A DNA stretch of 64,000 nt. Source: Eubacteriaceae bacterium ES3. GTDB lineage: Bacteria > Bacillota > Clostridia > Eubacteriales > Eubacteriaceae. The DNA is taken from positions 1,792,680-1,856,679 of the forward strand of contig CP130741.1 in assembly GCA_030586155.1 (NCBI GenBank). The letters run 5' to 3'. The notes under the pieces are model-generated. The model saw only the letters and a list, made by a program, of their open reading frames with translations. It was not told the DNA's origin and did not search any database. Made by a program: the position numbers and the translations under genes. The number at the start of each line of letters is the position of its first letter. Positions within the stretch are counted from its first letter, which is position 1. Below, piece by piece: positions 1 to 64,000 of this stretch.

Positions 1-886
1 ACACCCCTTCCCGATAGACATGGGTATCATTGCGATTACTTCCATATCCGTCATTTCCCGAAGACACAACTCCTTCAAGAATTTGATCCAGATCATCTAA
101 CAGTTCATCAACATTCTGATAACGATCATCAGGTTTTTTTTCTGTTAATTTCATTACGATCCGGTTTACTTTTTCTGGGATTTTGGGTTCTATTTTTTTT
201 GGTGGTATCAGATCTTCCTGTATATGCTTTATTGCGATTGTCACAGTATTTTCCTCGTCAAAAGGAAGTTTACCAGTAAGTAATTCATAATACAGAATTC
301 CCAAAGAATATAAGTCAGAACGCTCATCTACAAAGCCTCCTCTAGCTTGTTCAGGAGATATATAGTGAACAGAACCCATCGTCTGATTTGTCATCGTTAC
401 AGTAGAACTTGTTATTGCTCTAGCTATTCCAAAATCTGCTACTTTAGGAACCAGATCTCTAGTCAACAAAATATTGTGTGGTTTAATATCACGATGAATG
501 ATTTTATTTTCATGGGCACACCTCAGAGCATTGGAAATATCAACTAAGAATCGCGTCGCTTCAACATAGTCAATTTTACCCTTTCGCAGTAAATATTGTT
601 TTAATGTTATCCCATCAACATACTCCATAATAATATAATATATATTATCCTGAACGCCAACATCATAAACACCAACGATATTGGGGTGAGAAAGACAAGC
701 TACTGCCTGTGATTCTCGATCAAACTTTTTTATAAATTGTTCACTCTCTGTATATTCTTCGCGCAGCACTTTAACCGCTACATATCGATTGAGTTTTAAA
801 TCTCTGGCTTTATAAACGTAAGCCATCCCACCTCGCCCTATCAGTTCGACGATTTCGTACCGCTTCCCCAATGTTCTACTGAGCAT
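1..886 (-). CDS. prkC: Ser/Thr protein kinase PrkC/PknB, C-terminal part outside window
   Basis: Eukaryotic-type Ser/Thr kinase, in this family a membrane kinase that senses peptidoglycan and signals growth and dormancy. I translated it from the ATG at 886. The glycine loop is at residues 18-24 (GRGGMAY), the ATP lysine at K39 (VAVK), the catalytic HRD at 131-133 followed by IKPHN, DFG at 151-153, and the activation segment GSVHYISPEQ follows. The kinase domain ends near residue 275. The transmembrane segment and PASTA repeats expected in this family would lie to the left of base 1 and cannot be seen. The start overlaps the 3' end of the phosphatase gene by 11 bases, so the two are translationally coupled, the usual kinase-phosphatase pair. 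The kinase domain is certain; PASTA repeats are inferred from family and context. Confidence 0.93.
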   Translation of the reverse strand, partial: MLSRTLGKRYEIVELIGRGGMAYVYKARDLKLNRYVAVKVLREEYTESEQFIKKFDRESQAVACLSHPNIVGVYDVGVQDNIYYIIMEYVDGITLKQYLLRKGKIDYVEATRFLVDISNALRCAHENKIIHRDIKPHNILLTRDLVPKVADFGIARAITSSTVTMTNQTMGSVHYISPEQARGGFVDERSDLYSLGILYYELLTGKLPFDEENTVTIAIKHIQEDLIPPKKIEPKIPEKVNRIVMKLTEKKPDDRYQNVDELLDDLDQILEGVVSSGNDGYGSNRNDTHVYREGV

Positions 887-1622
887 CTGTCACTCCTTCC
901 AGGGGTTTGAACAACACCACAGTGATGTTATCCTTGCCTCCATTTATATTTGCTGTGTCTATTAATAATTTTGCGCCATCTTCTAAACTGTTCTGATTTA
1001 CTATATCCTTAATTGCTTCATCTGAAACCATATTAAAAAGACCGTCTGAACAAACAAGATATTTTACACCGGCCTTAACAGGATACCTGTAAATATCAAC
1101 GTTAACGGAAGTATCGGTCCCCAAAGCTCTAGTAATAACATTCTTCTGTGGATGAATATCCGCTTCTTCCTGAGTAATCTTTCCTTCATCAACTAAAATT
1201 TGCACTAGTGAATGATCTTTCGTTAAACGAATAATTTCCTGGTCTGAAATTAGATAAGTACGGCTGTCACCAACATGACAGATACACATTTCATTTCCGT
1301 CAACAATACACATAGTCAATGTTGTTGCCATACCTAAGCGCGCTGGCTCATCATCACTGACTTTTTTCAACTCCTGATTAATATCGTTAACAAAGGTCAT
1401 CATTTCTTCAGAATCAAAATAATTTCTGATTCGCGATAAATTATTTTTTATGAAATCCACTGCCGTTTGACTGGCAACTTCTCCACTGCGATGACCTCCT
1501 AAACCATCTGCTACTGCAAATACATAGGATACTCGATCAATATTTTTGATCGTTGCCGCTAAATAGGCATCCTGATTGACTTTTCTTTGTGTTCCTACAT
1601 TGGAACCGTAGGCACATTTCAT
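876..1622 (-). CDS. prpC: PP2C-type protein phosphatase PrpC/Stp
   Basis: Metal-dependent (PPM/PP2C) Ser/Thr phosphatase of 248 residues, the normal length. It removes phosphate from PrkC and its substrates. Visible motifs are NQD at 16-18, ADGLGGH around 38-44 with the metal aspartate D39, GDSRTYL in the middle, CSDGLFNM near residue 195, and GKDNITVVLF near the end. There is no signal peptide or membrane segment, so it is cytoplasmic. The start ATG is preceded by AAGGTGA. The ATG overlaps the rlmN stop as ATGA, and the 3' end overlaps prkC, so rlmN-prpC-prkC is one transcript. The order matches that found in Bacillus and clostridia. Confidence 0.96.
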   Translation of the reverse strand: MKCAYGSNVGTQRKVNQDAYLAATIKNIDRVSYVFAVADGLGGHRSGEVASQTAVDFIKNNLSRIRNYFDSEEMMTFVNDINQELKKVSDDEPARLGMATTLTMCIVDGNEMCICHVGDSRTYLISDQEIIRLTKDHSLVQILVDEGKITQEEADIHPQKNVITRALGTDTSVNVDIYRYPVKAGVKYLVCSDGLFNMVSDEAIKDIVNQNSLEDGAKLLIDTANINGGKDNITVVLFKPLEGVTDAQ

Positions 1623-2650
1623 ATAATCACCTTATCCCTATTTTTTTTTCGTAGTTGACCGCATGCTGCATCGATCTCACTTCCTAATTTTCGTCGCATA
1701 GTCACGTTTATACCACTTGATTGGAGACGCTTAAAAAACTGTTTACCAGAGAGGCTATTTTTGTAAGGCAATCCTTCCACCTCATTTAGGCCGATTAAAT
1801 TCAGATGATGCGGTCTTCCTTTGAAAATGCGAATAATTTCTTCCAGATCACTTTCCTGATCGTTAAAACCTTCAATTAGAGCGTATTCATAGGTAATACG
1901 TCTTCCCGTCAGATTAAAATAATCATCACAGCTTTTGAGCAGATCTGGCAGGATGTATTTCTTAGCGATTGGCATAATTTGTTCCCGTTTCTTCTGAAAG
2001 ACAGAATGCAGCGAAATCGCCAGGTTAATCGCGAGATGCTCAGCTGCCAGAGCTTCGATTTGAGGGATCAGACCACAGGTTGACAGGGTAATCTTTCGTT
2101 GACCGATTCCGAATCCCTTATTCACAACTTCGATGAATTTCACAACATTCTCATAATTGTCAAGGGGTTCACCCATGCCCATTATGACAATATTCGAAAT
2201 TCGTTCGTTAAGTTCTTCTTCAACCAGAAATATCTGATCCAGCATTTCTCCCGGCTCAAGATTTCTGACGCAGCCATCAGTCGTTGAAGCACAGAATTTA
2301 CAGCCCATTCGACAGCCTACCTGGGAAGAAACACATAATGAATTGCCATGCTCATAACGCATAAAAACAGATTCTATCATTTCTTGATCAGAAAATTGTA
2401 TTAAATATTTTCTACTGAAATCTTCAGAATCCTCCTGCATTTTTATAACTGTGCCATGTTCAATCGAAAAATGCTCCAACAATTGATTTTGCAATTCATT
2501 AGAGATGTTTGTCATTTCTTCAAAACTGCCAACCCGTTTCTCATACAACCAATTGAACAATTGTTTTCCTCTGAAACTTTTCTGACCTAAACTCGTCATC
2601 ATTTCGCAAAGAGATTTTTCATTCATTCCAAAGATGTTTTTTTTCTTCAT
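1619..2650 (-). CDS. rlmN: Dual-specificity 23S rRNA/tRNA adenosine-C2 methyltransferase RlmN
   Basis: Radical SAM enzyme that methylates C2 of A2503 in 23S rRNA and A37 of some tRNAs. The protein has 343 residues from the ATG at 2650. The radical SAM cysteines are C113, C117 and C120 in CRMGCKFC. The methyl-carrying cysteine is in DAACGQL near residue 331. GMGEPLDNYENV is the SAM-binding GGE-type stretch. An in-frame TTG lies one codon upstream (2653), but AGGGGT sits seven bases from the ATG, so I prefer the ATG. A sigma-A-like promoter lies 50-75 bases upstream, so rlmN-prpC-prkC can be transcribed separately from the genes to its right. Confidence 0.96.
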   Translation of the reverse strand: MKKKNIFGMNEKSLCEMMTSLGQKSFRGKQLFNWLYEKRVGSFEEMTNISNELQNQLLEHFSIEHGTVIKMQEDSEDFSRKYLIQFSDQEMIESVFMRYEHGNSLCVSSQVGCRMGCKFCASTTDGCVRNLEPGEMLDQIFLVEEELNERISNIVIMGMGEPLDNYENVVKFIEVVNKGFGIGQRKITLSTCGLIPQIEALAAEHLAINLAISLHSVFQKKREQIMPIAKKYILPDLLKSCDDYFNLTGRRITYEYALIEGFNDQESDLEEIIRIFKGRPHHLNLIGLNEVEGLPYKNSLSGKQFFKRLQSSGINVTMRRKLGSEIDAACGQLRKKNRDKVII

Positions 2651-2696
2651 CAATTTACCCCTGATTGAACATAATACTTCTCACACAGATTTTATA

Positions 2697-2725
2697 ATTA
2701 TATCAAACATTTTAAGCGAAAACAA
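2697..2725 (-). promoter_or_regulatory. Promoter of rlmN-prpC-prkC
   Basis: Read on the minus strand: TTGTTT (2720-2725), a 17-base spacer, then TATAAT (2697-2702). It lies in the 113-base gap between rsmB and rlmN. The -10 is a perfect consensus and the spacing is optimal; the -35 matches at three positions plus the TTG core. Confidence 0.7.
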
Positions 2726-2763
2726 TTTTGACTATGTATTTTTATTGTAACTAATTTGATTTA

Positions 2764-4089
2764 TTAAAAACGACTCTTTTTTAACAGACACATAAAAAAA
2801 CCATCACAGCCATCTGTTAGCGGATGAGTATGATGATACTTCTCACCGTCGATTGGAACCAGTTCAAAATTATTTGATTGTCTTAAAAACGTCTCAATCT
2901 GATTTTCATTTTCATCCCTGTTAATTGTGCAGGTAGCATACAATAAAAATCCCCCCTTTTTCAGATACCTTCCAGCGTTTTTTAGCAAGGATTCCTGAAT
3001 TTTTATCAGATTTTTTATTGTCTCTTTTGTGATTTGATAACGTATTTCTGGCTTTCGTCGAATTACACCTAGACCAGAACATGGAGCATCCAACAAAATT
3101 CGATCAAATTTCTCAAAATCAGCCCCCTCATACTGAGTACCGTCTATTTGTTCCATATCGATATTTTGACATCCCAAGCGCTGGGATTCTGCTTTTATAA
3201 GTTTGAGTCTGTTGGGATAAATATCTCTTGCAATAATTTTTCCGGTATTATTCATAATTTGGCTTAAATAGGTCGTTTTTCCGCCTGGTGCTGCGCACAT
3301 ATCCAAAACAATTTCATTTTCTTGAGCCCCTAATGCTTCTACCGTAAGCATTGCCCCCTGATCCTGAATCGAAAATAAACCCTGTTGATAAAGAGGCGTC
3401 TTTTCAATCTGGTGATGAAAAGCGTCTAGTTGTTCTAAATGGAATGCCATATGGCTCAGGCACCCAGATTTTACAATAATATTTTCTTTATTAAACAACT
3501 GTTTTAGCTGTTCTGGTTTTATTTTTAAATTGTTACATCTCACTGTAAATGGCGGCTGCTGACTCATCTCTTTAATAATATTCTCCGCATCTGCAGCAAA
3601 AGTCTCAATATATTTTTGACAAATCCAAAGCGGCATAGAATGCTCTGTTGAAATTCTTTCGATCCGATTTTCTATTTCTACAAAACTCCAGTCACGGCCT
3701 TCTTTTTCAATTTTTCGCAATTGATTGCGAAGAACACCGTTAACAAAACCTTTCGCTTTGGGTTTTAACTTTTGCGCCAATAAAACAGATTCATTTACAA
3801 TTGCATAATCTGGAATGCGATCAAGAAAATACAGTTGATAATACGCTATCCTTAAAATTGTCAACACTTCTTTTTGAATCTTTACAAGTGGCCTGTTAAT
3901 CTGTTTTTGGATCAGATAATCAAGCCCGATCTGGTTTTGAAGCGTCCCATAAACAATACTAAGATAAAGGCGTCGATCCTCATCTTTGATGTCAGCAACT
4001 TTTAAAATGCTTTTTACCTCAAGATTTGAATAGGCGCCTTCGTTATTAATCCTCATTAGTGTTTTACATGCTTTTTCTCGAATATTCAT
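2764..4089 (-). CDS. rsmB: 16S rRNA (cytosine-967-C5)-methyltransferase RsmB
   Basis: SAM-dependent m5C methyltransferase acting on C967 of 16S rRNA. It has an N-terminal NusB-like helical domain (residues 1-130) followed by an RsmB/NOP2 catalytic domain. SAM motif I is LDMCAAPGGKT at about 262-272. The two catalytic cysteines are in DAPCSG (about C337) and YATCTIN (about C387). The length of 441 residues is normal. The open frame continues one codon upstream to a TTG, but the ATG at 4089 overlaps the stop of the protease gene as TGATG, the typical coupled junction. It forms part of the leftward housekeeping series. Confidence 0.95.
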   Translation of the reverse strand: MNIREKACKTLMRINNEGAYSNLEVKSILKVADIKDEDRRLYLSIVYGTLQNQIGLDYLIQKQINRPLVKIQKEVLTILRIAYYQLYFLDRIPDYAIVNESVLLAQKLKPKAKGFVNGVLRNQLRKIEKEGRDWSFVEIENRIERISTEHSMPLWICQKYIETFAADAENIIKEMSQQPPFTVRCNNLKIKPEQLKQLFNKENIIVKSGCLSHMAFHLEQLDAFHHQIEKTPLYQQGLFSIQDQGAMLTVEALGAQENEIVLDMCAAPGGKTTYLSQIMNNTGKIIARDIYPNRLKLIKAESQRLGCQNIDMEQIDGTQYEGADFEKFDRILLDAPCSGLGVIRRKPEIRYQITKETIKNLIKIQESLLKNAGRYLKKGGFLLYATCTINRDENENQIETFLRQSNNFELVPIDGEKYHHTHPLTDGCDGFFMCLLKKSRF

Positions 4090-4787
4090 CAATCTCTAGA
4101 ACCTCGTAAAATAATTAATCGCAATAGAGTTAAAAGAGCCGTTAAAGCAGCAGCTACATATGTTAAGGCAGCAGCTCTTAAAACACGTTTAACACCAGCT
4201 TCTTCCGACTGATCAATCAGATTATTCTCAACTAGTCCTTTCACTGCACGTCGACTAGCATCAAATTCTACTGGTAATGTAATGATCGTAAACAGCAATG
4301 CCAACATAAATAAAAGGATTCCGAAGTCCATTAGTGCATAACCCCAAGTAGAGTTTCCAAAAATAAAACCAATAAAAAAAAGTGGCCAGGCAAGATTTGA
4401 AGCAAAACCAGATACTGGAACAATAAAATTTCTGAATTTTAATGGCCAATACCCAACTTTATCCTGAATAGCATGACCGGTTTCGTGTGCAGCAATACCT
4501 ACTGCAGCTACACTGGCAGTCGAAGCCACCCCTTGTGATAATCGCATTGTTTTACTTCGGGGATCGTAATGATCCGTTAAATTCCCGGATATATTTTCAA
4601 TTTGAATATTTCCCAACTGGTTGTAATTGAGTAGTTTTCTAGCAGCATCTGTTCCAGTTAAACCGTTCTTTGTCCTAACTTTACTATATGCTTTATATGC
4701 ACTGCTAACCTGATGCTGAGCAAATATTGTAAATAAGACTGCTGGGATCAAAATTAAAATGGTCATATCAAATGGTAAGAAATACAT
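4089..4787 (-). CDS. Membrane zinc metallopeptidase, YugP family
   Basis: Putative membrane-bound zinc peptidase of the YugP family, 232 residues. The zinc motif HETGH is at residues 101-105. One hydrophobic helix is at the N-terminus (about residues 6-24), two more lie in the middle (about 125-185), and one closes the C-terminus. The substrate is not known for the family. The open frame extends 16 codons upstream, but AGGAGGTG is placed three bases before the ATG at 4787, and MYFLPFD is the usual family start. It sits between fmt and rsmB, a frequent position in clostridia. Confidence 0.9.
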   Translation of the reverse strand: MYFLPFDMTILILIPAVLFTIFAQHQVSSAYKAYSKVRTKNGLTGTDAARKLLNYNQLGNIQIENISGNLTDHYDPRSKTMRLSQGVASTASVAAVGIAAHETGHAIQDKVGYWPLKFRNFIVPVSGFASNLAWPLFFIGFIFGNSTWGYALMDFGILLFMLALLFTIITLPVEFDASRRAVKGLVENNLIDQSEEAGVKRVLRAAALTYVAAALTALLTLLRLIILRGSRD

Positions 4788-4899
4788 TTTCCACCTCCTA
4801 AAAACATTTAGAACATTTGATTTTGTTGCAATCACACAAAACTTTAAACAACAAAATCATAATATTATTATAAACTAACTTTCTAAAAATCTTCTTAGT

Positions 4900-5841
4900 C
4901 TATTTAAAAAGCATTCCAATTTCGATTGGATTTCCTCTAAGAAAGTCCTTGACCGCCATCCTTTTTTTACCGGGGTATTGTATTTCTTTTATTCTAATCA
5001 AGCCGTTTCCAACAGCAACTGAAAGACCACTTTTAACATCAGCTTCAACAACATGTCCAGGTTGAATGCTAAGTTCCGTTTTCTCAAAGACCGGTAAAAA
5101 ACATTTAACTTTTTTATCCCCCAAATAAAAATAAGCTCCAGGATGGGGATCTAATCCGTTAATCAGCGAAACTAGCCTTTCCCCCGGCATGGTCCAATCT
5201 AAATGCCCCATTTCTTTATCTATTTTCTCTGCAAAGGTTGCCTCATTTTCATTTTGTTCCTTAGCGATTAACGTTTTATTGGCAATCTTCTCAAGATTCT
5301 CTGATAACAATCGAGCACCTGATTCAGCTAAAATTTTATGCAGCTCTCCAAAGGTTGTTTTTGCAGTTATCTCAGTTTCAGACTTAATATACATATTTCC
5401 GGTATCTAGACCTTTTGCCATTTGCATTATCGTAATGCCGGTTATATTATCACCGTTGATAATCGCTCTTTGAATTGGTGCAGCCCCTCTATATTTGGGC
5501 AATAATGATCCATGGATATTCAAAGCTCCATATAGAGGAATACTTAAAATTTCTTCCGGTAATTTTTGCCCATATGCTGCAACTACTAAAAAATCAGGTT
5601 TGGCATCCTTTATCATCTCAATGATATCAGGATTATTTATTTTCTCAGGTTGAAGTATTTTGAGTTCCTTTTCTATGGCCAACTTTTTAATAGGCAAAAA
5701 TTCAATTTTTTTGCCGCGGCGATTTGGTCGGTCCGGTTGGCAGAACACTGATAAAATAGTATGACCATCTTCAATCAGTTGTTCCAGGGCAGGAGCTCCA
5801 AAATCTGTAGTCCCCATAAAAATGATCTTAAATTTCTTCAT
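4900..5841 (-). CDS. fmt: Methionyl-tRNA formyltransferase
   Basis: Transfers a formyl group from 10-formyl-tetrahydrofolate to Met-tRNA(fMet) to start bacterial translation. The protein is 313 residues long, normal for the family. NIHGSLLPKYRGA (about 108-119) holds the catalytic asparagine and histidine and the SLLP motif. The catalytic aspartate is D146 in GLDTG. The C-terminal OB-like domain is present. The ATG at 5841 lies inside the end of def, overlapping by 14 bases. A TTG two codons upstream is possible, but neither has a strong ribosome site, which suggests coupling to def translation. The def-fmt pairing is near universal. Confidence 0.96.
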   Translation of the reverse strand: MKKFKIIFMGTTDFGAPALEQLIEDGHTILSVFCQPDRPNRRGKKIEFLPIKKLAIEKELKILQPEKINNPDIIEMIKDAKPDFLVVAAYGQKLPEEILSIPLYGALNIHGSLLPKYRGAAPIQRAIINGDNITGITIMQMAKGLDTGNMYIKSETEITAKTTFGELHKILAESGARLLSENLEKIANKTLIAKEQNENEATFAEKIDKEMGHLDWTMPGERLVSLINGLDPHPGAYFYLGDKKVKCFLPVFEKTELSIQPGHVVEADVKSGLSVAVGNGLIRIKEIQYPGKKRMAVKDFLRGNPIEIGMLFK

Positions 5842-6295
5842 CTTCAATCAATTCCGGTTCTTCAACTCGATCAATAAACAGTATACCATCCAAGTGATCC
5901 AATTCATGACATACTGCTCTCGCCAACAGGTCTTCTGCCTCCATTTCAAAGCGATTCCCTTCAATATCTGTTGCTTCCACAACCAGATGTTTAGGACGTT
6001 TAACGAGACCTGACTGTTCAGGCAAACTTAAACACGCTTCCTCGTCGATCTCTTCACCATCCTGTTCAATAATTTTGGGATTGATCAGGGTGACTGGACC
6101 ATCACCGACGTCTACAATTGCTATTCTTTTAAGTATTCCCACTTGAGGTGCAGCTAATCCAACGCCATCAGCCGCATTCATAGTCTCAATCATATCCTCA
6201 TTTAATTCTCGGACTCGATCTGTAATCTCTTCAATAACTCTCGATTTTTTTCGCAGGATCGGATCATCATCAATTCTTATTTGTCTAATAGCCAT
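5828..6295 (-). CDS. def: Peptide deformylase
   Basis: Removes the N-formyl group from new proteins; metal-dependent, cytoplasmic, ribosome-associated. All three motifs are present: GVGLAAPQVG at 44-53, the metal cysteine C88 in EEACLSLP (commonly EGCLS; the glycine is alanine here), and HELDH at 130-134. The 155 residues are typical. It has the strong context priA-def-fmt. The tail ends in the acidic run EEPELIEDEEI. Confidence 0.96.
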   Translation of the reverse strand: MAIRQIRIDDDPILRKKSRVIEEITDRVRELNEDMIETMNAADGVGLAAPQVGILKRIAIVDVGDGPVTLINPKIIEQDGEEIDEEACLSLPEQSGLVKRPKHLVVEATDIEGNRFEMEAEDLLARAVCHELDHLDGILFIDRVEEPELIEDEEI

Positions 6296-6306
6296 ATAAT
6301 TCTCCT

Positions 6307-8652
6307 TTAATTTTTTATTTGTAATGAAATTTTTGATTTAAGGGTATCCAAGCCTTTTCTTTCAATTATCTCATGATATATATTCTGAAAATCCTGAATA
6401 TTAATTATTTTTACCATAATTTGTTCTTCGAAGCGCTCATTTGAATTATATTCTAAAGTTGCTGGTTTATATATTGAGTAATTCTCGACACTCTTCTGTT
6501 CAAGGCCTTCTTTTAAAATAAAATACAAACGCAAGGCATCATTTTTTGCTATTTCCTGATTACCATGACTAATTCTTAATATTGCCAGATTATAAAAAGG
6601 CGGGAACTTCATGGTCTTTCTAAATTCCAACTCACCTTGATAGAATGTTCTATAATTATCTTCAACGATCGACATAATTAAGTCATTTTGAGAATCATTC
6701 GTTTGAATAAAACCTAAACTATCAAAATTTAAAGCTTTTTTAAAAAAACGTGAATAAACCTGATACGTCCCCTCTGCAGCATCATATGAACCTAAATTTA
6801 AGTCCCGATCAATTAAAAAACAGACAGCTAAACCCACATTTGTAAAATTAAAATGCTTATTAAGTATCTGAGTGCCAATCAGTAAATCGATCTCATGATT
6901 TTTGATTAAGTCATTAACTTTTTCAATATCCTTAAAAGTCATTCCACCTTGAACTGCAAGAATTTTCAGCTTAGGATATCTTTTAACCAGATAGTCTTTT
7001 AGCTTTTCAAGGCCTATCCCTAAATGTCTAAGTTCATTATTGCCACAATATCTGCATTGATTTAGCGTCTTCTCCTGGTATCCGCAATATTGACATTCCA
7101 ATACTGAATTACCTTCATTGTATGTTAATGCCACCTTACAATTAGGGCATTTCTGTATTTGACCGCATTTCCTGCAAAGCACAGCTTTTGAATATCCAGT
7201 TCTATTAGCAAGGATCACCGTTAGTTTTTTATCGCTAAAATTCCGCAGTATTTCCGAGTTTAATTCTCTCCCGATAGGTGTTAGATTACCGTCTTTTAGC
7301 TCATTTTGCATATCAATGATTTTTATTATCCTGCTATTGGCACCTTTATCAATTTCAAAGTAGCCAATCTTTTTCTGTAAGATGTGGTAATATGTATTTA
7401 TACTGGGAATTTCATCCAGGAATAGATACTGGCATTTATGTAGAAGGGCATATTTTTTAACTAAGACTGGTAAATGGAATTTAGGAGATCCCATTGAATA
7501 ATATAATGGGTCACTTTCGTTATCAACTATTATCAGACCCAAATGCTGAAAAGGTAAAAACAAAGCCCCCTGCACGCCAATTATCAGTCTGATTTCACCG
7601 CTTTTAACACCCTGCCAGAACTTTCGTTGTTCTTTAACTGTAAGTCTATGATTGTATAAGCCAACCAGTTCACCAAAATATTTATAAAACAATTCAAATT
7701 TATGAAATGTTAAGTTTATCTCTGGCATAAGAAAAACAACTGTCTGATTTAGCCTAAGCTTTTCTTCAATGATTTTAAACAAAATTCGATACTTTGATGC
7801 AGAGTCACTGCCTTTAAAGAAACTGCCATCACTATCCAATTCTCTATACTTGTGATAAATCTCTTTTTCATTTTCACTTAAAAAAACACTCTGAATTGTT
7901 AAAGCATTATTTCTGACTTTTGATAATTTATATTCCTGATCTGATAATTCTCTCACAAGTCCTTTCCTAATCAGACCGCTCAGACTTGTCCGATAGTTTG
8001 GAATCAATTGCTTTAATTCAGAATCAGTTAGAGGTTTATAATTAAGTAGTTTTAAGATGGCTTCTTGATTTTTTCCCGCCTTAAAATTTTCATCAGCTCT
8101 TACTAGTGTATAATGTTTTTCTTCAACTACCGGTGACACAGAGAAAACATCTTTTCGGCTGATGAAGCGTTTTTCTATCATTTTTTTAAGAACTTCCCGG
8201 TCTTCCTTTTTTATATTTCTTTCAGGTACTTCCTTCGAATGATTCTTAAAATACTTATCTAAAAATTTTAATTCCGGATATTCAAATTGCACTTCAGAGA
8301 AATTGAGTCTAATATATGCCTCTTTTTTAACCCTTACTGGTGAAATAAAATAAGATAGGTTATCATAAAACAATGAACAATAATAAAATTTCATCCACAG
8401 ACAGAGTTCAATCTGCGCCTGGTTTAACACAGGTTCACGATCGAGAACCATCAATAAAGATTTCACAGCATATGATAATTTATCGATCTCCACCAGCCTC
8501 GTCACAAAGCCTTCGAGCTCACGATTTCCTCTTCCAAATGGGACTAAAACACGCATCCCAGCCTCAACCTTCTGGTCTATAGCAGGTTTATAAAAAAAGG
8601 GTTGGTCGATGCTTTTATTGTTCTGTTTTAAATAAACTTCTACAACTTTCAA
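6307..8652 (-). CDS. priA: PriA-like primosomal protein N' with degenerate helicase motifs
   Basis: PriA is the 3'-5' helicase that restarts stalled replication forks. The protein has 781 residues, and its N-terminal DNA-binding domain starts MKVVEVYLKQ as usual. All eight zinc cysteines are kept (C493, C496, C502, C505, C520, C523, C533, C536). The ATPase motifs are not: Walker A is GSDSASKY at 281-288 instead of GVTGSGKT; the DEEH box is DNES at 377-380; GSATPS is replaced by FLDEIPS near 411; KGxDF reads KHFNF near 599; and the QVAGRAGR arginine motif is YSRFFKKA at 633-640. The frame is intact, so this looks like a maintained, ATPase-dead structural PriA. The start codon is TTG with GAAGG upstream. 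Position between rpoZ and def supports orthology to PriA rather than a stray paralogue. Confidence 0.9.
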   Translation of the reverse strand: MKVVEVYLKQNNKSIDQPFFYKPAIDQKVEAGMRVLVPFGRGNRELEGFVTRLVEIDKLSYAVKSLLMVLDREPVLNQAQIELCLWMKFYYCSLFYDNLSYFISPVRVKKEAYIRLNFSEVQFEYPELKFLDKYFKNHSKEVPERNIKKEDREVLKKMIEKRFISRKDVFSVSPVVEEKHYTLVRADENFKAGKNQEAILKLLNYKPLTDSELKQLIPNYRTSLSGLIRKGLVRELSDQEYKLSKVRNNALTIQSVFLSENEKEIYHKYRELDSDGSFFKGSDSASKYRILFKIIEEKLRLNQTVVFLMPEINLTFHKFELFYKYFGELVGLYNHRLTVKEQRKFWQGVKSGEIRLIIGVQGALFLPFQHLGLIIVDNESDPLYYSMGSPKFHLPVLVKKYALLHKCQYLFLDEIPSINTYYHILQKKIGYFEIDKGANSRIIKIIDMQNELKDGNLTPIGRELNSEILRNFSDKKLTVILANRTGYSKAVLCRKCGQIQKCPNCKVALTYNEGNSVLECQYCGYQEKTLNQCRYCGNNELRHLGIGLEKLKDYLVKRYPKLKILAVQGGMTFKDIEKVNDLIKNHEIDLLIGTQILNKHFNFTNVGLAVCFLIDRDLNLGSYDAAEGTYQVYSRFFKKALNFDSLGFIQTNDSQNDLIMSIVEDNYRTFYQGELEFRKTMKFPPFYNLAILRISHGNQEIAKNDALRLYFILKEGLEQKSVENYSIYKPATLEYNSNERFEEQIMVKIINIQDFQNIYHEIIERKGLDTLKSKISLQIKN

Positions 8653-8675
8653 TTTTCATGCCTTCAAAGCACTAT

Positions 8676-8927
8676 TTATTGGATAACCGATTCAGCTTCC
8701 TGCTGAAACTCATATTCAACATAACTGTCAATGTCACTCTCTAAAACACAATGAACCATATCTTGAGCAATTTCATTGGTTGCAATTGTGATTGGATTAT
8801 CTACTGTAATTTTCACCAGAGGCTCATCGCCATCAATTATTTCTCTTGCTCTTTTAGCTGTCGCTAAAACCAGCGAATATTTATTTCCAGCTTTACTAAT
8901 TAATAAATTTAATCCAGGTTCTCTCAT
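8676..8927 (-). CDS. rpoZ: DNA-directed RNA polymerase omega subunit
   Basis: Small RNA polymerase subunit that helps assemble the core enzyme. It has 83 residues from the ATG at 8927, which has GGGGAG seven bases upstream. The open frame runs eight codons further, without support. The family signature is NKYSLVLATAKRAREI near residues 15-30, followed by the acidic stretch before the C-terminus. It sits next to gmk as in most Firmicutes. coaBC, which often follows rpoZ, is missing before priA. Confidence 0.92.
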   Translation of the reverse strand: MREPGLNLLISKAGNKYSLVLATAKRAREIIDGDEPLVKITVDNPITIATNEIAQDMVHCVLESDIDSYVEYEFQQEAESVIQ

Positions 8928-8928
8928 A

Positions 8929-9600
8929 TTATCTCCCCAATATTTCTTCAATTCTATTTTTTAAACGTTCAGTTCTACATTTTTCAGCAGTAATAACTGA
9001 CTGTACCTTATTTGCTGCAACATCTAAATCATCATTAATAACAATATAACTGTAATCATCGGCATTTTTAATTTCTTCACTCGCACAACTTAAGCGCATT
9101 TCCATCTGTTCTTTACTTTCGGTTCCTCGCTCCTCAATTCGCCGCTTCAGTTCCTTCATTGACGGCGGTACAATGAAAATATAAATGCCCTCTTTATATC
9201 CAGTTCTGACTTTAGCCGCACCCTGAATGTCTATTTCCAGTATTACATCATACCCTGAATCCAGAAGATTTTCAACATAATCTTTTGGTGTACCATAATA
9301 GTTTTCATAAACTGAAGCGTATTCCAGATATTGTCCCTTTTCGATTCTATCCTCAAACTCCTGTTTTGAAATATAAAAGTAGTCTTTACCAGGTATTTCT
9401 CCATTACGCGGTTGTCGAGTTGTTTCCGAAACTGATAAGCGAAGATCCGGATTGTTTCTGCAAATAATTTTGCACACACTACCTTTACCTGCACAGGAAG
9501 GCCCTGAAATAACGATTAAAATCCCCTTCTCCCTTTGAAAAAAGGGCTCCTTCATTTCTTCTTCATTTAATTCTGGGGGACTGATAGGACAAGTATTCAT
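8929..9600 (-). CDS. gmk: Guanylate kinase
   Basis: Phosphorylates GMP to GDP with ATP. The P-loop is GPSCAGKGS at 33-41, with a cysteine where most guanylate kinases have glycine. The GMP-binding region SETTRQPRNGEIPGKDYFY follows. At 223 residues it is about 18 longer than usual because of a charged N-terminal extension before the first strand (EKGILIVISG). GAGGTG lies nine bases before the ATG, so the extension appears to be translated. It ends one base before the rpoZ start, so the two are tightly coupled. Confidence 0.95.
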   Translation of the reverse strand: MNTCPISPPELNEEEMKEPFFQREKGILIVISGPSCAGKGSVCKIICRNNPDLRLSVSETTRQPRNGEIPGKDYFYISKQEFEDRIEKGQYLEYASVYENYYGTPKDYVENLLDSGYDVILEIDIQGAAKVRTGYKEGIYIFIVPPSMKELKRRIEERGTESKEQMEMRLSCASEEIKNADDYSYIVINDDLDVAANKVQSVITAEKCRTERLKNRIEEILGR

Positions 9601-9614
9601 ATAAAACTACACCT

Positions 9615-10493
9615 CTACTCGATATTTTGAATTTGTTCACGAATTTTTTCAATTTCGCTTTTTACATCCACCACCAGATTAGTAATGGAAAGATCATTTG
9701 CTTTTGAACCAATTGTATTAATCTCGCGATTTATCTCCTGAATTAGAAAGTCAAGTTTACGGCCAACCGGCTCATTCTCTTGAAGAATAACTGCTAGTCT
9801 CCCGGTATGACTTTTTAAACGCGTCAGTTCTTCATCGACATTAAGCTTATCTGCCATGATTGCAACTTCTGTCAACAACCGTTTTTCATCAATTTCAAGG
9901 GATTCAATGTATGATGCAACCCGCTCTTTTAAATCATGACGATACTTTTCCAGCATTTCAGGACTTTTAGTTTCAATTTCTTCTATATATTTTCTTATTC
10001 TATCATTTCTGAAAATTATATCCTTCTTTAAATTCTCGCCTTCAATGATCCGACTGTGATCCAGTTTATTAAGTGCTTCATTCAAAACCGGTTCGATAAT
10101 ATTATAAATCTGTTCTTCATCTTCCTGATTTTCTTCAATGACAATCACATCTGGAAATTTAGCAACTAAGCTCAAATCTATTTCATCAGAAATCATTGAA
10201 TCCAATCGTTTGATATTGTTGAGAACTGAAATATATTGATTTGCCAGTTCTTCATCGAAAGAAATCTTTCGATTTTTCCCATCTATCTCATTAAATTTAA
10301 TGAATACTTCAATTCTCCCTCTGGCGACTTTTTTTGAAATATCATTTTTAATTTTTTCTTCAATGGGATTTAAGATCTTAGGGGTTTTTAGAAAAAAATC
10401 ACGATAACGATGATTTATTGTCTTGATTTCGATTGAAAGATCATATTGATCATCGCGAAAATCACTACGTCCAAAACCTGTCATACTCTTCAT
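9615..10493 (-). CDS. yicC: YicC family endoribonuclease
   Basis: YicC/YloC family protein, 292 residues, described in enterobacteria and Bacillus as an endoribonuclease that affects stress responses. The family start MKSMTGFGRS is present. The C-terminal conserved block ends with QEINREINTIGSKANDL and IREQIQNIE. The frame extends 16 codons upstream, but AGGAAGG precedes the ATG at 10493. It is the first gene of the leftward operon yicC-gmk-rpoZ-priA-def-fmt. remA, often between yicC and gmk in Firmicutes, is not there. Confidence 0.93.
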   Translation of the reverse strand: MKSMTGFGRSDFRDDQYDLSIEIKTINHRYRDFFLKTPKILNPIEEKIKNDISKKVARGRIEVFIKFNEIDGKNRKISFDEELANQYISVLNNIKRLDSMISDEIDLSLVAKFPDVIVIEENQEDEEQIYNIIEPVLNEALNKLDHSRIIEGENLKKDIIFRNDRIRKYIEEIETKSPEMLEKYRHDLKERVASYIESLEIDEKRLLTEVAIMADKLNVDEELTRLKSHTGRLAVILQENEPVGRKLDFLIQEINREINTIGSKANDLSITNLVVDVKSEIEKIREQIQNIE

Positions 10494-10568
10494 TATGCAC
10501 ACCTTCCTGAATCTTTTATACGTTCCAGTTAAATTTTCCAAATAAGAGCTGTCAATGTTTTAACTCTA

Positions 10569-10587
10569 TTTGCTAACTCTTAGCAAA
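10569..10587. other. Small perfect hairpin in the yicC leader
   Basis: TTTGCTAA, three-base loop CTC, then TTAGCAAA. It lies about 20 bases downstream of the predicted yicC promoter -10 box, so it would be near the 5' end of that mRNA. It could be an operator or a stabilising 5' hairpin; the role is unknown. Confidence 0.4.
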
Positions 10588-10604
10588 GAAAACTTCATCA
10601 TTTC

Positions 10605-10633
10605 ACTATAACGAATTCTTTTAAAAAAGTCAA
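10605..10633 (-). promoter_or_regulatory. Promoter of the yicC-gmk-rpoZ-priA operon
   Basis: On the minus strand: TTGACT (10628-10633), 17-base spacer, TATAGT (10605-10610). This is a strong sigma-A-like match placed about 110 bases upstream of the yicC start, inside the gap between the divergent yicC and rqcH genes. Confidence 0.75.
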
Positions 10634-10738
10634 TAAATCTCAATGACTTTTTTATTTTCTATCAAGTATTGCTTTATTTCGGTTAGGTTTAATGTTAGAA
10701 TTAAAAATCTAGAATCTCTTCGAAGAAAGGAAAACACC

Positions 10739-12508
10739 ATGGCTTTTGATGGCATTACCACCTATCATTTAACAAAGGAACTGAATGATCGCTTAAAAGA
10801 TGGACGAATTAGGAAAATTTACCAGCCAGAAACAGATGAAATCAGGTTGTTGGTAAACCATGGCAAAGAGAAGCAACATCTGCTGTTATCAGCCAACAGC
10901 TCTAATCCACGCTTATATATAACGCAAAACATTAAAGAAAACCCTTCTGCGCCACCAAGTTTTTGTATGTCATTAAGAAAATACATATTAAATGGTATTA
11001 TCCTGGGATTTGAACAATATCAGACCGATCGACTGATACAAATGAAAATTCAACAAAAGAATGAATTTAATGAGCCGGTTATTCGAACTCTGATTATTGA
11101 AATAATGGGACGTAACAGCAATATCATTCTTCTCAATGAACACTTTGATATTCTTGATTCACTAAAAAAAGTTGGCGTTTCCTCAAGTCGTTTCCGCCAG
11201 ATTTTGCCCGGCCGAGCATATGTCTATCCTCCACTTAATCATCGGATTGGATTTTTTAGTTCAAGCCCTGAGTCATTTTCGGCTTTATTGGAAGCTAAGT
11301 CAACCGTTTCAATTAGAGATTTTTTTATTCAGTCGTTTTTAGGTATAAGTCCTGCTATTTCAATGGAAATTGCTTTTAGAACTGGTCTTAATGATTCGCT
11401 AATCGTCAATACCTTGACAAAAAAACAAAAACAATACCTTTGTCAGGAATTCTTTGATCTAGTTGAAAGAATTCGTTCTGGCAGCTACCCGGTTATCTAT
11501 TTCAACCATCGCAAGCCAGAAGATTTTTCAACAGTCAATAATCATTATTTGGAACAGGACTTCACCGCAAAAAATTATTCAATGGTCTGTAATATGCTAG
11601 AGGATTTTTATTTTCAACGAGATAAAATTCTGCGCTTCAGATCACGCAGTGCCAGCCTTATGCAGCAACTTGATACACTTCTCAAAAAACATCAAAAGAA
11701 GCTTAAGAATCTTTACGATGATTTAAATAAAGCTCAAAAAGGCGAAAAATACAGATTATGGGGAGATCTCATTACAGCTAATATCTATCAGATTACGAGC
11801 GGACAAAAATCAGTTACTCTCATGGATTATTACGATCCTGAACAAAAGAGCATTGAAATTCCCATGAAGGTAAATTTGAGTCCCTCACAAAATGCTCAAT
11901 CCTATTACAAGCGTTATAACAAAAGCAAATCAGCTATTGCATATCTTATTCCCTACATTGAAACAACAGAACAACAGATATACTATCTTGAATCTTTACT
12001 AAACAGCCTTGAGCAATCAACTGAAATTGAAGAACTGGAAGAAATTCGTCATGAATATATTAATTCAGAATTCAATAAGAAATCTGTTTCAAAAGAAGAT
12101 CGAAAAAAGAAAAATGTTTCACGCCCCATGCACTTTTTATCGTCCGAAGGATTTCATATCTATGTGGGTAAAAATAATTATCAAAACGACGAAATCGCAA
12201 CTCGCCTCGGCAAAGACGAGGATTGCTGGCTGCATGTAAAAGATGCTCCTGGCTCCCACGTCCTAATTGTCGCCAAAGGTAAATTTATTACTGAAAAAAC
12301 GCTATTAGAAGCTGGTTCCTTAGCTGCCTGGTATAGCAGATCAAAAGGTTCAAATAACGTCCCAGTTGACTATGTTGAGTATAAATACCTCAAAAAACCG
12401 CCTAAATCAAAACCTGGCATGGTTACTTTCACGAATCAGAATACCATGTATATCACGCCGAAAAGCGAGGTAATCGATAATATCGAACGAATCTACGATG
12501 AAGACTAA
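10739..12508 (+). CDS. rqcH: Ribosome quality control factor RqcH (NFACT/FbpA family)
   Basis: Bacterial Rqc2/NEMF homologue that binds stalled 50S-peptidyl-tRNA complexes and recruits tRNA-Ala to add alanine tails for degradation. The protein has 589 residues from the ATG at 10739 (AGAAAGG upstream). The key residues D97 and R98 of the NFACT-N domain are exactly in place in QTDRLIQ. A coiled-coil middle region (about 310-440) follows, and the C-terminal NFACT-R domain has GKNNYQNDE and WLHVKDAPGSH. It is older-named a fibronectin-binding protein. It is one of only two rightward genes here. Its stop abuts the stop of the convergent rluD gene without a spacer. Confidence 0.95.
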   Translation: MAFDGITTYHLTKELNDRLKDGRIRKIYQPETDEIRLLVNHGKEKQHLLLSANSSNPRLYITQNIKENPSAPPSFCMSLRKYILNGIILGFEQYQTDRLIQMKIQQKNEFNEPVIRTLIIEIMGRNSNIILLNEHFDILDSLKKVGVSSSRFRQILPGRAYVYPPLNHRIGFFSSSPESFSALLEAKSTVSIRDFFIQSFLGISPAISMEIAFRTGLNDSLIVNTLTKKQKQYLCQEFFDLVERIRSGSYPVIYFNHRKPEDFSTVNNHYLEQDFTAKNYSMVCNMLEDFYFQRDKILRFRSRSASLMQQLDTLLKKHQKKLKNLYDDLNKAQKGEKYRLWGDLITANIYQITSGQKSVTLMDYYDPEQKSIEIPMKVNLSPSQNAQSYYKRYNKSKSAIAYLIPYIETTEQQIYYLESLLNSLEQSTEIEELEEIRHEYINSEFNKKSVSKEDRKKKNVSRPMHFLSSEGFHIYVGKNNYQNDEIATRLGKDEDCWLHVKDAPGSHVLIVAKGKFITEKTLLEAGSLAAWYSRSKGSNNVPVDYVEYKYLKKPPKSKPGMVTFTNQNTMYITPKSEVIDNIERIYDED

Positions 12509-13423
12509 TTAGCTGTTAAGGCGTTTTAAAACATTAAGAAAATCTTCCGGTACTTTAGCAGTAAACACCATATTCTGTTTCGTTTTCGGATGAACAAATC
12601 CCAATGTCTGCGCATGTAGACATTGGCCTTTTAATTTGAATTTCTTATTGAAATCATCCTTCCCGTAAACAGGGTCACCAAGGATTGGATAACCGATCTC
12701 TGCCATGTGAACTCGAATCTGATGCGTTCTTCCTGTCTCCAGTCGAAACTGCACGAAAGTGAGTTTTTCATAGCGTTTAATGACTTTAAAATGAGTAATG
12801 GCTTCTTTAGAGTTCTCAGAAACCACTGCCATTTTGAGACGATTTTTAGGGTGCCGGCCTATTGGCATGTCAATCTTACCCTCATTCACATCAAGGCAAC
12901 CTGCAACAACAGCGTAATAGATTCGAATGACAGAATGTTCTTTTAATTGATTGGTTAGACTCTGATGTGCTTTATTGTTCTTAGCAATCATTAGTAAACC
13001 GGATGTATCCTTATCAATACGATGTACAATGCCAGGGCGTAAAACACCATTTATTGATGACAAGACCCCCGTATGAGCCATCAATCCGTTTACCAGAGTT
13101 CCTGTATAATTACCAGGAGCAGGATGAACCACCATCCCTTTAGGTTTATTGACAACTAAAACGTCATCGTCTTCAAAGACTATATCCAAATCCATTTTTT
13201 CTGCTTGGATGTCCCATGGTTTTGCTTCCGGAATTTCTATCGAAATACTGTCTCCTTCTTTTAAACGATAACTCCCCTTCGATGCTAATCCGTTAACTAA
13301 TACTTTGCCCTCTTTAATAAGACCCTTGAAAAATTCCCTTGAGTATTCTTCATATTGACTGGCACAGAACATATCAAGCCGTATATTAGCCTGCTCATCA
13401 ATTAGCCATTTTTCTGTTTGCAT
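12509..13423 (-). CDS. rluD: RluD-like 23S rRNA pseudouridine synthase
   Basis: RluA-family pseudouridine synthase, 304 residues. It starts with an S4-type RNA-binding domain (about 10-75). The catalytic aspartate is in HRIDKDTSGL around residue 140. RLETGRTHQIRVH and GDPVYG complete the family signature. The position at the end of the sepF-ylmG-ylmH series corresponds to rluD/ylyB of Bacillus, though the exact rRNA target cannot be told from sequence. AGAGGAAATA precedes the ATG. divIVA and lspA, often between ylmH and this gene, are missing. Confidence 0.9.
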   Translation of the reverse strand: MQTEKWLIDEQANIRLDMFCASQYEEYSREFFKGLIKEGKVLVNGLASKGSYRLKEGDSISIEIPEAKPWDIQAEKMDLDIVFEDDDVLVVNKPKGMVVHPAPGNYTGTLVNGLMAHTGVLSSINGVLRPGIVHRIDKDTSGLLMIAKNNKAHQSLTNQLKEHSVIRIYYAVVAGCLDVNEGKIDMPIGRHPKNRLKMAVVSENSKEAITHFKVIKRYEKLTFVQFRLETGRTHQIRVHMAEIGYPILGDPVYGKDDFNKKFKLKGQCLHAQTLGFVHPKTKQNMVFTAKVPEDFLNVLKRLNS

Positions 13424-13437
13424 TATTTCCTCTATTT

Positions 13438-14175
13438 CTATCGATAAATTTCAACAATCATTCTGATATTGCCCTTTTTTGTCTTTTCGTCCATACTGGT
13501 AACCCGCGCCTTACCCTTGCCTCTTAACGAAATAATATCACCCTCAGAAATTCGACAATCATTTTTGCTGACATCTTCATAATTTAAGCGTACTTTTTTT
13601 TGACGAATCATTTCAATGCTTATTTGCCGCGAGTGACCAAATATTTTTCCAATTATCCCATCGAGCCGATCAGAAGCAACTACAATTGATTTCTCAACAA
13701 ATTGCCTTTCAAAAGTAAGTATTTCATCAAGTCTTTTTACCTTTAAATTAATTGATTGATGACTAATTTTCACAAGATTTTTTTCAATAAAATCAGTGAT
13801 TCGCTCGTTGACAATAATTTGACCCAGATGCTCAGATACATCTATATCACCTATCAGATCTCTGGAAATTCCTAAACTCATCAATGCTCCTAGAACATTT
13901 CTGTGATCTAATTTTTCTTTAACATCAAATACCAGTGATTGAATTGGCCATTCAAGATCACACTCATCACAGTAATCAGGAAAAATACAAAGCATCTGTC
14001 GTTGGGCATTCTGGTTTCCACCAAAAAAAAGATATCGGACATCATAACGCTTCACAATGTCCTCAATCTTATTTTGAAGCCGCTCATCATAAAAATCAAA
14101 ATAGACAGGATAAGAACAATTCTCACAAGCCTCTTCAATTCGCGATAAACGGTAACTTTCTTTTTTATCAGTCAT
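13438..14175 (-). CDS. ylmH: S4-domain RNA-binding protein YlmH (RqcP2)
   Basis: YlmH family protein of 245 residues. The N-terminal two thirds match the YlmH fold, with YLFFGGNQNAQRQM-type sequence near 50-65. The C-terminal S4 domain includes SRQISIEMIRQKKVRLN and ISLRGKGKARV. In Bacillus YlmH has been reported to bind 50S subunits carrying peptidyl-tRNA and to act alongside RqcH. Here it sits one gene from rqcH, on the other strand. AAGGAGAAGAA precedes the ATG. It lies between ylmG and rluD. Confidence 0.92.
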   Translation of the reverse strand: MTDKKESYRLSRIEEACENCSYPVYFDFYDERLQNKIEDIVKRYDVRYLFFGGNQNAQRQMLCIFPDYCDECDLEWPIQSLVFDVKEKLDHRNVLGALMSLGISRDLIGDIDVSEHLGQIIVNERITDFIEKNLVKISHQSINLKVKRLDEILTFERQFVEKSIVVASDRLDGIIGKIFGHSRQISIEMIRQKKVRLNYEDVSKNDCRISEGDIISLRGKGKARVTSMDEKTKKGNIRMIVEIYR

Positions 14176-14195
14176 TTCTTCTCCTTATAATCAGC

Positions 14196-14465
14196 TTAAA
14201 ATATACTGGTAATGAGCCACTGATAGAGAGGATAGACTAAAAACTGTAAAATTAATAGTGCTGCAAAAGGCGACAAATCAACTGGTCCAATAATAGCAAA
14301 TCTTCTGAGTGGTGCCAGAATAGGTTCAGTCAAACCATAAATGAATTTCACAATAACGTTGTTGGGATCTGGTCGCACCCAACTTAACAATACATTGACG
14401 ATTATCAGAAAGGATACAAATTCAAATAGATAAAACCCTGCTCTTAATAAAATACCTTGAATCAT
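14196..14465 (-). CDS. ylmG: YggT family membrane protein YlmG
   Basis: Small membrane protein of 89 residues with two hydrophobic helices (about 8-28 and 65-85) and the conserved linker DPNNVIVKFIYGLTEPILAP between them. The YggT/YlmG family is linked to division and envelope organisation, but its biochemical role is unknown. It starts two bases after the sepF stop and ends 20 bases before ylmH, so it is co-transcribed in the division cluster. Confidence 0.93.
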   Translation of the reverse strand: MIQGILLRAGFYLFEFVSFLIIVNVLLSWVRPDPNNVIVKFIYGLTEPILAPLRRFAIIGPVDLSPFAALLILQFLVYPLYQWLITSIF

Positions 14466-14467
14466 AC

Positions 14468-14965
14468 CTATTCCAGATCTTCATCCCATTCAAGTATTGG
14501 TGAGTTGAAGTCAAGCTCTTCATTCTGTGGATTAGTTAACACAGCTACCTGTTTTGGCGCCAAAATAAAAACATTATCTGCAATCTTATTGATAGAACCA
14601 TCTAATGCAAACAAAGCTCCACTTAGAAAATCAAAGATTTTTCTTCCATTTTCATAATCAGTGTTCTTTAAGTTAAGAACAACTGTTTTGTTTGAACGAA
14701 TTTTATTGCAAATTCCAGGCGCATCCTTAAAAACTTCTGGTTCGAGCACTAAAACTTCTGGACCGTCATCAACTGCAAAGTCATTGTGTCGCACAGGTGT
14801 AGTCTTTTTGGTTTTTGGTGGAACAAAAGCACTTCTAGTGTCTTCTATTTCATTGGTTTTTTCTTCAAACTCATCTTCTTCGTATACTTCATCGTAATCG
14901 TCCTCGTTATCAACTTCCATCCCAAAAACTTTTATAATCTTATCCTTAAATTTTTCAGCTGCCAT
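14468..14965 (-). CDS. sepF: Cell division protein SepF
   Basis: FtsZ-binding membrane anchor that bundles FtsZ at the septum. The protein has 165 residues. The N-terminal amphipathic helix (MAAEKFKDKIIKVFGM) is the membrane-binding part. An acidic linker (about 17-60) follows, then the SepF core with VLVLEPEVFKDAP, LNLKNTDYENGRKIFDFLSG and VFILAP. GAGGAG lies seven bases upstream of the ATG at 14965; the frame reaches 12 codons further without support. The gene starts one base after the yggS stop. Confidence 0.94.
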   Translation of the reverse strand: MAAEKFKDKIIKVFGMEVDNEDDYDEVYEEDEFEEKTNEIEDTRSAFVPPKTKKTTPVRHNDFAVDDGPEVLVLEPEVFKDAPGICNKIRSNKTVVLNLKNTDYENGRKIFDFLSGALFALDGSINKIADNVFILAPKQVAVLTNPQNEELDFNSPILEWDEDLE

Positions 14966-14966
14966 C

Positions 14967-15623
14967 CTAAATCTCCTCGCTACTAAATATTTTTCGCCCA
15001 ATTCTAACTAGAGTCGAGCCTTCTTTGATTGCAATTTTATAATCATCTGTCATTCCCATAGATAAAACTTCCATCTTTATGTTTTTCTCCTGCGAATGCT
15101 CTTTTATTTTATCATAAATTTGCTTTAATTCTACAAAAATCTTTTGAATTTCTTCATTATTTTCCGTATGTGGTCCCATAGCCATCAAACCTCTAACCTG
15201 TATTGCATCAAAGCCTGTTACACTTTCAAGTACCTGGTTTAATTCAGTAATGGCAAAACCATACTTTGATTCTTCTTCTGCCAAGTTAAGCTGCAGTAAC
15301 ACATCTGTTACAACTCCGGCTTTTTCACTCTCACGATTAACAATTTCGAGTAATTCGATTGAATCAATTGAGTGAATTAAATATACTTTCCCAATAATTT
15401 GTTTAACTTTATTCTTTTGAAGATGGCCAATAAAGTGCCACCTTACATTGTCGATTTCAACATATTTTTTTAGAAAATCCTGAACTCGGCTCTCACCAAG
15501 ATCGATAACCCCAGCATCAACTACAGCCTGCGTCTCATTAAGGTCATGATATTTTGTCACGGCAACCAGGGTTACATCTTCAGGGATTTCCTGTTTTAAA
15601 TGCTCAATATTTGTTGCAATCAT
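14967..15623 (-). CDS. yggS: YggS/PLPBP family pyridoxal phosphate homeostasis protein
   Basis: PLP-binding protein with an alanine racemase-like barrel, 218 residues. The PLP lysine lies in LVAVTKYHD. The conserved IDLGESRVQDF, WHFIGHLQKNK, RGLMAMGP and LSMGMTDDYKIAIKEGSTLVRIG blocks are all present. Such proteins control free PLP levels; no catalytic activity is known. AAGGAGG is five bases from the ATG at 15623 and two from an adjacent ATG at 15626. It corresponds to ylmE of the Bacillus division cluster. Confidence 0.93.
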   Translation of the reverse strand: MIATNIEHLKQEIPEDVTLVAVTKYHDLNETQAVVDAGVIDLGESRVQDFLKKYVEIDNVRWHFIGHLQKNKVKQIIGKVYLIHSIDSIELLEIVNRESEKAGVVTDVLLQLNLAEEESKYGFAITELNQVLESVTGFDAIQVRGLMAMGPHTENNEEIQKIFVELKQIYDKIKEHSQEKNIKMEVLSMGMTDDYKIAIKEGSTLVRIGRKIFSSEEI

Positions 15624-15633
15624 CATTTCCTCC

Positions 15634-16871
15634 TTAAGGATATATACGGATTCTAGTTCCACTGCTCAAATACGGATTTGCTGAAGTTTTCAACACAACA
15701 TCACCGTCAACTGTTTTTTCAATTTCAACTGGCAATGGATCATTAAAGTATCCTTTCGAAACTGTTTGTACATAATTTTCATCATTATCTGTATAAACTG
15801 CAGTTTCGGGTATCACAAAAGCATCATAATCCTGCAGATAAACTTCTGCCTCAGTCATTACCATTTGAGAAAAGACATTGACATAATCCTTAAGCATCAG
15901 AATAACAATCTTTTTGTCACTATCCTCAACTTCGTCTATCAAATAACTGGAATACTCTTTATCATCATATTTAAAGCGAATTTCAGGATAATAGAGCAGC
16001 TGATCAATCCGACGGACCAAAAAATCATAATATTCCTGATTAATGCCTTTGTCAGTTGTACCCACCATCTCCTCTTTGAGTTCCATCATTTCTTCTTCAC
16101 CCATGATTCCAACATCCTTGTCGACAGTAAAAGCAATAAAAAGATGATCGTTATTAACTACTTTCAATTGGGTGGTGGATTCCTGATCAATTTTTCCAAT
16201 AGTATCTAGAAGATTTATGGTCACATAAGGGAGCATTTCCTGATTTAATACTTTTTCAACTGGTTTAATTTCTGTAAATATATATCCACTGGAATGCATA
16301 TGAAGATTATTTAAAGTAATATCTCGTGCGATTCCTCCAGATAAATCAACAAATGTCTGGCGAGCTGCCTGAAGTTCTTCCAGGGTATAACCCATATATT
16401 GAACACTTTCAACCAGAAATGCCTGTTTTTCGCGTTCAGCTTCTTCAATTTGACTGGTAATACTGTTCATTCCCTGATAATTAGTAACAATTTCTCCGAC
16501 TACCCGGCTCCAATTGTTATAGTAGGCGTCTTCTATTAATTGATCAATCACACTGATCTGTTCATTAACATATTCAATGTTAACCACCTTAGGACTACTT
16601 GTTAAGCTTTTATATCCATTAGCTTTTTCACCCTCACCCAGCGTCAGATCACTTGTTTGAAAATTATCAATGTCACGATAACCTACGCTTTTGAAAAAAT
16701 ACAAATCAGTTTCAACTGATTCCGTATAACGTTCTTTGTCAAGCAGCATACTCATGTTGCTTAAATAACTTGAAACGGCAAGAATCCCTACAATAAAAAA
16801 AAAACGAGGCCAATTATCAGATTACGCAAAGACTTGACTCGTTTCGAATTTCTTTTCTTAAATAGTTTCAT
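15634..16871 (-). CDS. HlyD-like membrane-anchored protein, interrupted by a one-base frameshift
   Basis: A HlyD/periplasmic-adaptor-like protein often found before yggS in clostridia. The obvious start is the ATG at 16871, with AAAGGTG well placed upstream. It encodes a basic N-terminus and the first half of a transmembrane helix, then stops at TAG just after a run of ten T (plus-strand A at 16795-16804). With eleven T the frame would run on through a complete hydrophobic helix (about residues 19-37) into the large downstream frame. That downstream frame begins at ATG 16755 and has no ribosome site. The rest (373 residues) is an extracytoplasmic domain with a coiled coil near the middle and a beta-rich end (SSGTRIRIYP). 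The break may be a sequencing error, a slippage-controlled gene, or a fresh mutation. Confidence 0.75.
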
Positions 16872-16890
16872 TTTATCACCTTTAAAATAA

Positions 16891-16967
16891 TGGTCTGAGT
16901 GAGAGGACTTGAACCTCCGGCCTCTTGACCCCCAGTCAAGCGCGCTACCAAGCTGCGCCACACCCAG
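16891..16967 (-). tRNA. tRNA-Pro (anticodon GGG)
   Basis: 77-base cloverleaf on the minus strand with encoded CCA. The acceptor stem CTGGGTG pairs with CACTCAG (one G-U). The D stem is GCGC/GCGC around AGCTTGGTA. The anticodon stem CTTGA/TCAAG encloses CTGGGGG, giving anticodon GGG. The T stem GGAGG/CCTCT encloses TTCAAGT. Its 3' end is only 19 bases before the start codon of the HlyD-like gene, with no terminator between, so the tRNA should be processed from a longer mRNA. Confidence 0.96.
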
Positions 16968-16978
16968 ACAGTGTTTAT

Positions 16979-17007
16979 ATTATAATAATATTTGAAAAAA
17001 TAATCAA
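16979..17007 (-). promoter_or_regulatory. Promoter of tRNA-Pro and probably the division operon
   Basis: On the minus strand: TTGATT (17002-17007), 17-base spacer, TATAAT (16979-16984). The expected start point is a few bases before the tRNA 5' end. It is the nearest promoter seen upstream of hlyD-like-yggS-sepF-ylmG-ylmH-rluD. Confidence 0.78.
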
Positions 17008-17106
17008 GTCTTTTTTACATTAGTTAAGAACCTGCTAAACTTTAAGGCTAATAAAACTCAACTGTCAGTTAAGCAAAAAATCAGCTTTTTAATTATTTTA
17101 AATTGA

Positions 17107-17149
17107 GGTGCATTAATTAAAATTTTATCTATATTTTAATTAATGCACC
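17107..17149. terminator. Perfect 17-bp AT-rich hairpin after rseC
   Basis: Arms 17107-17123 and 17133-17149 are perfect reverse complements (GGTGCATTAATTAAAAT and its partner) around a nine-base loop. It starts eight bases after the rseC-like stop and before the tRNA promoter. There is no clean T-run on the minus strand, so it may end transcription weakly or protect the 3' end of the mRNA. Confidence 0.5.
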
Positions 17150-17156
17150 CAAAACA

Positions 17157-17627
17157 TCAATGCCCCATCTTGTGCTGAGCTGGAGTACAGGATTCTTCAA
17201 TTGGCGCAGTAGTTCCAGTAATCACTGGTGTATACCGGCTTGAAAAATGTCCTTTTTTGTCAAAAGTACGAATTCCCAAATATGCAATAATCAGAAAAAT
17301 TAACCCGGTGAAAAATGGTGTCAGTACCATGTCAAGCTCTAAATTCAGCTGAGCTACAAGCACATATGAAAGCAAGCTTCCGAGCAGAAAAAAGATAAGA
17401 GGAATCCCATAACAGATCATCGCCGCTCGAAAAACACTGACAAATTCCATTTCCACTTCTACTGTTTCACCAACGGCTGCATGAATCGGATTTTTTGCGA
17501 CCGTTTCAACACTGGCTTTATCTTTACCAATTTGACAAGCACCACAATCTCCACAGGCAGCATGTCGTTTAATACTAACAACAGCACTACTCCCCTGCTG
17601 TTTTTTGATGACTCCAATCTCTTTCAT
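17157..17627 (-). CDS. RseC/MucC family (SoxR-reducing system) membrane protein
   Basis: 156-residue protein of the RseC family. The cysteine cluster CGDCGACQ lies near residues 25-32, typical of the family. Two transmembrane helices span about 70-92 and 100-118. In E. coli RseC works with the Rsx complex, the homologue of Rnf, to keep SoxR reduced. This genome has a full rnf operon 30 kb away, so a link to Rnf is possible but only inferred. The ATG overlaps the aspS stop as TAATG, so it is co-translated with aspS. Confidence 0.88.
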   Translation of the reverse strand: MKEIGVIKKQQGSSAVVSIKRHAACGDCGACQIGKDKASVETVAKNPIHAAVGETVEVEMEFVSVFRAAMICYGIPLIFFLLGSLLSYVLVAQLNLELDMVLTPFFTGLIFLIIAYLGIRTFDKKGHFSSRYTPVITGTTAPIEESCTPAQHKMGH

Positions 17628-19396
17628 TAAATTTCATCCAAGCTGATCCCCAAATCAATAAGTTGATCCAGGCTAGCTTCAGCTGGTGCATTCATCATAA
17701 GACAGCTGTGATTTTGCGTCTTTGGAAAAGCAATGACGTCACGAATGTTATCGTGATCTGTTAATAACATAATCAGACGATCTAAACCAAAAGCCAGTCC
17801 ACCATGAGGTGGAGTTCCGTATTTTAATGCTTCAAGTAAAAACCCAAATTGTTCCCAGGCTGATTCTAAACTAAATCCTAATGCTTTAAAGACTCGTTCC
17901 TGAATATCCTGATTATGAATACGAAGACTTCCGCCTCCAAGTTCAACACCGTTTATAACCATATCATAAGCATCAGCTCTAACCTTTTCAATATCTGTTT
18001 CCAGATATTCAAGATCTTCTGTTAGCGGAGCAGTGAAAGGGTGATGCTTAGCTGTATATCGACCTGCTTCCGAGTCATATTCCAGCAGTGGGAAATCAGT
18101 TACCCATAAGAAATTATACATACCTGATAAATCAAGTTCCAGCTTTCTTGAAAGTTCAAGTCTCAATTGCCCTAATGCCGTGCATACAATCTCGTTGGTA
18201 TCGGCAATAATAAAAATTAAATCTCCTGGTTCCGCATTTGTTTTTTCAAAGATAGCTTCTTTTTCTTCTTCCGAAATAAACTTAAGAATAGGCGACTTCA
18301 TTTCACCTTCAGAAACATCAATCCATGCCAATCCTTTTGCTTTATAGATCTGAGCATATTTTTCCAGATTTTTTATAGTCTTTTTACTCAGTTTGTCCTG
18401 GGCATCTTTTGCATTGATTGCTCTTACGCTGCCACCTTTTTTGATTGCTCCCGAAAAAACTTTGAACTCAGAATCTTTAACACAGTCTGATAAATCAATC
18501 AGTTTTAGATCAAAACGAGTGTCCGGTTTATCAGAACCATACTGATCCATGGCTTCCTGATATGTCATTCTTGGCATCGGTAATGAAATATCAACACCCT
18601 TGATTTCTTTCATCACGCGAGCAATCATTTCTTCACTGATGGCAATAATATCATCTTTATCAACAAAAGACATTTCCATATCAATTTGAGTAAATTCCGG
18701 CTGACGATCCTGTCTTAAATCTTCATCTCTAAAACATTTTGCAATCTGGTAATAACGATCTACACCAGAAATCATCAGTATCTGTTTGTACAATTGCGGA
18801 GACTGGGGCAGACCAAAGAAGTTACCTTTCTGTACACGCGATGGAACCAAAAAATCTCTGGCGCCTTCAGGTGTCGGACGGGCAAGTATAGGTGTTTCCA
18901 CTTCTAAAAATCCTTTTTCGTCCAAATAATTTCTTACAATACTGGCGGTTTTGTGCCGTGTCATCAGAATCTTTTGAAATTTTGGTTTTCGTAAATCAAG
19001 ATAACGGTATTTAAGTCTAACTGCCTCATTACTTTGATCATTGTCTTCAATGTAAATTGGTGGTGTTGCCGCAGTATCAAGTATTTTTATTTCAGTGATC
19101 TCAATTTCAATCTCACCCGTTTTTAAACTTTTATTTACATTTTGTGCATCTCGATGGTTTACTTTTCCTGTAACTGAAAGGACAAACTCATTTCGAACTC
19201 GTTCGGCTATTTCAAAGACTTCCTTATTCTCTTCATTAACGACTAGCTGAACTTTTCCAGACCTATCTCTTAGATCAATAAATAAGACACCACCAAGATT
19301 TCTCCTGTTGTCAGCCCATCCACAAATTCTGACTGTCTCAGAAACGTTTGTCGCATTTAATTCTCCACAAAGAAAATTTCTATAATATGTATTCAT
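17627..19396 (-). CDS. aspS: Aspartyl-tRNA synthetase
   Basis: Class II aminoacyl-tRNA synthetase of the long bacterial type, 589 residues. The N-terminal OB-fold anticodon-binding domain holds VRICGWADNRRNLGG. The catalytic core has RYLDLRKPKFQ, RDEDLRQDRQPEFTQID (motif 2) and GLAFGLDRLIML (motif 3). The bacterial GAD insertion lies between about 290 and 410. GGTGGAGG precedes the ATG at 19396; the 16 upstream codons are leader. A TTGACA/TATAAT promoter lies just upstream with a short leader, leaving no room for a T-box. Confidence 0.96.
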   Translation of the reverse strand: MNTYYRNFLCGELNATNVSETVRICGWADNRRNLGGVLFIDLRDRSGKVQLVVNEENKEVFEIAERVRNEFVLSVTGKVNHRDAQNVNKSLKTGEIEIEITEIKILDTAATPPIYIEDNDQSNEAVRLKYRYLDLRKPKFQKILMTRHKTASIVRNYLDEKGFLEVETPILARPTPEGARDFLVPSRVQKGNFFGLPQSPQLYKQILMISGVDRYYQIAKCFRDEDLRQDRQPEFTQIDMEMSFVDKDDIIAISEEMIARVMKEIKGVDISLPMPRMTYQEAMDQYGSDKPDTRFDLKLIDLSDCVKDSEFKVFSGAIKKGGSVRAINAKDAQDKLSKKTIKNLEKYAQIYKAKGLAWIDVSEGEMKSPILKFISEEEKEAIFEKTNAEPGDLIFIIADTNEIVCTALGQLRLELSRKLELDLSGMYNFLWVTDFPLLEYDSEAGRYTAKHHPFTAPLTEDLEYLETDIEKVRADAYDMVINGVELGGGSLRIHNQDIQERVFKALGFSLESAWEQFGFLLEALKYGTPPHGGLAFGLDRLIMLLTDHDNIRDVIAFPKTQNHSCLMMNAPAEASLDQLIDLGISLDEI

Positions 19397-19430
19397 TCTA
19401 CCTCCACCTATTATCATTCTTAACCTATAT

Positions 19431-19460
19431 ATTATAATAATCAAGAACTTATTATGTCAA
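19431..19460 (-). promoter_or_regulatory. Promoter of aspS-rseC
   Basis: On the minus strand: TTGACA (19455-19460), 18-base spacer, TATAAT (19431-19436). Both boxes are perfect consensus. The start codon of aspS is 35 bases downstream of the -10. Confidence 0.8.
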
Positions 19461-19463
19461 GAA

Positions 19464-19481
19464 AAAACCTTATTCGGTTTT
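19464..19481 (-). terminator. Weak terminator-like hairpin before the aspS promoter
   Basis: On the minus strand AAAACC, six-base loop, GGTTTT followed by further T. It lies about 100 bases after hemZ and directly before the aspS promoter. The stem is only six pairs and AT-rich. Confidence 0.35.
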
Positions 19482-19583
19482 AATTTTAGCCAAAACAACG
19501 TTATAAATCATCTTATGCAAGCTAATATCTCTCAATATTATCAAAGTATTTATAACAAAATCTCTTTAAGTTTTTAGTTTTTC

Positions 19584-21029
19584 CTACTTAACTTTTAGCA
19601 GTTCCTTAATTATTGTCTTCTTTTTATCTAGAATATCGTAAAAACGGTCGTTATAAGTTTTTACATCTTTGACGGTAAATATTTTTTTGATCTCATCACG
19701 TTCCTCATCATAAATATTACCTGTTGCTCCAGCACCAATACCTATAACTGTCTGCGTTTCTGACATCATCATAATATTATAAATACCTTCTTTATTTTTT
19801 AATGAATAGCCAACATTTTCGCTATTGCCACAAGTATATTTAAGCCGGTACAAATAGTATGGGTTATAACCATGACTTAGAAGGATTTTTCTCACTTGCT
19901 GGTAAAAGCTCTCACCGTAACCTTCATTCACTTTAATTCCAAAATCATTTTTTATTTTTGATCCTTTTTTTACTGAAAGGTTGTGAATTGTAATATTCTC
20001 GGGTTGAAAGTCTAATACTTGATTTAGGCTGTTTAAAAAATCGTCAGATTTTTCTTCGCCTAAACCAATTATCAGATCCATATTTAAATTTTCAAACTTT
20101 AAAAACCTGACCATTTCAGCAAAATGACTAATGTCCGTAGCAGAACAGGGACGTTTTACTGTATCCAAGGTTTTCTGATTCATCGATTGGGGATTTAAAC
20201 AGATTCGATCAACACCAAATTTTTTTGCAATCATTAATTTTTCATCTGATAGAGTATCCGTTCTCCCTGCCTCAAGTGTAAACTCTCTTAACTGATTTAA
20301 TGCAAAAGTTTTATCAAGCATTAAGAAAAGTTCATCTAGTTGATTAGCCGTTAAAACTGTTGGCGTCCCACCGCCTATATAGATAGAATCCACTGTAATG
20401 TTTTTTTCTTTTATCAGCTTCCCAATTTCTTCAATTTCTATCAGTAAATTAGCAAAGTATTGATTCAGATTTTGCCGTTTCCGATCAACAATTGTTGAGA
20501 CAAACGAACAGTAGGAACATTTTGACGGACAAAGTGGAATACCAATGTAAATACTGATTTTCTTCTTACCTTCTTCAATAATTTCGCGCTGTTTTTTCGC
20601 CAGTTCTAAAAGAAGCTGGGTACGGTCATCGCTGACTCGATAATAATCCATCAGCTTTTTCTTTATCAAAGTTTCTGTCAATCCCTGTCTTTGAAGCTTT
20701 TGAACAATTTTTACGGGTTTAATTCCTGTCAAACTTCCCCACATCAGTTCCTTTTGATAATATTCACTTAAAAAATCATATAGATATCCCTTGTAGATAC
20801 CTTTGTCCTCAAGATCCTGCTGACTTGAAACAGAATATTTTTTTGCAAAATTTTGTTTTTCTTTCCACTCAAGCTGGTATTCAATTTCAAGCCCCTTAAT
20901 ACTTTGAGTAAGCTTTCCATCCCAGTCCCCTTCCCAGACATTTTTAATGCCCGGTTCAAATGCCTGAACCATTTCATGAAAATAATATTCCAGATCAGGG
21001 TTTTCTAAATTAAAAAGGAGAATGCTCAT
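19584..21029 (-). CDS. hemZ: Radical SAM coproporphyrinogen oxidase-like protein HemZ
   Basis: HemZ/HemW-type radical SAM protein, 481 residues. The iron-sulfur cysteines are C167, C171 and C174 in CPSKCSYC, followed by the aromatic residue F. YIGGGTPTVL is the SAM-binding GGE-like block. A roughly 150-residue N-terminal region before the radical SAM domain is the HemZ hallmark and separates it from shorter HemW. Oxygen-independent heme synthesis is the annotated role, but activity is unproven for many members. AGGAGATACTCG precedes the ATG at 21029; the frame runs 33 codons further into the upstream gene. It is the last gene of the recJ-apt-relA-dtd-MBL-hemZ run. Confidence 0.88.
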   Translation of the reverse strand: MSILLFNLENPDLEYYFHEMVQAFEPGIKNVWEGDWDGKLTQSIKGLEIEYQLEWKEKQNFAKKYSVSSQQDLEDKGIYKGYLYDFLSEYYQKELMWGSLTGIKPVKIVQKLQRQGLTETLIKKKLMDYYRVSDDRTQLLLELAKKQREIIEEGKKKISIYIGIPLCPSKCSYCSFVSTIVDRKRQNLNQYFANLLIEIEEIGKLIKEKNITVDSIYIGGGTPTVLTANQLDELFLMLDKTFALNQLREFTLEAGRTDTLSDEKLMIAKKFGVDRICLNPQSMNQKTLDTVKRPCSATDISHFAEMVRFLKFENLNMDLIIGLGEEKSDDFLNSLNQVLDFQPENITIHNLSVKKGSKIKNDFGIKVNEGYGESFYQQVRKILLSHGYNPYYLYRLKYTCGNSENVGYSLKNKEGIYNIMMMSETQTVIGIGAGATGNIYDEERDEIKKIFTVKDVKTYNDRFYDILDKKKTIIKELLKVK

Positions 21030-21039
21030 CGAGTATCTC

Positions 21040-21666
21040 CTAATAACGGCCCTGTAAAAAGGGATTATGCAATTTTTCATACCCAATGGTGGTATTCTCT
21101 CCGTGACCTGGATAAACAATTGTGTCATCGGGTAGAATAAGCAGTTTTTCGCGAATATTTGTCAGCAGTTCATCCAGATTTCCATCCATAAAATCTGTCC
21201 GACCTATCGAAGTGTTAAACAATGTATCTCCGGAAAAAAGGTACTTATTGATAAGTAGGCTGACACCGCCTTTTGAGTGACCAGGTGTATGAATTATCCG
21301 AAAATCCAGATCCCCTACTTTCAGATTTTCACTTTCAACTAAATATCCATCAGCCTTGCCACACTCAAGATTCATGCCCGCAAGATAGGAAAGATTTCTC
21401 TGGGGATTTGTTAGACAATCACTGTCTTCAGCATGGATCAACACCTGAGCCTGGGTCAATTTTCGCAGGTGTTCAACACCGCCAAGATGGTCGAAATGAC
21501 CATGAGTTAATACAATATATTTAATTTTTAAATCTTTATCTTTTATAATTTCTTCAACACGGTTATCCATAAACCCCGGATCGATAATGATACCATTTTT
21601 ATTGTCATCCCAGATTAGATAACAATTTGTTCCCATACTTCCAAGGCTTAATTTTTCTATTTCCAT
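21040..21666 (-). CDS. MBL-fold hydrolase (glyoxalase II-like)
   Basis: Metallo-beta-lactamase-fold hydrolase of 208 residues. The metal motif THGHFDHLGG is at 54-63. The second histidine is in HTPGHSKGG, the bridging aspartate is in FSGDTLF, and the last histidine is in YPGHGENT. It resembles YqgX/GloB-type thioesterases that act on small thioesters; the true substrate is unknown. AGGAGG precedes the ATG. It lies between dtd and hemZ, a common clostridial arrangement after relA. Confidence 0.92.
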   Translation of the reverse strand: MEIEKLSLGSMGTNCYLIWDDNKNGIIIDPGFMDNRVEEIIKDKDLKIKYIVLTHGHFDHLGGVEHLRKLTQAQVLIHAEDSDCLTNPQRNLSYLAGMNLECGKADGYLVESENLKVGDLDFRIIHTPGHSKGGVSLLINKYLFSGDTLFNTSIGRTDFMDGNLDELLTNIREKLLILPDDTIVYPGHGENTTIGYEKLHNPFLQGRY

Positions 21667-21674
21667 TTTTCCTC

Positions 21675-22127
21675 CTAAAACACCTTTTCACTATCCAATA
21701 GAATGGTTACTGGTCCATCATTGACGATACTGACTTCCATATCGGCTTGAAAAACGCCAGTTTCAACATTGAGATTTGTTTGATCTTTAAATTTCCTGAC
21801 AAAAGTATGATATTTCTCTTCAGCCTGCTCAACAGGTCCACTGCGGATATAACTGGGCCTCCGGCCTTTGCGACAATCACCATATAAAGTAAACTGTGAA
21901 ACAATTAGAATTTCTCCCATAACATCCTGGACCGATTCATTCATTTTTCCTTCAGCATCATCAAAAATCCGCAGATTTAAGATTTTGCCAATAATATAAT
22001 TCATATCTTTTTCAGTATCGTCTCCTTTGATCCCCAGCAAAACATTTAGTCCACAACTAATTGAAGCTACCAATTTATTATCAATTGTAACACTGGATGA
22101 CTTTACACGCTGTACTATCGCTCTCAT
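21675..22127 (-). CDS. dtd: D-aminoacyl-tRNA deacylase
   Basis: Hydrolyses D-amino acids (and glycine from tRNA-Ala) that were wrongly attached to tRNA. The protein has 150 residues, the standard size. The two signature motifs are SQFTLYGD at 77-84 and the cross-subunit NDGPVT at 136-141. It begins three bases after the relA stop. No clear ribosome site is seen, so it probably relies on coupling to relA. The relA-dtd pair is conserved across Firmicutes. Confidence 0.96.
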   Translation of the reverse strand: MRAIVQRVKSSSVTIDNKLVASISCGLNVLLGIKGDDTEKDMNYIIGKILNLRIFDDAEGKMNESVQDVMGEILIVSQFTLYGDCRKGRRPSYIRSGPVEQAEEKYHTFVRKFKDQTNLNVETGVFQADMEVSIVNDGPVTILLDSEKVF

Positions 22128-22130
22128 AGT

Positions 22131-24302
22131 TTAAACCCGATAAATCTGGTTAACCTCCTTAATTTTATATAAATTTTTTATTAATAGATTAAGTTCTCTT
22201 CGGCTCTTAACCTCACAGGTAGCTGAGAAGAAATCATAGCCATTTTTTTCGTTTTTAGCATTTAAAGCGGTGACCGGTATGTTCATTTCGAGAAAGACTT
22301 TCGATATTTTTATAACTGTTCCCTGGGCTTCAAGAGCCTTAATATGAATTTCTGCCGTAAATGAACCGGAACTGTATTTATTCCACTCCACTTCCACAAT
22401 TCGATTCGGATCAGATAGATTTAAGACATTTGAACAGTCTGCTCGGTGAACAGAGATTCCTCTACCTTTTGTAATATATCCGACAATGTTATCACCCGGT
22501 ACCGGATTACAGCATTTGGCAAAATGAACATCAATTTCATTATAGCCCGCCACTATAACTGTACTCCCCGAAGATTTCCCGTCCTTTTGGGGTTTTTTAA
22601 TGACCAGTTCTTCCACTTCTTCCGGAAATTCCTTTGGAAAAAGCATTTTCATCTTTTGAAAAACTGTCCCAATTTTGATGCCATTATATCCGATTGCCGC
22701 ATAAAAATCACTGACATTTTTATAATTGCAGTTTTCAGCCAGTATTTCGAGATTATTAAGATTTAAAAGTCCGGTCTGCTGCAGACCTTCTCTTTTAATT
22801 TCTTTTTCCAGAATCAGCTTTCCCTTCTGGATATTCTCATCTTTTTCTTCCTTTTTAAAATACTGCTTAATCTTATTTCTGGCATGGGCACTTTTAACAA
22901 AAGTAAGCCAATCCCGGCTTGGACCATTGGAATTCTTGGAGGTCATCACCTCTACAATATCACCGCTTTTAAGTGTACTATTAAGGGGTACAATCTTATT
23001 GTTGACGCGAGCACCCACACAGTTGTTACCAATATCGCTATGAATCCGATAGGCAAAATCAAGGGGACATGAACCAGCTGGCAAAGGAATGACCGTACCT
23101 TTTGGAGAAAACACATAAACTTCTTCATTTAGAAGGTCAACTTTTATGGTCTCTAAAAGCTCTCCCGCATCTTCAGATTCCCGCTGCAGTTCCAGCATCT
23201 GTCTTAGCCAGGACATTTGAACTTCCTGTCGCTTATCCTTTGAATCCGCATTTCCTTCCTTGTATTTCCAATGGGCCGCGATCCCATATTCTGCTGTCTC
23301 ATGCATTTCTTTGGTTCGGATCTGTATCTCGAAAGGTTCACCCTTTGGACCCATTACAGTCGTATGAATAGACTGGTAGAGATTAGGCTTAGGCATGGCT
23401 ATATAATCTTTAAATCGTCCAGGAATCGGCGTCCATTGAGAATGAACAACGCCCAGAACCCCGTAACAGTCCTTGAGGGAATCGACGATTACCCGAACAG
23501 CAATCAGATCGTATATCTCATCAAAAGATTTGTTCTGGGATTTCATTTTTCGATAAATACTGTAAAAATGCTTGGAGCGACCATAAATCTCAGCATTTGT
23601 TCCAACCTGACTGATTTCTCTTTTTAGAATATCAATGACATCATTAATATAGGCTTCTCTGGCATTTTTTTTCATCTTGATCTTATTAACCAGATCATAA
23701 TAACCTGTAGGGTCAATATATTTTAGCGCCAGATCCTCGAGTTCCCATTTTATTGTGGAAATACCAAGACGATTGGCCAAAGGAGCATAAATATCCAGGG
23801 TTTCCTTTGCTTTTTCAATCTGTTTAGACTCCCTCATGTACTCCAGTGTGCGCATATTATGAAGACGGTCCACCAGCTTAATGAGAATTACCCTAATGTC
23901 TTTTGACATAGCCAAAATCATTTTCCTTAAATTCTCAGCCTGACTTTCTTCTTTTGACTGAAAACCAATCCGACCTATTTTTGTAACGCCTTCAACCAGA
24001 TTGGCAACCGACTCACTAAAGTTTTCCTTAATATAATCATAGGAATATTCGGTATCCTCGATGACATCATGCAGAATAGCAGCTACAATCGTTTCAGTAT
24101 CCATATCCATTTCTGCTAGAATATAGGCAACTGAAACTGGATGGATTACATAATCTTCCCCGGAAAGTCTTTTCTGATCTTTATGCGCACTCCGCGCCAA
24201 CTCGTAGGCACGCATAATCATATCAGTATCTGCATCCTTATTATGAGCCTTTACCAGGTTTATTACATTGTCAATTTTTCCTTTAACTGCATCATTTTCC
24301 AT
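22131..24302 (-). CDS. relA: Bifunctional (p)ppGpp synthetase/hydrolase Rel
   Basis: RSH protein of 723 residues that makes and breaks (p)ppGpp in the stringent response. The HD hydrolase domain is intact, with H54 and HDVIEDT at 78-84. The synthetase domain has GRFKDYIAMPKPNLYQSIHT near 310-330. TGS (about 390-450), a zinc-finger/helical region with HFAKCCNPVPGD near 585, and a C-terminal ACT domain follow. All key residues look intact, so it should be bifunctional. It starts after apt, and the pair links purine salvage with alarmone control. Confidence 0.96.
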   Translation of the reverse strand: MENDAVKGKIDNVINLVKAHNKDADTDMIMRAYELARSAHKDQKRLSGEDYVIHPVSVAYILAEMDMDTETIVAAILHDVIEDTEYSYDYIKENFSESVANLVEGVTKIGRIGFQSKEESQAENLRKMILAMSKDIRVILIKLVDRLHNMRTLEYMRESKQIEKAKETLDIYAPLANRLGISTIKWELEDLALKYIDPTGYYDLVNKIKMKKNAREAYINDVIDILKREISQVGTNAEIYGRSKHFYSIYRKMKSQNKSFDEIYDLIAVRVIVDSLKDCYGVLGVVHSQWTPIPGRFKDYIAMPKPNLYQSIHTTVMGPKGEPFEIQIRTKEMHETAEYGIAAHWKYKEGNADSKDKRQEVQMSWLRQMLELQRESEDAGELLETIKVDLLNEEVYVFSPKGTVIPLPAGSCPLDFAYRIHSDIGNNCVGARVNNKIVPLNSTLKSGDIVEVMTSKNSNGPSRDWLTFVKSAHARNKIKQYFKKEEKDENIQKGKLILEKEIKREGLQQTGLLNLNNLEILAENCNYKNVSDFYAAIGYNGIKIGTVFQKMKMLFPKEFPEEVEELVIKKPQKDGKSSGSTVIVAGYNEIDVHFAKCCNPVPGDNIVGYITKGRGISVHRADCSNVLNLSDPNRIVEVEWNKYSSGSFTAEIHIKALEAQGTVIKISKVFLEMNIPVTALNAKNEKNGYDFFSATCEVKSRRELNLLIKNLYKIKEVNQIYRV

Positions 24303-24324
24303 ATTGTATCTGCTTTCTTTGAAA

Positions 24325-24843
24325 TTAATACTTATAGGTTACAAGAGAATGAATAAAATAATCCTTTAATAGTTCACGTCCGCCGAGTTCAGTTAATTCG
24401 ATAAGAGTAATCAAACCGGCAATTTGACCGCCCATTTTTTCAATCAGTTGAACCGCCGCCTTCATGGTTCCACCAGTTGCTAAGAGATCATCAACTAAAA
24501 CAACGCGATCACCTGGCTTAATCAGTTTTTTTTGAATTTCCACAATATTTGACCCATATTCCAAGTCATATTCTTCTGCTATAACTTCTCCTGGAAGTTT
24601 ACCGGGCTTTCTGACAGGGACAAGACCTGCTCCTAACTGATAGGCAATTGGCGCACCAAATATGTAACCTCTTGATTCTGGTATAGCAATCAGCGTTGCG
24701 TCCAGTGCTCTGGCAACTTTTGTCATTTCATCAATTGCCATTTTGTAAGCTTGGGGATCGACAATTAAACTATTAATATCCTTAAAGCTTATTCCATCTT
24801 TGGGAAAACCCTCATAGATGTCAATATAATTCTTCAATTCCAT
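24325..24843 (-). CDS. apt: Adenine phosphoribosyltransferase
   Basis: Makes AMP from adenine and PRPP. The protein has 172 residues. It begins MELKNYIDIYEGFPKDGI, and the PRPP-binding motif is VVLVDDLLATGGT. The adenine-contacting block ESRGYIFGAPIAY is intact. GAGGGAG is seven bases before the ATG at 24843. That ribosome site overlaps the end of recJ, whose stop is one base away. The recJ-apt-relA order is typical of low-GC Gram-positives. Confidence 0.96.
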   Translation of the reverse strand: MELKNYIDIYEGFPKDGISFKDINSLIVDPQAYKMAIDEMTKVARALDATLIAIPESRGYIFGAPIAYQLGAGLVPVRKPGKLPGEVIAEEYDLEYGSNIVEIQKKLIKPGDRVVLVDDLLATGGTMKAAVQLIEKMGGQIAGLITLIELTELGGRELLKDYFIHSLVTYKY

Positions 24844-24844
24844 T

Positions 24845-26935
24845 TTATTCTCCCTCTTCATTTTTTATTTTTTTTAATTTTATCATTAGATTCGAATTTT
24901 GAATATCCTTTTTTTCATTTGTCGGAATAAAAGTCAGGATATCAAATTCATTTTGGCTTTTAATCGTAAGCAAATCATTTTCCCTGAGAATTTCGATTGA
25001 ACTTAATATCTTAAATGGCGAATAAACGCAATTTTCAAAAAATGAGAAATCCAGTTCTTTATTATTAAACTGCTTCAGATACTTGTAAATAGCACGTAAT
25101 TCCGGTAAAGTAATGGCTACTTCTTCCGGATCTATGCCATTTATTAAAGTTGTAATCTGCCATCTATTTAAAACTTTCTGGTTAATGATATTGGATAAAA
25201 TGATTTTCGCTTGCTCATGATTTTCAAGGGGATTTCTTTTAATATCTTTAATCTGCAGCTGGAGGCTTTTAATTCCGTTGAATTCGTTAATTGATGGCTT
25301 AACAATTAGATTAATTTCTTTATAATCTGTTACCCCTAAAAGCAACTCATAAAATTCTGCCATCCAAAACCCTACAGCTCTGATTCCGTTAAAATCAATC
25401 CACAGGTGGTCCTTTTCCTTGCCCATTCTTCCAAATTTCTTGATATTTGAACCATCAATTAAAAAATTGATGCCCGGATTTCCAATACCTGTAGGTTCAA
25501 TTTTATCCAGCTGTCCATACCATTCTATATTAAATGCATCACTATTCATCCTGATATCAAAATATACAGGAGCAACTAAAAGATTTTTAAGGCCAACCTG
25601 TATTGTGTAATCTTCCAAACGTTTTTCAAGTTGAGCAATATTCTCTTTCTTAATACTTAGACCCGCTGCCTGTTCATGACCACCGAAACTCTTATAGATA
25701 TCACCACAAGCACTCAAAGCCTTAAAAATATCAAACCCCTCAACACTTCGGCACGAACCTTTACCCAAATCATTTTCTATTCCAATCACTATAACTGGAC
25801 GATAATATTTTTCCTGAATACGACTGGCTACAATTCCAATCACGCCTGAGTGCCAACCCTCACCGTAAACAAGAATCAGATCCCGTTCATATAGTTTTTT
25901 TTCTTCAATCTGGGTCATTGCCTTTTCAAGAATTTCTTTTTCCAGTTCCTGTCTCTTTCTATTCTCATCACTTAAAAAAGCCGCTAAAGAATATGCTTTT
26001 TCAGAGTCATTAGTCGTCAGAAGACTGACGATTTTATGTGCTTCTCCTAGTCTGCCAGCAGCATTGATCTTGGGTCCTAAAATAAATCCATAATGCCAGG
26101 CCTTGATCTCCTCCAATTCACTGATTTCAATCAGCTTGCGAAGTCCCATATTTTTCGGATCCTGATTTAAGAATTTAAGCCCTTCTTTGACTAATAATCT
26201 ATTTTCATCTTTTAAAGGAACTAAATCAGAAACTGTTGCCACAGAAACACATTCAATATACTCCTGTAAATCAACATCAATATTCAAGGCACTTACTAAA
26301 GCCTGAATCAGTTTAAATGAAACGCCGGCTCCGCACAACCCCTTAAAAGGATACAATGAGTCAGGTCTTTTAGGATTTATAATCGCCAATGCCCCAGGTA
26401 GTTCGCCATGACATTCGTGATGGTCTGTTATAATAACATCGACAGCGGATTGATTTAAAAATTCAATTTCTCGAATCGAAGATATCCCATTATCGACAGT
26501 CACCAATAAATTCATTCCATCTTCAATCAGATCATTAAGCGGATCCATGTGTAAGCCATATCCGGTTTTCAGACGATTGGGAATATAATATTCTACATTA
26601 CAGGATATCTTGCGTAAAAACATATAAAGGATGGAAACGCCAACTGTGCCGTCAACATCATAATCGCCATATAGAATTATTTTCTCCTGTTTATTTTTAG
26701 CAGTTAGAATCCGGTCCACCGCTAATTGCATATCAGGCAGTAAAAAAGGATCATTACTATCGCTTATTTTCGGGTAAAGATACTGTTCGCACTCAGAAAG
26801 AGAAGTTATACCTCTACCGATTAGGATATCGGCTATAATCGGATCAATGCCTAACTGCTCTGAATACTCTATTCTCCGTTCAGTTATGTTAATGTCACTA
26901 TTTTTTTTTCTATTATGCCATTTCGTAGCAATCAT
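24845..26935 (-). CDS. recJ: Single-strand-specific 5'-3' exonuclease RecJ
   Basis: DHH-family exonuclease used in recombination and repair, 696 residues. The metal-binding motifs are DYDVDG near residues 91-96, TVDNG, and TDHHECHGELP. The DHHA1 domain has GKGSCRS and GGHEQAAGLSI. An OB fold and an extra C-terminal domain follow, giving a length between the E. coli and Bacillus forms. GGGGGG lies five bases before the ATG at 26935; a TTG one codon earlier is less well spaced. A strong hairpin lies upstream, after secF. Confidence 0.95.
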   Translation of the reverse strand: MIATKWHNRKKNSDINITERRIEYSEQLGIDPIIADILIGRGITSLSECEQYLYPKISDSNDPFLLPDMQLAVDRILTAKNKQEKIILYGDYDVDGTVGVSILYMFLRKISCNVEYYIPNRLKTGYGLHMDPLNDLIEDGMNLLVTVDNGISSIREIEFLNQSAVDVIITDHHECHGELPGALAIINPKRPDSLYPFKGLCGAGVSFKLIQALVSALNIDVDLQEYIECVSVATVSDLVPLKDENRLLVKEGLKFLNQDPKNMGLRKLIEISELEEIKAWHYGFILGPKINAAGRLGEAHKIVSLLTTNDSEKAYSLAAFLSDENRKRQELEKEILEKAMTQIEEKKLYERDLILVYGEGWHSGVIGIVASRIQEKYYRPVIVIGIENDLGKGSCRSVEGFDIFKALSACGDIYKSFGGHEQAAGLSIKKENIAQLEKRLEDYTIQVGLKNLLVAPVYFDIRMNSDAFNIEWYGQLDKIEPTGIGNPGINFLIDGSNIKKFGRMGKEKDHLWIDFNGIRAVGFWMAEFYELLLGVTDYKEINLIVKPSINEFNGIKSLQLQIKDIKRNPLENHEQAKIILSNIINQKVLNRWQITTLINGIDPEEVAITLPELRAIYKYLKQFNNKELDFSFFENCVYSPFKILSSIEILRENDLLTIKSQNEFDILTFIPTNEKKDIQNSNLMIKLKKIKNEEGE

Positions 26936-26958
26936 CAACGCCCCCCTTTTATATCTTT

Positions 26959-26999
26959 AAAGACAGCCTCAATTAAGAAACTTAATTGAGGCTGTCTTT
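26959..26999 (-). terminator. Strong terminator between secF and recJ
   Basis: 19-bp perfect stem (26959-26977 with 26981-26999) and a three-base loop. It follows secF by nine bases. The T stretch is short (CTTTAAAG), but the stem is long. It separates the secDF and recJ transcripts, although no clear recJ promoter is visible after it. Confidence 0.75.
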
Positions 27000-27007
27000 G
27001 CTTAAAT

Positions 27008-27910
27008 TTAACTATTTGCCATATTTTTTTTAGTTTTAACCTTATCGGATTGTTTTTCCTTTATTTTGCACCAGAGGGTACTGGCTATAAAGATTGAAGA
27101 GTATGTTCCACTGACAATTCCGACGATTAACGGTAGTGCAAAATCTCTAATCGACTGAACGCCTAATACATAGATCGAACCAATCGCTAATAAAGTTGTT
27201 AATGAAGTATTGATACTTCGCTGAATTGTTTGAGAAACACTGGTATCCACCAGAATTTCATATTCAAATTTACCGAAGCGATTTCTATTCTCGCGGATTC
27301 TGTCAAAGACAACAATCGTATCATTGATTGAGTATCCTAAAATAGTCAGGATAGCTGCAATAAATGGTGAGTTGACCTGAATCTGAAAGAGCGAATAAAC
27401 ACCCAGAACAATAATTAAATCATGAACCAGGGCTACAATCGCAGTTAAACCGAATAAAAACTCGAAGCGGAATGTTATATAGGCAAGCATTAGAACAACG
27501 GCCACCAGAGAGGCAATAATGGCATTATAGGTCACTTCTGCTCCAATTGAAGGACTTACCGTATCAATCGATAAAAGATCGGTGCTTTCCAGGCTATATT
27601 GTTCCTGAAATGCACTAAACAAGCCTGTTCTCTCTTCTGTTGATAAATCTTTTTTTGTTGAGATGATGACTTGTGTTCCTTCGTCACCTGCATTGGTTAT
27701 ATCGGCATCCGCGTCATATTCATCAACAATGGTTCGAACATCACTGGTTTCAAAGGGCGTCTTTAAATCAATGGTAATAATCGTACCGCCGATAAAATCG
27801 ATCCCAAAATTTAGTCCTTGAATCATCAATGATCCCAAACTGATGACAATCAATATAGCTGAAAGAATAAACCATATTTTACTTTTTTCAACGATTTGCA
27901 TTTTTTTCAT
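27008..27910 (-). CDS. secF: Protein translocase subunit SecF
   Basis: RND-type subunit that uses the ion gradient to assist Sec export. The protein has 300 residues and six predicted membrane helices: the first at about 12-32, then a periplasmic domain to about 130, and five more helices. NFGIDFIGGTI and the TM4 region with YSINDTIVVFDRIRENR carry the family signatures. GGAGGAAGAATAA precedes the ATG. It starts 12 bases after secD; the two are separate genes here rather than the fused secDF of Bacillus. Confidence 0.96.
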   Translation of the reverse strand: MKKMQIVEKSKIWFILSAILIVISLGSLMIQGLNFGIDFIGGTIITIDLKTPFETSDVRTIVDEYDADADITNAGDEGTQVIISTKKDLSTEERTGLFSAFQEQYSLESTDLLSIDTVSPSIGAEVTYNAIIASLVAVVLMLAYITFRFEFLFGLTAIVALVHDLIIVLGVYSLFQIQVNSPFIAAILTILGYSINDTIVVFDRIRENRNRFGKFEYEILVDTSVSQTIQRSINTSLTTLLAIGSIYVLGVQSIRDFALPLIVGIVSGTYSSIFIASTLWCKIKEKQSDKVKTKKNMANS

Positions 27911-27922
27911 TTATTCTTCCTC

Positions 27923-29194
27923 CTAAATACCATAAAATTTCTGATTTTTAAACAGTTCGGTTCGAACCATCAGGGTAATCAGATGTCTGGTAATCACCAC
28001 TGCTGTAAACATACTCAGTAAAATCCCGATAATTAAAGTAACCGAGAATCCCTGTACACTGCCGCTGCCTAAAAAGAATAAAACAAATCCGGCAATCAAA
28101 GTGGTGATGTTTGAATCAAGAATAGTGGTAAAGGCTCGCGAAAATCCTGAATCAATGGCTGTTAAAAGGGATTTTCCCAATCTTGATTCTTCTTTGATAC
28201 GTTCAAAGATAATTACATTGGCATCCACCGCCATCCCAATCGATAATATCAGCCCTGCAATACCCGGTAATGTGATCGTTACATTCAGGACCACCATAAC
28301 TGTTAAAAACAGCAGAATATAAATTATTAAGGCCAAATCAGCAATAATACCCAAGCCACGATAGAAAATCAGCATAAAGATTAATACCAGAGCAATCCCA
28401 ATCGCACCAGCATAAATACTTTTTTGCAGAGAATCCTGACCTAGTGTTGGTCCAATTGTCCTGATCTCTACAGGTGTTAACTCAACTGGTAAAGCACCAC
28501 CGCGAATCAGAGCCGCCAAATTTCCAGCTTCATCAAGGCTTTCCATTCCTTCAATTACCGCTTCACCCGAGGTGATTGCTGCATTTACTGTAGGTGCTGA
28601 AATGACCTCGTCGTCAAGTTTAATGGTAATCGTCTGGCCAATATAGGTTTGTGTCGCTTCCGCAAATAAGTCTGTCCCATTATCACTAAATTCTAGGGTT
28701 ACAACCGGTTGTTCTACGCCAGCACTATTCGTCTGCATAACAGCTTTAGAATCAATGACATCTTCGCCGGTTAAAATGACAGAACCGTCCGGTGCCAGAA
28801 ATTCCAACTGAGCTGTAGCCCCTATTAGTGCCAATGCCTCTTCCTGATCACTGACTGAAGGAATTGAAACACGAATTCGGTCATCGCCCTGTTTAGTAAT
28901 GGTCGGCTCAGTTACACCAATTGAATCAATACGCTGACTGATAGTCAATATTGCCGATTCCATATCTTCGACAGAAACCGGATCATCATCAGTAGAGCTT
29001 GCTTCCAAAACAACATTAACTCCACCAGTTAAATCCAAACCATAATTAATTTTAGAACCAATATTACCAATATTGTAAATGCCAACATTAAAGCCATTGA
29101 ATAAAACATATGAACTCAAGCCGATTAAGATGATAACAGCAATTAAAAGTATTGAGCTCTTTGATTTACTTGATTTTTTAGTTCTTTTACTCAT
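27923..29194 (-). CDS. secD: Protein translocase subunit SecD
   Basis: Partner of SecF, 423 residues with six membrane helices. The conserved Gly-rich block after the first helix is NYGLDLTGGVNVVLEA. The periplasmic P1 head domain lies at about 60-250. The helix IGMAVDANVIIFERIKEE is the ion-relay motif. It is shorter than E. coli SecD because of a reduced periplasmic part, as is usual in clostridia. AGGAGG is seven bases before the ATG. Confidence 0.96.
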   Translation of the reverse strand: MSKRTKKSSKSKSSILLIAVIILIGLSSYVLFNGFNVGIYNIGNIGSKINYGLDLTGGVNVVLEASSTDDDPVSVEDMESAILTISQRIDSIGVTEPTITKQGDDRIRVSIPSVSDQEEALALIGATAQLEFLAPDGSVILTGEDVIDSKAVMQTNSAGVEQPVVTLEFSDNGTDLFAEATQTYIGQTITIKLDDEVISAPTVNAAITSGEAVIEGMESLDEAGNLAALIRGGALPVELTPVEIRTIGPTLGQDSLQKSIYAGAIGIALVLIFMLIFYRGLGIIADLALIIYILLFLTVMVVLNVTITLPGIAGLILSIGMAVDANVIIFERIKEESRLGKSLLTAIDSGFSRAFTTILDSNITTLIAGFVLFFLGSGSVQGFSVTLIIGILLSMFTAVVITRHLITLMVRTELFKNQKFYGI

Positions 29195-29216
29195 TTTTAT
29201 GCCTCCTCAAAGCTCC

Positions 29217-30695
29217 TCAATTTTCAATCAGTGACTTCACGGCTTCAAGTCTCGCCAGCACTGCTTCTTTGCCTAAAACATCCATGATCAGGGTTAAATC
29301 TGGTCCATGCATTTCCCCGGTAATCATAATTCGAGTCGGCATATAGAGCATTTTTCCTTTAATTTTTTCTTCTTTCTGAATTTCTTTTATTATAGCTTTT
29401 GCACGTTCAGAATCAAGGTTTTCCGATTCATTAACTTTTGTCACCAATGCATTAAATAGACGTTTTGTCGATTCTTCAGCTATTAGTCCCAAGGCTTCTT
29501 CATCAGTAATTTGAATATCATCAGAAAGTATCTGAGATAATTCATCGGGTACCTGGGCAAAATATTCGATTCGTTCCTTTAGTAGGTCAGCGACCTTTTC
29601 TAACCACGCTTCTTTTTGAGACACTTCATCAGCGGTCAGCATTCCTGCTTCCAGTAAAAATGGCAGCATCTTCTGTATAAATTGTTCTGTTGGTAAAAGT
29701 CTGATGTATTGGGCGTTCATCCAGTTTAATTTTGCTCTGTCAAAAACAGCTCCGGATTTATTGATTCTGGAAAAATCAAAGGCTTCAATCAGTTCTGGCA
29801 AAGAAAAGATTTCCTGATCGCTGTCAGGACTCCATCCCAATAGAGCCAGAAAATTAATTAAAGCTTCCGGCAGGTAGCCTTTCTTGAGAAAATCTTCTAC
29901 CGATACATCGCCTTGACGTTTGCTGAGTTTCTTTCTGTCGTTATTCAGAATGTTAGGCAGATGAACAAAAATCGGCTTTTCCCATTCAAAACATTCATAT
30001 AAATAGATGTGTTTTGGTGTAGAAGGCAGCCATTCCTCGCCTCTAATTACATGTGTTATTTCCATTAAATGGTCGTCTACTACCACGGCAAAATGATAGG
30101 TTGGGAAACCATCGGCTTTTATCAGCACCTGATCATCAAGGTCATCCGTATTAATCTCAATATGTCCCCGGACCTGGTCATCAAAAGCAATGATATGATT
30201 TTCAGGGAGTTTTAGCCGGATGGTATAAGACTCTCCATTTTTTATCCTTTGATCGACTTCATCTATCGATAAAGTACGACAATGTCCGTCATATCGGGGA
30301 GTTTCACCCTTTTCCTTTTGTTCTTCACGCACTTGATCCAGCCGCTCTTTAGAACAAAAACAATAGTAGGCAACTCCTTTTTCCAATAATTGCGTAATAT
30401 ACTTTCTATAAATATCTAAACGCTCAGATTGAATATAAGGTCCCAGTTCGCCCACTTGATCCGGTTTACTATCTTTTAGCACCAGACCTTCATCAGGATT
30501 GATTGCTGTTACCATTAAAGCATTTAACAGATTTTCTGTCGCACCTTCTTCAAGCCTGGTCCTGTCTGTATCTTCCAGACGCAGCAAAAATTTTCCATTC
30601 ATTTTTTTTGCATAGATATAATTATACAACGCCGTTCTTAAACTGCCAACGTGAACATTTCCAGTCGGACTTGGCGCAAAACGATCTCTAACCAT
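29217..30695 (-). CDS. gltX: Glutamyl-tRNA synthetase
   Basis: Class I synthetase that charges tRNA-Glu, 492 residues. The HIGH-type motif is PSPTGNVHVGS near the start and the KMSKS-type motif is KKLSKRQGD near 250. The C-terminal helical anticodon-binding domain is complete. GGAGG is five bases from the ATG at 30695; a GTG four codons earlier overlaps that site and is unlikely. Whether it also charges tRNA-Gln (gatCAB route) cannot be told from the window. It lies between secD and queG. Confidence 0.95.
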   Translation of the reverse strand: MVRDRFAPSPTGNVHVGSLRTALYNYIYAKKMNGKFLLRLEDTDRTRLEEGATENLLNALMVTAINPDEGLVLKDSKPDQVGELGPYIQSERLDIYRKYITQLLEKGVAYYCFCSKERLDQVREEQKEKGETPRYDGHCRTLSIDEVDQRIKNGESYTIRLKLPENHIIAFDDQVRGHIEINTDDLDDQVLIKADGFPTYHFAVVVDDHLMEITHVIRGEEWLPSTPKHIYLYECFEWEKPIFVHLPNILNNDRKKLSKRQGDVSVEDFLKKGYLPEALINFLALLGWSPDSDQEIFSLPELIEAFDFSRINKSGAVFDRAKLNWMNAQYIRLLPTEQFIQKMLPFLLEAGMLTADEVSQKEAWLEKVADLLKERIEYFAQVPDELSQILSDDIQITDEEALGLIAEESTKRLFNALVTKVNESENLDSERAKAIIKEIQKEEKIKGKMLYMPTRIMITGEMHGPDLTLIMDVLGKEAVLARLEAVKSLIEN

Positions 30696-30729
30696 TGATT
30701 CCTCCACATATTGATTTCTAACTTTAGTA

Positions 30730-31671
30730 TTATATCACTTTTGATCTGTTTTTCATAATCAGTTTTGTGTTTCTTATGAGATTTTTTTTTCCCCGCCAAC
30801 CAGCTGAGGTTTTTTTAAAATAATTTTTGAATTCACGATTCGTCATTTTTATAACTTCTTCGGGAAAGGGGTACTTATCTTCAACACCTGTAATAAAAGA
30901 AGGGTCACCCGTTTTATCCAGTTCCTGATTATATGGACAAGTGATCTGGCATCTGTCACAACCGTAAATATATTGGGTAAAATATTTTTCTTCTGATTCC
31001 ATGATTTCTTTTTTTTGAGTCAAATAAGAAATGCATTTACGGGGATCAAAATGGAAGTTCTCACCCAAGGCACCTGTTGGACAAGCATCAATACAATTTC
31101 GACAATCACCGCAACCACTTTTAACAGCAATACTTTTTTTGAAGGGGATTTGCTGATTGAGCAGGATTTGGCCAATGAAAAAAAAGGAGCCCATTTTCTC
31201 GTTAATCAGGCAATTATTTTTTCCAAAGAAGCCAAGACCTGCCCGGTATGCCGACCCACGATCGATCAGGCCGCTATTATCAATAAATATTTTGTAATCT
31301 ATTTTATTACCAACATATTGATTTGAATTTAAGTCTGCCATAAGCGCTTCTGCTTTTTTTTGTAGAACGTTATGATAATCCTGCCCCCAGGCAACTGATG
31401 CCAGTTGACAACGCTCATTGATGTCCGGTGGTTCTTCAAACCCCTGAAAATAGTTGACTCCAAAAGCGATTCCCATTTTAGCCTGTTCATAATATTCACT
31501 GAATTTAATCCGTTTTTCCGGAAGATCCCCCTCAAATCCAGTTAAATAGTTTTTACGATATCGGTCTTGCATGATTTCCAGACATTCATACAATGGCTCC
31601 ACTGAAAAAAATCCAATCAGATCAATTCCAGCTTTAGCAGCAGCTTTTCTGACTTCCATTTCGTTTAACAT
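30730..31671 (-). CDS. queG: Epoxyqueuosine reductase QueG
   Basis: Cobalamin and iron-sulfur enzyme that performs the last step of queuosine synthesis in tRNA. The protein has 313 residues. The two-cluster ferredoxin region is CGDCRNCIDACPTGAL and CDRCQITCPYN. The N-terminal cobalamin-binding region has IDNSGLIDRGSAYRAGLGFFGKN. The frame runs 65 codons upstream through engB, but GGAG is four bases before the ATG at 31671, which is the natural start. A terminator lies between engB and this gene, so its expression may be lower than that of engB. Confidence 0.92.
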   Translation of the reverse strand: MLNEMEVRKAAAKAGIDLIGFFSVEPLYECLEIMQDRYRKNYLTGFEGDLPEKRIKFSEYYEQAKMGIAFGVNYFQGFEEPPDINERCQLASVAWGQDYHNVLQKKAEALMADLNSNQYVGNKIDYKIFIDNSGLIDRGSAYRAGLGFFGKNNCLINEKMGSFFFIGQILLNQQIPFKKSIAVKSGCGDCRNCIDACPTGALGENFHFDPRKCISYLTQKKEIMESEEKYFTQYIYGCDRCQITCPYNQELDKTGDPSFITGVEDKYPFPEEVIKMTNREFKNYFKKTSAGWRGKKNLIRNTKLIMKNRSKVI

Positions 31672-31685
31672 TTTTCTCCAAATAA

Positions 31686-31704
31686 AAAGGGCATATAGCC
31701 CTTT
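31686..31704 (-). terminator. Terminator overlapping the engB stop codon
   Basis: AAAGGGC, five-base loop, GCCCTTT followed by TTATTT on the minus strand. The engB stop codon forms part of the left arm, and the T-run ends just before the queG ribosome site. It is short but well formed. Confidence 0.65.
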
Positions 31705-32284
31705 AAATCTTGCCTTCAATGCATTTCCATGCTTCTTCTTTACCAAGTAACGATTCTGCCGAGAATAAAATAATCTTCTGATTCTGTTCTGCTGATAAAG
31801 CTTTGCGAATTTGAGCTGTTGATTTCTTTGCATCATTCTTAGATAGCTTATCTGCTTTAGTAGCAATAACTACAGGATTAATGCCATAATAGCATAACCA
31901 ATCATACATCAGCTGATCATCTTCGGATGGTTTATGCCGAGAATCAATCAGCTGGAATACCTGAACAATATTTTTCCGTTCTCTAAGATATTCCTCAATC
32001 ATCAGGCCCCACTTCTCCCGCTCCTTTTTTGAAACCTTAGCATATCCATAACCCGGCATATCTACAAAATAAAACTGCTCATTGATCCGGTAGAAATTCA
32101 TGGTTTGGGTCTTTCCCGGTTGTGAGCTGGTTCGAGCCAAAGCCTTACGCCTAATTAAAGTATTGATAAAGGACGATTTACCGACGTTAGATCGCCCCAG
32201 AAGAACAACCTCCGGTAAGATTTCAGTAGGATACTGAGCTTTTGATACAGCACTGATTACTATCTCAGCTTTTGAAACATTCAT
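31703..32284 (-). CDS. engB: Ribosome biogenesis GTPase EngB (YsxC/YihA)
   Basis: GTPase needed for 50S subunit assembly, 193 residues. G1 is GRSNVGKSS at 30-38, G3 is DMPGYG, and G4 is ATKADKL. It starts 11 bases after the lon stop, and lon-engB is a conserved pair in Firmicutes. TGGAGAAAAT precedes the ATG. Confidence 0.96.
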
Positions 32285-32295
32285 ATTTTCTCCAT

Positions 32296-34677
32296 TTACT
32301 TAAAAACAATCTTGATTACTTCATTCATCTTTGAAACCATATTAATGTTTAAAGCTTCTAGGACGACTTCTGGCACATCTTCAAGATCTTTTTCATTTTC
32401 TTTTGGGAGAATGATATCTTTAATTCCTGCCCGATGCGCTGCGGTCAGTTTTTCCCGTAGTCCGCCAATTGGTAAAACACGGCCTCTCAAAGTAATTTCA
32501 CCGGTCATAGCCAAATTTTGAGGAACACCTTTATTAGTTAAAGCAGATATTAGTGCAGTCGCTATTGTAATACCCGCCGAAGGACCGTCTTTGGGCACTG
32601 CACCCTCTGGCACATGAATATGTATATCTTTCTTTGTATAAAAATCATTGGCAATACCCAGAACTTCAACTTGGGATCTAATGAAACTGATGCCTGCCTT
32701 AACAGACTCTTTCATAACATCACCCAGCTGACCAGTAATCTCGATTTTTCCAGTTCCATCTACGACAATGACTTCAATTTGTAAAGTATCACCGCCAACT
32801 GGTGTCCAGGCCAGACCGTTGACCAAACCAACCTCTTTTGTATCCTCAGCCAAATCAAAACTGAATCGATGTTTGCCCAAAAATTTACTTAAATTCTTTT
32901 GAGTAATACTAACAGATTTTTTATCATTTTCAACGATATCTTTAGCTGCTACCCGGCAAAGCTGAGCAATTTTTCGATCCAACTCACGAACGCCAGACTC
33001 ACGGGTGTAATACTCAATAATATTCTTAATAACACTCTCACTGATACGACAGGTAGATTTTTTTAATCCATGAATCTCAAACTGCTTAGGAATCAGATAT
33101 CTTTTGGCAATTTCCAGTTTTTCACTTTCAACATAACCATTAACATCGATTATTTCCATACGATCGAGTAGTGGCCGTGGAATAGTGTTTAATGAATTGG
33201 CAGTTGTCAGGAATAAAACCTGAGACAAATCAAAGGGTAGTTCCAGATAATGATCTGTAAATGAATTATTTTGCTCTGGATCTAAGACTTCAAGCAAAGC
33301 TGATGCCGGATCCCCATTAAAATCCTGTCCCAGTTTGTCGACTTCATCCAGTAAAAATAGTGGATTTCTACTGCCAACTTTTTTCAGATTATAGATAATC
33401 CGGCCAGGTATTGCCCCAATATAGGTTCGGCGATGACCACGAATTTCAGCTTCATCGCGAACTCCACCCAATGACATGCGGACATACTTCCGATTAAGGG
33501 CTCTGGCGATCGATTTTGCAATCGAAGTTTTTCCAACACCTGGCGGTCCTACCAAACAGATAATCGGAGATTTCAATCCGCTAGAAAGCTGTAAAACAGA
33601 AATATATTCAAGAATACGCTCTTTTACATTTTTTAGTGAATAATGATCTTCATCTAAAATCTTTCTGGCAATCGATACATCAATCGTTTCCTCGGTCATG
33701 GTATTCCAAGGCAGATCCAGAATCCATTCGACATAAGTTTGGATCAGACCAGCTTCTGAGGAACCCTGGGGGACCTTGTTCAGACGATTAATCTCATTGG
33801 TCACTTTATCTCTGACTTCATCTTCGACATCGAGTTCACTAAGTCGTTGTCTGTATTTTTCAACATCTGTCTGCACATCACCTTCACCCAGCTCATTCTG
33901 GATTATTTTGATCTGCTCACGTAAATAATATTCCCGCTGATGCTTATACATTTCATTGCGAACTTTTTCATCAATATTGTTTTCTATTTTAATCAGTTCC
34001 AGCTCTTCAACTAAAATTTCGTAAGTCAGACGCAGACGTTTATTAATATCCGTTTCTTGAATCAGTTTCTGACTTTCCTGCAGCTCAAGAAATAAATTTG
34101 CCCCAATAGTGTCAATTAACTGGTCCGGATTCTCAATCGATTCAACTGATGTAATCAAATCAGCAGCCACTTTTCTGGTAATGTTCATATAATTCGAGAA
34201 GGTCTCACGAATCATTCGGATAAGTGTTCTGTTTTCCTTTGAATCGCGATAAACGGAGTTGATCATCTCAGTTTTGACCATAAAGTAGGGATCAATACTT
34301 TCAAAATCAATAATTTCCCGACGCTCACGAACTTCAACTAGAACTCGAACTAAACCATCCGGCATTTTTAGCAACTGCTTGACTTTGACTTTACATCCGA
34401 TGCGGAAAAAATCGTCGATTGTAATTTCTTCTTTTTTCATTTCTTTTTGGGTTACCAGAAAAGCCATCTGATTCCGCTCCATAGCAACTTCCAGGGCCTT
34501 TACCGATTTTGGGCGTCCCACATCAAAATGGATAACCATACCGGGAAATACACTCATACCACGCAGTGGGATCAGCGGTAACACTTCTTTTTCCATTAAT
34601 AACAGATCTGAATCGGACAGGTTAGCCTGACCTGAAATATCTTCTGAAATAGTATTATTATCTAAACTTTCTTCCAT
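32296..34677 (-). CDS. lon: ATP-dependent protease Lon (copy 1)
   Basis: Hexameric AAA+ Ser-Lys protease, 793 residues from the ATG at 34677. It has an N-terminal LON substrate domain (about 30-230), a coiled-coil region, Walker A GPPGVGKT at 377-384, Walker B in LFLLDEVDK, and the catalytic dyad S700 (DGPSAG) and K743 (LREKL). AAAGGGG is seven bases upstream of the start; the longer frame adds 27 codons. The position tig-clpP-clpX-lon-engB is the standard Firmicutes one, so this is the housekeeping Lon. A second lon starts at 61429. Confidence 0.95.
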
Positions 34678-34776
34678 AGTCATTCCCCTTTCATGTTCAT
34701 GCCAATCGACAGGAAAAGGCTGTACGCGCACCTTGAAAGAATTTCTCAACAGCCTCACGAACAGCCAAACTTATAA

Positions 34777-36048
34777 TTATGATACTTCGTCGTTTTTTTC
34801 CTTTTCAAGCCCAGTATTATTACTAAGAATAAGAATTGGCTCAACTTTATTGTCAACCACTTCTTTAGTGATAATGACTCTTTCGATATTTTCATTAGAT
34901 GGCACGTCAAACATAATATCAAGCATAATTGTCTCGATAATACCTCTCAGACCGCGGGCACCTGTTTTGTTGTCGAGTGCCTTTTGGGCAATCGCTACCA
35001 GAGCGTCCTGCTGAAATTCAAGATCTACACCTTCTATTTTAAACATTTTAATGTATTGTTTAACCAATGCATTCTTCGGTTCAGTCAGGATCTCAATTAA
35101 TGCAGCCTCATCGAGGTGTTCAAGTGAAGCAATTACAGGTATTCTTCCGATGAACTCAGGTATTAATCCATATTTTAGCAGATCTTGAGGTTGTACATCT
35201 TTATAATCCTCATCTTCAAGTTTTTGAGCACTATTTCTGATATCGGCGCCAAATCCCATCGAACTTTTATCAATTCTTTTCTCAATAACTTTATCCATTC
35301 CATCAAATGCACCACCGCAGATAAATAGAATATTGTTAGTATTGATTTGAATAAAATCTTGATGAGGATGTTTACGTCCACCCTGGGGCGGAACATTAGC
35401 AACCGTTCCTTCGAGTATTTTTAAAAGCGCCTGCTGTACTCCTTCTCCGCTAACATCTCGGGTAATAGACGGGTTATCCCCTTTACGGGCAATTTTGTCT
35501 ATTTCGTCGATGTATATAATCCCGGTTTCAGCGCGTTCAACGTCAAAATTTGCAGCCTGCAAAAGTTTTAAAAGAATGTTTTCAACATCTTCACCGACAT
35601 AACCCGCTTCAGTTAATGATGTGGCATCAGCAATCGCAAAAGGCACATTGAGTACTCTGGCAAGTGTTTGAGCCAGCAGTGTTTTACCAGAACCAGTCGG
35701 TCCAATCAGTAAAATATTACTCTTTTGCAGTTCCACCTCGGGATCATTTTCAACAATTGAAGATATTCGTTTATAGTGATTATAAACTGCAACTGAAAGC
35801 GCACGCTTAGCTTTGTTCTGTGAAATAACATATTCACTCAATTTATCTTTAATTTCTCTTGGCTTGGGTACAGATTCCATGGAAATATCTGCAGCAATAC
35901 TCTCGACGTCAATAATTTCCTGACATAGTTCGATACATTCATTGCAAATATAAACACCAGGACCAGCTACCATTCGCTTAACTTGAGACTGGCTTTTTCC
36001 GCAAAAAGAACATCTTGCTGAGTCAAATCCATCATCTTTATTAGTCAT
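34777..36048 (-). CDS. clpX: ATP-dependent Clp protease ATP-binding subunit ClpX
   Basis: AAA+ unfoldase that feeds substrates to ClpP, 423 residues. The N-terminal zinc domain is CSFCGK with a second CNEC pair. Walker A is [16 protein letters not shown] is Walker B. The ClpP-contact loop has an IGF-type sequence ([10 protein letters not shown]) nearby. GGAGG is seven bases before the ATG at 36048; a TTG two codons upstream is the only longer alternative. It follows clpP by 11 bases. Confidence 0.96.
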
Positions 36049-36059
36049 CTTCAAGCCTC

Positions 36060-36686
36060 CTATCTTTTTACAATAATCTCATCAATTAAACCGTAAGCTT
36101 TTGCTTCTTCTGCAGTCATGAAATTATCGCGGTCTGTATCTTTAGCAATAGTCTCAATTGGCTGTCCGGTTCTTTCGCTTAGAATTGTATTTAGTTTTTC
36201 TCGTGTCTGAATCAGACGACGAGCGTGAATTTCCACATCAGTACTTTGTCCCTGGGCACCACCTAAAGGCTGATGAATCATTACTTCACTGTTTGGTAAA
36301 GAAAAACGCTTTCCCTTTTCCCCCGCAGCTAGTAAGAACGCACCCATTGATGCCGCCATCCCAATACAAATTGTTGAAACATCACATTTAATATAATTCA
36401 TGGTATCATAAATTGCCATTCCAGCTGTTATTGAGCCCCCAGGACTGTTAATATAGACCTGAATGTCTTTTTCAGCATTTTCTGATTCCAGGAAAATTAG
36501 CTGACCAACGATTAATGATGCCATCGCATCGTTGACTTCGCCATTTAAAAATATAATTCGTTCTTTTAAGAGACGAGAAAACAGATCAAAGGATCGTTCT
36601 CCCCGTCCGGTCTGTTCAATTACCATTGGAACGAGATTTCCGGTTATTTGCGGTTGATCTGTTATACTCCTTAACATATGCAACAT
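36060..36686 (-). CDS. clpP: ATP-dependent Clp protease proteolytic subunit ClpP
   Basis: Serine peptidase of the ClpXP machine, 208 residues. The catalytic triad is S113 (GMAASMG), H138 (MIHQPLGG) and D187 (DRDNFM). The start could be the ATG at 36686 or the in-frame ATG three codons later; neither has a strong ribosome site. It lies 15 bases after the tig stop, giving the conserved tig-clpP-clpX order. Confidence 0.96.
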
Positions 36687-36701
36687 CTCTACTTTCTTAA
36701 A

Positions 36702-37997
36702 CTACTCAGCTTTTTGAACAGCAGCATCTAAAAGCATATCAATAGTTTTTCTTCTTCTGACATTTGCCTCGATGTATTCAATCATACGATCCTGCAGCGA
36801 GCCTTTATATTCTTCAAAATCTTTACCATAAGCTTCTGCAAAGACTTTAATTTCGGCATCGACTTCTTCTTCAGTTACTTCAACATTTTCAACTTCACCA
36901 ATCGTTGCCAGAACAAGTTCAACTCTAATATTCTTTTCAGCATCGCCTTTTAAGTTGTTTCGGAAATCAACACGACTTGTATTGGTGTATTTGAAATAAT
37001 CATCCAATGTCAGACCCTGCTGGCTCATCTGATTTTCAAATGTTTGCATATTCTGATCTACTTCTTCTTCGATCATTAGGTCAGGAACATCAAATTCTGC
37101 ACTCGCCAGGGCAAATTCCACAACATCTGATTGTGCTTTACCTTTTAGCTGTTCTTTTTCAGTTTCGAATAATTTTTTAGTTAAATCTTCTTTTAACTCC
37201 TCCAGAGTGTCGAATTCACTAACATCTTTAGCAAATTCATCATCAAGAACAGGAAGTTCTTTTTCTTTGATACCCTTAATTTGAACTTTAAACACAACAT
37301 CCTTACCTTTAAGGTTTTCTGCGTGATATTCTTCCGGGAAAGTAACATTTACATCAAGAGACTCACCGATTTTTCCACCAATCAGTTGCTCTTCAAAACC
37401 GGGAATAAATGTCTGGCTTCCGATTTTTAAATCATAATCAGAATCTTTTCCGCCGACAAATGGTTCATCTCCAAGGAATCCTTCATAGTCAATTGTTGCT
37501 ACTGAACCGTCTTTCACTTCACCTTCTTCAAGGGTGACTAATCGGCTGTTCTGATCCTGCATTTTTTCTAATTCTGCTGCTATTTTTTCTTCAGAAATTA
37601 CTGGTTCAAGTGAATCAATTTCAGCGCCTTTATAATCACCAAGAACAATTTCTGGTTTAACACCGACTTTTACAATAAAAGTTGCGCCTTCTTCTTCACT
37701 GATTTTTTCGATCTGTTCCAGATCAGGTCGTGTAACAGGATTGATATCAATTTCTTCCAGCGCCTTTGTGTAAGCTGATGGAAACACAATATCAATGGCA
37801 TCTTCCATAAAAATACCTTTTCCATAATGGGACTCAATAACCTGTTTAGGTACTTTACCTTTTCTGAATCCTGGTACTGAAAACCGTTTTTTATTTTTAT
37901 CATAGGCTTTTTTGACCGCCTGTGAATATTCCTCAGGACTAATTTCGATTTTTATCGTTGCTGTGCTTTTTTCAATACTTTCTAATGTTGAACTCAT
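36702..37997 (-). CDS. tig: Trigger factor
   Basis: Ribosome-bound chaperone and prolyl isomerase, 431 residues. The N-terminal ribosome-binding loop is in FSVPGFRKGKVPKQVIE near 40-56. The FKBP-type domain covers about 160-245 (VATIDYEGFLGDEPFVGG). The C-terminal arms follow. CGGAGG is five bases before the ATG at 37997; the longer frame covers 26 codons of leader. A near-consensus promoter lies 50-78 bases upstream. Confidence 0.96.
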   Translation of the reverse strand: MSSTLESIEKSTATIKIEISPEEYSQAVKKAYDKNKKRFSVPGFRKGKVPKQVIESHYGKGIFMEDAIDIVFPSAYTKALEEIDINPVTRPDLEQIEKISEEEGATFIVKVGVKPEIVLGDYKGAEIDSLEPVISEEKIAAELEKMQDQNSRLVTLEEGEVKDGSVATIDYEGFLGDEPFVGGKDSDYDLKIGSQTFIPGFEEQLIGGKIGESLDVNVTFPEEYHAENLKGKDVVFKVQIKGIKEKELPVLDDEFAKDVSEFDTLEELKEDLTKKLFETEKEQLKGKAQSDVVEFALASAEFDVPDLMIEEEVDQNMQTFENQMSQQGLTLDDYFKYTNTSRVDFRNNLKGDAEKNIRVELVLATIGEVENVEVTEEEVDAEIKVFAEAYGKDFEEYKGSLQDRMIEYIEANVRRRKTIDMLLDAAVQKAE

Positions 37998-38046
37998 TCT
38001 TTCCTCCGTGTCCTTAACAAAAATATTATTTTCATTGAATTTTAAC

Positions 38047-38075
38047 AGTATATCATAGGAAATATTCCATATCAA
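38047..38075 (-). promoter_or_regulatory. Promoter of tig-clpP-clpX
   Basis: On the minus strand: TTGATA (38070-38075), 17-base spacer, TATACT (38047-38052), with TG one base before the -10 (extended -10). The rest of the 255-base gap to livF holds only AT-rich sequence and a weak imperfect hairpin near 38190-38225. Confidence 0.75.
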
Positions 38076-38252
38076 TCATGAAAATTCAAGGATTTTAAAA
38101 ACTTTATTCATTTTAACATATTCAAACCTATCCGACAAATATTCTGGATAAATTTAAAGAACTTTAAATATTATTTACCAATCATTCTCAATACGGAAGC
38201 CCTGACACAAGCCAGAGCTCCACTATATTATTCTGAATAATAAACTTTTGAC

Positions 38253-38957
38253 TTAACCACCCAGATAGGCTTCCTGAACCTCCGGATTTGCCATCAGATC
38301 TCTGGCGTTGCCTTCTAGTTTTATGACACCAGTTTCCAGGACATATGCACGGTTAGCAATGTGCAAAGCTTTGTTAGCATTCTGTTCAACCAGAAGAACC
38401 GTCGTGCCCTCACTGTTGATTGTTTGAATCATATCAAAAATTTCGTCGACCAATAATGGCGCCAATCCCATCGAAGGTTCATCCAGTAAGATCAGCTTGG
38501 GTCTGGTCATTAAGGCTCTCCCCATGGCTAACATCTGTTGTTCTCCACCACTTAAGGTACCGGCAATCTGTTTGATACGTTCCTTTAGTCTTGGGAAATT
38601 ATTGAATATTTTTTCCATATCCTGCTGAATAGCTGCCTTATCTTTTCTGATATAGGCACCCATCAGAAGATTTTCATATACTGTCATTTCAGCAAAAATT
38701 CTTCGTCCTTCAGGAACATGCGCAATTCCTAGAACAGGGATCTGATATGAAGGAACTTTATTGATATTTTCGCCTTCAAATGTAATCATCCCCTCACTCG
38801 GTTTTAAAATACCTGAGACAGTTTGAAGAATCGTTGTTTTTCCTGCTCCATTCGCACCAATCAGAGTAACAATTTCGCCCTCATTGACTTCAAAATTAAT
38901 ACCTTTGATGGCGTGAATCTTTCCATAATGTACGTTTAAATCTTTTACTTTAAGCAT
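38253..38957 (-). CDS. livF: Branched-chain amino acid ABC transporter ATP-binding protein LivF
   Basis: ABC ATPase of 234 residues. Walker A is GANGAGKTT near 34-42, the signature is LSGGEQQ, and Walker B is LILLDEPSMGLAP. The H-loop is not histidine-typical of all ABCs but follows LivF (VLLVEQNA). With LivG it powers the LivHM channel. It is the last gene of the liv operon, 9 bases after livG. Naming as BCAA-specific rests on family and on the full LivJHMGF set; related importers carry urea or other amides. Confidence 0.9.
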   Translation of the reverse strand: MLKVKDLNVHYGKIHAIKGINFEVNEGEIVTLIGANGAGKTTILQTVSGILKPSEGMITFEGENINKVPSYQIPVLGIAHVPEGRRIFAEMTVYENLLMGAYIRKDKAAIQQDMEKIFNNFPRLKERIKQIAGTLSGGEQQMLAMGRALMTRPKLILLDEPSMGLAPLLVDEIFDMIQTINSEGTTVLLVEQNANKALHIANRAYVLETGVIKLEGNARDLMANPEVQEAYLGG

Positions 38958-38966
38958 TCCCGCCTC

Positions 38967-39725
38967 CTAATCGCCCAGATAAGCTCGAATAACATCTGGA
39001 TTCGATTTAATTTCATCAGGAGTTCCTTCGGCTATGGTCTTGCCATAATCAACGACCACGATCCGTTCGCAAATTCCCATGACCAGTTTCATGTCATGTT
39101 CAATCAGCAGTACGGTGATGTCAAATTTGTCCCGGATAAAATGAATAGTCTTCATTAATTCAGCTGTTTCATTTGGATTCATACCGGCTGCCGGTTCATC
39201 AAGCATTAACACTTTGGGATCTGTTGCCAGTGCTCTGGCAATTTCCAGTTTTCGCTGCTGACCGTAAGGCAAATTTTTCGCAAGTGTATCAGCGTATTCT
39301 CCCATATCAAAAATCTCAAGTAGTTTGTAGCATTCTTCATGAGCTTTTTTTTCTTCCGTCCAGAATTTCTTTGTTCTAAACATTCCTTGTATCAAATTAT
39401 AATCGATAAAATTATGATATGCAATTTTTACATTTTCGATTGCAGTTAAGTCTTTGAATAATCTGATATTCTGAAAAGTTCGACTGGCACCCATTTTGAC
39501 AATTTCATTAGTACTTTTTCCAATAATACTCTGACCTTCGATGTTAATTGTACCCATTGTCGGGACATAAACTCCCGTCAGCATATTAAAAATTGTCGTT
39601 TTTCCAGCTCCGTTTGGTCCAATCAAGCCTACCAGCTCATGCGCTTCAAGCTTTAAATTAAATTTATCAACTGCAGTAAGACCACCAAATTGCATGGTTA
39701 TATCTTTGGCCTCCATAACCGGCAT
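38967..39725 (-). CDS. livG: Branched-chain amino acid ABC transporter ATP-binding protein LivG
   Basis: Second ABC ATPase, 252 residues. Walker A is GPNGAGKTT near 35-43. The signature region reads LPYGQQRKLEIARAL, the LivG form of LSGGQ. Walker B is VLMLDEPAAGMNP, with the H-loop in LLIEHDM. GGAGGTG lies nine bases before the ATG, which overlaps the livM stop as TAATG. Confidence 0.92.
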   Translation of the reverse strand: MPVMEAKDITMQFGGLTAVDKFNLKLEAHELVGLIGPNGAGKTTIFNMLTGVYVPTMGTINIEGQSIIGKSTNEIVKMGASRTFQNIRLFKDLTAIENVKIAYHNFIDYNLIQGMFRTKKFWTEEKKAHEECYKLLEIFDMGEYADTLAKNLPYGQQRKLEIARALATDPKVLMLDEPAAGMNPNETAELMKTIHFIRDKFDITVLLIEHDMKLVMGICERIVVVDYGKTIAEGTPDEIKSNPDVIRAYLGD

Positions 39726-40729
39726 TACTGGTCACCTCCGTCCGTTGTCGATTTTCTGCTCTTTTTCATTGTCATTTTATCAATAAAATCTGTTAATGAA
39801 AACTCTGCTCTTCCCAGCATACCCTGAGGTCTGAATATCATCATGATAATCAATAGAAGAGAATAAATCAGAAGTCTGTATTCTGAAAACTCACGTAACA
39901 TTTCCGGCAAAACAGTTAGTACTATTGCCGACAGTATCGAGCCGGTGAGACTACCCAAGCCACCAAGAACAACGATAACAAACATTTCTATAGAAAACAT
40001 AAAGGCAAATTTACTTGGCTCCAGAAATGCCTGATAATGAGCGTATAAGGCTCCGCCCACACCAGCAAAAAAGGCTGCCATTGTAAAGCCGAGGACTTTG
40101 TAAATAGTTGTCGGTACACCGGCTGACTCCGAGGCAATCTCATCTTCACGAATTGAAATGATCGCTCGCCCGTGCTTTGAACGGGCAAATGTGAAAATCA
40201 GTATCGCCACTATTACGGTGATAAAAAACACATTGTTAAAATTAACAAGTTTACTGATACCCTTATAGCCCGCTGCACCGCCAGTTGGTCCGAAATTGAT
40301 AAAGAAGATTCTAATAATTTCGGCAAAACCGATGGTTACGATTCCCAGGTAGTCACCCCGTAATCGCAGTGTCGGTGTTCCAATAAGAACCCCAAAAATT
40401 CCGGCGACGATACCGCCGACTGCCATCGCCAGGCAAAGAAGTAGAATACCTGGCAGTTCTACACCCGCATCTACGATTGACTTTGTTACCATTGCCGACG
40501 AATAGGCTCCAATTGCCATAAAACCAGCATGTCCCAGCGCCATTTGTCCTAAAAATCCAGCGACAATATTCAAACTTAAGGCCATAATAATCATGATACA
40601 AGTCATGATCATAATCCCGATATAGTAATTGTTGATTGTCTTCGTCTGAATTAAAATAAAAAACACAAGATATAGAAGCGCAATGGCGCCAGTATTAATA
40701 ATATATGATTTTTTCTTTTTTGAATCCAT
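39725..40729 (-). CDS. livM: Branched-chain amino acid ABC transporter permease LivM
   Basis: Membrane permease of 334 residues with about nine hydrophobic helices. The LivM signature is GDYLGIVTIGFAEIIRI near 130-147. The EAA-type loop contacting the ATPases is around residue 190. AAGGTGTGAG precedes the ATG at 40729; a GTG two codons upstream is less likely. The start is two bases after the livH stop. Confidence 0.93.
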   Translation of the reverse strand: MDSKKKKSYIINTGAIALLYLVFFILIQTKTINNYYIGIMIMTCIMIIMALSLNIVAGFLGQMALGHAGFMAIGAYSSAMVTKSIVDAGVELPGILLLCLAMAVGGIVAGIFGVLIGTPTLRLRGDYLGIVTIGFAEIIRIFFINFGPTGGAAGYKGISKLVNFNNVFFITVIVAILIFTFARSKHGRAIISIREDEIASESAGVPTTIYKVLGFTMAAFFAGVGGALYAHYQAFLEPSKFAFMFSIEMFVIVVLGGLGSLTGSILSAIVLTVLPEMLREFSEYRLLIYSLLLIIMMIFRPQGMLGRAEFSLTDFIDKMTMKKSRKSTTDGGDQ

Positions 40730-40731
40730 TC

Positions 40732-41610
40732 TCACACCTTCTCTCTTGTATTCTTGCCAAGAATTCCGGTTGGTTTGAAAAGCAGAACGATGATGAGAAT
40801 CGCAAATACTATCGCATCAGCCCAAGTTGTGGAAATATAGGCTTTTGTCATTGTTTCGACCATTCCGATAATAAAGCCTCCAAGCATTGCTCCCGGAACA
40901 ATTCCGATACCGCCCAGTACCGCAGCAATAAATGCTTTTAGACCAGGCATGACACCCATTGTCGGAAAAACCTGAATGTAGGCAACACTGTACAAAACAC
41001 CACCAAGAGCACCTAAAGCTGAACCCAAGGCGAATGTCAAAGAGATTGTCCGATTAACATTAATCCCCATAAGAATCGCAGCATCCTTGTCTTCGGAGAC
41101 GGCACGCATGGCACGACCCTGTTTGGTTTTGCGGATATATAAATCCAGTAAAATCATAAATACAATTGACAACCCGACTGTTATCAAAGTTGTTGAACTG
41201 ATCTCAATAGTTCCCAGATAAAATATTTTTTCTGGAAATAGCTTAGGCATTACTTTAGGATCAGCTTTGAAAATCAGAAGTGCTAAATTTTGTAAAAATA
41301 TACTTACACCAATTGCTGTAATTAAGGCCGATAAACGCGGCGCATTTCGCAGTGGTCGATAAGCAATAAACTCAATCGCTACACCCAGAACCGCCATAAT
41401 AACCATCGATGTCAAAAAAATCGCCCAGACGGGCATATTGTAACTGGTTGCTGCAATAAAAGCAAAATACGCACCAAACATCATAATTTCACCGTGAGCG
41501 AAATTAATCAGCTTGATAATCCCGTAAACCATCGTATAGCCAATTGCAATCAGCGCATAAATACTTCCTACATTTAGCCCATTAATCAGCTGTTGCAGAA
41601 ATAAACTCAC
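40732..41610 (-). CDS. livH: Branched-chain amino acid ABC transporter permease LivH
   Basis: Second permease, 292 residues with about eight helices. The N-terminal GLNVGSIYALIAIGYTMVYGIIKLINFAHG is characteristic of LivH. The start codon is GTG at 41610, with GGGGGAG five bases upstream. A terminator lies between livJ and livH, so permease and ATPase levels are probably set below that of the binding protein. Confidence 0.93.
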   Translation of the reverse strand: MSLFLQQLINGLNVGSIYALIAIGYTMVYGIIKLINFAHGEIMMFGAYFAFIAATSYNMPVWAIFLTSMVIMAVLGVAIEFIAYRPLRNAPRLSALITAIGVSIFLQNLALLIFKADPKVMPKLFPEKIFYLGTIEISSTTLITVGLSIVFMILLDLYIRKTKQGRAMRAVSEDKDAAILMGINVNRTISLTFALGSALGALGGVLYSVAYIQVFPTMGVMPGLKAFIAAVLGGIGIVPGAMLGGFIIGMVETMTKAYISTTWADAIVFAILIIVLLFKPTGILGKNTREKV

Positions 41611-41680
41611 AATAACTCCCCCTTATTTGTATTTAGAGCAGACGATAGATAACTTGCTATGCTCTGTAAAACAATAAAAT

Positions 41681-41710
41681 GGATATAGAAGAGTGACCTC
41701 TTCTATATCC
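41681..41710 (-). terminator. Intra-operon hairpin between livJ and livH
   Basis: 13-bp perfect stem (41681-41693 with 41698-41710), four-base loop, followed on the minus strand by ATTTTATTGTTTT. It sits 30 bases after livJ in a 130-base gap. It probably stops most transcripts after the binding protein gene or stabilises its 3' end. Confidence 0.7.
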
Positions 41711-41740
41711 GATATCATGCCAAGAAATATTTTATTCTAA

Positions 41741-42883
41741 TTAATTGACAACCTGAGTCTCAAACTTCAGTTCGCCCTGATCAACGCGAATAATAGTAAC
41801 TTCCTTGTCTAATGGATCTCCGTTTTCATCAAATTTAAGAGTTCCTGTTACACCTTCATTTTCAGTTTCTGACAATGCTGTGATGATTGCATCTGCTTCA
41901 GTTGAACCAGCAGCGCTGATTGCCTGAGTCATAACATAGACAGCATCATATCCTAAAGCAGCAAATGAATTTGGTACTGAACCATACTCATCCTGATATG
42001 CGGTAATAAAGCTTTGTACCAGTTCAGATGGTGAATCAGCTGCGTAGTGATTGGTAAAGAAGTTATCCTGTGCTGCGTCAGCATATTCTTCCTGGATACC
42101 ATCCCATCCGTCAGCTCCCATGAATGTAGCAGTAATACCCATTTCTGAAGCTTTCTGAAGGATTGGACCAACAGTCTGAACATAATCAGGAACAAATACA
42201 ATTTCTGGATTCAGCTCTTTAATCTTAGTTAACTGAGCACTGAAATCTTTGTCAGTAGTACCATAAGATTCAGACCCAACAATTGTACCGCCATTAGCAG
42301 TAAAGACTTCTTCAAAAGCTGCGCTAACGCCTTCTGAGTAAGGGTTTCCTGTTCCTACCATTAATGCTGCAGTAGTTGCACCCAAATCATTAGAAGCGAA
42401 GTTAGCTGCGGCTTTACCCTGATAATCATCAAGGAAACAAGCTCTAAAGATATTTGGAGCATCAACAGTAACATCAACAGCTGTAGCAGTTGGTGATAAA
42501 ACTGGCATATTATCTGCAACCATTAAATCTTTCATGGCCAGAGTTTCGCCACTAAGTGTTCCACCGATAACGGCAACCACTTCATCCTGATCTCTTAAAC
42601 GGTTGTAAGCATTGATCGCTTCTGTTTGGTCAGCTTTTGAATCATAAGCTACCAGTTCAACAGTTTTTCCATCAATTCCACCCGCTTCATTAATTTCATT
42701 AATCGCCAGTTGAGCACCTTCTGACGCAGATGTTCCATAAATGGCAGCATCTCCGGACATTGGTCCGATGAAACCAATTTTAATCACTTCATCACTTGAG
42801 GTAGATGAAGAGCATCCTGCAAATACTGATACCGATAGGATCAACATTGCAGCAAGAAGCATACTGATAATTCTTTTTTTCAT
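41741..42883 (-). CDS. livJ: Branched-chain amino acid ABC transporter substrate-binding lipoprotein
   Basis: Type I periplasmic-binding-fold protein of 380 residues, tethered outside the membrane. The signal peptide ends in a lipobox, FAGC, with C24 as the lipidated residue. The mature part begins with a serine-rich linker, then IKIGFIGPMSGD, the typical LivJ/LivK start. The ligand (leucine, isoleucine, valine or another small amino acid) cannot be decided from sequence. A promoter lies 34-62 bases upstream. Confidence 0.92.
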   Translation of the reverse strand: MKKRIISMLLAAMLILSVSVFAGCSSSTSSDEVIKIGFIGPMSGDAAIYGTSASEGAQLAINEINEAGGIDGKTVELVAYDSKADQTEAINAYNRLRDQDEVVAVIGGTLSGETLAMKDLMVADNMPVLSPTATAVDVTVDAPNIFRACFLDDYQGKAAANFASNDLGATTAALMVGTGNPYSEGVSAAFEEVFTANGGTIVGSESYGTTDKDFSAQLTKIKELNPEIVFVPDYVQTVGPILQKASEMGITATFMGADGWDGIQEEYADAAQDNFFTNHYAADSPSELVQSFITAYQDEYGSVPNSFAALGYDAVYVMTQAISAAGSTEADAIITALSETENEGVTGTLKFDENGDPLDKEVTIIRVDQGELKFETQVVN

Positions 42884-42916
42884 TCCTTTTTCCTCCTAAT
42901 AAAATATCTATCGTTA

Positions 42917-42945
42917 ATCATAAACTATTATTAAGAAAAACACAA
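42917..42945 (-). promoter_or_regulatory. Promoter of the liv operon
   Basis: On the minus strand: TTGTGT (42940-42945), 17-base spacer, TATGAT (42917-42922). It lies in the 80-base gap between nth and livJ. Confidence 0.65.
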
Positions 42946-42963
42946 GAAATAATTAAGCTGACT

Positions 42964-43599
42964 TCAGATCATTTCTTTCTGCTCGTAGCTGCAAAATTCG
43001 TTTAATTCACAAGCAGAACATTTGGGTTTTCTAGCTGTACAGCATATTCTGCCATGCCAGATCAGCCAATGATGGGCGTTTGACCAGACTTCCTGGGGCA
43101 GTAATGCTCTGAGTTCCTTTTCAACGGCTAAGACACTCTCCCCTTGAGCCAGACCAATTCTCCTGGCTACTCTAAAAACATGGGTATCAACCGCGATTGC
43201 CGGTATTCCGAAAGCATTGCTCATAACAACATTAGCCGTTTTACGACCAACACCGGGAAGGGAAGTTAATTCATTCATCGACTGCGGCACATCCCCGCCA
43301 AACTCTTCAAGTAGTTTCTGACAGGTTAAAATAATATTTTTTGCTTTGGTATTGGCCAGACCACAGGTGCGAATTTTCTTTTGCAGTTCTGCTTCTCCCA
43401 GTGAAAGTATTTTTTCGGGAGTATTATATTTTTTATAGAGTTCTTCCGTGACAATGTTGACCCGAACATCTGTACATTGTGCTGACAGGATGGTAGCTAC
43501 CAGCAACTCAAAGGGGCTAGTAAAGTTCAAGCCACATCCGGCATCCCCGTAGAGACTTTCCAATGTGGCTATCACTGCGTTTAATCTTTTAGTTGTCAA
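42964..43599 (-). CDS. nth: Endonuclease III (DNA glycosylase/AP lyase)
   Basis: Base-excision enzyme removing oxidised pyrimidines, 211 residues. The helix-hairpin-helix LPGVGRKTA holds the catalytic K120, and D138 is in AVDTHVFRV. The [4Fe-4S] loop has four cysteines in CTARKPKCSACELNEFC. The start is TTG at 43599 with AAGGA five bases upstream. It overlaps the end of the cupin gene by 11 bases, so the two are coupled. Confidence 0.94.
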   Translation of the reverse strand: MTTKRLNAVIATLESLYGDAGCGLNFTSPFELLVATILSAQCTDVRVNIVTEELYKKYNTPEKILSLGEAELQKKIRTCGLANTKAKNIILTCQKLLEEFGGDVPQSMNELTSLPGVGRKTANVVMSNAFGIPAIAVDTHVFRVARRIGLAQGESVLAVEKELRALLPQEVWSNAHHWLIWHGRICCTARKPKCSACELNEFCSYEQKEMI

Positions 43600-43948
43600 T
43601 GCTGTCCTTAAGAATTAAGGCGATAAACTCAAGATCCTCGTCGCCAGTGTTTAAAACACTATGGCTATGTCCGTCCGGTGTTACCATCACATCACCCGGA
43701 AAAACAGCGACTTCTTTGTCATCATCAGTCACGAGACCCTGACCTTTTAGAAAAACATAAATTTCTTTCTCGCCATGATGGGGATGGTCTCCAATTGAAT
43801 CACCTGGCTTTAACAAAGTCTTTGAAAACAATCTGCAGTTCTTCCCCAGTATCATTTCATCAGCAAGATGAGTCAGTGCGACCTCACCACTGCCGCCCCG
43901 CATATTGCTTCTGACTTCCTTCTTTAACATCTCTTTTTTGAAAATCAT
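43589..43948 (-). CDS. Small cupin-domain protein
   Basis: 119-residue single-domain cupin. The first cupin motif is HPHHGEKEIYVFLKGQG (metal histidines and glutamate) and the second is PGDVMVTPDGHSHSVLN. Such proteins bind a metal and often a small sugar or acid; the ligand here is unknown. AGAGGATATT precedes the ATG. It lies between a penicillin-binding protein and nth, with nth translationally coupled, but no functional link is evident. Confidence 0.88.
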   Translation of the reverse strand: MIFKKEMLKKEVRSNMRGGSGEVALTHLADEMILGKNCRLFSKTLLKPGDSIGDHPHHGEKEIYVFLKGQGLVTDDDKEVAVFPGDVMVTPDGHSHSVLNTGDEDLEFIALILKDSIDN

Positions 43949-43957
43949 AATATCCTC

Positions 43958-46180
43958 TTATTCTGAAACAGGTGTTTCCGGTTCTGTTATCGGCGTATCC
44001 GTGTCGGTTGTTGCATCACCTGTATCGGTTGGTTCTTCCGGTTCCACTGGTTCTTCCGGTTCCACCGGCGTTTCCGGCTCCGTTGGAACTTCCGGTTCTA
44101 CAGGGGTTACATCCACATCTTCTTCGGTGTCGGTCGGAGTTTCGGTGTCGGTATTCTCATCAGTCGGGGTTTCTTCAGTCTTTTCTTCTTCTTTATCTTC
44201 AGTCACCGTCACACCACTGCCGATTGAAGTTACATTTGTGACTGAACCTTCGTTAGAAGTTCTGGTCATTTCTGTTGTGGTTAATAAGTCCTGATCAATA
44301 ACCATACCCATATAATTACCATAGATCCCGGCTGCGATATAACTTCCACCTGATAATACCGTGTTGGCCGGGCTGCCAAGCCAAATCGTTGTTGAAAGGT
44401 TCCCCGTCACTCCGGTAAACCATAAATCCTTGTTATCATGGGTTGTACCAGTCTTACCGGCAGTTGTGTAAATCTGTGCTGCCGCTGATCCAGTCCCGTA
44501 ATTAACAACATCTTCCAGGATATCCATCATCGTTGTTGCCGTAGTATCAGACATAACTTTTCGGGTAACCAGGCCAGCTGTATCCTTAGAATAGATTACC
44601 TCGCCGGCAACGGTCTCTATAGACGAGGTAAAATATGGTTCATTGTAAACACCACCATTATTTAAACAGTTAAATGCTGCCGCCATTTCGTAGGGTTTAA
44701 TTCCGTAGGTCATCCCTCCAAGTGCGGTTGCCAGGTTATAATCTGTATCAACGAAAGTTGATATTCCCATTTGCTCCATAAAAGTAATTGCTGAATCTAT
44801 ACCCACTTTATCAAATACTTTTACCGCTGGAATATTGTAAGAATTTATCAGCGCCTGCCGAACTGTCACATTTCCGTGATAACCGTGGTCATAGTTATTC
44901 GGTGTATAGGAACCGTAAAAAGTCGTTTTGGTATCGGCGATTAAGGTATTGGGGCCAATCAGCCCTTTATCGATACCAGCTGCATAATATAAAGGTTTGA
45001 TATTTGATCCCGGCTGCCTGGGGGTATTGGCCATATCAATCTGGGTATTCCCGCCATAATAAGCCTTTACTGCACCATCAAGGTCGATGGTTACCACCGC
45101 TCCGGTTTCATCATCTGTTAAACCGTAATCTTCAAGTCCAACCTGCAGTGAATTTATCGCATCCCCCTGCATATTGGTATTAATTGTTGTGTGGATATTA
45201 TATCCGCCGCTGGCAATGGTTTCACGAATGTATGAAATTGCATCATCTTCTGAAATACCACGTTGCTGCATAACAGATGGGGCCTGATTTTCTGCATATT
45301 CCTGCAGGGCCATATTTACAAAAGCTTCATAGCCATCCACAATCTGGTCGTCATTGTTAATCGTCTCCGGGTCCCTGATGACCAGTTCCTCGGCGTATGC
45401 CGCATCGGCCTCTTCCTGACTAATATATCCCTGATCCACCATCCGTTCGAGTACCTGAAGCTGTCGCGCTTTGGCAGCCTCAAAATCAGAGTTAGGTGCA
45501 TAAGCACTTGGTGCCTGGGGTAGGCCAGCCAGCATAGCTGCTTCTGCCAGATCAACTTCCGAAACACTCTTATTAAAATATGTTCTGGCTGCTTCTTCTA
45601 TTCCATAGGCACTCGATCCGAAATATGTTTCGTTAAAGAACATCTCCAGAATCTGGTCTTTTGTATACATCTCTTCCAATTGGAGGGCAATAGAAATCTC
45701 TTTTAACTTTCTCATCAGCGAATCCTGAAATGTCTGCTCGGAAGCTATGTCTGGTAAAAACAGGGTTCTTGCCAGCTGCTGAGTGATAGTACTAGCTCCT
45801 GAACTAATCCCACTGCTGGCTACATTCGAGAAAAAGGCACGCACTATCCCAATTGGGTCAATTCCCGAATGGGAATAGAATCGCGAATCCTCGACAGCGA
45901 CCAGCGCCTGCTGCAATTGAATCGGAATCTGATCAATGGTAACATTGGTTCTGTTTTTAATATACAGTTCCGCTATTACTGCATTGTCAGCACTATAAAC
46001 ATAAGTCTTATCTTTTGCAGTATATTCGTATCCCGAAATATCCATCCGGTTCGCTGCGTAAATTGAATACATGAAACCGCCACCGACTAATGCCAGTACC
46101 AATAAGACAAGCAATATGGTGACCAGAATATGTCTTTTCTTCTTTTTTCTTTTAATTCCTTTTTTTTCCTTAACGCTCAT
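43958..46180 (-). CDS. Class A penicillin-binding protein (PBP1A type)
   Basis: Bifunctional peptidoglycan synthase of 740 residues. A basic N-terminus and one membrane helix (about 18-41) anchor it. The GT51 glycosyltransferase has E97 in EDSRFYSHSG and GASTITQQLARTLFLP at 128-143. The transpeptidase has S392-x-x-K395 in PGSNIKPL, SYN, and KTGTT. A C-terminal tail of about 80 residues is rich in Glu, Pro, Thr and Val and is encoded by 18-base tandem repeats. It overlaps the upstream rluA-family gene by 11 bases. Confidence 0.94.
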   Translation of the reverse strand: MSVKEKKGIKRKKKKRHILVTILLVLLVLALVGGGFMYSIYAANRMDISGYEYTAKDKTYVYSADNAVIAELYIKNRTNVTIDQIPIQLQQALVAVEDSRFYSHSGIDPIGIVRAFFSNVASSGISSGASTITQQLARTLFLPDIASEQTFQDSLMRKLKEISIALQLEEMYTKDQILEMFFNETYFGSSAYGIEEAARTYFNKSVSEVDLAEAAMLAGLPQAPSAYAPNSDFEAAKARQLQVLERMVDQGYISQEEADAAYAEELVIRDPETINNDDQIVDGYEAFVNMALQEYAENQAPSVMQQRGISEDDAISYIRETIASGGYNIHTTINTNMQGDAINSLQVGLEDYGLTDDETGAVVTIDLDGAVKAYYGGNTQIDMANTPRQPGSNIKPLYYAAGIDKGLIGPNTLIADTKTTFYGSYTPNNYDHGYHGNVTVRQALINSYNIPAVKVFDKVGIDSAITFMEQMGISTFVDTDYNLATALGGMTYGIKPYEMAAAFNCLNNGGVYNEPYFTSSIETVAGEVIYSKDTAGLVTRKVMSDTTATTMMDILEDVVNYGTGSAAAQIYTTAGKTGTTHDNKDLWFTGVTGNLSTTIWLGSPANTVLSGGSYIAAGIYGNYMGMVIDQDLLTTTEMTRTSNEGSVTNVTSIGSGVTVTEDKEEEKTEETPTDENTDTETPTDTEEDVDVTPVEPEVPTEPETPVEPEEPVEPEEPTDTGDATTDTDTPITEPETPVSE
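44031..44102 (-). repeat. 18-bp tandem repeats encoding the PBP tail
   Basis: Four consecutive 18-base units (44031, 44049, 44067, 44085), the first two nearly identical. They encode six-residue Glu/Pro units such as PEEPVE. The tail is likely a disordered spacer in the wall, and copy number could vary between strains. Confidence 0.8.
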
Positions 46181-47105
46181 TCCTTACCTCTTCATCCTTA
46201 TTCAATAGCTTTCGCTGTAATTCTAACATATTCTGATGCATCTCTGCCTTAAAATGAAAATCTCCTCGCAAGGGGAGTTTAATCTTTAATTCTGAAGCAT
46301 GCAGGGCCTGATGGGACATCCCAAGCTTATCACTATAATCTTTTGATGCTTCTGTCGAGTACAGGGGGTCACCAATGATTGGTATTCCCAAATGATGCAT
46401 ATGCACTCTAATCTGATGGGTACGACCGGTTTTTAATTCCAATTCCATTAAACAGGCATTTTCACATTCTGCTACCAGCCGATAATGGGTTTCGGCCTCC
46501 TGACCGGTTTCAGAAACCACCCGAATAAATGAATCTTCATTTAACAAATCAATCGGCGCTCTGATCACCCCCTGTTTCTTTTGAGGTTTTCCATAGACAA
46601 AAGCCAGGTAGCGCTTCAGTGTTCTTCTGTCACTCATTTGCTTTTGAACATAATGATGCACATACTTATTTTTTGCCACTGCAATTAAGCCTGTTGTATC
46701 ACGGTCCAGGCGATTGATAAAACGGACTTTAGCCTGAACATCATTTTCCTGCCAATGATAACTGATGTAGTTTGCCAGGGTATTATCCTGATGGTTTCCC
46801 GTGGGATGGGTAATACAATATGATGATTTATTAATGATAAGAATTTCTTCATCTTCATATACAATAGCAAATTCAGAAGCTGTTGGAATACCGTCCAGCT
46901 TTTCTTCCGGCATGGTAATCTCGATCTGGTCGCCTTTTTTTAATTGTCGATTGACCCAGCAGTTTTCACCGTTAACCTGCATCTGACCATTTCTCTTAAT
47001 TTCTCGAATCAGTCGACTGGAATAATCATAGCGATTGATCAGTTCGTCCTTTAAAATCATCTCATGGGATTTTGAAACCGTATATTTGTACTTTATTGCG
47101 ATAAT
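46170..47105 (-). CDS. RluA-family pseudouridine synthase, probable non-AUG start
   Basis: RluA-family enzyme. The catalytic aspartate is in NRLDRDTTGL, with ELKTGRTHQIRVHMHHLGIPIIGDPLYS following. The first ATG is at 47060 and has no ribosome site. The in-frame sequence upstream encodes KYKYTVSKSHE, which looks like the missing first strand of the family's N-terminal domain. GGGGAGG at 47110-47116 is spaced 4 bases from an in-frame ATT (47105) or 7 from ATC (47102). No ATG, GTG or TTG occurs between the last stop and 47060. I annotate from the ATT as a proposal; the ATG-only form would have 296 residues. Confidence 0.8.
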   Translation of the reverse strand: MIAIKYKYTVSKSHEMILKDELINRYDYSSRLIREIKRNGQMQVNGENCWVNRQLKKGDQIEITMPEEKLDGIPTASEFAIVYEDEEILIINKSSYCITHPTGNHQDNTLANYISYHWQENDVQAKVRFINRLDRDTTGLIAVAKNKYVHHYVQKQMSDRRTLKRYLAFVYGKPQKKQGVIRAPIDLLNEDSFIRVVSETGQEAETHYRLVAECENACLMELELKTGRTHQIRVHMHHLGIPIIGDPLYSTEASKDYSDKLGMSHQALHASELKIKLPLRGDFHFKAEMHQNMLELQRKLLNKDEEVRNER

Positions 47106-47203
47106 GCTGCCTCCCCTGTCTGTACTTAAGTGTAAATTTTTTTATAAGTGTAAAAATTTCCAATCCGACTCTTCACGCTTCATAATATCAATAGAAAAAA
47201 GAA

Positions 47204-47223
47204 TTCATCACAGCTGTGATGAA
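47204..47223. repeat. Perfect 20-bp palindrome
   Basis: TTCATCACAGCTGTGATGAA. On the minus strand it is followed by ATTCTTTTTTC, so it can act as a terminator-type hairpin with a four-base loop; its form also fits a dimeric repressor site. Confidence 0.6.
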
Positions 47224-47338
47224 AAGCGATTTAGAGCAGACTTTTTTACTTAATTTATTTTAACAGATTTAGACGTTATTTTATACAGATTTCCTAAAAA
47301 AAACATTAAATTTTAATTTTTTCAAGCCCAATACAAGA

Positions 47339-47379
47339 AAAAACCTTATAAATTCAATAGCTGAATTTATAAGGTTTTT
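47339..47379 (-). terminator. Terminator of the rnf operon
   Basis: 18-bp AT-rich stem (47339-47356 with 47362-47379), five-base loop, and on the minus strand a T-run TTTTTTCTTG. It lies 30 bases after rnfB. Confidence 0.85.
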
Positions 47380-47408
47380 ATGACTATTAATAAAGAAAAT
47401 ACTTTTAA

Positions 47409-48410
47409 CTACTTAACTTTATTTGGTCTCATTTCAATTGCGTTTTTACGACACTTGTCGAAACAGATACCGCAGCCAATACACATATCGTGATCAATTA
47501 CATATGGTGGCTTCTTAATCTCTCCAGTGATTGCATCGACTGGACAGTTTTTAGCACACAAGCCACAACCGATACAGTTTTCGTCAATAATATAAGCCGT
47601 AGTTTTACCATATTCCAGGTCACCTGAAATACAGTTCATTGGGCACTTATCGACACATTCGTAACATTGACGACACTTGTCGTAATCGATAATGGCGCAG
47701 TTGTTTTCTACTTTAACAGCATCAAAGCGACAAGCTTTGACACAAGCACCACATCCGATACAGGCTGTTTTACAAACCAATCTTGCATTTTTACCACGAT
47801 CGTGATTATTACACTCGATTCTCACTTCCTGTGCAGCAGGAACCAGTTTCATAATACTCTTAGGACAAGCATCGATACACTTACCGCATGAGGTACATTT
47901 TTCCGGATCAACCGCTGGCAGACCATCTTCGCCCATTACAATTGCATCGAAGGGACAGACACTTTTACAGGTGCCATAGCCCATACAGCCATAACGACAG
48001 CCTTTATTTCCGCCGGAAGCAACCATCGCTTCACGACAATCCATCTCGCCATAGTATTCCGCACGGTTAGGAGCATTTTCACATGAACCCTGGCAAATCA
48101 CTGTCGCAACTTGTTTGACAGAAGAACCAGCTTCCATTCCCATGATGGCAGCAATAGCTGCGGCACAGTCCGGACCGCCAACAGGACAGTCATTAATACC
48201 AGCTTTACCTTCAACAATATTGGTAGCTAAGGCGTCACAACCAGGTAGTCCGCAACCACCACAGTTAGCACCTGGTAAAGCCGCCCTGACTTCTGGTACT
48301 CTGGGGTCTACATACACTTCAAACACTTTTGAAGCAATCGCCAAACCGACTCCAAATACAAGTCCAAAAACACCAATCACACCGACTGGAACTAAAATCG
48401 CATTTAACAT
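47409..48410 (-). CDS. rnfB: Rnf complex subunit RnfB
   Basis: Iron-sulfur subunit of the ferredoxin:NAD+ oxidoreductase (Rnf), thought to receive electrons from ferredoxin. The protein has 333 residues. One N-terminal membrane helix is at about 5-27. The RnfB-specific cluster NCGGCGLPGCD is near 50-60, with a further cysteine in INDCPVG. At least six ferredoxin-like four-cysteine motifs follow (CRYGCMGYGTCKSVC, CTSCGKCIDAC, CIGCGACVKAC, CRQCYECVDKC, CIGCGLCAKNC, CIGCGICFDKC). Proteobacterial RnfB is shorter with fewer clusters. It is the last gene of the operon; GGGAGG precedes the ATG. Confidence 0.96.
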   Translation of the reverse strand: MLNAILVPVGVIGVFGLVFGVGLAIASKVFEVYVDPRVPEVRAALPGANCGGCGLPGCDALATNIVEGKAGINDCPVGGPDCAAAIAAIMGMEAGSSVKQVATVICQGSCENAPNRAEYYGEMDCREAMVASGGNKGCRYGCMGYGTCKSVCPFDAIVMGEDGLPAVDPEKCTSCGKCIDACPKSIMKLVPAAQEVRIECNNHDRGKNARLVCKTACIGCGACVKACRFDAVKVENNCAIIDYDKCRQCYECVDKCPMNCISGDLEYGKTTAYIIDENCIGCGLCAKNCPVDAITGEIKKPPYVIDHDMCIGCGICFDKCRKNAIEMRPNKVK

Positions 48411-48422
48411 TTAATACCTCCC

Positions 48423-49001
48423 TTAACCCAGTTGCATTCCGGAAAAGCCCAGAAAAGCAATCGACATTAAACCGGCGGTAATCAGAGCAATTGGAAATCC
48501 TTCCAGTGATTTCGGAACAGCTGATGTTTCAAGTCGTTCACGAACACCGGCAAACAGAACAATTGCCAAGGTAAAACCAAGCGCTGCACCAATCCCATGG
48601 AATACAGTTTCAATAAAATTATACTCATATTGAATATTTAAAAGCGCAATCCCTAAAACCGCACAGTTAGTGGTAATCAGAGGAAGATAAACCCCTAATG
48701 CCTGATACAGTGAAGGACTGGCTTTTTTAATAACCATTTCCACCAGCTGAACCAGTGTTGCAATAACCAGAATAAAGGCGATTGTCTGCAAATAGCCAAG
48801 ATTTAAGGGGTCGAGAATCGCATATTGAACCACATAGGTAATAGCAGAAGCCATCGCCAAAACAAAGGTAACCGCCGCACCCATACCAGCTGCTGTTTCA
48901 ACCTGTTTGGAAACACCCAAAAACGGACAGATTCCCAAAAATCGGGAAAAAATAACGTTATTAATAAAAATTGCACCGATAACGATAAAAACTAAATTCA
49001 T
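48423..49001 (-). CDS. rnfA: Rnf complex subunit RnfA
   Basis: Integral membrane subunit of 192 residues with six helices. Conserved stretches are NNVIFSRFLGICPFLG at the first helix and TNCAVLGIAL in the fourth; the cysteines of these inverted-repeat halves coordinate an intramembrane iron-sulfur site with RnfE in the NQR/Rnf family. AAGGGGG precedes the ATG. Order is rnfE-rnfA-rnfB. Confidence 0.96.
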   Translation of the reverse strand: MNLVFIVIGAIFINNVIFSRFLGICPFLGVSKQVETAAGMGAAVTFVLAMASAITYVVQYAILDPLNLGYLQTIAFILVIATLVQLVEMVIKKASPSLYQALGVYLPLITTNCAVLGIALLNIQYEYNFIETVFHGIGAALGFTLAIVLFAGVRERLETSAVPKSLEGFPIALITAGLMSIAFLGFSGMQLG

Positions 49002-49016
49002 TCTGTTTTATCCCCC

Positions 49017-49610
49017 TTATGCTTTCTTTTTTGAAAGGAAATTAATTAATCCAATCAATAACCCCAGTGTTAAAAAAGCGCCTGGAGGAAGAATCATCAG
49101 TAAAACCGGTTCGTAAGATGCACCAAACAGCGACATACCAAAAATACTGCCAGCGCCCAAAATTTCACGTACGGACCCCAATATAGTTAAAGATAATGTG
49201 AATCCCAGACCCATACCTAAGCCATCGGCAAATGAATCAGCAATGCCGTTAGAAAAAGCAAATGCTTCAGCACGTCCTAAAATAACACAGTTAACAACAA
49301 TCAGGGGAATAAACAACCCGAGTGAAGCATCCAGTGCCGGTAAATAGGCTTTTAAAAGCATTCCAACAATCGTTACGAATGAAGCAATGATTACAATAAA
49401 AGCCGGAATACGGATACTGTCCGGAATGATCTTACGCATTGCCGATATAACCACATTTGAACAAATTAAAACAACCATTGTTGCCAGTCCCATTCCCATT
49501 CCATTCATTGCTGACGTAGTGACCGCAAGTGTAGGACACATACCAAGTAAAAGGACAAAAACAGGATTTTCTTTGATAATTCCTCTTGTTAAATTCTTTC
49601 CAAAATTCAT
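49017..49610 (-). CDS. rnfE: Rnf complex subunit RnfE
   Basis: Membrane subunit homologous to RnfA, 197 residues, six helices. The matching cysteine motifs are [11 protein letters not shown] near residue 20-32 and [14 protein letters not shown] near 105-118. Together with RnfA it forms the centre of the membrane part that couples electron flow to ion export. AGGAGG is five bases before the ATG. Confidence 0.96.
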
Positions 49611-49620
49611 TGTTTTCCTC

Positions 49621-50244
49621 CTATTTCGTCATTTCCTGGTAAGTTGCAATGGAAATATTCACACCATCAGTAACCGCTCTGGATGTTATTGTTGCACCAG
49701 TGATTGCCTGAATTTCATTTCCACTTACGCCTGTTTTGGAAACGGCTACTTCTTCAGTTGCAGATAAACCTTTGTACTGATCTCTAAATCCTTCTGTTGT
49801 TGCGAGAGCACCCAAACCCGGAGTCTCATTATGACTTAAAATCGTAATACCTGAAAGTGTACCGTCAGCACTAATCCCAGTCAGAACTTCAACCGTACCA
49901 CTAAAACCACTTCCTGGTGCCGTTTTATAAGTATAACCGACAACCTCCGAACCATTCATTCCAACAAAAGCTTCAACCAGTTCTTCCGCTTTTTCAATAC
50001 CAGCTGCCGAACCAAAAGCTGCCAGTTCTTCAGCATCCACAGCTTCAAACGATGTTGCTTCAGGCAAAACTTCCTGACGGGCTTCAATATTAGCTTGCTC
50101 GTTCATTTCAGCAATAGTGCCTTCGGTCATGTAATTAGTCAGGGCCAAAAAGCAGGCAGCAACAGCTGAGATAATGAAAAGAATCATTCCAAGCTTGAAA
50201 ACCACGCCCCAATCGATTTTTACTTTAGCTTCAGTATTTTCCAT
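49621..50244 (-). CDS. rnfG: Rnf complex FMN subunit RnfG
   Basis: Single-span subunit of 207 residues with the bulk outside the membrane. The anchor helix is at about 12-35. The covalent FMN motif TGAT is at 182-185 within [12 protein letters not shown], with the flavin attached to the last threonine. A flavin transferase (ApbE) is needed for this but is not in the window. The ATG overlaps the rnfD stop as TAATG. Confidence 0.96.
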
Positions 50245-51200
50245 TATGCTTTGGCCTCCTTCTTGGTTTTAGTAACGCCATAGACCCTATCTTTTGTAAA
50301 TCGTTCAATTAAAGGTGCAGCCAGATTCATTAACAGAATAGAGTATGAAACCCCTTCAGGATAACCACCAATTTTTCTGATAATCATGGTAATCAGACCA
50401 CAGCCAATTGCGTAAATAATCTGGCCTTTAGCAGTGACAGGAGAAGATGCATAGTCAGTTGCCATAAAGAAAGCACCTAACATCAAACCGCCTGCCGAGA
50501 TATGAACTAGTGGATTGTCACCAAAAAACACGGCTAATATAGCTACCGTAGCAATATAAACAACAGGAATTCGCCAGCTGATAATACCGCGAATAATCAG
50601 GTAAACACCACCTAAAAGTAGAGCTAACGCAGAAATTTCACCGATACAGCCGTAAACTCCGTTTAATCCTGTAAATAAGTCCAGTGTAGTTGGCATAGAG
50701 GCCAGCTCTCCAGATTTTAAAAGTGCTAATGGTGTTGCCGTAGTCACTGTATCAGATACTGGAATATAGGCTGTTGAAGTCATTCGGGTTGGCCAGGATG
50801 CCAATAAAAATGCTCGAGCTGCAAGAGCCGGGTTCATAAAGTTCTGTCCCAGACCGCCAAAACATTGTTTAACAATAGCGATAGCAAAAACAGATCCAAT
50901 AACAGCAATCCACCATGGCGCACCAATTGGTAAATTGAAAGCCAGAAGAACACCGGTAACAACGGCACTCCAGTCATTGATTGTAACAGGTTTTTTTAAT
51001 AATTTTTGAATAATAGCTTCTGTTATAACACAGGAAATCACGCAAATAGCCACTAATGCCAAGGCCCAGACACCAAACACATAACCGGCCACAGCAAGCG
51101 CCGGCAAGAGCGCAATAATGACATTCTGCATAATACTGGCGGTTGAATGATTAGCCCGAATATGTGGAGATGAGGACACTGTAAATTTTAATTCGTTCAT
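50244..51200 (-). CDS. rnfD: Rnf complex subunit RnfD
   Basis: Membrane subunit, 318 residues, about nine to ten helices. It is the NqrB-like core with GQNFMNPALAARAFL near 119-133. In proteobacterial RnfD a covalent FMN sits on a threonine in SGAT. The equivalent site here is TTATPLAL at about 153-160, so glycine is replaced by threonine while the acceptor threonine is kept. GGAGGA is well placed for the ATG at 51200; a TTG one codon earlier is less likely. Confidence 0.95.
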   Translation of the reverse strand: MNELKFTVSSSPHIRANHSTASIMQNVIIALLPALAVAGYVFGVWALALVAICVISCVITEAIIQKLLKKPVTINDWSAVVTGVLLAFNLPIGAPWWIAVIGSVFAIAIVKQCFGGLGQNFMNPALAARAFLLASWPTRMTSTAYIPVSDTVTTATPLALLKSGELASMPTTLDLFTGLNGVYGCIGEISALALLLGGVYLIIRGIISWRIPVVYIATVAILAVFFGDNPLVHISAGGLMLGAFFMATDYASSPVTAKGQIIYAIGCGLITMIIRKIGGYPEGVSYSILLMNLAAPLIERFTKDRVYGVTKTKKEAKA

Positions 51201-51211
51201 CAATTCTCCTC

Positions 51212-52543
51212 CTAATTTCCTTTTCTTCTCTGAGCAATAATTTCACGTTTCGCAACTCGAATAGATGAAATCAGTGTTCTTTTTGCCGGACAAATATATG
51301 AACAGCTACCACATTCGATACAATCCATGACATTGTTCTGCTCACATTTATCCCAATTGTTTCTCTGCGAGTATTCCGCCAGATATAATGGCTGCAAATG
51401 AATTGGACAAACAGTCATGCATTTTCCACAATGTATACAGTTTGAAGGCTCAGGAATTTTTGTACTTTCTTTGGTCAGACATAAAATACCGGAGGTTCCT
51501 TTGATTACTGGAACATTGGTCTGGAACTGAGATACACCCATCATCGGACCACCCATAATCACTTTACCCGGATCTGAAACAAAGCCGCCACACTGGTCAA
51601 TCACAGACTGAAGTTCAACACCAACACGAACTTCAAGCGTTTGAGGATTTTTAATGGCATCACCGGTACAGGTCAGATTTCTTTTAAATAGAGGTAAACC
51701 GGTTTCCATAGTTTCTGCAATTTGCGCTGCTGTACCGACGTTTAATACGACAACGCCTGCATCTGCTGGTAGCCCGCCTGACGGCACTTCACGCCCTGTT
51801 ACAGCGGTGATCAACTGTTTTTCTGCCCCTTGCGGATATTTGGTATGTAATGAATAGACTTCAATACCCGATTCCGAGGAAGCTGCTTTAACCAGCGCTT
51901 CAATTGCGTCATTTTTGTTATCTTCAACACCAATGTAGCCCTTAGTTACACCCACCGCCTTCATGGCAATTTTCAAACCCATGACAACCTTTTCAGGTTT
52001 AGATAACATCAGGTGATGATCCGCTGTCAAATAGGGTTCACATTCCGCGCCATTCAAAACAATACAATCCACATGTTTATCTGGTGGTATGGCAAGCTTT
52101 ACATGTGTTGGAAAGGTTGCTCCCCCAAGACCAACAATACCGGCTTCAAGAATCATTTTCTTGATCGCATCTGGTTCCATGTCTGCCAAAGATCCATACG
52201 GTTTGATTTCCGGATCGACTGTATCCAGTCCATCGGACTCGATCACAACTGCTTTTACCAAATCCCCATTTGGATGAGGTTTTTCCTCTACAGCAATGAC
52301 TTTACCGGAAACACTGGCATGAATCGGCGCAGAAACAAAACCATTTGGTTCCCCGATTTTTTGGCCAAGATAAACTTGATCGCCCTTTTTCACTACTGGT
52401 GTACACGGTGCACCAATGTGCAAGGACATGGGAATCGTCACCACTTTTGGCGCATCGCCAAAGCCCAGGGGAACACCAGCAGTGCTCTCTTTCCCATAAG
52501 GCGGGTGGATTCCTCCATTAAAGGTTCCATGTTTTACATCCAT
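51212..52543 (-). CDS. rnfC: Rnf complex subunit RnfC
   Basis: Peripheral subunit that carries the NADH and FMN site, 443 residues. The N-terminal barrel begins GTFNGGIHPPYGKE. The nucleotide region has GIVGLGGATFPTHVKL near 145-160 and CIVLNGAECEPYL. Two ferredoxin motifs, CIHCGKCMTVCP and CIECGSCSYICP, end the protein. First gene of the operon rnfC-D-G-E-A-B. The ribosome site GGGGTG is rather far (11 bases). Confidence 0.96.
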   Translation of the reverse strand: MDVKHGTFNGGIHPPYGKESTAGVPLGFGDAPKVVTIPMSLHIGAPCTPVVKKGDQVYLGQKIGEPNGFVSAPIHASVSGKVIAVEEKPHPNGDLVKAVVIESDGLDTVDPEIKPYGSLADMEPDAIKKMILEAGIVGLGGATFPTHVKLAIPPDKHVDCIVLNGAECEPYLTADHHLMLSKPEKVVMGLKIAMKAVGVTKGYIGVEDNKNDAIEALVKAASSESGIEVYSLHTKYPQGAEKQLITAVTGREVPSGGLPADAGVVVLNVGTAAQIAETMETGLPLFKRNLTCTGDAIKNPQTLEVRVGVELQSVIDQCGGFVSDPGKVIMGGPMMGVSQFQTNVPVIKGTSGILCLTKESTKIPEPSNCIHCGKCMTVCPIHLQPLYLAEYSQRNNWDKCEQNNVMDCIECGSCSYICPAKRTLISSIRVAKREIIAQRRKGN

Positions 52544-52803
52544 CTTACGTCAAACACCCCTCAAAATTATTTTTCCATACAAGAATTTTCCCAATATTAG
52601 TCTAGAGATATACTTGTATATATGAGTTGTATCATATCATATTCTCATCAACTTTTCTATATCTATTAAAAAAATTGTTTAAAATTCTACCCTGTGTGTT
52701 TTGGGCTATAACATTCGGATACATTTTTTTGTGTAACATGGATTATTTTGTCCTAAAAAACTTTAAATTCTCGTAAATTATTTGTTTTATATTAAATATG
52801 CAA

Positions 52804-52809
52804 ATTATA
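52804..52809 (-). promoter_or_regulatory. Candidate -10 box of the rnf operon
   Basis: TATAAT on the minus strand. The best -35 at 17 bases is TTATCC, a poor match, so the promoter may need an activator or lie elsewhere. Confidence 0.4.
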
Positions 52810-52883
52810 GACGTGAAAATCGCTTGGATAATCATCAATGTTATTAGATGCTAACACTTTGCGTCATTTTTTTTAAGTAAAAA

Positions 52884-52922
52884 ACTGCCCTCCAGTTCGT
52901 CACCGATAAACCAGAGGGCAGT
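52884..52922 (-). terminator. Terminator of the M18 aminopeptidase operon
   Basis: ACTGCCCTC (52914-52922 read on the minus strand) pairs with GAGGGCAGT, with a 21-base interior that can fold further, followed by TTTTTTACTT. It lies 32 bases after the aminopeptidase stop. Confidence 0.8.
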
Positions 52923-52954
52923 ATTTTTTTAAACTTTAACCAAACCTGATTAAA

Positions 52955-54385
52955 TTAACTGTTTTTCAAAAATTCGCGATAGCCTTTGTAAGTCATAAAA
53001 ACGTCGATTTTCGACGATATCTCAAATGGGGCGTGCATGCTTAAAAGAGCCGGACCACAATCCAGAACATCCATTCCATATTCGGCTAAAATATAAGCGA
53101 TAGTTCCGCCGCCGCCGAGATCGATACGTCCCAGCTCACCCATTTGCCAGACAACGCCGGCATCATCCATCAGCTTTCTCATTTTACTCACAAATTCAGC
53201 ATGGGCATCATTCGAACCGGATTTCCCGCGGGCGCCGCCGTATTTTGATAATACGATTCCTTTGCCAATATAAGGGGCGTTGAGTTTATCATGGGTGCCG
53301 CTATAATTAGGATCAAATCCCGCTGTTACATCAGCAGACAGCATTTCTGACGACATCAGGCATCGTCTTAAAGTCAGTTCGGGTTTTTTCTCACCCAGCA
53401 GATCAATTATTTCTGCCACTGAATTTTCAAAAAATCGCGAATGCATTCCGGTATTTCCGACACTGCCGATTTCTTCTTTATCGGCCAGGATCACACATTG
53501 GGTACGCTTAGACTTATCTTCCTGATCCAGAATCGCTCTAAGCGCTGTATAAGCGCAAACGCGATCATCCTGCCCGTAACCGCCGATTAGACTTTCGTCG
53601 AAGCCAACGTTTCTGGCTGCTCCTGCCGGTACAACTTCCAGCTCGGCAGTAGCAAAATCTTCCTCAATAATCCCGTATTTATCGTTTAAAATCTTTAACA
53701 GATTGGCTTTTACGCCTTCTTTTAAATCCTTTTCCGGGTATGGCCGGCTGCCGATTAAAAGATTCAGACCTTCACCGGTAATCGCCTCACTGAGTTTTTT
53801 GCCATTTTGCTCTTGTGACAGGTGGGGCAGCAGGTCGGTGATACAAAATACCGGATCAGCCGCGTGCTCGCCAATTGAAATATCAACTGAGCCGCCGTCC
53901 TTTTTCATAACTGTACCGTGAAGTGCCAAAGGGATCGTAACCCAATGGTATTTTTTAATGCCACCGTAATAATGGGTTTTGAATAAGCCCAAATCATCTG
54001 ATTCATATAAAGGAGAAGGTTTTAAATCCAGTCTTGGCGCATCGATGTGAGCCCCGATAATTGCCATCCCTTCAGCAATCGGTTTTTTCCCGATATTAAA
54101 GAGGATGACAGTCTTATTTTTATGAACCGCATAGACCTTATCGCCAGCTTCCAGCTTACCCTTTTTAATCGCTTTTTCGAGCGGACGATATCCTTTTTTC
54201 TCAGCCAGGGCAATGCTCATTTTAACCCACTGACGTTCTGTCTTCCCGATCGTCAGAAACTCCAGGTAATCATCTCCAAAGGTTTTCAGTTCTTTGTCTT
54301 CGGTAAAATCCTTCCAGGCAGAATCCCAGTTCTTTTCCAGTTTTTCTTTTAGCAATGTTCCTTCTGATTTTTCTTTCTGACTCAT
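52955..54385 (-). CDS. apeA: M18 family aminopeptidase
   Basis: Dinuclear-metal aminopeptidase of the M18 family, 476 residues, probably a tetrahedral cytoplasmic peptidase acting on acidic N-terminal residues. Metal-site blocks: GAHIDAPRLDLKP near 105-117, GYGQDDRVCAYTAL near 265-278, DKEEIGSVGNTGMHS near 305-319, and a C-terminal histidine in SMHAPFE. GGGAGG precedes the ATG. It is the last gene of mutL-miaA-ynbB-UPF0291-apeA. Confidence 0.94.
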   Translation of the reverse strand: MSQKEKSEGTLLKEKLEKNWDSAWKDFTEDKELKTFGDDYLEFLTIGKTERQWVKMSIALAEKKGYRPLEKAIKKGKLEAGDKVYAVHKNKTVILFNIGKKPIAEGMAIIGAHIDAPRLDLKPSPLYESDDLGLFKTHYYGGIKKYHWVTIPLALHGTVMKKDGGSVDISIGEHAADPVFCITDLLPHLSQEQNGKKLSEAITGEGLNLLIGSRPYPEKDLKEGVKANLLKILNDKYGIIEEDFATAELEVVPAGAARNVGFDESLIGGYGQDDRVCAYTALRAILDQEDKSKRTQCVILADKEEIGSVGNTGMHSRFFENSVAEIIDLLGEKKPELTLRRCLMSSEMLSADVTAGFDPNYSGTHDKLNAPYIGKGIVLSKYGGARGKSGSNDAHAEFVSKMRKLMDDAGVVWQMGELGRIDLGGGGTIAYILAEYGMDVLDCGPALLSMHAPFEISSKIDVFMTYKGYREFLKNS

Positions 54386-54398
54386 CTTTACCTCCCTG

Positions 54399-54569
54399 TC
54401 AATCGACTATTTCTACCTGACTCAGCTGCTCTTTTACATTTTTTCTGACCGCTTCAAGATAGGCCGCCCGCAGCGTCATCTGTTCATCCAATTCATCTTC
54501 GGTTAAACCGACAGATTTTTTCTTTCGTGCCAGTTCATTAATTCTATCAATATTTTCTTTAGTTATCAT
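54399..54569 (-). CDS. UPF0291 (DUF896, YnzC-like) small protein
   Basis: 56-residue protein that I translated by hand. It begins MITKENIDRINELARKKKS, followed by GLTEDELDEQ and LRAAYLEAVRKNVKEQL, the hallmarks of the YnzC/UPF0291 family of two-helix proteins. In Bacillus ynzC sits in the SOS-regulated yneA operon; here no LexA site is seen. AGAGGTAC lies upstream, within the last codons of the methionine gamma-lyase family gene, which it overlaps by 11 bases. Function unknown. Confidence 0.9.
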   Translation of the reverse strand: MITKENIDRINELARKKKSVGLTEDELDEQMTLRAAYLEAVRKNVKEQLSQVEIVD

Positions 54570-55884
54570 TTTGTACCTCTTTTTCTATCTTTATTAACTT
54601 TTCTTGCTGTAGACGGGAAAGACTCAGCATCAGGCCCATTTTGCCGTGGGCATAGGTTAATCCCCCCTGGAAATAAACAATATAGGGTGCTCTCATCGGT
54701 GCATCAGCAGATAGTTCGATAGAGGAACCTTGTATAAAAGCACCGGCTGCCATAATCACCGGATCAGCATAGCCTGGCATATCCCAGGGTTCAGGTGTTA
54801 AAAAACTATCCACCGGTGCCGCTTCCTGGATGGCCCGACAGAAAATTTTCACTGCCTCAGGACTACCTAGTTTAACACTCTGTATGATATCACTGCGATA
54901 GGAATCAACTTCCGGACAAACCGGATAACCCAGAGTCCTGTAGGCCGCCGCCACTAAAACCGCTGATTTTAATGCCTGAGCGACAACCGTTGGAGCCAGG
55001 AAAAGTCCCTGCAATATCGTTCGGTTAATCCCCAGCGTCGCCCCAGTTTCCCGGGCCACTCCCGGAGCTGCCAGACGACAGGCCGCCAGGTGAATCAGAT
55101 CTTTTCGTCCGGCCAGATAACCGCCCGTCGGAGCCAATCCGCCTCCGGGATTCTTTATCAGCGAGCCTGCCATCAGGTCAGCACCGACTGCGACCGGCTC
55201 TTTGCTATCCAAAAATTCGCCATAACAATTATCAACAAAAATTATCAGATCTTTTTTGACAGCTCTGATTTTTCTGATCACTGCTTCCATTTCATCAAGG
55301 CTAATAGCCTTGCGCCAGCCGTAACCGGTTGAGCGCTGAATATAGATCATTTTTGTCCGATCATTAATGGCTGCCAGAATAGCAGCTTCATCAAACGCTC
55401 CTGATTCCTTCAATTCAATCTGATTATATTGAATCCCAAATTCTTTTAGGGTTCCATGCCCCTGGGATTTGTCATTAAGCCCGATTACCGTTTGGATGGT
55501 ATCGTATGGAAGTCCGGAAATGGCCAAGAGTTCATCACCCGGTCTTAACACCCCATACAGACCTAAACTGATGGCATGGGTTCCCGATGAAATATGAGGC
55601 CTGACCAAAGCATCCTCGGCGCCAAAAACATCAGCAAAAATACTTTCTACCGCTTCTCGTCCTAGATCATCATAGCCATAACCTGTCGCTACGGCAAAAT
55701 GCCGTTCACTAAGCTTATGTTTTTGCATGGCAGCAATTACACGATACTGATGCAGTTCACCCAACTCATCGATAGCCTTGTTTTTACCTGCTACCTGCTT
55801 CTCAATTTTTTCGACATACTGATAAACTGTTTCATCTATATGAAACTGATTCTTTAAAAACGTATTGATTGTGTCTTCTTTCAA
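54559..55884 (-). CDS. Methionine gamma-lyase family protein (aluminium resistance protein type)
   Basis: PLP-dependent enzyme of the Alum_res/YnbB family, about 441 residues. HISSGTHAISLGLYGVLRPGDELL is the family's substrate and PLP region, the aspartate is in FVDNCYGEF, and the PLP lysine is in LIKNPGGGLAPTGGY. Its physiological reaction is uncertain. The frame opens at a GTG (55926) that would overlap miaA by 29 bases. I prefer the TTG at 55884, which follows the miaA stop and has AAGGA upstream, but this is not certain. Confidence 0.88.
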   Translation of the reverse strand: MKEDTINTFLKNQFHIDETVYQYVEKIEKQVAGKNKAIDELGELHQYRVIAAMQKHKLSERHFAVATGYGYDDLGREAVESIFADVFGAEDALVRPHISSGTHAISLGLYGVLRPGDELLAISGLPYDTIQTVIGLNDKSQGHGTLKEFGIQYNQIELKESGAFDEAAILAAINDRTKMIYIQRSTGYGWRKAISLDEMEAVIRKIRAVKKDLIIFVDNCYGEFLDSKEPVAVGADLMAGSLIKNPGGGLAPTGGYLAGRKDLIHLAACRLAAPGVARETGATLGINRTILQGLFLAPTVVAQALKSAVLVAAAYRTLGYPVCPEVDSYRSDIIQSVKLGSPEAVKIFCRAIQEAAPVDSFLTPEPWDMPGYADPVIMAAGAFIQGSSIELSADAPMRAPYIVYFQGGLTYAHGKMGLMLSLSRLQQEKLIKIEKEVQNDN

Positions 55885-55897
55885 ATTTGCTCTTTCC

Positions 55898-56857
55898 TTA
55901 TATTCCTTTTTCTTTAATTCCTGCACGATGTATGATATCGAGGCATTCTGTCACCAGTTGGTCGACGGTTTTTGATAAATCCATCTTGAGCCAGTTAATC
56001 CGACCATCTTTTCTAAACCAGGTCATCTGGCGTTTGGCAAAATGTCTGGTATCCCGCTTTAGTATTTCCACCACTTCTTGAAGCAATGCCTGATTTTCAT
56101 AATAGGGCCGTAACTCTTTGTAGCCAATGGCTTTCATGGCTCCCAGATTCCAATCATATTCACGTTCCAGTAACATTTCACCTTCTTCTAAAAGGCCATT
56201 TTCAATCATCTGATCGACCCGGGAATTAATCCGGTCATAGAGGATTTCTCGTGGCCAGTCAATACCAATCAGGTGGTAATTAAAAGGCAAGTCCTGATTT
56301 TTATTCTGTTCGTCTAAATGTGATTTCGGCTTTCCCGTTACCTCAAAAATTTCCAGGGCCCGGATGACCCGATTGATATTATTGGGATGGATTTTTTCGG
56401 CACTGACCGGATCAATTTCCTGGAGACGTTCATAAAGATAATCGCGGCCTAAAACTTCAGCTTCAGCGGTCAGCCGCCAGCGGACCTCTTCATCTCCGGC
56501 TTTTTTTTCAAAATTCCAGGGTAAGGTCAGGCTATTGATATAAAGGCCGGTTCCGCCAACCACCATCGGAATTTTATTCCGCTCAACAATCTCCCATATC
56601 TTTTGCGTTGCCAGGTCCTTGTAGTCTGCAACACTGAAATCTTCGTTAGGCATGACAAAATCAATCAGATGATGGGGAATCCCCTCCATCTCTTCTTCTG
56701 TCACCTTGGCGGTCCCGATATTCATAAATTTGTAAATCTGCATGGAATCAGCAGAAATGATCTCCCCACCGATTTTTTTCGCGACTTCCACACCTAATCC
56801 AGTTTTACCACTGGCTGTTGGTCCCAGAATCACAATCACGTCCGGTTTGTTTTTCAT
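55898..56857 (-). CDS. miaA: tRNA dimethylallyltransferase MiaA
   Basis: Adds dimethylallyl to A37 of tRNAs reading U-starting codons. The protein has 319 residues. The P-loop GPTASGKT is at 12-19, followed by ISADSMQIYK, IPHHLIDF, GGTGLYI, and the C-terminal RQMTWFRKD. It starts one base after the mutL stop, the usual mutL-miaA pair. hfq, which follows miaA in many bacteria, is not here. Confidence 0.96.
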   Translation of the reverse strand: MKNKPDVIVILGPTASGKTGLGVEVAKKIGGEIISADSMQIYKFMNIGTAKVTEEEMEGIPHHLIDFVMPNEDFSVADYKDLATQKIWEIVERNKIPMVVGGTGLYINSLTLPWNFEKKAGDEEVRWRLTAEAEVLGRDYLYERLQEIDPVSAEKIHPNNINRVIRALEIFEVTGKPKSHLDEQNKNQDLPFNYHLIGIDWPREILYDRINSRVDQMIENGLLEEGEMLLEREYDWNLGAMKAIGYKELRPYYENQALLQEVVEILKRDTRHFAKRQMTWFRKDGRINWLKMDLSKTVDQLVTECLDIIHRAGIKEKGI

Positions 56858-56858
56858 T

Positions 56859-58880
56859 TTACACCACCCGTTTAAAGAGTTTCATCAGTTCGTATTCTTT
56901 AAGTCGTAAGATAATCGGCCGGCCATGAGGACAGGTAAAAGGATTATCAAGCTCCATCAACCGCTCCAGCAGGACTTTTATTTCCGATTCCGATAAAGCC
57001 TGGCCGCCCTTAATTGCAGCCTTGCAGGCCATAGTAATCAGTCGGTTTTTAATCGGCTCTGCAAGGGGGTTTTTATCCTCCCAGGCAGCAAAGCCTGTAC
57101 CGCTGTATTCTGCTATAAAATCTTCTAGGAATGACAGTTCCAACGTTTCGCCTAAAATGATCGGGACACTGCGCACTAAAAGACAGGCTTCGCCAAATAT
57201 TTCTGTTTCAAACCCCATCTGTTTAAAAAGTCCCAGGTTCTCTACAACCGCTTTTTTATCTTTGGGCCGAAATTTTAACGTCAGGGGTGACAGCAGCTGC
57301 TGAGACGGAATTGCATGGTCTCCGGCAAAAATAGACTCAAACTCCTGCGTCAGAAAGGCTTCATGCGCGGCATGCTGATCGATTAAATAGACCTGATCCT
57401 GTGACTGCAGTAAAATATAGATATCAAATAACTGCCCGATTAATTTCATTTTTAAAAAGTCAGGCCGTGGCAAACGATTCTTGGACACCGGCTTTTGGCC
57501 GATAAAGTCACTAGAATCCTGGACCTGCCCTGACTTCTGATAATTAATTCTTTCTTCCATTATCTGATTTGAACAGCCAGCTTGAGGAATCGCTTTATCT
57601 TCGATTTTGATTTCCGGTAGAACAAGATCTTTTTTGGCTATTATACTATCTTCTATTATATGCTTATCTTTTAAGGCCTTTGCGTAAAGGCTGTTCTGCG
57701 TTTCTTCACCCGGGATTGTCAGGCTCGCTGATGAAGTCGGTTGAGTCGATCTTTTATCTGTAGCGCTTTGACTGATATCTTCATCTGCCAGCTTTTCTTT
57801 CTTTTTAATAAAAGAATCCTGAATCACCTGGGGCTGAAAATCCGGCTTTTCTTCTTGTTCCGCTTTCACAACTTCAGCAATATCGACCACCAGATTTGCC
57901 TTTTTTAAGTGTTCTCTGATTCCCTGCCTAAATAGAATTTGAATCAAGCTCTGATTTAGGATTTTGATTTCAGTTTTAGCCGGATGAATATTGACATCCA
58001 GCATCCGACTAGGCAAATCGAGAAAAATAATCCCCAAAGGATGGGTGTTTTTCATCAGATAACCGGAATAAGCCTCCTCAAAGGCATCGGCCAGGGCCCG
58101 ACTTTTAATAAAACGCTGATTGATAAAAAAGATCTGATCTTCCCGGCTTGCCCGAGTCGTTTGCAGATTACCGATAAAGCCTTTTAAAAGCATAGGCTGA
58201 TTTTCGTATTCAAGCTCAATCAGATTTTGTGACAGGTTTTCACCGTACAGTAAACTGATTACCTGCAATAGACTGCCGGCACCAGTGGTGTCCATAATGG
58301 TTTTACCTCTGGAAATTAATGAAAAATCGATCTGAGGATGTGAAAGGGCCAGTTTGTTCAGTAAATCTTTAATCAGCAGTTCTTCCTTCTGGTCTCTGGC
58401 CAGATGTTTTCTACGGGCTGGTGTATTATAAAATAAGTCGCCGATCCGGATTTCTGTCCCACCTGAATAAGCGCAAACCCGCTGATCAATAAGCCGTCCT
58501 TCTTCAAACTCACTGATACTGCCCATCTCTTCATCAAGGCTTTTGCTTGTAATGGTCACCTTGGAAACGGCCGAAACACTAGAAAGCGCCTCACCGCGAA
58601 AGCCCAGTGATGTTAAGACTTCAAGGTCTTCAAGCCGTGACAGTTTGCTGGTTGCATGGCGTTTAAAGGCCAGCGGAACTTCTTTATAAGCAATCCCGCA
58701 GCCATCATCTCTAACTGTTATGGACTGTTTTCCCCCAGCTTCCAGCGTGACAGCAATCTTTTTTGCCCCGGCATCAATTGAGTTTTCAACCAGTTCCTTG
58801 ACAACCGAAACCGGACGAACAATTACTTCCCCGGCTGCTATTTTGTTAATGGTCTCCGCACTTAACATTTTTATACTCAT
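56859..58880 (-). CDS. mutL: DNA mismatch repair protein MutL
   Basis: GHKL ATPase with endonuclease, 673 residues. N-terminal motifs: ELVENSIDAGAK, DDGCGI, and RHATSKL, GFRGEAL. A variable linker covers about 340-470. The C-terminal dimer/endonuclease domain has IDQHAAHEAFLTQE, ACKAAIKG and CPHGRP, so it is the nicking type found in species without MutH. In the DQHA motif the second metal glutamate is shifted by one (Q then E). mutS is not upstream; a lon gene is. Confidence 0.95.
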   Translation of the reverse strand: MSIKMLSAETINKIAAGEVIVRPVSVVKELVENSIDAGAKKIAVTLEAGGKQSITVRDDGCGIAYKEVPLAFKRHATSKLSRLEDLEVLTSLGFRGEALSSVSAVSKVTITSKSLDEEMGSISEFEEGRLIDQRVCAYSGGTEIRIGDLFYNTPARRKHLARDQKEELLIKDLLNKLALSHPQIDFSLISRGKTIMDTTGAGSLLQVISLLYGENLSQNLIELEYENQPMLLKGFIGNLQTTRASREDQIFFINQRFIKSRALADAFEEAYSGYLMKNTHPLGIIFLDLPSRMLDVNIHPAKTEIKILNQSLIQILFRQGIREHLKKANLVVDIAEVVKAEQEEKPDFQPQVIQDSFIKKKEKLADEDISQSATDKRSTQPTSSASLTIPGEETQNSLYAKALKDKHIIEDSIIAKKDLVLPEIKIEDKAIPQAGCSNQIMEERINYQKSGQVQDSSDFIGQKPVSKNRLPRPDFLKMKLIGQLFDIYILLQSQDQVYLIDQHAAHEAFLTQEFESIFAGDHAIPSQQLLSPLTLKFRPKDKKAVVENLGLFKQMGFETEIFGEACLLVRSVPIILGETLELSFLEDFIAEYSGTGFAAWEDKNPLAEPIKNRLITMACKAAIKGGQALSESEIKVLLERLMELDNPFTCPHGRPIILRLKEYELMKLFKRVV

Positions 58881-58970
58881 GTCCTAAATTATAACACGAA
58901 GTCAGAGATTTCTCTAACATTTTTAAGCCCTTTCAGTTACATCTAATATTTATTAATCGCTTCTATAAAA

Positions 58971-58998
58971 AAATGAAGCCGGAAAACCGGCTTCATTT
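58971..58998 (-). terminator. Terminator after the second lon gene
   Basis: 12-bp stem AAATGAAGCCGG, loop of four, CCGGCTTCATTT followed by TTTTATAG on the minus strand. It separates marR-lon2 from mutL. Confidence 0.9.
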
Positions 58999-59047
58999 CG
59001 GAGGAGTAATACGTGTTTTAGCAACTACAGTTAGTTCATCTATAAGT

Positions 59048-61429
59048 TTAGTTAATGTTTAGCGTCGCTTTTGTTTCGTCTTCGGGACGGTTGAAAATCA
59101 GTTTCGGTTCCGGCAATTCTATGCCAAGTGCCTGTTTTAAAACTTCTTCAATTGAGCCACAGTATACAATTTCCAGCTCATTACGAACTTCTTCTGGAAT
59201 ATCAGCTACATCTTTTTCATTTTCTTTAGGAAGCAGTACTTTTTTAATACCGCTGCGATGTGCTGCAATAACTTTTTCTTTAATGCCTCCAACTGGTAAT
59301 ACCTGACCACTAAGCGTAATTTCTCCGGTCATTGCCAGTTTTGAGTCCACCGGCTTGCCAATAATCAGTGAGGCCAGAGCGGTCGTTAAGGTCACACCGG
59401 CAGATGGGCCGTCTTTAGGAGTCGAACCTGATGGGACATGGATGTGGGTATCATTTTTAAAGAAATCAAATCCATCAGCCAGATCACCCAGGCGTCCTCT
59501 AATTAAACTCATGGCAATGGTGGCACTTTCTTTCATCACGTCACCAAGCTGTCCGGTTAAGGTCAATTTGCCGTTACCTGGCATTAAGCTGGCTTCCGTA
59601 AAGAGAATCTCTCCACCTACTGCGGTCCAAGCCATTCCAGTAACCACACCCGGTTTATTATTTTCGCCGGCTTTTTCATGGCGTCTGGTTTTATTACCTA
59701 AGAGATCACCCAAGTTTTTATCAGATACCACAAATGGCAGTTCCACAGTTTTTGAAACAATCTTTTCTGATACGACTCGGGCAATTTTTGCCAGCTGTTT
59801 AGTCAGTCCTCGAACGCCGGCTTCGGCGGTATAATTTTCAATGATCAGCTCAATAGCTTCCGGATCAAACTGTAACATTTCATCGGTTAAACCATGGTCC
59901 TTCAATACTTTAGGAATTAAATGCTCACTTGCAATATGACGTTTTTCTCCATTAGTGTAGCTTGACAACTGGATGACTTCTGCACGGTCTAAAAGCGGAC
60001 CAGGAATAGTGCTTAAATCATTGGCTGTCGCAATAAAGAATACTTCTGACAAGTCGTAGGGAACTTCCAGATAATGATCTGAGAAAGTTGAGTTCTGTTC
60101 GGGATCCAAAACTTCCAGTAAAGCAGCTCCCGGGTCGCCTTGATGTGACATTCCCATTTTGTCAATTTCATCCAGGATAAAGACAGGATTTTTAGATTCA
60201 GCATTATTGATGCCTTTAATGATTCGTCCTGGCATTGCACCCAGATAAGTTTTTCGATGACCACGAATTTCTGCTTCATCTCGAACACCGCCAAGACTTG
60301 CTCTGACATATTTACGATCCAATGCTTCGGCAATACTCTTACCCAGGCTGGTTTTCCCGGTTCCCGGAGGTCCCACAAGCAAGAGGATTGAACCCTGTTT
60401 GTCTTCTTTTAATTTCATCACGGCCAGATGCTCGATGATTCGTTTTTTAACATCGTCAATTCCATAGTGATGTTCATTTAATACTTTTCTGGCATTGTCA
60501 ATGTCAATTTCTTTATGCTCACTGGTCCACGGAAGTTCTAACAGCAAATCCAGATAATTCATAATGACATTGCTTTCACCACCGTTTGGTGGCGAATTTT
60601 CCAGTTTACGGACTTCTTTTAAAGCAACTTTTCTGATTTCTTCCGGAAAATCTGCTTCGTCAACCCTTTTACGGTAATCAATTTCTTCTTCAAGTTCTGC
60701 ATCCATTTCACCCAGTTCAGCTTTGATGTTCTTCAGCTGTTCACGAAGCATTGCTTCACGGTAGGTTTTATCTCGTCGCTGCGAATATTTACGGCTGATT
60801 TCCAGCTGCAGGTGAACGGAATCTTTCTCTCTAATGATATAATCAATGAAACTTAAGGTTCTTTCTTTTAAAGAGTCAATTTCTAATAAATCCTGTTTAT
60901 TCTTCAAAGAAATTCCCATCATTGGAACGGTGTATCCCATGATTTCTTCAAGTGAGCCTAAGCCATCAATGATATTCAGGAAATATTCTGCGCCCTTAAA
61001 ATTATGGCCCAGCTCTTTCATCAGTCCTTTAATATAGATGATCATTTCCTGCTCTTCATCCTCGTTAACATCCAGTATATCCGGTTGTTCAACGTAGGAA
61101 GCGGTAATCTGTTTTTCTTCAAATTTGAAATCCAGAGTTTTAACTCGGTTAATTGTGGTAATATCGATAATGTATCCATTATCTGATTTCTGAATATTGT
61201 CAAATTTCATTAATACACCAATTCGATAAAAGGAATCAGCAGTTAGTTGTACCAGACCTTTATAGTCAGTGGTTGACAACCCGATTGCCAGGGTGTTGTT
61301 TTTTATAATCAATTCTTTTATATTATTGCCAATTTCATCATTTACAAAGATTCGATTAGAAATCCCCGGGTAAATGACTGTTTCCGTGATCGGAATAAGT
61401 GGTGCGTTTTTTACTTCAAAAGTATTCAT
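59048..61429 (-). CDS. lon: ATP-dependent protease Lon (copy 2)
   Basis: Second full Lon of 793 residues. Walker A is GPPGTGKT at 353-360, the Walker B aspartates are in VFILDEIDKM, and the Ser-Lys dyad is S676 (DGPSAG) and K719 (IKEKV). The N-terminal LON domain is clearly different from that of copy 1, and the C-terminus has a 25-residue extension, so it is not a recent duplicate. AGGAGG precedes the ATG. It follows a marR gene by 22 bases and probably shares its promoter, suggesting inducible rather than housekeeping expression. Confidence 0.94.
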   Translation of the reverse strand: MNTFEVKNAPLIPITETVIYPGISNRIFVNDEIGNNIKELIIKNNTLAIGLSTTDYKGLVQLTADSFYRIGVLMKFDNIQKSDNGYIIDITTINRVKTLDFKFEEKQITASYVEQPDILDVNEDEEQEMIIYIKGLMKELGHNFKGAEYFLNIIDGLGSLEEIMGYTVPMMGISLKNKQDLLEIDSLKERTLSFIDYIIREKDSVHLQLEISRKYSQRRDKTYREAMLREQLKNIKAELGEMDAELEEEIDYRKRVDEADFPEEIRKVALKEVRKLENSPPNGGESNVIMNYLDLLLELPWTSEHKEIDIDNARKVLNEHHYGIDDVKKRIIEHLAVMKLKEDKQGSILLLVGPPGTGKTSLGKSIAEALDRKYVRASLGGVRDEAEIRGHRKTYLGAMPGRIIKGINNAESKNPVFILDEIDKMGMSHQGDPGAALLEVLDPEQNSTFSDHYLEVPYDLSEVFFIATANDLSTIPGPLLDRAEVIQLSSYTNGEKRHIASEHLIPKVLKDHGLTDEMLQFDPEAIELIIENYTAEAGVRGLTKQLAKIARVVSEKIVSKTVELPFVVSDKNLGDLLGNKTRRHEKAGENNKPGVVTGMAWTAVGGEILFTEASLMPGNGKLTLTGQLGDVMKESATIAMSLIRGRLGDLADGFDFFKNDTHIHVPSGSTPKDGPSAGVTLTTALASLIIGKPVDSKLAMTGEITLSGQVLPVGGIKEKVIAAHRSGIKKVLLPKENEKDVADIPEEVRNELEIVYCGSIEEVLKQALGIELPEPKLIFNRPEDETKATLNIN

Positions 61430-61451
61430 TTTTCTTCCTCCTCTTAAAGAC

Positions 61452-61874
61452 CTAACTGAGAACCTTGTTAAGCAGGATAATAAACTGCTTCATCTCATCT
61501 TCGGTCAGATTTTCCTGAATACGTTCAATTAATCGCAATTTTGTTTTTTCTTGTGCTCGGGCTATGGACTTGCCCTTTGGTGTGAGGTAGATATAAAAAA
61601 CTCTGCGATCTTCTGCAGATCGTTCACGATACACGCAGCCCTGGGAGATGAATCGACTAATCGTTTCGGTAATCGTTGGTTTGGAATTATTGGTCTCCTC
61701 AGCCAGTTGACTGAAAGTGACCCGATATCTCGCATCAATGATCTTTAAATATTTAATCTGATTGGATGTCAACTCCTGCGCCTGACAAAATGACTTTTCT
61801 GTATCGAGAAATTCTGCTTCCAGTTCATGTAGTCGCTGATAAACTTCATACAAATCATTTTTCTTACATATCAT
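61452..61874 (-). CDS. MarR family transcriptional regulator
   Basis: Winged-helix regulator of 140 residues. The recognition region is VTFSQLAEETNNSKPTITETISRFISQGCVYRE near 58-90, with the wing DRRVFYIYLTPKG. AAAGGGTGAG precedes the ATG at 61874; the frame extends nine codons across the operator, so the longer start is unlikely. The ligand is unknown. A consensus promoter and a perfect inverted repeat lie just upstream, which indicates self-repression. Confidence 0.93.
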   Translation of the reverse strand: MICKKNDLYEVYQRLHELEAEFLDTEKSFCQAQELTSNQIKYLKIIDARYRVTFSQLAEETNNSKPTITETISRFISQGCVYRERSAEDRRVFYIYLTPKGKSIARAQEKTKLRLIERIQENLTEDEMKQFIILLNKVLS

Positions 61875-61891
61875 GATCTCACCCTTTAATT

Positions 61892-61912
61892 TAGTTAGCA
61901 TTTACCTAACTA
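61892..61912. promoter_or_regulatory. Probable MarR operator
   Basis: Perfect inverted repeat TAGTTAG - 7 bases (CATTTAC) - CTAACTA. It lies just downstream of the marR promoter -10 box, overlapping the expected start point, and 18 bases before the start codon. Confidence 0.75.
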
Positions 61913-61920
61913 TTGATTTA

Positions 61921-61949
61921 ATTATAGTGAAATACTATGTAAATGTCAA
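61921..61949 (-). promoter_or_regulatory. Consensus promoter of marR-lon2
   Basis: On the minus strand: TTGACA (61944-61949), 17-base spacer, TATAAT (61921-61926). Both boxes and the spacing are perfect. Confidence 0.88.
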
Positions 61950-62139
61950 GTTTGTTCAAATTTCGTGAAATTTTTTAAGGTTTTATTAATAATCATTCTA
62001 TATTATTTCTACCCCTTTCTCTTTTCCTAACGCATTACCTATAAAAAAAAACTGCAATTTTTGCCAGACAGTGCAATTTTCAAAGCTTAGGCTCACCTAT
62101 CTATATATAGAATAAAAACTTAGGCCATCGTCTTTGGTG

Positions 62140-62168
62140 TTGACAAAAACCCGCTCGCAAGCTATGAT
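62140..62168 (+). promoter_or_regulatory. Promoter of the PpiC-type gene
   Basis: TTGACA (62140-62145), 17-base spacer, TATGAT (62163-62168). The start codon is 42 bases downstream. Confidence 0.85.
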
Positions 62169-62210
62169 TTTAAGAGTAACAAAATTATTTTGAATATTAA
62201 GGAGAATATA

Positions 62211-62966
62211 ATGGAAAAAACCCCTTTAGCTACTGTTGAAGGTAAAGAAATTTATTCAACAGACCTCGAGAACCTGATTAAACAATTACCCCAGGAGCAG
62301 GCACAACAGTTTCAAACCCGCGAAGGCCGACGTCAGTTACTGGAAGAATTAGTGGCTCAGGAGCTATTCTATCTGGAAGGAAAAGCAGCCAAAGCAGATG
62401 AAACCGAAGAATTTAAAGCTATGGTTAAAGATGCTGAGGAAAAACTTTTAAAAACTCATATGATTGCCCAGTTCATGATGAATATATCTGTCCCTGATGA
62501 AGAAGTACAGAAATTCTACGATGAAAACCCAGATCAGTTTATTGCACCTGACAGCATTCGCGCTCTTCATGTACTGGTGCCAACAGAAGAACAGGCGGCA
62601 CAGATTATTGATGAAATTAAAGATGGCAAAACTTTTGAAGATGCTGCCAAAGAATTCTCTGTTTGCCCCTCAAAAGATCAGGGCGGTGATTTAGGCTACT
62701 TCTCAAAAGGTAAAATGGTACCGGAATTCGAAACTGCGGCTTTTGCTCTGGAAGTTGACGAAATGACTGAAGTACCAGTACAGACGCAATTTGGTTTCCA
62801 TATCATCAAGGTTGTGGACCGAAAAATTTCTGAAACCATCCCCTTTGAAGCTGTTAAGGAAAATGCCCGCAATTTCCTGCTGCGCGAAAAACAAAACCGA
62901 TCTTTTATCGGAAAAGTTGAAGAATTAAAAGGAAAATATAAAGTCGATATGAAATCTGCTTTTTAA
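62211..62966 (+). CDS. PpiC/parvulin-type peptidyl-prolyl isomerase, probably cytoplasmic
   Basis: 251-residue protein with an N-terminal SurA/PrsA-like helical region (about 1-105) and a parvulin domain (about 112-205). The domain has SIRALHVLVPT, DQGGDLGYFSKGKMVPEFETAAF and TQFGFHIIKV. There is no signal peptide or lipobox, unlike PrsA, so it should stay in the cytoplasm. AAGGAG is seven bases before the ATG at 62211. It has its own strong promoter and ends in a strong hairpin, so it is transcribed alone. Substrates unknown. Confidence 0.92.
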   Translation: MEKTPLATVEGKEIYSTDLENLIKQLPQEQAQQFQTREGRRQLLEELVAQELFYLEGKAAKADETEEFKAMVKDAEEKLLKTHMIAQFMMNISVPDEEVQKFYDENPDQFIAPDSIRALHVLVPTEEQAAQIIDEIKDGKTFEDAAKEFSVCPSKDQGGDLGYFSKGKMVPEFETAAFALEVDEMTEVPVQTQFGFHIIKVVDRKISETIPFEAVKENARNFLLREKQNRSFIGKVEELKGKYKVDMKSAF

Positions 62967-62971
62967 ATGCC

Positions 62972-63001
62972 AAAGCCCCGTGATAATTATCACGGGGCTT
63001 T
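62972..63001. terminator. Bidirectional terminator between convergent genes
   Basis: Near-perfect palindrome: AAAGCCCCGTGAT, AATT loop, then its complement. T-runs lie on both strands. The stop codon of the minus-strand gene (TGA at 62990) is inside the stem. Confidence 0.9.
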
Positions 63002-63988
63002 TTTAAACCATTTTTCAATTTCTTCTCGAGAATAAATGTAAACAGATTCGGGCAGGTGCCTGACAAACTCATTGAAAGCCTTGTTAATCCCGAATTCATT
63101 AATCCTGATACCAGCTATTTTTTTTGCATGATGACATTCAAAAATGATTTCAAAGTCCATTGATTCTTCATTATACTTAAAAACAATCGAATTTTTACCA
63201 CTGATAAATTGATCGCGCAGTAAAAAAACAGAAGGTTCATTTTCACCGTCAGGCAATATCTGTTCATAAAGACTTCTTCTAGCCATCTTATTTTCAGGAT
63301 CTTTTTCTTTAAGAAAATCGATTGCCTTCTGGGCGATCATATATTCTCGCTTTTTATTTTCATCTTCATGAATAAAGCAGGCTCTGGCATTGATCGGACA
63401 CTGGGTTTCTACCCTGTTAATAAGCGATTGGGACTGGCGAATAATTGAAGTTGCCTTATTTTTATAGTAATCAATGACTTCCGGGCGGTCAACAATAACT
63501 GCCGACTTTAAATCGTCATCGATTAAGAGCAGATTCGAAGATGTAATAAAATAGTTTGGCATTAAAATACTCAAATCTGTTCCTTTTTTAGATGCCGTAT
63601 AATAATAATATGGTTCAAATTTGATATTTTTAAGACAACCTAACATAAAAGCTGTCTCTAACGCCTCAAGATTATTCTCCAACTTTTTATTATTGACTAT
63701 CGGAATTAAATTTTGGACGACTCCCCCGGTTAAGTCCATATAGTCCATCCGCAGCAGCAACTCGTTTAAAAGATCATAGTTTTCTCTCAGCGACAGGATC
63801 ACATGGGCCTCCTGTTCACGTTGCATTTCCTTAAACAAAAGATTTTCAATTACTGAAATGACCTGTGTATTGCCCTCAACAAACTGAAGTGGAAGTTTTT
63901 CTATTTCATAATTTAAGGGCAGTCGCGTGCTTTTTAAAAAGTCTTTTTTGCTGTCCTGAAAGCTGCTAAGTGTTTGCAAAAGGTCCAT
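62990..63988 (-). CDS. Unrecognised protein, possibly cut at its 5' end by the window edge
   Basis: 332 residues from the ATG at 63988; I do not recognise a catalytic family. It is soluble, with no signal peptide or membrane helix. The N-terminal half is helical and rich in Leu and Glu; the middle contains PNYFITSSNLLLIDDDLKSAVIVDRPEVIDYY, which resembles the effector part of some helix-turn-helix regulators. No ribosome site precedes the ATG, and the frame stays open to the window end (HYKF before the Met), so the real start, perhaps with a DNA-binding domain, may lie to the right. Its last codons are inside a terminator stem. Confidence 0.65.
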   Translation of the reverse strand: MDLLQTLSSFQDSKKDFLKSTRLPLNYEIEKLPLQFVEGNTQVISVIENLLFKEMQREQEAHVILSLRENYDLLNELLLRMDYMDLTGGVVQNLIPIVNNKKLENNLEALETAFMLGCLKNIKFEPYYYYTASKKGTDLSILMPNYFITSSNLLLIDDDLKSAVIVDRPEVIDYYKNKATSIIRQSQSLINRVETQCPINARACFIHEDENKKREYMIAQKAIDFLKEKDPENKMARRSLYEQILPDGENEPSVFLLRDQFISGKNSIVFKYNEESMDFEIIFECHHAKKIAGIRINEFGINKAFNEFVRHLPESVYIYSREEIEKWFKKAP

Positions 63989-64000
63989 AAATTTGTAGTG

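Follow-up and report, generated by a model that had tools for sequence, protein, structure and literature searches.

Can a PriA protein do without its motor when it is the only PriA that a genome encodes? The question is raised by a gene of Eubacteriaceae bacterium ES3 that lies in the window, by which is meant the whole stretch of 64,000 nucleotides that was analysed. The gene is an open frame with a TTG start, and GAAGG lies eight bases 5' of that start. Together with its neighbours it is arranged as follows.

4900 to 5847, minus strand: fmt, methionyl-tRNA formyltransferase, downstream neighbour of priA (PF00551, 141.1 bits; PF02911, 81.5 bits)
5828 to 6295, minus strand: def, peptide deformylase, downstream neighbour of priA (PF01327, 164 bits)
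6307 to 8652, minus strand: priA, encoding a PriA without ATPase motifs (a pseudohelicase) of 781 amino acids
8676 to 8951, minus strand: rpoZ-like gene (RNA polymerase omega), upstream neighbour of priA (PF01192, 56.6 bits)
8929 to 9600, minus strand: gmk, guanylate kinase, upstream neighbour of priA (PF00625, 160.1 bits)

Is the product still a PriA? Full-length similarity places it there: the TIGR00595 priA model matches the protein at 315.8 bits, above its cut-off of 230.35. The longer PRK05580 models match below their own cut-offs, the best of them, NF004066 (PRK05580.1-3), reaching 401.6 bits against a cut-off of 813. By sequence, the solved relatives of the protein are PriA chains only, five of them full-length with E values of 1e-52 to 4e-50. 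An AlphaFold2 model built from 17 sequences has a mean pLDDT of 81 and a pTM of 0.79, and its nine best matches in the PDB are all PriA; 6dcr chain A matches with TM scores of 0.83 (target length) and 0.69 (query length). The protein is thus predicted to keep the PriA fold.

The motor is another matter. When the window PriA is aligned with E. coli PriA and with relatives from the same order, the positions of the helicase motifs read as follows.

7789 to 7812, minus strand: Walker A position, residues 281-288, GSDSASKY (GVTGSGKT in active relatives)
7510 to 7524, minus strand: motif II position, residues 377-381, DNESD (DEEHD/E in active relatives)
7402 to 7419, minus strand: motif III position, residues 412-417, LDEIPS (GSATPS in active relatives)
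6844 to 6876, minus strand: motif V position, residues 593-603, GTQILNKHFNF (KGxDF has become KHFNF)
6727 to 6750, minus strand: motif VI (arginine motif) position, residues 635-642, RFFKKALN (QVAGRAGR in active relatives)

The preliminary description had reported that Walker A, the DEEH box, the GSATPS-like motif, KGxDF and the arginine motif are all replaced within a frame that is open over 781 codons, and the alignment bears this out at 6307-8652 on the minus strand. The Walker A lysine survives by position, with the glycine before it and the threonine after it gone. Sequence hallmarks of a functional superfamily 2 helicase are gone: Walker A is missing, and the protein reads DNES in place of the DExH box, DEI in place of the SAT of motif III, and RFFKKALN in place of the arginine motif. 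What is still present is motif Ia (MPEINLT), the GTQ of motif V, and the first aspartate of motif II. Motif II can be called the least eroded of the motifs, since this aspartate is kept and DDEHD is still read there in 15 of the 19 genomes of the genus. The idea that an intact Walker A might lie elsewhere in the protein can be set aside, because the pattern GxxxxGK[TS] is absent anywhere in the window PriA; it is likewise absent in all 40 proteins of the family. The priA genes of the window species and of a second genome, G012 (loci L001 and L005), form a deep branch in Acetobacterium, being 52% identical to each other and 38-41% identical to the rest, and it is in these two that motif II is most eroded within the genus.

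Outside the motor, three elements can be recognised.

8353 to 8622, minus strand: 3' DNA-binding domain, retained, residues 11-100 (PF17764, PriA_3primeBD, 63.7 bits, E 1.4e-17, above cut-off)
7045 to 7176, minus strand: cysteine-rich zinc region, residues 493-536 (PF18319, Zn_ribbon_PriA, 34.2 bits, above cut-off)
6598 to 6621, minus strand: C-terminal R...PP element, residues 678-685

All eight zinc cysteines are in place (C493, C496, C502, C505, C520, C523, C533, and C536), as they are in 40 of 40 family members. R678, P684, and P685 are kept in all 40 and also in the 23 active PriA proteins of the order. Two C-terminal profiles fall short of their cut-offs, Helicase_C of Pfam at 22.9 bits (cut-off 23.5) and PriA_C (PF18074) at 21.7 bits (cut-off 26.9, E 0.00038); the C-terminal domain is therefore best described as retained but diverged. 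Thus, the earlier statement that the zinc cysteines, the N-terminal DNA-binding domain, and the C-terminal region are all retained stands for the first two and needs this qualification for the third.

How far does the loss extend? PriA is present in all 19 genomes of the genus, and Walker A is found in none of the 17 in which the P-loop can be read. The same holds for the family, where PriA occurs in each of 40 genomes from nine genera and an intact P-loop in none of 38 readable ones. The order's four other families yield 23 PriA proteins, every one with an intact P-loop; these come from 27 genomes, four of which (G047, G053, G054, and G062) have no PriA-scale match and are left out of the 23. 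Best scores against TIGR00595 run from 115 to 398 bits in the family and from 514 to 682 bits in the 23 PriA proteins of the other families. The named members of the clade are Acetobacterium fimetarium, A. paludosum, A. wieringae, A. dehalogenans, A. tundrae, A. bakii, and an A. woodii MAG, and further ones include Eubacterium callanderi and Pseudoramibacter porci; because of these named relatives the family is identified as Eubacteriaceae. Among the full-length named proteins, 16 of 16 lack Walker A and 16 of 16 have the eight cysteines, although most of the 17 named loci lie on contigs equal in length to contigs of the 40 family genomes and so add names and not independent counts. The motor loss is not a quirk of the strain and is common to the whole family. 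The loss itself was correctly recognised in the preliminary description, which looked at the level of Acetobacterium; that scope is too narrow, and the event is older.

The family alignment also bears on whether the ATP site may have kept a use. The protein might still bind nucleotide without hydrolysing it, or use another site, with ATP remaining a regulator. The P-loop lysine position (K287) carries lysine in 19 and arginine in 11 of 38 proteins, that is, a basic residue in 30 of 38 (contig ends truncate the two proteins from G008 and G009, and gaps reduce the number to 35 at some columns); the aspartate of motif II is found in 31 of 40 and the proline of motif Ia in 39 of 40. However, none of the 38 retains the P-loop glycine before this lysine or the threonine that follows, and none of 22 retains Arg587 of motif VI. 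Aspartate, asparagine, and glutamate are common in the P-loop, and at position 413 in motif III an acidic residue is fixed, every one of the 40 family members having Asp or Glu there and all 23 active PriA proteins of the order Ser or Thr. Retained nucleotide binding is on this evidence unlikely, and the letters at these positions suggest that the window PriA has most likely lost ATP binding.

Are there motor-less PriA proteins elsewhere in the phylum? A sample of 393 genomes of the class includes 12 of Eubacteriaceae, all of which score in the motor-less range. Twenty-four of the 393 were refetched: 18 have an intact P-loop, four lack a PriA match at the threshold, one (G075) is cut at the P-loop, and one (G396) is masked. 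Thus, 18 of the 20 low scorers outside the family that have PriA carry an intact P-loop, and the other two are unreadable. A sample of 398 genomes of the phylum gives ten motor-less PriA proteins in five families. Nine of them lie outside Eubacteriaceae, in four families designated f140 (four), f177 (three), f182 (one), and f212 (one); all nine have lost Walker A and motif VI, and all nine have the eight zinc cysteines. Here 16 of the 398 were refetched, of which nine are motor-less, four are intact, and three (G492, G604, and G768, each in two pieces) are unread at the P-loop; three further two-piece genomes (G666, G779, and G791) were left out of the refetch. The other high scorers were counted as intact by score, and the 20 of them that were fetched as tree rows are all intact. 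With ten cases in 398 genomes (16 refetched, the others assessed by score), the earlier statement that PriA in Firmicutes does not normally lack its motor is upheld. At the thresholds used, PriA matches are absent from G125, G348, G388, and G412 in the class survey and from G631 in the phylum survey; the estimated completeness of G125 is 100%.

Have these losses a common origin? A tree was built from 61 PriA proteins with the motif columns left out. Eubacteriaceae form one branch (100/100) inside the branch of their order (100/100), and the branch leading to them is long, at 0.73 changes per column. The f140 proteins also form one branch (100/100), beside an intact relative (100/98), and a third genus of f140 (G657) has intact motifs. 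Four changes of state are needed on this tree, and the strongly supported branches force three; f177 and f182 are joined at 94/93 and may represent one loss. The exact count of losses is unsure, given divergent rows, many of them with uneven letter composition, and an f212 protein whose place on a long branch is unsure. The tree gives the number of changes and not their direction, which is taken to be loss because intact motifs are by far the more frequent state and the E. coli outgroup has them. Forcing Eubacteriaceae and f140, a pair picked after the tree was seen, into one clade makes the tree 118 log units worse (AU p = 2.9e-5), and a single ancestral loss common to the two is rejected on this test. 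At least one other lineage of Bacillota, f140, has lost the motor independently. A comparison of 37 active and 24 motor-less proteins gives twenty positions kept in nearly all of them, eight of which belong to the zinc cysteines and three to the C-terminal arginine and proline pair.

Could a second PriA supply the missing activity? The window genome is a single contig of 3,392,449 bases (3.39 Mb), rated 100% complete, and a search of all of it finds no second PriA, which rejects a motif-complete copy elsewhere in the genome. There are only three weak matches: two are frames of 1164 and 700 amino acids with intact Walker A motifs of their own, which by size and motifs look like Mfd and RecG, and the third stands at E 0.09. 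Across the 40 family genomes, the matches listed include no second one on the scale of PriA; the next matches reach at most 57 bits, where Mfd and RecG lie, in a listing that ends at an E value of about 1e-12. Outside the window, the same genome has 13 IstB matches, among which are six near-identical ones of IS21 type (five of them equal in score) and a second type with three equal-scoring copies.

The likely partners of PriA are in place. The window genome encodes a DnaD-domain protein, followed directly by an AAA+ loader of DnaC/DnaI type with the P-loop GPPGIGKT. All three family genomes read at this locus show DnaD with an adjoining loader, the other two being a further member of the genus and a member of Eubacterium genus g3. 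A DnaD domain was found in 10 of the 10 family genomes searched for it, which represent all nine genera. The search also took in ten genomes from outside the family: the three of f177 with motor-less PriA (G626, G738, and G778) have no PF07261 DnaD match, and the other seven differ from them in this.

Recruitment of PriA to a different job, for example in transcription or as a sensor, would take the protein out of replication restart altogether. Conserved residues specific to the clade and the long branch that leads to it are what such a change might leave behind. Nevertheless, this seems very improbable: the zinc cysteines and the C-terminal R and PP make up 11 of the 20 positions kept across active and motor-less PriA, the searches found no second PriA that could take over restart, and DnaD and the loader are retained.

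Is the family gene under selection? By the Nei-Gojobori method, dN/dS lies at 0.097-0.177 in 13 family pairs from five genera; two of these pairs have dS above 1, and not all of the pairs are independent. Among active PriA, the four pairs whose dS could be measured give 0.056-0.110. Saturation removed from the count a single family pair out of 14 (the window species with G012, its nearest) and four of eight active pairs. For the second helicase lobe (HD2), 12 of the 13 family pairs have a dN lower than that of the whole gene; for the first (HD1), dN is at or below that value in eight and above it in five. Constraint appears to be partly relaxed, somewhat so in the first lobe, since dN/dS in the family somewhat exceeds that of active pairs and HD1 exceeds the whole gene in those five.

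Where constraint persists can be read from columns that are invariant or nearly so in the 23 active PriA proteins of the order, scored cell by cell in the family. The cells kept number 35 of 257 in the P-loop, 66 of 120 in motif II, 8 of 120 in motif III, 36 of 118 in motif V, and 11 of 170 in motif VI; for the zinc cysteines they number 320 of 320. At the other such columns 2179 of 3840 cells (57%) are kept, so that the family PriA has diverged overall and not at the motor alone. The replacements are themselves conserved: the serine of motif III has become Asp or Glu throughout the family, the residue at Ec562 is likewise Asp or Glu in all 40, and a Phe-Phe pair occupies Ec581-582 (36 of 40 and 37 of 40). 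The columns that we take to form the SSB-tail pocket of PriA are variable among active PriA proteins of the order too, and are uninformative.

Family priA is clearly under purifying selection. Neutral decay, by which priA would have become dispensable in the lineage and be drifting towards a pseudogene, could explain the lost motor motifs, a PriA more divergent than in sister families, and the somewhat raised dN/dS, but it is barely credible when dN/dS stays at 0.10-0.18, the zinc cysteines and the replacement residues are conserved, and an internal stop in the PriA match occurs in 0 of 40 family genomes (G008 and G009 being cut by contig ends); a pseudogene in drift is rejected on dN/dS. The suggestion of the preliminary description that the gene is selected for a structural role gains support from dN/dS, from the zinc cysteines and the conserved replacements, from the lack of a second PriA in the genome search, and from the DnaD and loader genes.

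What would such a protein do? Very probably, PriA in this family is an ATPase-dead protein that has lost its helicase and is kept by selection as a scaffold for replication restart, that is, as a platform for loading the replicative helicase. Its functions in fork recognition and loading are inferred from the retained domains. On this scheme PriA would still recognise abandoned forks and D-loops, with the single-stranded DNA of the lagging strand held by its zinc domain, HD2, and C-terminal domain. It would then recruit DnaD, followed by the loader with the replicative helicase, and ATP would be spent by these last two and not by PriA. A fork with a double-stranded lagging arm would need prior opening by a different helicase or prior resection.

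A further and tentative proposal is that motor loss is a recurrent endpoint in Bacillota, reached with the same zinc and C-terminal core kept, and that in Eubacteriaceae the dead ATP site may have been rebuilt as a conserved charged interface that locks the lobes in a loading-competent state without ATP. The candidate residues, read from conserved letters, are the Asp or Glu at motif III and at Ec562 and the Lys or Arg around motif VI; in the window PriA, Asp413, Asp617, Lys287, and Arg635/Lys639 might bridge the lobes at the former ATP site. If this were true, a fixed geometry rather than the stroke of a motor would be the essential act of PriA.

PriA pseudohelicases are known as a kind. The PriA of Deinococcus radiodurans, which like the window PriA is without usable helicase motifs, is described as having no measurable ATPase and negligible unwinding while binding forks, single-stranded DNA, and DnaB (PMC4504706). 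Its fork binding is tight, at 108.5 nM (PMC4504706). In the window genome, the only PriA found has likewise lost its helicase motifs, as would be expected of a pseudohelicase of this type. There are differences: according to that account, Deinococcus-Thermus PriA proteins match motifs I and II poorly and have Arg for Lys in GKT, whereas the window PriA has replacements at each of motifs I, II, III, V, and VI; D. radiodurans belongs to another phylum and is described as lacking clear priB and dnaT genes (PMC4504706), whereas the window genome has DnaD and a loader of DnaC/I type.

In E. coli, PriA binds each arm of the fork, and a pivoting of the zinc domain creates a pore around the single-stranded DNA of the lagging strand and exposes the site for PriB (PMC10175261). 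In the same source, ATPase-dead PriA is used for DnaB loading in vitro, and the ATPase is said to be unnecessary for PriA-PriB restart in vivo (PMC10175261). Laboratory-made Lys230 mutants remove the motor and keep primosome assembly (PMC10175261, PMC4504706). These are single engineered changes, whereas Eubacteriaceae show a natural loss of five motifs throughout a family.

The motor-less proteins of f140, f177, f182, and f212 resemble that of the window in the loss of Walker A and motif VI and in their zinc cysteines, but motif IV is intact in all nine and the Asp or Glu of Eubacteriaceae at motif III is found in none. Actinobacterial PriA proteins are also known to lack helicase motifs. The window protein does not belong to the PRK14873 group, which we take to be that of actinobacterial PriA: its models score 26.8-99.3 bits, far below the 401.6 bits of PRK05580.1-3. 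Actinobacterial PriA is described as smaller and very divergent (PMC1193525), and in divergence the window PriA is like it. As far as the open-licence full-text literature shows, motor-less PriA in Eubacteriaceae and its recurrence are unreported.

Why most bacteria keep the PriA helicase when E. coli restarts without it is described as an open question (PMC4504706). A family without the motor, together with at least one independent loss in the phylum, amounts to a natural experiment on PriA, one that separates residues for fork recognition and helicase loading, the 20 kept positions, from those needed for unwinding only. The acetogens Acetobacterium and Eubacterium are cultured, and since the family includes them a direct test is possible.

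The class survey also holds what could be called the mirror image of the window PriA. Locus L096 of genome G271 is a frame of 612 amino acids in which the PriA ATPase motifs are intact and the whole zinc region is absent with the reading frame preserved.
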